From Dendrophyllia cribrosa (taxonomy: Eukaryota > Cnidaria > Anthozoa > Scleractinia > Dendrophylliidae): a stretch of 64,000 nucleotides of DNA. The translations under genes were made by a program, and so were the position numbers. The notes beneath the pieces were generated by a model that was not told the origin of the DNA, made no database searches, and saw only the letters and a program-made list of their open reading frames with translations. Every line of letters begins with the position of its first letter. The stretch's first letter is position 1. Of the stretch, positions 1 to 64,000 are shown piece by piece. The DNA is taken from positions 3,527,783 through 3,591,782 of the forward strand of contig JAJLRJ010000002.1 of the NCBI GenBank assembly GCA_024195265.1, read 5' to 3'.

Positions 1-394
1 AAACTTTTCTTTATTGACAAATAAGAAAAAATACTACATCAGTTATCCTAAAATTAGTAGATAGTTGTTGTAAGGAAAAAAGAGACAATAAACAAAGAGA
101 CATAAGGGAAAGGGCACGGACAGGAGAGATATTGGCTTACTATCTTGGCTTGCTTAGAACTCAAATTAAACATTCACAGTAATTAAACATGTTTACATTC
201 CAGGAAGATGAGGAAAAACTCGGTAAAGCAAGCCATTCCAATTTTTTTAGAAATATGTTTTTGTAAGATAGTGCTTTTCTAACATAGTGTCCAATTTGCT
301 GAATCATGACTGAACGCTGTGGAACGGTTTGCTGCATTCTAAAGCTGTGTATAAATAGCGTGCAAGAAGAGTACAGAAATCAAGTAGAGATGAT
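1..394. other. No gene seen; T-rich left edge
   Basis: The stretch opens with T-rich sequence, which would be the A-rich 3' end of a minus-strand insertion. It leads into the minus-strand LINE remnant to the right. No supported ORF or splice structure was found. Confidence 0.4.
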
Positions 395-520
395 GCGGAG
401 GTTTCAGTCTTGTTTCAGTTTGTCATTGTCGGAAAGTAGACCTTGAGCGGTGATTAGCCATTTTCCCAAGGCTTTCCAAAAAGATTGCACTGTAGGGCAG
501 TCCCATAAAAGATGCATCAG
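395..520 (-). mobile_element. LINE ORF2 C-terminal remnant
   Basis: Read on the minus strand, this encodes a short peptide with the pattern WDCPTVQSFWKALGKWL. That resembles the zf-RVT-like C-terminal tail of L1-like non-LTR retrotransposon ORF2; the better-preserved LINE near 37.6 kb has FQCPKVRLFWNEV at the equivalent place. It is a small fragment cut by a fold-back element at 521. Assignment rests on this motif alone. Confidence 0.45.
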
Positions 521-736
521 CTAAAATAAAGCTTTAATGTGGAAATAAACTTCACTTACCTCAACATAAAGCGAAGCTTTATTAATGGAAACGACAACCA
601 ACGACATCGCAAAAACTCGTAAGCCACAAAACCGTCTAAAATGGACATCATTTGCGCCCAAATTGCATACAAGACACAACGAAAACACAATGTTGAGGTA
701 AGTGAAGTTTATTTCCACATTAAAGCTTTATTTTAG
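521..736. mobile_element. Fold-back MITE, 47-bp inverted repeats
   Basis: Positions 521-567 and 690-736 are inverted copies of one another (CTAAAATAAAGCTTTAATGT at the outer end), enclosing about 120 bp with no plausible gene. A short open frame on the minus strand only reads through the arm. It interrupts the LINE remnant. No clear target duplication was seen. Confidence 0.75.
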
Positions 737-1301
737 CATATATAAGACTAAAATGGATTTCCCATACAAAGTTTACAAATCGTTCGTTGCGTAAACATCA
801 CATACTAAGCTTGGGCTGCCTGTGGGTTGATAAAATGTAGTCTCCTACGCAGCCGTTATTTGTGTCGTCACCACAGCGGCTGCGTCAGAGGAGGTTCTAT
901 TATACTCTGGCGGTCTGGCGGTTTAAGCCATTTTTGAGTGTCGGTTTGCGGGTACATTCGTATTTATCTGGCGGTTAATGGTCCGGAAATTATCGCGCGG
1001 TTGCTGAAAATCACATTGAGGAAAAAACAAAAGCGGTTTGCGGTTTGCGGTCTAGGAAAAAACAAATGCGGTTTGCGGTTTGCGGAATGTGCGACCCCCA
1101 ATAATAGACCCTCTCAGAGCTACACCCGGTGACGTCAAAGACTGATTTACTGCAAGGTCGCACAAATTTTAGAAATTCGTGGCTGGTCGCTATTTATTCG
1201 CGATCGATACTACGATCGATGAAAACAACTGATTTTGTTTGGCATGAATCGAACTATTTTCCCTCTAAAAATTGAAATCTGCAGCAAATCAACATTTGGA
1301 A
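737..1301. other. No gene; GCGGTTT-rich repeats
   Basis: This stretch includes short degenerate repeats of GCGGTTT around 1030-1085. I see no exon or RNA gene that I can support. Confidence 0.4.
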
Positions 1302-1396
1302 AAACCATTTAAAATGCAAAGCTAGTACAACGGAAATTTAGGTCAGAAATTTAGGGCTAAATTTCCGTTGTACTAGCCTTGCATTTTAAATGGTTT
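1302..1396. repeat. Palindromic fold-back, 40-bp arms
   Basis: Positions 1302-1341 and 1357-1396 are inverted copies with about one mismatch and a 15-nt spacer. It is probably a small MITE. Confidence 0.8.
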
Positions 1397-3194
1397 ATCG
1401 ACACTTTGAATGACGTCTAGTATAGTATTTCCGTTACCACGTATCTATCACGTTGTTGTAAACAGGTTTAATTGGACCAACAAAACTCCCTAACTTACAG
1501 ATAATATCCTCTGACTGAAAATCAGTTCGCTCTTACGGTTTTCTCTCGTGTAATAAAAATACTGTTTTCTATTGTCTCTCTTAATGCAAACAGTAATCAG
1601 CGACACGCCTCGAAAAATGTCAATCTTAATAACACGTTTTCTTTTTTCGTAATGCACATTGTACAAATCATAGAAGCTGTCATGCTTCAACATAACAATG
1701 CAAAGAAGGTAGAACATTTTGATTTTTTATATGGTTTTAGACTCTGAGAATGCAATCAGTAGAGCTAGTTTCGTTCAAGTTCCCTCATATCGTTCGGCAA
1801 GACGTCAAATGAACCATGTGTTTTTACTGTCACCTATTTTTAGTATCATTTTGAAAAGCCAAAAAATATATTTGTTTCAATGGAAACCTTAAAATAATGG
1901 TCCAGTTTTGTTAACAAATACTCTACCAGCACACAGAAACTATTATTCGTTATCTTTGGCTGCGGATGGCCAGGATGGAAATGGATTACAACTTGAAAAA
2001 AATGGCCAATTTTTTCAAGTTTTTTCCCAAGAGTCGTGGGAAAATCGCAGAAAAAACTTATTATGGTTTGTTCTTCATTGAAGAAATCACTTGATATTAT
2101 CTTCTTGGTGTTCTAAAAGCAATTTTATGTTTGAGCAAAGGTACTTTGTCATATATTTAGTGTATTTTGACCAAAACACAGCAAAATCTGCGTGACAATG
2201 CCCCTTTAAGAGTATCCTTAAATTTCGCCCATATTTGCGAGCAACTCTTTATAGCTAAATTTCAAGCTATTTTTCTTGACCGATGTTAGCAATTATTGTG
2301 AAGAACGAAAAATAAAGCTTTTAATTAACGTTTATATAAAAATGTCAGGAAATTTAGGTAGCAACTTTTGAAATTTTTGGTAGCAACTTTTTGGATTTTT
2401 GGCAATTTTTTAGCAACTTTTTGGCATTCCAGTGAGCAACTTTCCAGCATTTTACGAGCACAATCGGGACAGGCCTAGTCTAGAATAGGTAGGGGTGTCT
2501 AGTTTAGTATAAGAGTGTCTCAACGGGGTTAACCGTTAGCCGTAAAACAGCCCAAAAGTTAGTCGTCAGGCGTAAAAATTGAACAATTTTAATCGTTAGG
2601 CGTAACATATGTTAACAGTAAAAAAAACTTCTAGCCACGATTTTTCATTTGCCATCTCTTGTTAAAGGGGCAGTATCACGAGGTCGAAACTTGAAAACGT
2701 CGGCCCAGTTTTCAAGTTTGATTCCTCAACTGATTTTGCAACCTTATACGAGGGTCTCAAAGGGGTAGTTGCTTTTACGGTTAACGATAAAAATTTTGGC
2801 CTTTTTACGGCTAACGGTTGATTTATTCCCGTTACGGTTAACCTAAATCTTAAAAATTAATTTTCATTGTTTCGGGCAGTATCACGAGGTTCCACGCGCG
2901 GCACTGTTCACTATTCATGCACCGGAATTTTGGACATATCACTGTTAAAAGTGATCTTTTCTTTCTTCCGGCTATCAAAACGGATTTTTTGATTCAACAA
3001 ATACCTCCACTTCTCTACGGCCTTTTTGAATTTGACAGGTATAGGGTACTGGTTTCAGAGCACCAGCGGCACACCCCCCACCCAAAAGTATACAGAGCAC
3101 TGCTCCGGGAAAGAAGTAAACCATCGATGAGGCAACCGTATTTCAAGAAACTACAATTGTACGCTCTTTTGGCATTTTAGCGGAATATCTAATA
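1397..3194. other. No gene seen; diffuse repeats
   Basis: The sequence has degenerate repeated phrases (for example 'ttaaccgttagccgtaa'-like text near 2530-2840) and short ORFs without recognisable protein character. Nothing here can be supported as a gene. Confidence 0.4.
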
Positions 3195-3423
3195 CCCCAT
3201 TCACACCAACGCTTAAACTTGTTTAAATGTTGTTTAGTTTAAAACAGGTTTAGAAAATTACCTCCTAACCTCCCGTAATATTTGGAGTGAAATCTTTACT
3301 AAAAATAAACTTTATTGACTTTATTACCATTCCAGGTAGTTTGAGACACGTTCAAGATAGAGGCTAAAACGTAGTTAAACTTAATAACATTTAAACATGT
3401 TTAACAGTTGGTGTGAACGGGGC
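3195..3423. mobile_element. Small MITE with 17-bp terminal repeats
   Basis: CCCCATTCACACCAAC at 3195 and GTTGGTGTGAACGGGGC at 3407-3423 are near-perfect inverted termini. The interior is rich in GTTTAAA-type text in both orientations. The element is non-coding. Confidence 0.65.
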
Positions 3424-5140
3424 ATAAGGTGCAAGTATCTCGTCTGATTCGCCGAGTTGCACCAGAACCAAAGAAAACATAATCCTTGATAAAGCACCGT
3501 ACCTCCGCTGGTACCGCCGGACGGGAAAGCACAAAGAAGTCGGCGTGATTCGATTCCCTTTCTAGCGTCATGTTGACACCTTCTCCTAATACTTTGACTT
3601 ATTTTGACTTAGTCAATACATGACGGTCTTCGCCTTTTGTGACCAATAAGAAACATTTGTCTACCTCTTAAAAATCGTGTCGAGGGTTTCACCAGGCAAT
3701 GGGAGAAAATATATCGTGCAAGTTGAAAACCAACCTCCCCCATCACGTTTCTTACGACCGTTTCTAACAGAGAGCGAAAACCGCAGCCTGCATGCTTTGT
3801 GAGAGTTACACTTGGCAAATTTCTTCGAATGTCGAAGGTCACTCGTCTCGCATGTGTGGTTTTGCACGTGAATTTTATATCATAACATACAAGATATGTG
3901 CCTACGTCAGTGCGTTGAAGAGATGATATTGTTCTAATTTGTATAACCGAATACAAAAGGCTACAAATATTTTATATTTGCTCCACCGTCGCTTTCTGCT
4001 AGTAGAAAAGACAACTTTTAAAAGCCTGGTTTTTATATGATCTACACGATCGCTACGACTGAAGAAAAAAATCAGTGATCGTAGCGATCATATGAACCCG
4101 ACTGCTCGCAGCATCGACAGCGATGGCTGAGGCGATCGTTAGCGATGGTAACCGGTCAACCCAACGATCGCTGAACTTTTCTTTTTCTTTTTTTTGCAGC
4201 ATTCGTAGCGATCATATGGAACCAGACTTAAGTATTGCAAGACTCACTTAGCTACTAACTTTCCACAATCAGCTGACTCGATGCCTTTTGTCATGCCTTG
4301 ACGCCCACTCAGACTCGCACGATCGCATATCGTAACTATATATGAGGTCACAACCCTTAATATGGGAGTGTTTATCTTAATTTAAAAACAAGGATCGCTT
4401 TGCAAGCAAGTCATCCGTTTTAATTTGAATGTCTTCCTGTTTTTCGCAGAACTAAATTGCGCTGGAACGAATAGAGCTAGCCACGGCAGACCGGAAGATT
4501 TATTTTCACTTTGGAACCTGGATCGAATTTTGTGTAAATTGCGACCACCAAAAATTTTGCATACGTTTTCAGCAGCTTCGCTTACACAAGTCACGGCCTC
4601 AGCCAAAAAGTTGTAGTTGCGGTATTTAATACAGGTATGAAATATAATCACTTATGATTTGATTGTTGAAGATATTTGTGATTTAGAATAACTTTACAAT
4701 TCTCGAATCAAAACAATTTTAAACGATTGCACTTATTAAGTTATATTTAGGACAGGTCCCAACTATTTAAGCGATTATGTTATATTAAGGATCGGCCACA
4801 ACTATTAGCGCATTTTAAATGTTGATTTAGGTGCGCTCGCTGTTTGTATATACTAAATTTAGAGAGTAAATGAAATTTGCACTGTCTATCGACCTAGGAA
4901 AGGAAATAGCTCAAATAGGACACCGGGTTCAACTGGCAACTTAGTCGCGCGACTTCAGCTAATGTGTACATGTGAAATAATGTTATAGCGAAGATGTTGA
5001 CTTACATGTATGTAGTAACGTTACTTCTTGTCAAAATTAATTGTATTTGACAGAAGTAATGATGAACTCTAGTTTTAGTTTTACAGTATAAAACTTTGAA
5101 GAGGAACTATCACCACCATCTTATCTAGGAAAAGACTACA
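3424..5140. other. Upstream region of gene 1; probable MITE at about 4020-4235
   Basis: Around 4020-4235, imperfect inverted ends (GCCTGGTTTTTATATGATC and GATCATATGGAACCAGACTT) enclose copies of a GATCGCTACGA phrase, so this is a probable MITE. The rest upstream of 5141 should contain the promoter and 5' UTR of gene 1. I cannot place a TATA box or a transcription start with confidence. Confidence 0.4.
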
Positions 5141-33155
<28,015 letters not shown>

Positions 33156-34443
33156 AAAAAGAAACATTTATAGTTCCTTCCAAGCCTAGGGAAAAAATAT
33201 TAACATTGCCAGCTTTAATCGTCACTTTCTTATACAAGTAGAAAAAAATCATGGACAAAGTATGAAATGATTAGCGTGTGTTGGATATGTTTTTTGTTGT
33301 TTTTGTAGCAGTGATCAGTCAATATTTTATTATTATAAATTTTTATTAATTTTTTCTCAGTTGTTATCATCAATCAACATCCTTGAAATGTGATTACATT
33401 GCTGTGGACAAATAAATAATTAATTAAAGACAGTAGTTTTGATACCAGTTGCATTTTATCTCTTGAAGTTCTTATCTTTGGAAAGCTATTCCATAATGCA
33501 ACAAGAATGAAAGATATACAAAATTCGACTGATCAAGTGACCTCGCACTTGCCAATAGGCCGCCGACTCGAGCAGTAACTGTCAAGACACCGTTTTCTAG
33601 GTCGGTAGTTGTTTTATTGGGATTCGTTTTGTCAAAAATAAAAACATATCAGGCAACAAGCAGAGTCTCCTTTGTGGTCCGCACAATGGAACGATGACGT
33701 CGTACGACGTAGTTATTAGGTAATTAGTTATACGGCCGCCATCTTGGATCCGCCATCTTGGATTTCTGAATTTTTTTAAAACCTCTTAAAAACCGTCAAA
33801 ATTGACGCAAAATTAATCAAAACCAATAAATAAACGCTAAATGACGTAAAAATACAAAAGTTATACCAATAAACATTGTTTTTCTTCATTCAAAGGTATA
33901 AATATGCAAATTTCCAAAAACATGGCTGTCAAAATCTAGTTGCCATGGAAACGTCAAGTCACGTGATCAAAAAATTGTCATATGAAATTGTTGCCAGATA
34001 AATTTTAGGAAAAGTCACAAAGTTTGATGGCGTTTGAATACATATTAAAGAAGTTATGAATGTTGAAAGTTAGCGCGGGCACTTTGTGCCCCCCCCGGCA
34101 GGCCAAATAGGGTTAAAAACTAGCTTCCCACAAGATGAATAACATTTAGACTAAGAAAATTAAAAAAATCAAACATTATAGGTTTATTAAAGTACGGAGA
34201 AATACGATGAGACCACAGGAGTAATAAGACCTCAAAAAGAAGCCAAAACTCGTCATTTTGTTTTTTCTCTTCACACGTGTAACTTGTTGCGTTACATCAT
34301 GGGATAGGCTTCCAGTCCCACATGGTGTACACTTCATGTCCGAGGGTTAAGTTTGAATGGCAAAATCACAGTCACAGCGACAAACCAATCAAAAGTGCCG
34401 GTTCTTTTTAGACCTGGATCAGTAAAAAAATACGTAACAAATA
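33156..34443. other. Gene 1 3' flank; no gene seen
   Basis: Possible polyadenylation text lies at about 33408. A diverged copy of the 27950-28030 repeat lies at about 33690-33770. The rest is AT-rich with nothing supportable. Confidence 0.45.
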
Positions 34444-34940
34444 GCAAACTGATTCTTACGGCAAGGAGAAGGAATCGAGACAGATGTTAGTAAAAAACAA
34501 ACATTTAAATACATTTGCCGGATATTTCGGTTTGCAAAACAACCCTTCTATGGAAGCTAGGAGAGAAAAATAAATTTTTACCACAATTGCCGCTAAACTC
34601 GCAATCTGATTGGTCGACGTGAGTGGTAAATGAGAGTCCAGACAACGGTGCTGACGCTAACATCACGCGCGCTTGAAAAAAAAACCAATCAGATTGCGAG
34701 AAAGTTATAGACAACGCTTGCTCTTTCTTTGCTGTCCACAACATTTTGACCATGTGATGACGTAAATATATTACGATATATTAGAGGATGATGTTGCTAA
34801 GGCCGACATTGTAACCGCTATCAAAACAGATCATTCAGCAGTCATCCTTGAAATAGACAGCCTCAACTGACCAACCACACGGTCCGTCCTTCTGGAAACT
34901 AAATAACAGTCTCTTAGAAGACACTGATTACATTCTCCTG

Positions 34941-36734
34941 ATGCGAGAGATGTTCCCTGAATGGAAAACAGAAATCAATTTCTGTAATGATCCAAGAATA
35001 GTGTGGGACTGGATTAAATTTAAAGTTCGCCAAGAAACCATTACTTACAGTAAACAAAAAGCCCGTCAAAGAAAAGAGAAATTAACAATAATTGAAAATA
35101 AACTTAAGATGTGTGAAGAAGAAGTAGCGGCATCTCCAACACCTGTAAATGTAGAGAATTTAGAAAAGGTTAAAGCGGAATATGAAAGAGAATACGACTA
35201 TATTGTGTCAGGTTCGATTATCCGCTCTCGCATCACATGGTACGAAAAGGGAGAAAGAAACACTAAATTTTTTTTAAACCTTGAAAATAATAAAAAGAAA
35301 AAGAGCTCAATAAGAAAGCTGATTCAATCAAACGGTAAAGAATCTACCAACCCAAACACAATTTCAAAGGAAATCGAATTTTTCTTTGCGGATCTTTACG
35401 ATGAAAAGGCAGAATTTACTTTTGATCAAATGACTTGCCCCTTCTTGAACACTGCTAATATTCCAAAATTATCAAATGAAATGCGCGACACATGCGAGGG
35501 CGAGCTAACATACGCAGAATGTTTTAATATTCTCTCCACGTTTAAAAACAACAAAACACCAGGTAACGACGGCTTATCTGTGGAATTTTATAAGGTCTTT
35601 TGGCCGGAAATCGGGCGGAATCTTGTCGATTCCTTCAATTATTCCTATCGCCACGGTGAACTCTCGACAACTCAAAAACAAGCAGTAATAACTCTTTTAG
35701 AGAAAAAAAATCGAGACAGACGACTAATAAAGAACTGGAGACCAATTTCCTTAGTCAATGTTGATGCAAAAATTGGGTCAAAAGCGATCGCAAAACGACT
35801 TGAGAAAGTGCTTCCTCAAATTATTCATTTCGATCAAAATGCTTATGTGAAAGGGCGAACAATTTTTGACGCAGTTCGCACCATTGATGATGTAATTGAG
35901 TTCACTAAACGGAAAGGCCATAAAGGTATTTTGACTGCTATTGATTTTGAAAAGGCCTTTGATTCGATTAACCGGAGTTTTCTTTTTAGAACTTTAGAAG
36001 TGTTTGGTTTCGGCGCTTCCTTTATTACCTGGATTAAAACTTTTTACAATGACATATCAAGTTGCGTGATTAATAACGGCTTTACTACACCTTTCTTCCA
36101 AGTTAAACACGGAGTTCGTCAAGGGGATCCCCTCTCCCCGTATCTTTTTATTATTGCTCTCGAGACTTTGGCGATATACATACGAAATAATAACCAAATA
36201 CGAGGCATTAAGATCAACGAAACAGAAATGATTAAGTTGGTCAATTTCGCGATTGACATAACAACGTTCGTTAGCGATAAACCTTCTTTTTTTAATCTCA
36301 TGGATAGTGTGAAACATTTTAGCAGATACTCGGGATTGAACATAAACCGTGAGAAAATCGAAATCCTTCCACTGGGCAACATGGAGCTTCATCACAACGA
36401 CATGGGGGTTGAAGAAATAAAAAAATTTGTAAAAATTTTAGGTGTATTTTTCACAAATGACAAAGTACTGTTTATTAAAAAGAATTTTGGATCCATCGAA
36501 AAGTCTGTCAAAGAACTTTTACATGGATGGAGCTGGAGAGGACTCACGTTGATTGGCAGAATTCAAGTCATTAAATCATTTGCTATCCCAAAAATTCTTT
36601 ACCGCGCGAGTCTTATTGCATGCGATAAAGACTCAATACAAAAACTTAATTCAATTCTGTTCTCCTTCGTATGGAAAGGTAAAGACAAAGTGAAACGAGC
36701 GGCACTGATAAACCCAATAGAAAAGGAGGCCTGA
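34941..36734 (+). pseudogene. LINE reverse transcriptase, inactive
   Basis: The frame of about 597 codons carries RT signatures in order: NNKTPGNDGLSVEFYK, NWRPISLVNVDAKIGSKAIA, AIDFEKAFDSINR (motif A), KHGVRQGDPLSPYLF (motif B) and LVNFAIDITTFV (motif C). Motif C should be F/Y-A-D-D; here the first catalytic Asp is Ile, so the enzyme is dead. The frame ends in an early TGA at 36732-36734, where coding continues in another frame. Confidence 0.88.
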
Positions 36735-36736
36735 GT

Positions 36737-37915
36737 ATGCCTGATATTAATTCAATGATTATGACACAAAGAGTTATGTGTATAAAAAGATATCTGGATC
36801 CTTACCCAGCAGGCTGGAAAATTTTTTTGGACTTGTACCTAAAAAACGTAGGAGGGAAATTTCTCTTTCACTGCAATTTTGACTACAAAAAGCTCTCGAT
36901 TACTGTCCCCTATTTCTATAAGGGGTGTCTTATGTCATGGTCCTCTCTAAATGAAAATAACCCGTCCACACTTGAAGAAATTGCAAATGAAGTTTTGTGG
37001 AATAACAAGAATGTTTGTATCGAAAACAAATCTGTTTTCAGCAAAAGACTAACTGAATGTGGTTTCTATAAAGTTGGCGACCTTTTCGACACTACAGGAG
37101 AGCTTGTGTTGGGAGGGGAATCGCGAAGTCCAAGTATCTGCCCCGTTGATGTCTTCCTATTATTTAGTATATATAACGCGTTTCCACTAACATGGCGCAA
37201 CATCTTAAATAGGAATTTAATATCAATTCATACGCAACAGTTGAACCCAACAACCTTTCATCTCTACATTAACAACGATGAATACAATCTGGAGAAGGTT
37301 AAATCCAAAACACTGTATCGCATTTTGGTCTCGAAAATTGCAAAAAATCCAACATCGGTCAAAAAATATGTTGAAACCTATAACACTGATTGTTTTCAAC
37401 TAAATTGGAAAGCTATATTCCTTTTACCTATTCAAATAACCTTGAGTACTAAACTGCGCGAATTTCAATACAAAATATTAAATAGGATCATGTATACAAA
37501 TGATATGCTTTACAAGTTTAAAAAAGTCGAATCTCCTTTGTGCTATTGGTGCAAAACAGATATCGAAACTCTTGAACACTTTCTTTTCCAATGCCCAAAA
37601 GTTAGACTATTTTGGAATGAAGTGGAAATGATATGTAAAGATAAATTAAAGCTTACCAAGCATTTAGAAATTAGAGATGTTATTTTTGGAATTGATAATC
37701 TAGAAAGTAATAGCAATTTAATTAACTATATTATCTTGGAAAGCAAATATCTCCTTCACTTCTGTAAACTTAGTAACAAGATTTTAACTCCACAATTATT
37801 ACTTGAGCGAATTAAAAATACATACCAAATAGAATACTCCATAGCGAGCGAGAGAAATAACCTTAGTTATCACTATCAAAAGTGGGAGCCCCTAATCGCT
37901 CTTATTTCTTCTTAG
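36737..37915 (+). pseudogene. LINE ORF2 C-terminal region (frameshifted)
   Basis: About 390 codons continue the ORF2 protein after a one-base loss in the A-run at about 36720. It contains thumb-like and zf-RVT text: CYWCKTDIETLEHFLFQCPK, with Cys/His ligands, then LFWNEVEMICK. It stops at TAG just before the 3' UTR. It belongs with the preceding frame as one broken gene. Confidence 0.85.
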
Positions 37916-38837
37916 ATTTTTGTCACCAAATATATCATTTTTTATCTCAACTCAAGCCGCTTTAATCATAAATTATACTACTTTAAGCAGTTTTTCGTAC
38001 ATTTGTCATTTTTGTATTTTTAGTTTCTTTCTCTTTCATGTACTTAGATTGTGTAAATGTGTTTAAGTGTTAGTTTTCTTACAAATGTAATATAGACAAA
38101 AATAAATAAAATACAAAAAAAAAAAAAATGTGATGACGTAAATCGTGGTAAATAAGAGTCCACACCACGGAAAACCGGTGTAAATTTGTTAAATATATCT
38201 ATATTCTATATTCATTTTTCTTTTCTTGCCCCCATAGAAGGTTTGTTTTGCAAATAGAAATATTGGCCTGATCTTCAACTGTTTGTCTTCTTTTTATCTC
38301 ACTTCTGTCTCAATCTCTACTCCTTCGCGTAAGGATCAGTTTGCCGTTTTTTATACTTATTATTATAAAATTGTAAATGGATTCAACCCAGGAACATCAG
38401 GAGTCTGTCTGGTGCGATCGTCCGGGTTAGTGTATTCCTGAGAGAAACTGTTGTTGACATGGGCCTTTATCACACGGCGGCCATGTTGATTCCCAGGAAA
38501 ATAAAATGCTTTGTTTTCCCCTGCTTAACCTCGTTCTCAACTTTTTCACTGCGAGGTTTTAGGGGTAAATCTTTTGTTTTAATACAAAATGGCGGGGCGT
38601 GATAAAGGCCCATTGACAGACGTTTCGGATATTGTTAGTTTGTAGGATCCGTGAGTCGCTTTATGTAGGGTCGTTGTTATTTAATACCGTGGCAACAGGT
38701 GTTAGGTTGGCGTTCAATGTGTAAGGTTCGAATTCATTGCTTGTTGCGTCCGAATGAAATCTAGGTTGTAGTTGTTCTTACTGAAAACGTTTCCAAGGCA
38801 CCTGGGTTCGTCTACTAAGCTGTCAGGTAAGTCGTCA

Positions 38838-39303
38838 AAGTGCACCTATCCCCAATTCTTTTTTTCTTTTAATCAACTCAATGTACGTTGAAAAGTCGAA
38901 TAGCGAAATATTTCTTGCTTTTAACGTCGCGTTAGTGAGTTATAGAGATTTTTATTTACAAAATGCTAATAAGATGACGTCAAATCAAGACTTTATCATT
39001 ATTTCTACTTTAATTTACAATACGCAGTTCACAGCTTAAGGATAATCAATTTAAGAAATACTAACAACTAAATAAAAACTGTTAATTAATTGATTTGTAA
39101 AAAAAATATTATTTGGAGGTGGAAACAAGTAATTGTATAAACGAGTCTTGATTTGACATCATCTTATTAACATTTTGTAAATTCACACCTCTATAATTCA
39201 CCAACGCAACGTTAAAAACAAGAAATATCCAAAACTGACTTCAACTTTTCAACGTACATAGAGTTGATTAAGCGAACATATTTTGGGGTTAGGTGCACTT
39301 TAA
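38838..39303. mobile_element. Fold-back MITE, about 155-bp arms
   Basis: The arm at 38838-38992 (AAAGTGCACCTATCCCCAAT) and the arm at 39142-39303 are inverted copies at roughly 80-90 percent identity by eye. The centre is AT-rich and non-coding. Confidence 0.75.
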
Positions 39304-40660
39304 CTAGTTGCGCTCGTCTTGTAAAAGTTCATATTTGAGAATTGAAGTTGAAGTCACCCTTTAAATAAACACTGCAGGTTTATAAGTGAACCTCTAGCAA
39401 TGGTATTATTTTAAACTGGTCTTTCTTTTCCGAATGTTGCCGAGTTTGGATCAAGGTTCCACCATCGTAAGATCTTCTTAAACTGTTCTGTACAGTTTTG
39501 TTTCTTCTTGTAGTTCAGTATTCGTTTATATACGTGTTGGTTGCGGAACCTCGTCATCAATTGTATAACCAGCATTATTAACCTTCCTTAACTCGTTACA
39601 TGTATTTACATCCATTGCGTGACAAACGGTTCAAGCGTGAACAGTATGTCATTTGTGGATTCTCGGAAACTATTATATATGCTGATGACAGAGAATCCGG
39701 CATATTCTTTCAGGGAAGCTGGCCACGGGGGTACATGTAGATCTCTTAGCAACAAGTCGAATCAAATACACATCGTTAAATTTTGATTTCCCAGGAGCAC
39801 TGAGATGGAAGACTTCACTCTCTTTTAAAGGTATTTGTGTTGATAAAATCGAAAGCTAGTGTCTGCAATTATGTATTCAAACCGATAGTCTGTGATTGAC
39901 ATGTTCATTGTTGATCCGTAAATGATTGTAGGGTTCTCAAACATGTGCCATACTAAAACATCCAGTTCGGTGATTTATTAAACTTCACGCTTTTGTTGTT
40001 CGAATCGTTGACGATTTAGTATTAAGATCAGAGTTGTAGTTTATATCCAGAGGATGATTTCAGTGCCAGAACTACAACATATTCAGTCCGGCGGATGGCA
40101 AGTCGCATTCCTGATGAGCTCAGTTAATTTTAGTCATGTAAACATAAAATGAATGCGTAGAAAAGCGACGTTTTTACTAAATTCGCTTTCTCTATTCGCA
40201 ATTTCATCACGATACTCGCATTGTGGATTCGAGTTGTCATGTTAATGCGGAAAATCAGATCGTAAAATTGGTTTGAAGAGAGTTAGACGTTGAGATATTT
40301 CTTTTTCAAGATTACTTCCGGGTAGAAAAATCATAACACCTTTTTATTGCCTCGTTCAATATTTAGTTGTACCTTATGTGCAGTATACTAAATCTAAATA
40401 CATGTTAGTTTTAAAGAATATAATGTAATGCATATAATTATATTATAAACATACGTTACAAACCAAGCCATTGTTGTGACTGTTGTGTCATGGTTCAGTC
40501 AATTTCAAGCCCGACCATCCCCTCCCCGAACTTTCGTACGCAACCGGCCTCAAAAAGCTTGAATTGCATTGATAAAAAATAATTTTTATTATGAGAATTA
40601 CCGGAATAAATTAAAACCGCAGTTATTGTGTTGACACTTTTGACATTGCTGATTCTCAGT
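39304..40660. other. Intergenic region between gene 1 and gene 2
   Basis: AT-rich sequence, no supported exon or RNA gene. The promoter of gene 2 may lie in this stretch or in the SINE-like tandem to its right; I cannot place it. Confidence 0.4.
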
Positions 40661-40664
40661 AGCA

Positions 40665-41110
40665 GTACGCAGGAAGCGTGTCATATAGAAATTAGTAGAT
40701 GGCCTAGCTCATCACGGGTCTCTCTCTGTGGCTAGAGCATCCCACCGGTTTACAGAGGGTCATTGGTTCCATTCCTGTCGGGGACTGTGTCCCACGCTCG
40801 TGACATGATGAACATTACATCTTTCTCATTTCAATACCGAGCTTAAAATTTACCATCTTTCTTTATTTATCACCACACATGACGGATCCTAGCAGTATGA
40901 TGCATGACGCGTGTCATATAGAACTTGGTATATGGCCTTGTTTGCCAGGATTCTCTCGTAGCTCAGTGGTTAGAGCATCCGACCGATTTACGGACGAACA
41001 AAGGTTCGATTCCTCGTGACATGATTAACATTACATTTTTCTCATTTCATCAGTTACAGAGTTCAAACTTAACCGTCTTTCTTTATTTGTCATCTGACCT
41101 TTTAGTTGCA
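40665..41110 (+). mobile_element. Tandem tRNA-derived SINE-like units
   Basis: Two similar units begin at about 40665 and about 40905. The second carries TAGCTCAGTGGTTAGAGCAT (box A) and GGTTCGATTCC (box B) in tRNA spacing. The first is a diverged copy (GGCTAGAGCATCCCACCGG, GGTTCCATTCC). Both are followed by the same non-tRNA tail (AACATTACAT-TTTCTCATTTCA, then TCTTTCTTTAT). No intact tRNA cloverleaf is evident, so they are SINE-like rather than tRNA genes. Confidence 0.6.
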
Positions 41111-41193
41111 TAACAAGAAAAGAGATGAACAATTGCTGATAGCGGTCGCATTATCTTTTGAAGTATTCAACACCCAGCAAAAACGTATCTACA

Positions 41194-41230
41194 ATGGCAG
41201 TGAATCCTCAGCCTCAGCAAACTAAAAGCG
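41194..41230 (+). CDS. Gene 2 exon 1: GBP paralogue start
   Basis: It encodes MAVNPQPQQTKS plus one base, followed by the donor GTAAAT. The phase-1 end fits the acceptor at 59800 exactly. The next exon is 18.6 kb away because the Polinton lies in the intron. Upstream sequence may hold the 5' UTR. The choice of ATG rests on the phase match and the sequence continuity. Confidence 0.65.
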
Positions 41231-44200
41231 GTAAATGAATATAGTTAGCGTGCATTTATTAATGATCAAATGCAAATACAAAGTCGAGGAACACACCCGA
41301 TATATATAACATGGTTGTTATGGGGCCGCAGCTCGGCATCAAGGAGGAGTCAGCCTGTCATCAATTATGGACCACTAAACCGGCCCTTTGTTCGTTCAAA
41401 AGAGTTTAGTGTTCCATCAACACTATATATTCGGTTTCACTCCACTCCTAGCTCGATGTATGTTGATCGTCTTCCTGCAACAACGTTGTGTAGGGTTTCA
41501 TAACATGCAAATGGGCCTATTAACATTGTATATTATATGTAAAACAATTTGACAGAAAAAAAGCTCGTTGTAAAGTTGCTGTGAAGTGATTTTCAGATTT
41601 TGTTAGTAGATAGGAAAGAAGGGTTCTGGCACACTCTTCAACCGCCCCTTTTTAGCACAATTTCTAATTCTTTTCACTTTTCTCCTACTTTCATCACTAA
41701 CTCTGAATTTGCATGCGATCGCATGAAAATTGTTCCAAATTTACATATCCCGACTCATAAAAATTAACAAAATCATCAAAAAAAAGCTGCTAAATTTTCA
41801 GCATTTTACAAATTCTCTGCAAAAAATCATCGTACAATTATTTAAAAATCAACAAAATCCATCTTGTTCACCAAAAAATTCTCATAAAATCAAACAGATA
41901 CATTCGTTAATGAAAAATTCTCATAAAATCAAACAAATCCATCAGTTCCCCTAAAATCCCACAAAATTCATCAGAAATGAATTTTGTTTGAAAAACAGCG
42001 GTTGAAGAGTTTGCCAGAACCCTTCTTTCCTATCTACTAAGGTAGGGAATAAAGAAAGAAAGATAAAATTTATCCCCAGAAAACTTTATGGGAATAAAAA
42101 AATTTATCCCCAGAAAATTTGGGAATCAAATCAATTTTATTTCTTTCTTTCCAAATCAAAACTTTTATTGGAAAGAAAGAAATAAAATTGAATTTGTTTT
42201 TTTATTTTTTTCTTTCCAATAAAAGTTTTGATTTGGAAAAGATTTTTCTCCAAATTAATTTCATTTAGGGGAAGATCTCCTTTCAAAATAAATTTCATTT
42301 TTTTTTTTTTCTAACTAAAATCCATTTTTTCATGAAGTTTTATGTTGAAGATAGGCTTATCTCTCTTTTTCCCCTCTGTTTATTTCCTATAATTTAGTCA
42401 ACTCTTTTCAGGAAATAAATATATAAAATCATATTTTATTTTTTTATTTCATTTTTATATTTAACTAAAATGGCGAAACAAACAGACAAACATTTTACAA
42501 TTTCAGATGGAAAAAAAACCAAAACATTCACCTCTATCAATTCTGCTGCTAAAGAATTTAACATTTCAAATTGTGCAATCACCAATGCTTTGAAAAAAGG
42601 AAACACATCTATCACCAGAAGATCGGATAAGAAAAAATTCTTTCTCGGAGAACCAAAACCAAAATCAAAACAATCAGATACAGAATTTTCTTCACTTCCA
42701 ATGGATGAGGAATGGTTTGATAAATTCAAGATAGTAGTTCCAAACATGGATGAGTTTGGTAAAGGGATTGTTAATATATTATTTATGGATGAGGACATCG
42801 CATTTGATTGGAAAAAAAGAGAAATTCTATATAATGAGGAAACTGTTTCATTTTTCAAGATTATCTCCGTTATCTGTAAAGTAGCATTTCCGATTAACAG
42901 AGATTATTGTTTGGAAGAACAGAATAAAAAATTATCTGTTGGGGAAAAAAATGCAATTGACTTGAAACGATTGAATTTCATTTCCAAAATGAGGAAAAAT
43001 GAAAGAACCTTTCAAGTGGATTTGTTCAATAAAATCAAGAAATATAAATGAAATCTATTTCACAGCTGAAAATCAATGACTAATAGCTAAAGTTTCAGGG
43101 AAAAAAACTTTTTCTCCTGAAAAAGTTTTTTATTTCAAATTTGCTTCATCAACCACTTTTTATCCTTTTGGAGGAGAAGAAGACAAAATTCATTTTTCCA
43201 CAAGGAGTGATATCTATTAAACATTTTAATCTTGTAACTCAAAATGGATGATGAAAGCGAGCGAAGCGACCTCACCTGCTCAGAGGATGAATCAATGAGT
43301 GAAGATGAAACCCCAACAACATCTGACGAGGAATTTATTGTCTCTGATTCAGAGATGGAAGAAGCAGAGCAAAATGAAGAAGAGGAAGACATGATAGAAC
43401 TCCTCTTTGAATCATTTATCAATCTCCAAGAGGAATACAAGATTCATAAAAATGAACTCCAAAAACAAAGTGATCTCCTCTGGAAAATCCACCGGGAATT
43501 GAAAGAAAGAGGTGTTATTTCATAAATATGAATGTGAAACATTCATATTCTATCTCAGAGATTTTCCATATCACTCAGTGGAACCCAGGAATTGAATTTA
43601 TCAGGATATCCTTTCCATTTAACCAAGGCTTCCTTTTTCTTCTGATCGAGGTGAATAACATTTTCAATGCGAAATACGCTTTGTGTTGTCCTTTGGAGTT
43701 CTGCTTCATAAAATGATCCAGTTATTTTTTCTCCCAACAGATCGACTAACCTATACGTTACAGGATTTGTGTTTAAAACTTCATCGATAACAAATATCTC
43801 CTCTGTCCAGTTCGGGGTGAAACCTTTATCGAATATCTTTCGTTTGTATTTTGATATTCTAACCCTGTCACCGATCTTGAATTTTGCTGGGTTGTGTTTT
43901 GCATAAATCATATCTCCGAAAAGATTAGCGAAAACCTTTTTCTCATTTTTCCGTTCGCTAGCCTGCGTTGGGGTCATCCGAATGCTTGAATGAAAATGGT
44001 GATTATATTGATCTACTAACTCATCTAGTTTGTCAAAAAACACTGTATTATTGTTAGCAGAAAACATCCGGAAGAGTCGTTCCTTCATAGTCCTATTCCA
44101 ACGTTCAACCACAGATGACTTTTCTTCATTCTCTGTGGTATACAATTTTATCCCATTCTTATTCAGGAGATCCTTCATAGTTCCATTGAAAAATTCACTT

Positions 44201-47200
44201 CCTTTGTCAGTCCAAAGCATCTTCGGTTTTCGCTCCCTGAATATAGATTGGAAAGCATCGGCTACTGTTTGTCCTCGCTTATCTTTCAGAGGGCGAATCC
44301 AACCGAACTTTGAGAAAACATCGATCACCATCAGGAGATATCTTATTCCTTTGTTCCACTTCGAATATTTCCCCATCTCAACCAGATCAGCCGCCCAAAT
44401 GTTGTCAACACCATATGCAATAACTCTTCTCTTTGGAAATCTTCTCCTGATTGGCTGGTGAAGTTCATTTGCTAGATTTTGAGTCCAGCCTTCACTCAAA
44501 ATCTTTTCCCGTTTTTTTGGGCACCCAAACCAAGTTTTTGTTTTACATCAATGGTATTTCTCGCCAAAGCATGACCCCACTGTCTTTCTTTCCAGGGAAT
44601 GGAATCCAAAGCGGCAACCATTTTCCTGTCTGCTTTATTTTTACATTGATGCGGGTTTGATTGTTTTGCGCAAACTGAATAATCCACATCATGCTGCATA
44701 GCAACTGCGTCTGTTTTTCCTGTGGGTTGTTGCCAGATTTCAAGAATCTTTCCAGTATCATCAAATCTGACTTGCTTTTCCAAAGGGTTATACGGGCCAG
44801 TGAAGTTATGTCCGGGAAGAGTGAAACCTTTCTTTGGTTTTGGTAGTTTCCCAATCAAGTTATGAATATCCAATCCTTTTCCATCCAAATCAGCTCGATC
44901 TGTCTTATATTTTCTGTTTGGTCTAATCGCTGTGGATAGTTGATTCAGCATATCGGAAGAGGTTTTGGCAAGAAATGGTTTCATCTTATCTAAAGCAAAA
45001 TCCAATGCTTTTTTCTGAGTGTTCTTATTTCGCAACAATTCACTAGCTCCATAACGACCCATTTCAACTGTTTTTTTCCCGAGCCAGGGAAGAGCATGAG
45101 CAACGCCAGTCAATGCTAATTCACCAAAGCCCCCACCTTGTGAGGGCAGACTCAGTTTCCCGAGGGCTTTGCCTTCACAAATCTTGTCTTTTTGATTCCA
45201 CAGGAAGCGCAATGGCAAAACCACATCTTTCTTCCATTTTTTGCGATCATGATTCCAGATGGCTCAACACATTCAGTTTGTTTTTTCTCCTTCACACAAT
45301 ATGACTTCATTTTCAATCGAAATATTCTTTTATGAATCTTTCATTTTGCATTGTATCAGTCAAACTGAGAGGTTTGAGAATATCATAGAAATCTTTCCCC
45401 TGCGACCATTGATGGAGGAAGAAGAGGCAATAATACCCACAAAGAACACTGTTTATGTTTTGATACTGACTGTTGTTCCAAATCACTGGTTTGGAACTTT
45501 TGAATTCTTTTGGAAATCCCATTCCAAAAGAGTCAAAATACCACGTGAATTTTTTCCCCGGAGCACAACAAACCCAATGAGTTCCTGCATTTTCAAGTGA
45601 ATCAAGATTAATAATACATGGAGTGTGTTTTTGTGGCATGAATTGATCTCTCGCAAAGATGCCTTTGAAATTGGGAATCCTCAGATATTCAATCCACTTC
45701 AACAGATCAATATTTGACAGAGGTTTAATTACAAATTTAGGCCTCACAATATTTCTCCGAGAATTGGGATGTTGTTGAATGGACTGTTCGTCCCCAGCAG
45801 AAGTCCTTTGCCCTTTTTTGATTTTTTTTTCCCCATCCCAACAGGGTTTCGTCTCCAACTTCCAATAAATGGGGGAGGATACGCTCCCAATCTTGGAGCT
45901 CCTTTTCCTTTTGGTCGGCCAACTCTAGGAGCACCTTTCCCAAACAAATTCTTTACCATGTCAAGTGCTAATGGGATTCCAATGGATGCCAACACACTTC
46001 CTAACAATCCACCAGACTGTTTTACAGATGGTTTCATCACCAACTGTCCTCCTGATTGCAGGGCAACCAAAATGTCTTGTTTCTGTTTATTTGTCAACAA
46101 ATGTTTATTGTCAATCAGTTTCTGAATTTTATTTTGGGGGATGAGAAATCCACCCACCTGACCACCACCTTTTCCACTTATTGCTTTGACGACTTGACTT
46201 GCTCCTTCACTCGCTAAACCAGCCAGTGCTGACAACCCAAGTGTTTTACCCAAGGTGGGTATCAATGTTTTAGCCAAAGGAACAATAGCAGAAAATAGAC
46301 TTCCACCTTGTTTCATTACTTTTCTAATTTGTGTTTTTGATATCTTTATCTCAACTCCTTTTCCCAGAGATTTTGCTTTTGTGATTCTTTTAATTTGATT
46401 AGTTGTCAGCATCAGTTCATCGCTTCCACTTGTTTGATTACTACCCAATCTCAGGGTGATTGGAGTGTTTGTTCTGAATGCTCTTCCAAGCTTTTCTTTT
46501 TGTCCTTTAGACAAATTTATTTTATATGGGTGATATGTTGTCATTTTTAATGATAACATATGTTTTCACTCCTCTCAGCTTCGCTTTAAGCAATGACCAG
46601 CTCATTACCAACTTTATTAATCTTAGCTGTTTCCTCATAAAGAACCACTGCATGCACATTGAAGGCTGCAGCTGCATTGGCATTCAGCGTATATCGAAAT
46701 ATCAACTGCTTGGGATCTCTTGTTGGTTTTTCAGCTTGGTAAGACAAATCGAAATAAATGAGACCATAAAGTGATTGAAAGTTAGCCAAATTCAACTGAG
46801 TACCAGTGTTGAAGTCATTTTTCCTCATTGCATAAGCCATGACATCATTGAAGATTCTGACTTTTGATTCCGTGTCATAGTCAGTTTCAGGATAAAACAC
46901 TCCATTTCCATACTCCAATCTGCAAGTTGACAGGGATGAGTCATCATCTGCTTCATTCAGCTTGAAAGTATCCATCAAATATGGAGAGTCTTCTGCAGGG
47001 ATATCATGGGGTGGAGCGGATCTTTTCAGCCAGACAAAAATATGCTTTACATTATCAATGCTCGCTGAAATCTGGAAGAATCCTGATGATGTTGCGGGAG
47101 CTGATTGATCATATGTCTCCCTCAGATACTTCCATTGTGTTTCTTTCAGGAATGAACTGATAAATTTATCATAAAGAGAATCTTTGGGAGTCAGTCTTGG

Positions 47201-50200
47201 CACCCAAAGCAAAAATCTGTTGATGACAACTCTTCCAGCAGCAGCAGCAGCAGCCTTATGAATCAATTCACCATCCTGTTGAAGATTAATTTCGAATTGC
47301 AACTGCATTGGGACCAACATCCTGCCTTCCAGTTCCTCGAAAAAGGAGAAACGATTCAGAGGGATAATGCAATTAACATCTTTAGCACCCCCACCACCAT
47401 TATCTTCAACTGCTTGAGTTTGTAGTCGTCTCGCTTCAAATCCTAAATTCGTATTAGCAGTTGTTCCATCCGTATCCAAATACCAGAAACTGTTCTTTGC
47501 TACTGATCTGCTGAAATCATCTGAGTATTCCAACAGATTTTTAACAAAAGTAACTTTATGTAGATTGTCAGGTTCGTAAACAATCTTCCCTGCAGATCTG
47601 ATTGTTATATGTTTTATCAGGGAATGTGAGCCATTTATGACTGTTATCCTATCAGCAGCAGCATATCCAGCACCATTTGCTAATTTCTGGAGTTGAAATT
47701 GCACTTCAAAATAAGCGTTATGCCAGTCATAAAACGCTGATCTGTCATTGATGGTGAATTTATAACCATTTTTTGTTTGTGCTTGCCCATTTGCTGGGAC
47801 TCTGAGTACATCATCCAACTGGAATCTTACTAATTCATTTCTTTGGAGAAATTCATTCGATCGAAAAGCCATTTTAATAGATTATTTTAAATTCCTTGAC
47901 CACTGATAAGTCTATTCAAGATATCATTTGCACTTTCTCTCTGTGGTTGTTTCGTTGGGAGTGAAGCAGGGAGCGAAGCGACCTTGATTGAAGGGCGTGA
48001 TTGTGGTTTTTTTCCTCGTTTTCCAATCTTCATATTTCCCAGTTTTTTCATGATTAAATCACCTGATTTTTCAACTGCTATTTTACCCAGTTTTTCTCCA
48101 GCGTGAGAAATTCCTGCGTCCAAAGCTTTTTTCGCAAATGGTTTCGCAACTTTCTTGAGAATTCCTTTCATAGCTGGTCCTACCATCTTTTTCAGTGGCT
48201 TGAAAATGGAATCAAAAATGATTCCTGTTCCTTTATGCTTATAAACAAACTTCCCCAGTTTGGGGTGGTAATAACGAGAAAATTCATATGCTTTCATTTT
48301 ATAGTCTTTTTTTTAATATCAACGAAAATGCTGTGTCTGCCCCATTCAGGTTAACAATTCGCCTTCGGCCATCTGTGATATACATCCGAATTGAGCTGAT
48401 CGTGTTTTTATTCACAGGGCAGAATGCTATTTTTATAGGTTCACGCTCAAAACTATATGATGCCTGCAAAACAGATGTGGAAAAGGAATAGATGATATCA
48501 GTCTCTTCCCCATCCACAAGTGAGTCATTTGTCAAATCACAATGAATGTTCAACATATCAGTATCTTGACTGAGATTTGGAACATTAGGACCAACATTAA
48601 CTTTCTCCTTCAGAATCTTTTTATCAAACCCCACAAGATCATGGAAATTCGATTGGGTGAAATCAAGTTGATAATTTTCAGCCAGTGAAACTGTCACTCT
48701 GAAAGTTTCATTGCTGAAAGCAAGATTGATTGGAAAAACATCTTTTTTCCCAGATTCTTTCACCACTGTTGCTTTCCGAATGAAATCATTTATCCCAGAA
48801 TACTCCCAAACTCCAGCAGGAAACGCAATATCAGAAAATGTTTTCCCACCATCAGAGGAAAATCTAATCAGTTGATTTTCATATTGTGGATTGATGTTAT
48901 ACCACGTAAAACTCATATTGATGATTCGTTTCAACCCAACAACATATTGTTCATTCAAATCAAGAATAATTGGACGATTAAATTTTGTTGTGAAATCTGC
49001 AGGTTTGTTTTGTTTGTTCTTAACAGCGTAAGATGACAGGACGATTTCTCTTTCCATTTTATGTTTTGAAATAGGTTTTGTACAGCTTTTCATGCTGAGG
49101 TCTGTTAATCACTGACTCTTTCAGGAGAATATCGAGAATTGCAACTCCTTCATTTCTCACGTTGATGTTAGTGTTCCCAGCAAGGATAGAGCCGATAATG
49201 ACTTCAAGTTTCTGGAGAAGATCTTTAGGATCGTTGAAAAATGAGATGCCACGTCCGTATCGTTTTCGGGCTCCAGAGCCTTCAAATGACTTGAGTTTTT
49301 TTCTATAATAGTTCATATAGTCATTCAATACTTTTCTTTTTTCTTTTATAGCCTGCCATTCTATATCCCTTTCATTTTTAGTTATTCTACCTTCATTGAA
49401 TTTTTTGTTCAGATAACTGTTACGGTTGTTCAGTTGTGCTCTTATATTATGAGCTGGCATTATAATGCTGTTTGCAATTAAATTTTTTTTCTTTTCTACT
49501 GGAACATTTGGCTGAGCTAAGACTTTATCTGTTTTGCTATAATTTGATAAAGCCATCTTATCTAGCATTTCATTAATTTTATCTTCTTCTTCAATAATAT
49601 CTTCTTGAGCTTCTTCCCATCCTTTAAGTTCCTCTTCCTCTTCCTCTTCCTCTTCCTCTTCCTCTTCCTCTTCCTCTTCTTCCACTTCATAATCAGGAAC
49701 AGTTGATTTATATATAGGAGATTCACCTTCTAACTCTTCCAGTACTTCTTCGTATGTTGGTGGTCTTATTGGAATTTGCTTAGCTGTTTGTGATGATACA
49801 ATCTCATCATCATCATACAAACCGCCAACTTCCATCTCTTCAAATGGATTGACTTCGGGATAATAATCAATCTCCGTGAGTTTGGCTTTTCCAACTTTCT
49901 TTTTCTGGGGAAGTGGTCTTAAATTCGATGCAATTACATCATCCAGTTTCGATGTGATGGGTTTGAACATTTTTGCCAGTCCAGTTTGGCTTGTTTCTTC
50001 ACCCAACTTTTTCTGGGTGATGACATCGTGAATAAAGTTGATTTTTTTTCCCAAAGCAGATTTGCTTTTAGCCATTTCATTCCATTTCAATAAACTCATT
50101 TTAAATCCAAAAATATGATATTGAATATGATATTGAATATGATATTGAATATGATGTTGAATATGATATTGAATATGATATTGAATATGATATTGAATAT

Positions 50201-53200
50201 GATATTGAATATGATATTGAATATGATATTGAATATGATATTGAATATGATGTTGAATATGATGTTGAATATAATAAAATGAAGATTCCAAATTATGATT
50301 GTCAGGATCCAATTACAAATTTTCGACAGCTCCATCCTTTCATGCCTGATCAAGCTTTCAGAATGTTGATCTGCGGCCCTTCAGGATCGGGGAAAACAAA
50401 TGTTCTCCTGGATATGATTTTGAGATTGTTGTATTATGATAAAATTTATCTCTATGCGAAAAATCTTAACCAAGCTAAATATCAACATCTTCTGAAAACA
50501 TTTCGCCCAATCAACAAAGAAGCTGGGTATGATGTTGTGGAGGCATCCCCGGATGAAATCATCCCAGTTTCTAAATTGTCAGGGGAGAATCAAAAACTGG
50601 TTGTTTTCGATGATTTTGTTTGCGAAAAGAATCAAAAACCCCTAATTGATTATTTTATCCAAGGCAGGCATAAGAATTGTTCTGTGATTTATCTTTCACA
50701 AAGCTATTTCCAAACACCAAAAGATATCCGCCTGAATTGTTCTCATTTTTGCATCTTTGAATTCCCCAGCAACAATGAAGTTTCCCTACTTTGTAGGGAG
50801 ACACAAGTCAGCAAAGAAGATTATAAGAAAGCAACACATGATCCATTCTCTTTCCTGTATGTGGATAAGCCGAGGAAATTCATTGCTAAAAACTTTGATG
50901 AAAGACTTTAAAATGAGCTATTCAAATGGATTGCTTTCTGAAACAACAAGCACTTCTCGAGGGGGTCGAGATGGAAAAGATGGATTACCAGGAGTTGGTT
51001 TTAAACTAACATCCACAGGGGATTATGATATGTCAAACAGAAAACTAGTCAATGTCGCTGAAGGAACAGCAAATGGTGATGCAGTCACAAAACATCAAGT
51101 TGACACGCTAGACAGAAGTGTGGAAACCAAACTGATTCAATTGAGAGCAGATTCTTTGCAGGTTGATGGATCCTCCCATATGACAGGGGATTTGGACCTC
51201 AGGGGAAAGAAACTGATTCTTCCTGGAGAGATTGACATGGATCGGAAACTGATCACAAATCTGGATACAGATGAAAATCAAGATCTTTCTGCTGTGAACA
51301 TGGTAACGCTGAAAAAATATCACCCAGCTGCACCTGCTCACACGCATGAAGTGACGAAAGACATCGATTTGAAAGGACTGTTTCATGTCACACAATCAAA
51401 ACAGCAGACTTATGAGGATCTTTCCGCAAACTATAACAATCTGATCTCCTATGACGATGCAAAGAATGTTTTTGTCAGCAGAAAAGAAACATTTCCAATG
51501 GAAACAAGCTTGGATATGGGAACGAATTTCATCTTCAACGTGAAAGATCCAACAGCAATCGATCAAGCAGCAAATAAAAAATATGTGGACACGGTAGTCT
51601 CCAGGTTGGCAGCTAATAAACTTTCTTTGTCAGGTGGAACAATGACTGGGGAATTGGATATGGGAGGAAAAAAACTTGTTGGTCTTCCCGATCCAAAAAC
51701 ATCCAATGAAGCAACATCAAAACAATATGTTGACACACAGCTAAATAACAAGACAGTAGCTCTGGCAGAGGAACTGATTAAAACAGAAGCTAACCTTAAA
51801 AAATATGTTAATGAATCGCATATATCTTCAACCTCCCACTTGAAGGATGAATTCCGGTATTTGATGGAGGATGTGGATGAATCCAGAGCTGAACATAATA
51901 TGACAGTGACTGGTTTATCTGATTTTGTAAGTTCTCCTCATCAGATCAATAAAAAAGCTTTCAATTTGAAAATAACAAAAGATGTTTTCAATGAATACTC
52001 TGGGAGACTTGGTTTCAACATGTTAAAACTTCCAGAAGGGGAATATACGATTTGCATTGAATTCTTCCCCGCTTCCATGACGGGTGTGAGCGTTGACGTT
52101 GTTTCAACCAGCTTGAATATCAATCAACAATCAACGAAGAAGTTTTCCAACTATTCTCGATCAATCATTCACATGCATAAATGGCAGATTTCTCCACCGG
52201 AGTTCATTTATCTGGATCTGAAATGGCAAGGAACAGCATCATCAGCTGTTCAAGGCCCAGCAAATCTGATTATTTATGGCGTCAAAGGTTCTCAATCAGA
52301 TGTGCCAAGTTCTGTTTATGATGCTCCTTTCGTTTATGAAAATCAGACGATGACTATGCAAACTGATTTAGATATGAATGGTCATCAACTAATCGGAAAT
52401 AAATCATCTTTTTTCTTGAGTGGGCATCTGGGTCAGCCAGCATTATATATCAAATTTAATGGGGATGATGATGATTTGTTGATTCCCATTGATTGTACCT
52501 TAAAGTCAATTGTTACTTATGCTACGCATCGAGGCTACCCAGGTTATCCACCCATCAGCGTTGAAATTGTAAAAAGAACCTTCACATCACCCAAAGACGG
52601 TAGAACACAAACCATACCGATTAATCTCCCATTAAAGGCATTGGATTCTATTCAGGTCAGGCCCTTCACCACAAACCCTTCCACAGCTTTTAGTTACCGG
52701 GTTTCTTTATTGTTTGAAGTCTAAAAATGAGCATCAAAAGAATTAAATCTTTACGACTAAGCCGTGATCAGCGAAGGCAGAGCATCTTCAATTTCAACCA
52801 CATCTCCCCTGACATAACAGAAGAAAAACTGGAAGAGATCAAGCAACTTTTCCGATTCTATCATAAAAGATTTTGGTGTTTGAAAAGAGCTCACAAACAT
52901 TTCAAGCGAATGAATTTGTTTGTGAATTTAACATCTTCCGCTCTTGTTGCGATTGGAGCGATTGTTGGAGGAGTGACAATGAATCCTGTGATTTTAGGAG
53001 TGATTTCAGGTGCAGGATTGGTTGTTAAAACAGGGAATGAAATGAAGAAATATGGAAACAAAATTGAAATGACAAAGTTCGCTTTCACAACTTACGAGAA
53101 AACTCTGACTTATTTGCGTTTTGCTTTGAGAAGTGGAAAATTCATTCGAAATGAATTCCTTCCAGCAATGGAGGTGGTTGATGGGATTGTGATTGATTTG

Positions 53201-56200
53201 GGATTGGATTTGGAGAAGTTTGAGAAGAAATATGATTTGTTGTTTGAGTGATCTCATATCACATTCTCAAGTGATGAGGGTTCCATAAACAGTTCAACAA
53301 TTTCTGATGCTGAGAACTCATCGTATTCAAAATCATCTCCATTAAAATCATATTCAATAAACATATCAATTAAGTCCTCTGGGTGTTCACCTCTTTCTCG
53401 GATTTCTAGAATAATTTCTATCGCTAAATCATCCAAAAATCCGAGATTCATCAATTCTATAATATAATCACTATCTTCCATCATTCTTTCAAAATCTTCG
53501 ACATTCATTTTCTTTGGAGAAAAAAAAATAATTTTTTTTTTCATTTCTTGGAAATGAAAATTCAAACTTTTTAAATATGGTCTTTATCATTTACAAAAAC
53601 TAAAGCGTGATTTATGGTTGATTTTGGCCATGATTTCTTTTTAGCCTTTTGAATGATTTTTGCATCCCTTTGATTTTCCCTCAATCTATCAATAAGGAAA
53701 TCAAATTCAGGAGATTTCCATGTGATGTGGTGAGAGATCTCCTCCGAATCAAGGAAATGGTTTTTCTTCCTGAGAATTTGATTGAAAAAAACTGTGTTTG
53801 AAATTCCAAACTTTTCTATTTCATCACAATCAAAAATATCTTCTCCATCAACTTGGAGAAAAGGTTTATCTGTTATTTCTTCCTGAATGAAGAAAACTTT
53901 TTTATCTGATTTTCTGGTGAACTTTTTGTTTTCTGAATTGTTTTTGATGAACCTCCAAATGGTGGAATTTGGAATACCAGTTTTTTCTGATGCTTCTTTG
54001 AATGTGAAAAAAATCTGCTTTTCTTTTCCTTCTTCCTGGATTGAAAACTTCATTTTAAATGAAAACATTTTTTTTTATTTTTCATTCAAAATGCCAACTT
54101 TAAAAGAATTGAAAGATCGTGCACGTTCGGAAGGAATGATTGGATTCTCCAGGATGAAAAAAGCTGATTTGGAAAAAGAGTTGCAAAATCCACAGAGAAA
54201 AATCATCAAGAAAACATCTTTTCCTGAAGTGAAATCAGCTGTTCAAAAAGTTCTTCCAGAAAGAATCTCGACAGTTGTTGAGTCATCCATTGATTCAATG
54301 AATTCCTGGTTTGGAAAGATAAAAAAAAGAGTTGATTGGAATTTGAAGGAAAAAGCCCGGGAAAAACTTTTGAAGTTGAACACGAAGATTGGAGAAATGC
54401 TGAAGAGACCTGAGTTTGATATTGAAGAAAAACCGGGGTTGGGTGGATCGACTTTTATTATAAATGGAAAAGAAGGATATTCCGCAGAAGGATTCTTGAA
54501 AAATGTGAAAGGAAATGTGGTTGAAATTCTGAAGAAACATTTTGGGTTCAAAGTGAAAATGGTTTTGGTTTGCAGAATGATTTCTCATGATTTAGCGCAG
54601 GGAACAACCATTGAAAATGATGCCTTCTTTTCTTCCCTGGTTGAAGAAGTTTTTGAGGGAACTGACTTGGAAAAATTGTTGAGAGAAATGAATGAGAGGA
54701 TGTTGGAAAACATGCGGAATTTCCAAAGGGGAAGAAGCAACTGGAGATTATTGCGAGTTGAAAGATTGGAAATTCATCTGGATGAAATAACTGTTGGAAA
54801 ATTCATTCCACTTCCTGATTGGCTTGCTGCAAAAAAAGCTTTGACAAACATGAAAAATGAAAATGATGATGAGTGCTTCAAGTGGTGCATTGGAAGATGG
54901 AAAAATCCAGTGGAGAAAAATCCACAAAGAATCACTCCTTTATTGAGAAAACAATGCGAGGAATTCAATTGGGAAGGAATTTCATTCCCCATTTCATGGA
55001 GAGACATTGACAGATTTGAAAGACAAAATAACATTTCTATGAATGTCTTAGGGATTGTTGATGGGAAACAAATCGTGACTTTGAGAAAAGCAAGGGAAAA
55101 GAAAGAGAATCATGTGATTCTTTTCAAATTGAAAAGCGGAGAAAATGAACATTTCGCTTTGGTGAAGAATTTGAATCGATTGTGGTTTGGAGAAGATTCC
55201 AAAAACAAAAACCAAAGATACGTTTGTGATGGTTGTCTCAATTCATTTAACTCTAAAAAAACATTTGACGTTCATCAAGAATTTTGTATGGATGATGGAG
55301 TGAAAGCTGTTCTCCCTCCAGAAAAATCAATCATGAAATTCAAGAAAGTTCAATGCGCAACAACCGTTCCCTTTGTCATCTACGCTGATTTTGAGTCGAT
55401 TTTGGAGAAAACAGAAAAGAAAATTGGGGAAAAAACAGAGCAAATTCAGCATCATGTTCCCTGCAGCTTTTGTTTTCTTCCTGTGAGCCAAGTTGGGGTT
55501 GATTTCTCCCCAGTTTTCTTTCGTGGAAAAGAAGGAGATGATGTTGGGAGAGAGTTTCTGGTGAAATTAGTTGATCAGGTGAAATGGATTCTGAATGATG
55601 TGCGAAGACCAATGCTGAGAAAAAATTGGAAGAGAATTCTTTGGAAGAAAGGAGAAAAGGAAGCATTTAAGAAAACTGATATTTGTTGGCTTTGCAGGAA
55701 AAAGATTAAGGAAAAAAAAGTTGCTGATCATTGTCATCTGACTGGGGAATTTCGCGGAGCTGCTCATGAATATTGTAATTTGCAAGCGAAAGTGCCAGAT
55801 TTCACACCAGTCTTCATTCACAATTTAGATGGATATGATTCCCATCTTTTCATCAAAAACATGGGAAATGAATTTGGAGAGATTGATGCAATCCCAAACA
55901 ATGACGAAAAATATGTTTCTTTCTCCCTGAAAATTGTTTGGGGAACATTTGAAGATGAAGAGGGAAAAAAACATGATTTGAAACATGAGATTCGCTTTGT
56001 TGACTCCCTGAAATTTATGAATTCTTCTTTGGCAAATCTTGTTGGAAATTTGGGAAAAAATGATTTGCATTGCTTAAAAAGATTTTTCCCAAATGATGAT
56101 GAAGTTGATTTGCTTTCCAGAAAAGGAGTTTTTCCCTATGAATTCATGGATTCATTTGAGAAATTTAATTGTGAACTTCCTGGGAAAGATGCTTTTTTCT

Positions 56201-59200
56201 CCCAGTTGTCTGGAGAAGGAATTTCAGATGAAGATTTTGCTCATGCTGAAAATGTCTGGAGAAAATTTGGGATGTTGGACATGGGAGAATATCATGATCT
56301 CTATTTGAAGACGGATGTTTTTCTCCTGACAGATGTGGTGGAAAATTTTAGGAAAGTTTTGTTGGAAAACTATCTGTTGGACCCCGCATGGTTTTTGACT
56401 GCCCCCTCTTTCTTTTGGGATGCTATGTTGAAGATGACAGGAGTTGAGTTGGAATTGATTTGTGAAGGAGATATAGAAATGTTTCGGTTTTTTGAAAGGC
56501 AAATTCGTGGAGGAGTTTCCACAGTCTTTCATAGATTTTCTCAGGCAAACAACAAATTTATGAAAGATTTTGATCCTTCCCAACCATCAAAGTTCATCAT
56601 TTATTTAGATGCAAATTCCCTTTATCCAACTGCGATGGTGCAACCACTCCCTGTGGGAGGATTTGAATGGTTGAGTGAAGGGGTTTTGAAGAAATGGGAG
56701 AAGATTATTGATGAGGAAGGTTATGGATGTGTTTTGGAAGTTGACTTGGAATATCCAAAAGAAAATCATGATTTCCACAATGATTTTCCTTTAGCGCCTG
56801 AACTCCTGGAAGTTGGGGGATTCAAAAAGTTGATTCCCAACTTGATGGATAAAGAAAAAATGGTTTTGGATGGAAGGAGTCTGAGACTCTTTCTTTCCCT
56901 GGGAATGAAACTGAAAAAGATTTGGAGAGGAATTGGATTCAGAAATGAAGCTTTCATGAAACCTTTCATTGAATGGAATACGAAACTGAGAACAGCAGCC
57001 AAAAACGATTTTGAGAAAGATCTTTTCAAACTGGCAAGCAATGCTGTTTACGGGAAAACCATGGAAAATGTTAGGAATAGAATTGATATGAAACTGGTAA
57101 ATGATAGGAAGAAAAAAGCAAACTTAGTGAAAAAAATCAACTTTAAACACGCAGCCAAGTTTGGAGATAAAGTGGCTGCTGTTCATATGAGGAAAACAAA
57201 AGTTACTTTGAACAAACCAATCTTTGTTGGAGCAGCAATTCTTGATCTCTCCAAAATTCATATGTTCAAATTTCATTATGGTTATGTGAAAAAAAAGTGG
57301 GAGAATGTGAAAGTTCTTTATTCTGATACAGATTCCCTTATTTTAGAGATTGAAACGGATGATTTCTTTGCTGATACTGCTGGAGATGTTGAGAAATGGT
57401 TTGACACATCTGGATATCCGAAAGATCATTTCGCTGTGAAAAATGGTTTTCCTGTTGGGAAAAACAAGAAAATTTTAGGAATGTTTAAAGATGAAGCTGG
57501 AGGAAAAATCATTCGTGAATTTGCTGGATTGAGAGCAAAATGTTATTCCATAAAGATGGATGAGGGAAAAGGAATCAAGAAAGCAAAGGGAACAAAAAAG
57601 AATGTTGTCAAGAATAAGATTTCACATGAAGATTTTATGCGTGTTCTTCATGGTGAAAAATTTCCTCCAATGAAAAATGTTTCTCTCCGATCACATCAGC
57701 ATGAGATTTTCACTGAGCAGATTTTGAAAGTGGCTTTAAGTGCTTATGATGATAAGAGAGTTGTAATGGATGATGGAGTGAACACTTTAGCTATTGGTCA
57801 TTGGAGATTGTCTTCTCCTCCAAAAGGATAAAAAGTGGTTGATGAAGCAAATTTGAAATAAAAAACTTTTTCAGGAGAAAAAGTTTTTTCCCTGAAATTT
57901 TAGCTATTGGTCATTGATTTTCAGCTGTGAAATAGATTTCATTTATATTTCTTGATTTTATTGAACAAATCCACTTGAAAGGTTCTTTCATTTTTCCTCA
58001 TTTTGGAAATGAAATTCAATCGTTTCAAGTCAATTGCATTTTTTTCCCCAACAGATAATTTTTTATTCTGTTCTTCCAAACAATAATCTCTGTTAATCGG
58101 AAATGCTACTTTACAGATAACGGAGATAATCTTGAAAAATGAAACAGTTTCCTCATTATATAGAATTTCTCTTTTTTTCCAATCAAATGCGATGTCCTCA
58201 TCCATAAATAATATATTAACAATCCCTTTACCAAACTCATCCATGTTTGGAACTACTATCTTGAATTTATCAAACCATTCCTCATCCATTGGAAGTGAAG
58301 AAAATTCTGTATCTGATTGTTTTGATTTTGGTTTTGGTTCTCCGAGAAAGAATTTTTTCTTATCCGATCTTCTGGTGATAGATGTGTTTCCTTTTTTCAA
58401 AGCATTGGTGATTGCACAATTTGAAATGTTAAATTCTTTAGCAGCAGAATTGATAGAGGTGAATGTTTTGGTTTTTTTTCCATCTGAAATTGTAAAATGT
58501 TTGTCTGTTTGTTTCGCCATTTTAGATAAATATAAAAATGAAATAAAAAAATAAAATAAGATTTTATATATTTATTTCCTGAAAAGAGTTGATTAAATTA
58601 TAGGAAATAAACAGAGGGGAAAAAAGAGAGATAAGCCTATCTTCAACATAAAACTTCATGAAAAAATGGATTTTAGTTAGAAAAAAAAAAAATGAAATTT
58701 ATTTTGAAAGGAGATCTTCCCCTAAATGAAATTAATTTGGAGAAAAATCTTTTCCAAATCAAAACTTTTATTGGAAAGAAAAAAATAAAAAAACAAATTC
58801 AATTTTATTTCTTTCTTTCCAATAAAAGTTTTGATTTGGAAAGAAAGAAATAAAATTGATTTGATTCCCAAATTTTCTGGGGATAAATTTTTTTATTCCC
58901 ATAAAGTTTTCTGGGGATAAATTTTATCTTTCTTTCTTTATTCCCTACCTTAGTAGATAGGAAAGAAGGGTTCTGGCAAACTCTTCAACCGCTGTTTTTC
59001 AAACAAAATTCATTTCTGATGAATTTTGTGGGATTTTAGGGGAACTGATGGATTTGTTTGATTTTATGAGAATTTTTCATTAACGAATGTATCTGTTTGA
59101 TTTTATGAGAATTTTTTGGTGAACAAGATGGATTTTGTTGATTTTTAAATAATTGTACGATGATTTTTTGCAGAGAATTTGTAAAATGCTGAAAATTTAG

Positions 59201-62200
59201 CAGCTTTTTTTTGATGATTTTGTTAATTTTTATGAGTCGGGATATGTAAATTTGGAACAATTTTCATGCGATCGCATGCAAATTCAGAGTTAGTGATGAA
59301 AGTAGGAGAAAAGTGAAAAGAATTAGAAATTGTGCTAAAAAGGGGCGGTTGAAGAGTGTGCCAGAACCCTTCTTTCCTATCTACTTTTGTTAGAAAATAT
59401 AGCTCGCACATCTCAATGAAATACTCTTTAACCATGAATTATGCATGATCGTTTTATTCATCGAGGTGAAATGTGAGCAAAATGTTTAGGTCCTATGAGG
59501 AGCCTAGTCCTGTGTGCTTTTTCAATTAAAGCCAGTTTCCATTTAAAATAGGAATCTTTGTACTTATCATTCACTTTGGTTTAGAATTTGGATACTCCAA
59601 GCAACTAGAATTTTACATTCATTAATAAAATATCTAACCATTCCCTGTATCTTATGCATGCGAAGAATAACAGCCAAGCACTTACTTATTAGCTTTTTTT
59701 CTTTTGTGTTTTTTAAGTAATTTTTTTGGGTAAACTTACCTGCTTTAGCAAGGCAAAAGCGATCAAAACATTTCTTGACTAGCTCTTGTTACCTTTCAGG
59801 GCAAAGAAACTCAGCGATCCCGCTATGTCTGCCAAACAATTGGAAATGGGATCCAGTGAAAGGAAAATGTGAGAAAACCATGGATACGCGTTCTTCGCTA
59901 TATGTGATAGAAGAAGCACTTGAGTGTCTCAGAACTATTGAAGGTGAATTATTTTCTTGAAATTTTAACCAAAAATCTATTTTTCTCTATTTTATGTCAG
60001 GCAAATCTTGCAAGGAAATGACAAACTGACAACGTGCAGAACACCAACTGAAGGTGTAGCACCTGTAATAGTATTAAATATACCCTCCACCTTTCTAATC
60101 TCCTCTTTTATCTCAACAGGTCCCGTTTGTGTGGTTTCCATTGCTGGAACATACAGACAGGGCAAGTCATACGTTTTAAGTGAAGCGTTTGACCAGCCAG
60201 AAGTCTTTCCTCTTGGACACCACTTTGATCCTGAAACAATGGGAATCTGGTTGTGGGTTGTGCCTAAAAAATACAAGGTTTGTTGTTTTTTAAAGGTACA
60301 ACTGTTGTCACGTGATGGACCTCTGTTCCACACACAAAATATTATTGGGGATGTGACTTAAATACCACCAGAGACGAAATGAGAAAATCTGTTAACTTCG
60401 ATGCCCTTGACGTTAAGAATTTTTTTGTAACGCATTTCACTGGAAAATGTTGCTTGATAGCAAGGCATTTCTATCCAGCAACTAACTTCATTAGTCTTTT
60501 AATGTCAAGTATTTTCTAAGATATAGCCCTTAATTAATTTAGTCAAGTGAAGGTCACGTGGCATCTCCCAGCTGCAAAGAGACCTGAGAACATAAAATTC
60601 TGTATTATCATTTAATTCGGATTTAAATTGTGAATTGTTCTATTTCATCCTAGTAATAGGATATTCGTACGATAAACAAATCTAGGCTATTTTTCTTCAA
60701 CAGAAGAATTACAAAATTAACTTGCATCCGTCAGGTTAAGATGGTCACAAATGGTCCTGACAGCGGTAAACAAGTAGCAGTTTTTAAATTTGACGATGGC
60801 GGTTCTTCGTCGAAACATGTCTTGTAAAATTGAAGATGTCGTCATCTTTTTAAAAATTGCTAAGATCAGGCTGTGTGAATTGTTAAACATTGCCGGAATT
60901 AAATTGTAAAGTGAAATGTCGTTTTTCTAAGTGTTAATATTCGTATTCGTTTCTGCTGCTTTTTTAGGATTCAAATGGTCGAAAGTTTACTGTGGTTCTG
61001 TTGGATTCTGAAGGAATTGACTCTGCGTCTGGTAAAGGCCTTGATGATCATCAAATCTTCACCTTAACTGTTTTGTTGGCCTCCGTTTTAATATACAATT
61101 CTAAAGGCGTTCCAACGAGAAGTGATGTCGAAAAATTGGAGTATCCTTTCTTAAATAATGTTTCAGACCACGTGCCTTACTCTTTCAAGAAGAGTTAATG
61201 TTTTTTAAATGTGAAGGTATGTCACTGGTATTGGTATGTCACTGGTATTGGTATGTCACTGGTATTGGTATGTCACTGGTATTGGTATGTCACTGGTATT
61301 GATATGTCACTGGTATTGGTATGTCACTGGTATTGGTATGTCACTGGTATTGGTTGTAAGGGAAGAGCAGAAGAAAACATGTAGATTGCTAAAATTTCTG
61401 GCTGTGTAGTTAAAATGTTGTATTAAGGCTGGTTTACACGTACAATGCAAGCATAACCGTAAGAAAACCGATCTGTTTTCCTTATATATTTTTTTACATT
61501 CAAGCTCCGAGATTAGCAACGGGGAGCCGGCTTTCTATTTCCGAGTAATATTGTGAACCTTAAGGTTTCACTTTTACCTTCGATGCCACTGCTTGTTAGG
61601 TACTCTCTCAGGAAAGTCTTTCCTTTGCTTTAATATTATGCGAAGCAAGTTAATAAAATAAATTTGAATTAGTTTTTATTCAATTCAAATTCAGAGATTG
61701 ATAACTTTTATTTGAGTCGACACTTATGAAGGTTAAACTTTGGCACTGATTTCAAGATTAGTAACTCTGAGAAACTAAAAATAAAATATTTGCATGCAAA
61801 TAGGGTTTTTATGTCTTTCCTCTGACTAGTATTTTGGTAGAATTTGTTCCATTGGTGTTGGGAAGGACATTAGTTGCCCTCTCCTCTAGTCATTGGTAAT
61901 CCATGACTTATTGCAGCAGCAGGCCAGGCAAATATCATTCTCAGTTTCTGTAGCTCGGCTTCATGTCAAGGGACAAGTAAAGACATAAACAAAACCATGA
62001 TCCTTGAAACAACCTGAAATATTTTCCTTTACGATATAAAGCTTTATTGTTAAACTCTCCAAGAGAATTCAGATCCGACCAAACTCTGGGCCCGCTTGTG
62101 GTGAAGAGGACAGTGAATTATTTCACCAAACATTTCCTTATTTCATTTGGCTGTTAAGAGATGTAACACAATCCATTCCGAGAGACTGTACAAATATCAA

Positions 62201-63192
62201 AGATTACTTTTTAAAAAAGGTTAGAATATCACGGGGTCTTTTTAGTTTTAAGTAGAAATTGCTACTTCTATCTATTTCTGTGTAAATTGCATTCTATATT
62301 TTAATGGATTTTTAAGGGTTTAATTATGACTTTGACAGCATTTCTAACACGTACATTGATATAATTATCTTTATTTATATTTCTAACGTCTTCTACTATG
62401 CAAGTGTTTGCAGTAAGTAGGGTGAGGGCATAGGAATATATTACAATGATCCAGATCATTAAATCATAGTTACATGTACTGTTGTCACTGGAACTTGGAA
62501 AAGCTCGACTTAGGCCCCGACCACAGTAATGCATTTTCAAAAGTCTCCGTTTTCATCTCGAAGAAAACGAAGCAAAATATTTTCGCCCACACTAGCGTTT
62601 TCGCATCGTTTTCACCTGTCCACACTAAAACGGTCGAAAACGATGAAAAGGACTGGGACCGGGGATTGCGCATTTGTTAAAAGTGATTTGGCCTGGAACC
62701 GATGGAATGTGACGCTCAGTTTACGTCATCGTTTTCAAAAGTCTCCGTTTTCACCTGTCCACACTAGAGGCATGTGATGCTTTTTACGTCACCGTTTTCA
62801 AAAGTCTCCGTTTTCACCTGTCTATTAGTGTGGTCGGGGCCTTAATTTATGTATTTATTGAGCCAATAAAGCATAGAAATGCGTGATATATTACTTAAGA
62901 AAATGGCGCGTGGGATATTTACTTTTGCAGGTCTTTAAAGACCAGGAATCATCGAACAACGGTCACGATAGTAAGCGAGTCGCTGAAAGCATTTTACGCT
63001 TCTTTCCTGGTTTTGACGCGTTCATGTTACCCACTCCGACAGTGGATCCTGAGCTAATGAAATGCATTAGCGAGAAAAGAAGTCAGATCAATCCTTTATT
63101 TGTTAGTGGTTTGAACAACTTCAAGGGCCTATTAAAGGATATTCTCGCTCCAAAACACAGTTACAAAGATGGAGAGTTTGTCACTGGAAAAG
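41194..63192 (+). CDS. Gene 2: GBP GTPase without death domains (span, 3' end outside window)
   Basis: Exons: 41194-41230, 59800-59943, 60120-60277, 60968-61140, 62042-62219 and 62931-63192; the gene continues past the window. Phases agree throughout, and three exons have the same lengths as in gene 1 (158, 173, 262). It carries the P-loop AGTYRQGKSYVL, G3 LLDSEGID and the LLRD G4-like motif. It starts directly at the GTPase region, so it lacks the death-fold and UIM exons of gene 1. It probably acts as a GBP-type membrane or pathogen-associated GTPase. The two genes are tandem duplicates on one strand. Confidence 0.8.
41599..41604. repeat. Polinton target site duplication, left
   Basis: TTTGTT directly before the element's first base. 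It matches the right copy at 59386-59391. Six-bp duplications are characteristic of Polinton integrase. Confidence 0.9.
41605..42038. repeat. 434-bp sub-element with inverted copy of the Polinton terminus
   Basis: The terminal 41 bases (41605-41645) reappear inverted at 41998-42038 with one mismatch. The first 434 bp of the TIR therefore look like a mini-element with its own 41-bp inverted ends. The same arrangement sits at 58952-59385. Inside are AT-rich repeats of TTCTCATAAAATCAAACA and the palindrome GCATGCGATCGCATG. Confidence 0.9.
42132..42239. repeat. Nested hairpins in the TIR
   Basis: CAATTTTATTTCTTTCTTTCC (42132-42152) pairs with 42170-42190 around a 17-nt loop. An overlapping 30-bp segment (about 42148-42177) pairs with 42210-42239. 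The two foldings are mutually exclusive. The mirror copy is at about 58750-58860. It could be a replication or packaging structure, or simple repeat growth. Confidence 0.8.
42470..43051 (+). CDS. HTH-like (NUMOD1-type) TIR protein, copy 1
   Basis: The protein has 193 residues and starts in the context CTAAAATGG. Residues about 10-60 form a small helix-turn-helix-like unit: FTSINSAAKEFNISNCAITN ALKKG, then RRSDKKKFFLGE. This resembles NUMOD1-type DNA-binding modules. The C-terminal half is unrecognised. The protein is identical to the copy in the right TIR and shares its N-terminal module with the gene at 53571-54053. As TIR genes are copied with the ends, it may be a replication or regulatory factor; this is inference. 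Confidence 0.75.
   Translation: MAKQTDKHFTISDGKKTKTFTSINSAAKEFNISNCAITNALKKGNTSITRRSDKKKFFLGEPKPKSKQSDTEFSSLPMDEEWFDKFKIVVPNMDEFGKGIVNILFMDEDIAFDWKKREILYNEETVSFFKIISVICKVAFPINRDYCLEEQNKKLSVGEKNAIDLKRLNFISKMRKNERTFQVDLFNKIKKYK
43101..43131. terminator. Hairpin after TIR gene (terminator-like)
   Basis: AAAAAAACTTTTTCTCCTGA followed by the inverted AAAAAGTTTTTT forms a stem of about 12 bp with a small loop, between the HTH-like gene and the next ORF. The mirror copy lies just after the polymerase stop (57862-57890). Its role in transcript ends is a guess. Confidence 0.45.
43244..43525 (+). CDS. Small acidic Polinton protein
   Basis: The protein has 93 residues and starts in CTCAAAATGG. The N-terminal two thirds are Asp/Glu/Ser-rich (SDEEFIVSDSEMEEAEQNEE). 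The last third is a predicted helix (FINLQEEYKIHKNELQKQ), likely coiled coil. The start context matches other genes of the element, so it is probably real. A minus-strand frame over it is a Ser-rich shadow. No family recognised. Confidence 0.65.
   Translation: MDDESERSDLTCSEDESMSEDETPTTSDEEFIVSDSEMEEAEQNEEEEDMIELLFESFINLQEEYKIHKNELQKQSDLLWKIHRELKERGVIS
43555..44547 (-). CDS. Polinton integrase (rve) with chromodomain; no ATG start
   Basis: Retroviral-type DDE integrase: catalytic D in IWAADLVEM, D in LWTDKGSEFF (60 residues later) and E in SSVVERWNRT (34 later). A C-terminal chromodomain-like module (VIHLDQKKKEALVKWKGYPD) probably guides target choice. It cuts and joins the element's ends and makes the 6-bp duplication. 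The frame is open from 44547 but has no ATG before the first catalytic Asp; 44499 is only TTG. It lies in the -1 frame of the PLA2 ORF, which ends at 44496, and a slippery heptamer precedes the overlap. It is probably made as a frameshift fusion. Confidence 0.92.
   Translation of the reverse strand, partial: CKTKTWFGCPKKREKILSEGWTQNLANELHQPIRRRFPKRRVIAYGVDNIWAADLVEMGKYSKWNKGIRYLLMVIDVFSKFGWIRPLKDKRGQTVADAFQSIFRERKPKMLWTDKGSEFFNGTMKDLLNKNGIKLYTTENEEKSSVVERWNRTMKERLFRMFSANNNTVFFDKLDELVDQYNHHFHSSIRMTPTQASERKNEKKVFANLFGDMIYAKHNPAKFKIGDRVRISKYKRKIFDKGFTPNWTEEIFVIDEVLNTNPVTYRLVDLLGEKITGSFYEAELQRTTQSVFRIENVIHLDQKKKEALVKWKGYPDKFNSWVPLSDMENL
44474..44517 (-). promoter_or_regulatory. Candidate -1 ribosomal frameshift signal, PLA2 to integrase
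   Basis: On the minus strand the heptamer A_AAA_AAC (44511-44517) is in the correct frame of the PLA2 ORF. A 6-nt spacer follows, then a perfect 11-bp stem (AGATTTTGAGT / ACTCAAAATCT; 44494-44504 with 44474-44484) with a 9-nt loop. The PLA2 stop TGA (44496-44498) lies inside the stem. Slippage by one base back leads straight into the open integrase frame. Confidence 0.75.
44496..45189 (-). CDS. Phospholipase A2-like virion protein; no ATG start
   Basis: The domain resembles the parvovirus VP1-type PLA2: calcium-loop-like LPGHNFTGPYNPLE, catalytic pair AMQHDVDYSVC and a downstream Asp in NKADRKMV. In viruses such enzymes breach endosomal membranes during entry. The N-terminal part is Gly/Leu-rich (GELALTGVAHALPWLGKK). 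No ATG precedes the domain core; the first is at EMGRYG. The frame is -1 relative to the Zn-ribbon ORF upstream, which ends at 45152 immediately after G_GGA_AAC. I infer synthesis by frameshift. The left limit is the TGA; the right limit is approximate because the frame is entered by slippage. Confidence 0.85.
45129..45161 (-). promoter_or_regulatory. Candidate -1 ribosomal frameshift signal, Zn-ribbon to PLA2
   Basis: On the minus strand, heptamer G_GGA_AAC (45155-45161) is in frame with the Zn-ribbon ORF and abuts its TGA stop (45152-45154). After a 7-nt spacer an 8-bp stem follows (GCCCTCAC / GTGGGGGC, with one G-U pair; 45140-45147 with 45129-45136) closed by a 3-nt loop. The -1 frame leads into the PLA2 ORF. 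Confidence 0.7.
45152..45310 (-). CDS. Small Zn-ribbon protein (DUF5679-like), N-terminal part of PLA2 product
   Basis: A 52-codon ORF begins at ATG in the context GAAAATGAAG. It has four Cys in CVKEKKQTEC...CHCASCGI and a KNGRKM turn, the layout of a small two-knuckle zinc ribbon seen in virus-like elements. It ends TRFVKAKPSGN at a TGA placed directly after a slippery heptamer. It therefore reads as the first module of a longer frameshift product rather than as a separate protein. It is too short to stand out as an ORF but has the element's standard start context. Confidence 0.75.
   Translation of the reverse strand: MKSYCVKEKKQTECVEPSGIMIAKNGRKMWFCHCASCGIKKTRFVKAKPSGN
45313..45858 (-). 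CDS. Adenain-like cysteine protease; no ATG start
   Basis: Maturation protease of the C5/C48 fold. Catalytic residues by pattern: His in GTHWVC, Asp in YFDSFG, Gln in NSQYQ and Cys in SVLCGYYC, with a Gln-Cys spacing of 7 as in adenain. It would cleave virion precursors. The core starts at about LSNIDLLKWIEYL. No ATG precedes it: the frame can be read back to about 45858, where it overlaps the upstream virion gene in the -1 frame. At 45744-45749 a GTG overlaps the stop (TTGTGA), a possible near-cognate start. The other option is frameshifting in the A-rich tract at about 45820. Confidence 0.88.
   Translation of the reverse strand: METKPCWDGEKKIKKGQRTSAGDEQSIQQHPNSRRNIVRPKFVIKPLSNIDLLKWIEYLRIPNFKGIFARDQFMPQKHTPCIINLDSLENAGTHWVCCAPGKKFTWYFDSFGMGFPKEFKSSKPVIWNNSQYQNINSVLCGYYCLFFLHQWSQGKDFYDILKPLSLTDTMQNERFIKEYFD
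45744..46544 (-). CDS. Polinton virion protein, possibly protein-VI-like
   Basis: The protein has 266 residues from the ATG in TTAAAAATGAC; an upstream in-frame Met is also possible. It starts MTTYHPYKINLSKGQKEKLG, then TLRLG and KISKTQIRKVMKQGG. A Gly/Ala/Leu-rich hydrophobic centre follows (TLGKTLGLSALAGLASEGAS), then repeated SGGQLVMKPSVKQSGGLLG-type text and a C-terminus GKGLLLGTNSPFNNIPILGE. The amphipathic centre suggests membrane or capsid-interior function. The place next to the protease fits a cleaved minor virion protein. Functional assignment is tentative. Confidence 0.7.
   Translation of the reverse strand: MTTYHPYKINLSKGQKEKLGRAFRTNTPITLRLGSNQTSGSDELMLTTNQIKRITKAKSLGKGVEIKISKTQIRKVMKQGGSLFSAIVPLAKTLIPTLGKTLGLSALAGLASEGASQVVKAISGKGGGQVGGFLIPQNKIQKLIDNKHLLTNKQKQDILVALQSGGQLVMKPSVKQSGGLLGSVLASIGIPLALDMVKNLFGKGAPRVGRPKGKGAPRLGAYPPPFIGSWRRNPVGMGKKKSKKGKGLLLGTNSPFNNIPILGEIL
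45798..45834 (-). promoter_or_regulatory. Possible third -1 frameshift region, virion protein to protease
   Basis: In the frame of the upstream gene the text reads GGG AAA AAA AAA TCA AAA AAG GGC, offering A_AAA_AAA and A_AAA_AAG heptamers. Six nt after the second, a weak stem (GGACT...AGTCC) can form. The -1 frame is the protease frame. The site is less convincing than the other two because the tract is simply Lys-rich and the stem is short. Confidence 0.4.
46586..47872 (-). CDS. Polinton major capsid protein (double jelly roll)
   Basis: The protein has 428 residues and starts in TTAAAATGGC. Sequence features are those of Polinton MCPs: an N-terminal FQLDDVLRVPANGQ segment, a strand-rich NAYFEVQFQLQKL, PLNRFSFFEELEGRMLVPMQ, QFEINLQQD and a C-terminal LIYFDLSYQAEKPTRDPKQL. 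It forms the trimeric hexon-like capsomer. It is one of the longest intact frames of the element, with a stop only at its end. Placed with the minor capsid gene on the same strand. Confidence 0.88.
   Translation of the reverse strand: MAFRSNEFLQRNELVRFQLDDVLRVPANGQAQTKNGYKFTINDRSAFYDWHNAYFEVQFQLQKLANGAGYAAADRITVINGSHSLIKHITIRSAGKIVYEPDNLHKVTFVKNLLEYSDDFSRSVAKNSFWYLDTDGTTANTNLGFEARRLQTQAVEDNGGGGAKDVNCIIPLNRFSFFEELEGRMLVPMQLQFEINLQQDGELIHKAAAAAAGRVVINRFLLWVPRLTPKDSLYDKFISSFLKETQWKYLRETYDQSAPATSSGFFQISASIDNVKHIFVWLKRSAPPHDIPAEDSPYLMDTFKLNEADDDSSLSTCRLEYGNGVFYPETDYDTESKVRIFNDVMAYAMRKNDFNTGTQLNLANFQSLYGLIYFDLSYQAEKPTRDPKQLIFRYTLNANAAAAFNVHAVVLYEETAKINKVGNELVIA
47887..48297 (-). CDS. Small basic virion-associated protein
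   Basis: The protein has 136 residues and starts in CTATAAAATGAAAG. It is Lys-rich with hydrophobic helices (MKGILKKVAKPFAKKALDAG, HAGEKLGKIAVEKSG) and a Pro/Ser-rich tail. Its position between the two capsid genes and its charge suggest an internal, DNA- or capsid-binding virion component, comparable to small basic core proteins. No family is firmly recognised. Confidence 0.6.
   Translation of the reverse strand: MKAYEFSRYYHPKLGKFVYKHKGTGIIFDSIFKPLKKMVGPAMKGILKKVAKPFAKKALDAGISHAGEKLGKIAVEKSGDLIMKKLGNMKIGKRGKKPQSRPSIKVASLPASLPTKQPQRESANDILNRLISGQGI
48299..49057 (-). CDS. Polinton minor capsid (penton-like) protein
   Basis: The protein has 252 residues from the ATG in CATAAAATGGAAAG; a 12-residue upstream extension is open but less likely. 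It starts MEREIVLSSYAVKNKQNKPA followed by DFTTKFNRPIILDLNEQYVV, the typical N-terminus of Polinton penton proteins with a single jelly roll. The C-terminal part contains IAFCPVNKNTISSIRMYITD, a late beta-strand pattern. It would close the capsid fivefold vertices. The start lies one base from the stop of the upstream gene (49059). Confidence 0.82.
   Translation of the reverse strand: MEREIVLSSYAVKNKQNKPADFTTKFNRPIILDLNEQYVVGLKRIINMSFTWYNINPQYENQLIRFSSDGGKTFSDIAFPAGVWEYSGINDFIRKATVVKESGKKDVFPINLAFSNETFRVTVSLAENYQLDFTQSNFHDLVGFDKKILKEKVNVGPNVPNLSQDTDMLNIHCDLTNDSLVDGEETDIIYSFSTSVLQASYSFEREPIKIAFCPVNKNTISSIRMYITDGRRRIVNLNGADTAFSLILKKRL
49059..50099 (-). CDS. Polinton virion protein with PPxY late-domain motif
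   Basis: The protein has 346 residues from the ATG in GATTTAAAATGAG; an upstream read-through into the 12-bp repeats is spurious. It contains PPTYEEVLEELE, a PPxY motif that in viruses recruits Nedd4-family ligases, then an acidic run of about 26 Glu and a charged coiled coil. The C-terminal domain (FFNDPKDLLQKLEVIIGSIL, then NRPQHEKLYKTYF) is compact. Adenovirus protein VI carries a comparable PPxY. The exact virion role is unknown. Confidence 0.7.
   Translation of the reverse strand: MSLLKWNEMAKSKSALGKKINFIHDVITQKKLGEETSQTGLAKMFKPITSKLDDVIASNLRPLPQKKKVGKAKLTEIDYYPEVNPFEEMEVGGLYDDDEIVSSQTAKQIPIRPPTYEEVLEELEGESPIYKSTVPDYEVEEEEEEEEEEEEEEEEEELKGWEEAQEDIIEEEDKINEMLDKMALSNYSKTDKVLAQPNVPVEKKKNLIANSIIMPAHNIRAQLNNRNSYLNKKFNEGRITKNERDIEWQAIKEKRKVLNDYMNYYRKKLKSFEGSGARKRYGRGISFFNDPKDLLQKLEVIIGSILAGNTNINVRNEGVAILDILLKESVINRPQHEKLYKTYFKT
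50112..50274. repeat. 12-bp tandem repeat between divergent genes
   Basis: About 13 copies of AATATGATATTG, some with GTTG, fill the gap between the minus-strand virion gene and the plus-strand ATPase gene. It makes an artefactual reading frame of repeating Tyr-His-Ile-Gln. Its position suggests a bidirectional promoter or an origin-like repeat. I see no other signal. Confidence 0.85.
50279..50911 (+). CDS. Polinton packaging ATPase (FtsK/HerA fold)
   Basis: The protein has 210 residues. Walker A is GPSGSGKT at 33-40; Walker B is KLVVFDD at 107-112 with the expected two acidic residues; the sensor-like SVIYLSQS follows. It starts in ATAAAATGAAG. It drives genome packaging into the capsid. 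The frame overlaps nothing and its stop is one base before the fibre gene start at 50913. Confidence 0.92.
   Translation: MKIPNYDCQDPITNFRQLHPFMPDQAFRMLICGPSGSGKTNVLLDMILRLLYYDKIYLYAKNLNQAKYQHLLKTFRPINKEAGYDVVEASPDEIIPVSKLSGENQKLVVFDDFVCEKNQKPLIDYFIQGRHKNCSVIYLSQSYFQTPKDIRLNCSHFCIFEFPSNNEVSLLCRETQVSKEDYKKATHDPFSFLYVDKPRKFIAKNFDERL
50913..52724 (+). CDS. Fibre-like virion protein with collagen-like start
   Basis: The protein has 603 residues from the ATG in TTTAAAATGAG; a 52-residue extension inside the ATPase gene is spurious. Near the N-terminus a short collagen-like stretch, GGRDGKDGLPGVG, is followed by several copies of a module such as MTGDLDLRGKKLILPG, MTGELDMGGKKLVGLPDP and MQTDLDMNGHQLIG. 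Each has an N/D-x-A-T/V-x-K-x-Y/H-V-D linker of the phage-tail-fibre type. The C-terminal third is strand-rich, with DLDMNGHQ and then FFLSGHLG. Such trimeric repeats suit a receptor-binding spike. Confidence 0.8.
   Translation: MSYSNGLLSETTSTSRGGRDGKDGLPGVGFKLTSTGDYDMSNRKLVNVAEGTANGDAVTKHQVDTLDRSVETKLIQLRADSLQVDGSSHMTGDLDLRGKKLILPGEIDMDRKLITNLDTDENQDLSAVNMVTLKKYHPAAPAHTHEVTKDIDLKGLFHVTQSKQQTYEDLSANYNNLISYDDAKNVFVSRKETFPMETSLDMGTNFIFNVKDPTAIDQAANKKYVDTVVSRLAANKLSLSGGTMTGELDMGGKKLVGLPDPKTSNEATSKQYVDTQLNNKTVALAEELIKTEANLKKYVNESHISSTSHLKDEFRYLMEDVDESRAEHNMTVTGLSDFVSSPHQINKKAFNLKITKDVFNEYSGRLGFNMLKLPEGEYTICIEFFPASMTGVSVDVVSTSLNINQQSTKKFSNYSRSIIHMHKWQISPPEFIYLDLKWQGTASSAVQGPANLIIYGVKGSQSDVPSSVYDAPFVYENQTMTMQTDLDMNGHQLIGNKSSFFLSGHLGQPALYIKFNGDDDDLLIPIDCTLKSIVTYATHRGYPGYPPISVEIVKRTFTSPKDGRTQTIPINLPLKALDSIQVRPFTTNPSTAFSYRVSLLFEV
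52727..53251 (+). CDS. Small membrane-associated Polinton protein
   Basis: The protein has 174 residues and starts in CTAAAAATGAG, two bases after the fibre stop, so it is co-transcribed. The N-terminus is basic. A hydrophobic hairpin (FVNLTSSALVAIGAIVGGVT and VILGVISGAGLVV) spans residues about 65-100, followed by a helical C-terminus with KIEMTKFAFTTYEKTL. It is probably a membrane-inserted or fusion-like virion component. Family not firmly recognised. Confidence 0.65.
   Translation: MSIKRIKSLRLSRDQRRQSIFNFNHISPDITEEKLEEIKQLFRFYHKRFWCLKRAHKHFKRMNLFVNLTSSALVAIGAIVGGVTMNPVILGVISGAGLVVKTGNEMKKYGNKIEMTKFAFTTYEKTLTYLRFALRSGKFIRNEFLPAMEVVDGIVIDLGLDLEKFEKKYDLLFE
53254..53508 (-). CDS. Small acidic Polinton protein 2
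   Basis: The protein has 84 residues from the ATG in GAAAATGAATG. It is strongly acidic (YDFNGDDFEYDEFSASEIVE) with an N-terminal helical segment, ERMMEDSDYIIELMNLGFLD. It ends two bases from the convergent gene on the plus strand. No family recognised; it may be an early regulatory or DNA-mimic protein, which is a guess. Confidence 0.6.
   Translation of the reverse strand: MNVEDFERMMEDSDYIIELMNLGFLDDLAIEIILEIRERGEHPEDLIDMFIEYDFNGDDFEYDEFSASEIVELFMEPSSLENVI
53571..54053 (-). CDS. HTH-like (NUMOD1-type) protein, paralogue of TIR gene
   Basis: The protein has 160 residues from the ATG in TTTAAAATGAA. N-terminal text FTFKEASEKTGIPNSTIWRF followed by KKFTRKSDKKVFFIQEE parallels the TIR gene (SINSAAKEFNISNCAITN; RRSDKKKFFLGE). 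The C-terminal halves differ. It is divergent from the polymerase gene with about 40 bp between the starts, so it may regulate that promoter. An upstream in-frame Met at 54068 is an alternative. Confidence 0.72.
   Translation of the reverse strand: MKFSIQEEGKEKQIFFTFKEASEKTGIPNSTIWRFIKNNSENKKFTRKSDKKVFFIQEEITDKPFLQVDGEDIFDCDEIEKFGISNTVFFNQILRKKNHFLDSEEISHHITWKSPEFDFLIDRLRENQRDAKIIQKAKKKSWPKSTINHALVFVNDKDHI
54091..57831 (+). CDS. Protein-primed DNA polymerase B (Polinton pPolB)
   Basis: The protein has 1246 residues from the ATG in TTCAAAATGCC; the longer read-back to 53887 is spurious. Order: N-terminal SAP-like segment (KELKDRARSEGMIGFSRMKK), C2H2-like zinc finger (about 379-399), Exo I YADFES (431-436), an HNH/endonuclease-VII-like insert with CWLC (532-535) and DHCHLTGEFRGAAH (546-559), Exo II HNLDGYDSH (577-585), Exo III YLKTD (738-742), Pol A YLDANSLYP (838-846), Pol B KLASNAVYG (980-988), Pol C YSDTDS (1077-1082) and the K-x-Y motif (1150-1152). 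All catalytic residues are present. Its last codons lie inside the right TIR. Confidence 0.96.
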   Translation: MPTLKELKDRARSEGMIGFSRMKKADLEKELQNPQRKIIKKTSFPEVKSAVQKVLPERISTVVESSIDSMNSWFGKIKKRVDWNLKEKAREKLLKLNTKIGEMLKRPEFDIEEKPGLGGSTFIINGKEGYSAEGFLKNVKGNVVEILKKHFGFKVKMVLVCRMISHDLAQGTTIENDAFFSSLVEEVFEGTDLEKLLREMNERMLENMRNFQRGRSNWRLLRVERLEIHLDEITVGKFIPLPDWLAAKKALTNMKNENDDECFKWCIGRWKNPVEKNPQRITPLLRKQCEEFNWEGISFPISWRDIDRFERQNNISMNVLGIVDGKQIVTLRKAREKKENHVILFKLKSGENEHFALVKNLNRLWFGEDSKNKNQRYVCDGCLNSFNSKKTFDVHQEFCMDDGVKAVLPPEKSIMKFKKVQCATTVPFVIYADFESILEKTEKKIGEKTEQIQHHVPCSFCFLPVSQVGVDFSPVFFRGKEGDDVGREFLVKLVDQVKWILNDVRRPMLRKNWKRILWKKGEKEAFKKTDICWLCRKKIKEKKVADHCHLTGEFRGAAHEYCNLQAKVPDFTPVFIHNLDGYDSHLFIKNMGNEFGEIDAIPNNDEKYVSFSLKIVWGTFEDEEGKKHDLKHEIRFVDSLKFMNSSLANLVGNLGKNDLHCLKRFFPNDDEVDLLSRKGVFPYEFMDSFEKFNCELPGKDAFFSQLSGEGISDEDFAHAENVWRKFGMLDMGEYHDLYLKTDVFLLTDVVENFRKVLLENYLLDPAWFLTAPSFFWDAMLKMTGVELELICEGDIEMFRFFERQIRGGVSTVFHRFSQANNKFMKDFDPSQPSKFIIYLDANSLYPTAMVQPLPVGGFEWLSEGVLKKWEKIIDEEGYGCVLEVDLEYPKENHDFHNDFPLAPELLEVGGFKKLIPNLMDKEKMVLDGRSLRLFLSLGMKLKKIWRGIGFRNEAFMKPFIEWNTKLRTAAKNDFEKDLFKLASNAVYGKTMENVRNRIDMKLVNDRKKKANLVKKINFKHAAKFGDKVAAVHMRKTKVTLNKPIFVGAAILDLSKIHMFKFHYGYVKKKWENVKVLYSDTDSLILEIETDDFFADTAGDVEKWFDTSGYPKDHFAVKNGFPVGKNKKILGMFKDEAGGKIIREFAGLRAKCYSIKMDEGKGIKKAKGTKKNVVKNKISHEDFMRVLHGEKFPPMKNVSLRSHQHEIFTEQILKVALSAYDDKRVVMDDGVNTLAIGHWRLSSPPKG
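57786..57916. repeat. 18-bp direct repeat at the TIR inner end
   Basis: TTTAGCTATTGGTCATTG occurs at 57786-57803 (polymerase 3' end) and again at 57899-57916 (inside the TIR). This suggests that the present TIR inner boundary arose by a recombination or template-switch event near the polymerase end. Confidence 0.8.
57939..58520 (-). CDS. HTH-like (NUMOD1-type) TIR protein, copy 2
   Basis: Identical in protein sequence (193 residues) to the left-TIR copy, with the same CTAAAATGG start context. Because TIR genes are present twice, dosage doubles. The two copies would be kept identical by gene conversion or replication through the ends. Confidence 0.75.
   Translation of the reverse strand: MAKQTDKHFTISDGKKTKTFTSINSAAKEFNISNCAITNALKKGNTSITRRSDKKKFFLGEPKPKSKQSDTEFSSLPMDEEWFDKFKIVVPNMDEFGKGIVNILFMDEDIAFDWKKREILYNEETVSFFKIISVICKVAFPINRDYCLEEQNKKLSVGEKNAIDLKRLNFISKMRKNERTFQVDLFNKIKKYK
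58952..59385. repeat. 434-bp terminal sub-element, right copy
   Basis: Starts AGTAGATAGGAAAGAAGGG at 58952 and ends with the inverted copy at 59385. Mirror of 41605-42038. Confidence 0.9.
59386..59391. repeat. Polinton target site duplication, right
   Basis: TTTGTT directly after the element, matching 41599-41604. Confidence 0.9.
59392..59799 (+). other. Right flank of Polinton in gene 2 intron 1
   Basis: Host intron sequence continues from the TSD to the acceptor TTTCAG at 59794-59799. No gene was seen. Confidence 0.6.
59800..59943 (+). CDS. Gene 2 exon 2: GBP N-terminal segment
   Basis: It encodes QRNSAIPLCLPNNWKWDPVK and SSLYVIEEALECLRTIEG, the counterpart of gene 1 exon 11. Phase 1 at both ends. 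The acceptor is TTTCAG and the donor GTGAAT. Confidence 0.85.
60120..60277 (+). CDS. Gene 2 exon 3: GBP P-loop and switch I
   Basis: It encodes VVSIAGTYRQGKSYVLS and GHHFDPETMGIWLW. The G1 loop is complete. Length 158 nt, as in gene 1. Confidence 0.9.
60278..60967 (+). other. Gene 2 intron 3
   Basis: AT-rich intron with no gene or repeat that I can support. Confidence 0.55.
60968..61140 (+). CDS. Gene 2 exon 4: GBP G3 motif
   Basis: It encodes FTVVLLDSEGIDSASGKG and the hydrophobic helix IFTLTVLLASVLIYNSKG, then PTRSDVEKLE. Length 173 nt; the donor is GTATCC as in gene 1. Confidence 0.9.
61141..62041 (+). other. Gene 2 intron 4 with 17-bp tandem repeat
   Basis: Positions 61216-61352 are eight units of GGTATGTCACTGGTATT (one variant GATATG). 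Each unit contains GGTATG, resembling a splice donor. No gene elsewhere in the intron. Confidence 0.75.
62042..62219 (+). CDS. Gene 2 exon 5: GBP G4-like segment
   Basis: It encodes FIVKLSKRIQIRPNSGPACG and FPYFIWLLRDVTQSIPRDC. Counterpart of gene 1 exon 14, six bases shorter, phase correct. The acceptor ATAAAG has a weak pyrimidine tract, so the exact start is less sure. Confidence 0.78.
62513..62841. mobile_element. Harbinger-like MITE with TTA duplication
   Basis: Ends GGCCCCGACCACA and TGTGGTCGGGGCC, flanked by TTA at 62510-62512 and 62842-62844 (TWA duplications are typical of PIF/Harbinger). The inside has repeated CAAAAGTCTCCGTTTTCA phrases, found at 62536, 62735 and 62799. Non-coding, within gene 2 intron 5. 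Confidence 0.75.
62931..63192 (+). CDS. Gene 2 exon 6: end of GTPase domain
   Basis: It encodes VAESILRFFPGFDAFMLPTP and SQINPLFVSGLNNFKGLLKD. Length 262 nt and phase as in gene 1 exon 15. The donor is GTAAAA. The next exon would be the helical domain, beyond the window or behind the repeat that follows. Confidence 0.85.
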
Positions 63193-63469
63193 GTAAAAGT
63201 TATTTTCTTTATGCTCTTGCTAGCTTTATCCAGGGCTTGATCTTGATCTTGTTCTTGTTCTTGTTCTTCCTCTTCTCGGTTCGCCTCATGCTAGCTAATG
63301 CCGGTTATCTTTCACTGAACGTGAAACTGCATCACTTTATTTTACCACATACGATTTTGATTGTATTGGAATTGTATTGGAAGATATGGATTTCTAGGTA
63401 CAGTCACACAAGAGTCACAGACAGTCCAAACGGCAGAAGCTTTACCGGTTTTCCGTAGCATGAAGCAAC

Positions 63470-63920
63470 TATTAGCGGATTTCTTGCGGACCGAAGGCCC
63501 GCTCGCGGAGCTCCATACTCATAGAATGTATGCCCGTCATTTTCATGGTCATGGCTAGCGGAATGTTTCGCGGGCGCGTCCGACGCGTAGGGTAAGCTCG
63601 CGGGCGCGTCCGTCCTTCCGTCGCGCAGGGCTAGCTACTCTAGCTCGCTGGCGCGTATGACGTCGCAAAACATTTGGGATCTTAGCAGTTTTCAAACCAC
63701 CGCCGAGGTCACGTCAGCTAAATTAAACATTTTTGTTGTGTTTAGCGGAGAAAACCGTTTGCAAAAACGTTTATCCCTACATTTTTTCGCGGTTTGCTAC
63801 TCAAGACAGGTTTGACATTTCTCAAACAGCGGTCAAGACCGCATTTGAGGCTGCGTACGTAACTCTTTAAGTCAATCATTTTTGGAGGAATTTAGAGCTA
63901 AGTGCTTATTTGTAAATCTG
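63470..63920. repeat. Dispersed repeat, copy B (inverted partner at about 21400)
   Basis: GACCGAAGGCCCGCTCGCGG, CGTCATTTTCATGGTCATGG and CGGAATGTTTCGCGGGCGCG appear in inverted form relative to the copy at 21400-21810. It has an extra GCGCGTCCG duplication near 63570-63620. It lies in an intron of gene 2. Confidence 0.65.
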
Positions 63921-64000
63921 ATTTCGTCTGAAATTGAAGCTAGTAGATCGTCAAAGCATTTGTTTACAGCTAAACTCTTTTAACCCATTGACGGCCGTGC
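63921..64000. other. Window end; gene 2 intron continues
   Basis: No feature seen. Confidence 0.4.

What the first reader, a model, noticed from the sequence alone, without database searches (positions are those of the whole stretch)
44474..44517. Textbook -1 frameshift signal joining PLA2 and integrase in a Polinton
Seen: the integrase has no ATG before its first catalytic Asp. It lies in the -1 frame of the PLA2 ORF, with A_AAA_AAC in the correct frame 12 nt before the PLA2 stop. A 6-nt spacer follows, then a perfect 11-bp stem with a 9-nt loop that contains the stop. Known: X_XXY_YYZ heptamers 5-9 nt before a stem-loop direct -1 frameshifting in retroviruses, and A_AAA_AAC is among the strongest. 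Inference: integrase is made only as a minor fusion, which would limit enzyme dose and package it with a virion protein, as in gag-pol.
Basis: partly seen in the sequence, partly recalled or inferred. Interest (0 to 1): 0.93.

Follow-up and report, generated by a model that had tools for sequence, protein, structure and literature searches.

The report
Ribosomal frameshift signal in a Polinton
A virus-like mobile element in an animal genome appears to make its integrase only when ribosomes slip back one base at the end of a phospholipase gene, a trick known mainly from RNA viruses and retroviruses, and over a hundred copies of the element carry the signal.

Summary
The signal is real, precisely placed and conserved. 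The window holds a Polinton (41605-59385; 6-bp target duplication, terminal repeats 97-100% identical where aligned). On the minus strand its PLA2 ORF carries A_AAA_AAC in frame, a 6-nt spacer and an 11-bp stem; the integrase lies in the -1 frame with no ATG before its first catalytic Asp.

The window's own genome gave 135 distinct anchored copies: 132 keep the -1 offset, 125 have A_AAA_AAC, 6 have U_UUA_AAC. The stem pairs fully in all 73 distinct anchored junctions; one unanchored copy breaks its end pair. Integrase codons 1-8 are the only window without synonymous variation among 294 tested.

A second lineage keeps the heptamer in 20 of 20 chosen copies with a different, covarying stem; in 19 of 20 no start codon overlaps the PLA2 stop. 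A coronavirus-like pseudoknot is possible but weakly supported. Natural in-frame PLA2-integrase ORFs exist.

Best reading: programmed -1 ribosomal frameshifting makes a PLA2-integrase fusion. Frameshifting, its rate and packaging are untested. The finding misplaces the stop: it lies in the stem's 5' arm, not the loop.

The parts
44511..44517 (-). slippery heptamer A_AAA_AAC, PLA2-frame codons AAA AAC
   Evidence: conserved in own-genome copies
44505..44510 (-). 6-nt spacer GGGAAA
44494..44504 (-). stem 1, 5' arm (contains the PLA2 stop)
44496..44498 (-). PLA2 stop TGA; overlaps the integrase-frame codon TTG
   Evidence: TGA 12 nt after the heptamer and TTG in 119 of 119 anchored copies
44474..44484 (-). 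stem 1, 3' arm
   Evidence: 11 of 11 pairs in all 73 distinct anchored junctions; 10 of 11 in unanchored L079
44485..44490 (-). putative stem 2, 5' strand GGCUGG, in the hairpin loop
   Evidence: inferred pseudoknot
44453..44458 (-). putative stem 2, 3' strand CCAGCC
   Evidence: 6 of 6 pairs in 70 of 73 distinct junctions; null P for the window 0.12 Watson-Crick, 0.38 with G-U allowed
44496..45263 (-). PLA2 ORF, zero frame, 255 aa; PF08398 Phospholip_A2_4
   Evidence: Pfam E 1.2e-9
43555..44547 (-). integrase ORF, -1 frame, 330 aa; rve core and chromodomain, no early ATG
   Evidence: Pfam rve 1e-11, Chromo 3.4e-7
41605..43180 (+). left terminal inverted repeat, partner 57811-59385; matched in three pieces, 42310-42365 not matched
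   Evidence: TTTGTT duplication on both sides
57811..59385 (-). right terminal inverted repeat
53887..57831 (+). DNA polymerase B ORF of the element
   Evidence: Pfam DNA_pol_B_2 1.3e-22
50105..50911 (+). A32-like ATPase ORF of the element
   Evidence: Pfam Pox_A32 2.2e-15

Best explanation
The junction is a programmed -1 ribosomal frameshift site. Most ribosomes finish the PLA2 protein at the TGA. A minority pause at the structure just downstream of A_AAA_AAC (an 11-bp stem, perhaps folded into an H-type pseudoknot with the loop's GGCUGG). Both tRNAs slip back one base and translation continues into the integrase frame, giving a PLA2-integrase fusion. The integrase has no start of its own: distant relatives have an ATG-initiated region before the core, whereas here the PLA2 protein takes that place. 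Shown from sequence: heptamer, frame, spacer, stem, lack of a conserved ATG, conservation, heptamer replacement, a covarying stem in a second lineage, natural in-frame fusions. Inferred: that slippage occurs, its efficiency, the pseudoknot, and that the fusion reaches a virion.
For: Own genome, close copies: -1 offset in 132 of 135 distinct anchored places (144 of 147 rows, less 12 places fetched twice, matched by coordinate). Heptamer A_AAA_AAC in 125 and T_TTA_AAC in 6 of 135. TGA 12 nt downstream and all 11 stem pairs in 119 of 119. From heptamer to stem end most positions are invariant or nearly so; the first highly variable site is one base past the stem, and the linker before the heptamer varies freely. 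Codons 1-8 of the integrase form the only 8-codon window with zero synonymous diversity among 294 tested. Second lineage: heptamer in 20 of 20 chosen, integrase -1 in 19 of 20, then a 12-14 bp stem 7 nt downstream with two pairs changed on both sides and 99.2% of cells paired against 30-57% for slid partners. Protein database: 147 of 156 PLA2-only tails contain KN, LN or GN, dipeptides that A_AAA_AAC, U_UUA_AAC and G_GGA_AAC would encode (codons not seen, no chance control). 22 near-complete in-frame PLA2-integrase proteins occur naturally.
Against: No expression or protein data. Of 135 copies, 4 have a broken or changed heptamer and 3 are in frame. Anchoring required a residue encoded by the end of the 3' arm, so breaks there were dropped: of 4 unanchored loci L079 pairs 10 of 11, and L136/L149 have a different stem, 8 bp as measured in L136. 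With codon 9 included, 18 of 301 downstream 9-codon windows are as poor in synonymous change. In the second lineage, shuffles matched the number of doubly changed pairs in 137 of 500. Stem 2 is weak: null P 0.12 (window), 0.01 (L136), 0.03 (L196) with Watson-Crick pairs, 0.23-0.38 with G-U allowed in the six copies that could be scored; L134 lacks it; 3 of 6 kinds of substitution break it. Subclade P0016, P0065, P0122 has an in-frame Met near the same place. Copies are related, so counts are not independent; the six T_TTA_AAC copies may be one or two events.
Confidence: 0.9

Rival explanations
1. Coupled termination and reinitiation: ribosomes stop at TGA and restart at the overlapping NTG (TTGA here), as at AUGA sites of caliciviruses (recalled).
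For: Stop and integrase-frame TTG overlap in 119 of 119 close copies; in one subclade a Met lies there. The capsid-like/protease-like overlap of the same element also has NTGA: GTG 32, ATG 6, TTG 2, CTG 1 of 41.
Against: TTG in 119 of 119, never ATG. In the second lineage 19 of 20 PLA2 frames end at TAG, 24-39 nt after the heptamer, with no NTG at the stop; only L175 has CTG. It does not predict a conserved heptamer, its replacement by T_TTA_AAC, or a conserved stem.
Confidence: 0.04
2. Transcriptional slippage on the A6-A7 run puts both frames into mRNA.
For: A6-A7 run in most copies; an extra A in the run gives in-frame copies such as L073 and L197.
Against: Six copies have TTTTAAAC with no long homopolymer; it needs no downstream stem, yet stems are conserved in two lineages.
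Confidence: 0.02
3. The offset is decay or an assembly error in one copy.
For: Most vertebrate Mavericks are mutationally degraded, with frameshifts (passages of PMC8097293).
Against: Same offset in 132 of 135 copies; most of the 121 scored integrase frames have no stop; terminal repeats 97-100% identical where aligned.
Confidence: 0.01
4. A spliced transcript or an ATG-started integrase isoform is the real product.
For: Named Stylophora gene models join the two domains; 19 of 119 close copies and 6 of 20 of the second lineage have an integrase-frame ATG upstream.
Against: That ATG comes from PLA2 codons in 18 of the 19 and is absent in 100 of 119 and 14 of 20. No RNA data were available.
Confidence: 0.03

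Closest known systems
Coronavirus 1a/1b -1 frameshift element (IBV type)
   Same: Tandem slippery heptamer, spacer of 6 nt, 11-bp stem 1, possible 6-bp stem 2 and a loop long enough to span stem 1. PMC7618472 (passages) gives spacers usually of 5-9 nt, a required S1 of at least 11 bp for IBV, and a minimum L3 of 8 nt.
   Different: Found in a eukaryotic DNA element; mostly A_AAA_AAC rather than U_UUA_AAC (the IBV heptamer is recalled); AU-rich stem 1; stem 2 unproven.
Retroviral gag-pro / gag-pol frameshifting (MMTV gag-pro uses A_AAA_AAC; recalled)
   Same: An upstream ORF followed by an enzyme ORF in the -1 frame, including an integrase.
   Different: No reverse transcriptase was found among the ORFs of the element that I scanned; the upstream protein is a PLA2-domain protein, not Gag.
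Polinton-type integrases with their own ATG and N-terminal region (L001-L005)
   Same: Homologous integrase (37-43% identity).
   Different: There an ATG-started region of tens of residues precedes the core; here it is missing and PLA2 lies upstream.
In-frame PLA2-integrase fusions of related elements (P0130-P0193 and others)
   Same: Same two domains in the same order.
   Different: One continuous ORF, no frameshift needed.
Suggested -1 slippery sites in adintovirus penton ORFs
   Same: Predicted -1 recoding in a related group (PMC11071296, passages).
   Different: Other gene, alternate C-terminus; the passage does not mention the integrase.

Membership tests
Programmed -1 ribosomal frameshift signal | X_XXY_YYZ heptamer in the zero frame | tested here: met
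Programmed -1 ribosomal frameshift signal | spacer of 5-9 nt and a stable downstream structure | tested here: met
   6 nt and 11-bp stem; 7 nt and 12-14 bp stem in the second lineage; predicted structures, not probed
Programmed -1 ribosomal frameshift signal | downstream ORF overlaps in -1 and lacks its own start | tested here: met
   19 of 119 copies have an upstream ATG
Programmed -1 ribosomal frameshift signal | conservation of the signal beyond coding needs | tested here: met
   heptamer replacement, synonymous conservation, covariation (mixed shuffle results)
Programmed -1 ribosomal frameshift signal | transframe product shown | not testable with these tools
   needs reporter assay or mass spectrometry
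Coronavirus-type H pseudoknot | stem 2 pairing loop with downstream sequence | tested here: inconclusive
   6 of 6 pairs in 70 of 73 junctions; 8-bp alternative in L136/L149; null P 0.01-0.38 by rule and lineage; absent in L134
Polinton/Maverick | terminal inverted repeats and 6-bp target duplication | tested here: met
Polinton/Maverick | DNA polymerase B, rve integrase, A32-like ATPase | tested here: met
Polinton/Maverick | capsid proteins and adenain-like protease | tested here: inconclusive
   ORFs present, no Pfam match; protease and capsid names rest on recalled motifs

The most novel reading that the evidence does not exclude
These Polintons have a gag-pro-pol-like expression plan: two -1 slippage sites, one between a minor capsid-like ORF and the protease-like ORF and one between PLA2 and the integrase, so that both enzymes are made only as small amounts of virion-protein fusions and carried in the particle.
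Probability: 0.3. Interest if true: 0.95.

Novelty: new variant of a known kind. Interest (0 to 1): 0.86.

Why it matters
PMC7618472 calls -1 frameshifting predominantly an RNA virus phenomenon, also documented in DNA phages, insertion sequences and transposons (passages). A conserved signal in a Polinton would extend it to virus-like DNA elements of animals. It would explain how the integrase is made without a start codon, suggest how it could enter a particle, and give a short RNA for direct test. It would parallel retroviral gag-pol, and it warns that gene callers may annotate such integrases as starting at a non-ATG codon beside the PLA2 stop.

Tried and rejected
Viral-contig scans with the integrase, its alignment, P0237 and P0271 gave no relatives. 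Rfam gave 26 matches in 42000-46500, none at the junction and none reaching its family's gathering score. A tree put integrase-only rows in one clade apart from in-frame fusions. I do not use it as proof of a single origin: the two sets came from different searches, and the second lineage, which is -1, resembles the in-frame rows P0130-P0136. Stem 2 alone gave a weak test. One search failed by a script error; one search used a faulty pattern and one search replaced it; the PLA2 open-frame count of 0 of 135 was a bug, corrected to 131 of 135. The 311 windows included untested ones; one search gives 294 tested. Samples: 147 rows anchored of 151 loci (L079, L108, L136, L149 not; all four carry AAAAAAC); one search used 56 of 60 longer loci (58 with the junction, 2 of those truncated and dropped). 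Second lineage: 20 chosen of 88 rows; 15 of those refetched and aligned. Protein lists are capped at 120 rows of 5788, 136 and 2100 hits.

Paper searches. The phrase 'programmed ribosomal frameshift' with 'polinton' gave 0 papers, but it misses 'programmed -1 ribosomal frameshift', which PMC11071296 uses; 'ribosomal frameshifting' with 'Maverick' and 'integrase' gave 1 paper, seen as a listing only; 'polinton' with 'frameshift' gave 41, of which 30 were listed. Passages were seen in PMC11071296, PMC8097293, PMC10120064 and PMC7618472; a term search of the first 300,000 characters of PMC5009743 found no mention of Polintons or Mavericks.

Full report
What is there. The window contains a Polinton at 41605-59385. 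Its terminal inverted repeats span about 1.57 kb in three matched pieces of 97-100% identity, with 56 bases unmatched; a TTTGTT duplication lies on both sides and the ends are AG...CT. It carries ORFs for DNA polymerase B, an A32-like ATPase, an integrase with chromodomain, and a phospholipase A2-like domain. The assembly is 627 Mb in 22 contigs, with 2,996 first-look integrase candidates, of which 121 were scored.

The junction. On the minus strand the PLA2 frame reads ... CAA AAA AAC GGG AAA AGA TTT TGA. The integrase is open in the -1 frame from 44547. A_AAA_AAC is in the right frame, the spacer is 6 nt, and the stem is 11 bp with a 9-nt loop. The TGA is in the 5' arm, not the loop as the finding says. 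A Markov null gives about 0.03 heptamers with a stem of 10 bp or more per 64-kb strand, but the window has three other such spots at 9 bp or more, so that null is too kind.

Copies in the same genome. Of 121 scored copies, 119 could be anchored automatically; the other two also show A_AAA_AAC. Adding the anchored copies of a second search, with 12 repeats removed by coordinate, gives 135 distinct places: A_AAA_AAC 125, T_TTA_AAC 6, other 4. The integrase is -1 to PLA2 in 132 and in frame in 3. The PLA2 frame is open for the last 90 codons or to the locus edge in 131 of 135. In all 119 the TGA lies 12 nt after the heptamer and the overlapping integrase-frame codon is TTG, never ATG. The T_TTA_AAC copies are the most telling: both are classic slippery sites (recalled), I see no coding reason for one to replace the other, and the second has no long A run, which speaks against polymerase slippage. 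They may be one or two events.

The stem. All 73 distinct anchored 120-nt junctions pair at all 11 positions; three kinds of base change occur and each keeps a G-U pair. The anchor needed a residue encoded by the end of the 3' arm, so breaks there could be missed: the unanchored L079 pairs 10 of 11, L108 11 of 11, and the more diverged L136 and L149 have a different stem (8 bp after a 6-nt spacer, measured in L136). Synonymous codon draws make a complete stem in 0.31% of cases. Among 56 unique full-length integrases, codons 1-8 form the only 8-codon window with no synonymous change among 294 tested. The next codon, whose third base lies just outside the stem, has a diversity of 0.51 against a mean of 0.16; with it included, 18 of 301 downstream 9-codon windows are as low. 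Codons 3-8 lie past the TGA and code in one of these two frames only, so this points to an RNA-level constraint. Upstream of the heptamer the linker varies freely, and so do integrase-frame peptides there; from the heptamer on they are nearly constant.

Pseudoknot. The last six bases of the loop, GGCUGG, can pair with CCAGCC 15 nt past the stem, giving stem 1 of 11 bp, stem 2 of 6 bp and a 15-nt third loop, close to the coronavirus type described in passages of PMC7618472. It pairs fully in 70 of 73 junctions. L136 and L149 have CUGAUUGG with CCAAUCAG, and L195 and L196 a 7-bp version. Against this, the codon-draw null with Watson-Crick pairs is 0.12 for the window, 0.01 for L136 and 0.03 for L196; with G-U pairs allowed it is 0.38 for the window and 0.23-0.32 for five others (L194 and L195 were too short to score). 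L131 pairs only with a G-U, L134 not at all, and half of the substitution kinds break a pair. I rate it a plausible lead, not established.

A second lineage. A search with an in-frame relative found integrase-only matches, mostly 64-69% identical to it. Of 20 junctions I chose from 88 rows, 20 have A_AAA_AAC; 19 of 20 have the integrase in -1 to PLA2 (L164 has a linker deletion), and 14 of 20 have no integrase-frame ATG upstream. In 19 of 20 the first stop after the heptamer, in the frame of its AAA and AAC codons, is a TAG 24-39 nt on with no NTG overlapping it; L175 has TGA with CTG right after the heptamer. So reinitiation at the stop does not explain this lineage. Seven bases after the heptamer comes, for example, GCCGUCGAGUGAAG, pairing with CUUCACUCGGCGGC. 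On 15 sequences (11 distinct) two pairs changed on both sides, and 99.2% of cells pair against 30-57% when the partner is slid. Shuffles reached the covariation score in 2 of 500 and the paired percentage in 8 of 500, but the number of doubly changed pairs in 137 of 500. Codon draws make 12 or more pairs in 0.09%.

Wider protein evidence. PLA2-only proteins in the listed hits contain, after a linker of very variable length, KN (125), LN (20) or GN (2) of 156; 9 have none. These dipeptides fit A_AAA_AAC, U_UUA_AAC and G_GGA_AAC, but the codons were not seen, a KN anywhere in the tail counted, and there is no chance control. Among the listed proteins 22 are near-complete in-frame PLA2-integrase fusions. 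In the same genome in-frame copies such as L073 and L197 have one more A in the run, while L198 differs in the linker. So the fusion protein appears to be a natural product form. Distant integrases from L001-L005 begin with an ATG and a region before the core that is missing here. One subclade (P0016, P0065, P0122) has a Met where the window has TTG.

Conclusion. Programmed -1 ribosomal frameshifting is by far the best explanation (0.9). Slippage itself, its rate, the pseudoknot and packaging remain to be tested. My paper searches, which were narrow, found no report of this signal; the nearest idea is a remark on predicted slippery sites in adintovirus penton genes (PMC11071296, passages).

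Noticed in passing
window 45313-46565, minus strand: A second -1 overlap: a capsid-like ORF (45744-46565) with a long A run, and a protease-like ORF (45313-45924) with no ATG before its conserved start. In 41 of 60 own-genome loci that could be anchored, the upstream part is -1 to the protease in 30, in the same frame in 6, +1 in 4, unclear in 1; NTG at the stop is GTG 32, ATG 6, TTG 2, CTG 1.
   Followed up: partly
L073, L144, L154, L197, L198: In-frame PLA2-integrase copies beside near-identical -1 copies; L073 and L197 have one extra A in the run.
   Followed up: partly
L001-L005 (genome contigs): Polinton-type integrases in contigs filed as bacterial genomes, two from a tubeworm endosymbiont bin; probably eukaryote contamination.
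   Followed up: no
G000 C1:37489918, 37499726, 37509532: Three integrase copies with equal scores about 9.8 kb apart, suggesting a tandem amplification.
   Followed up: no
window 34857-37915, plus strand: Two overlapping ORFs that read like a LINE-type reverse transcriptase (recalled by eye, not searched).
   Followed up: no
P0016, P0065, P0122: A subclade with an in-frame Met where the window has TTG, so its integrase might have gained or kept a start codon.
   Followed up: no
window 53521-53523 plus; 57900 and 53575 minus: Three other slippery-like heptamers followed by perfect stems of 10-13 bp; coding context not examined.
   Followed up: no
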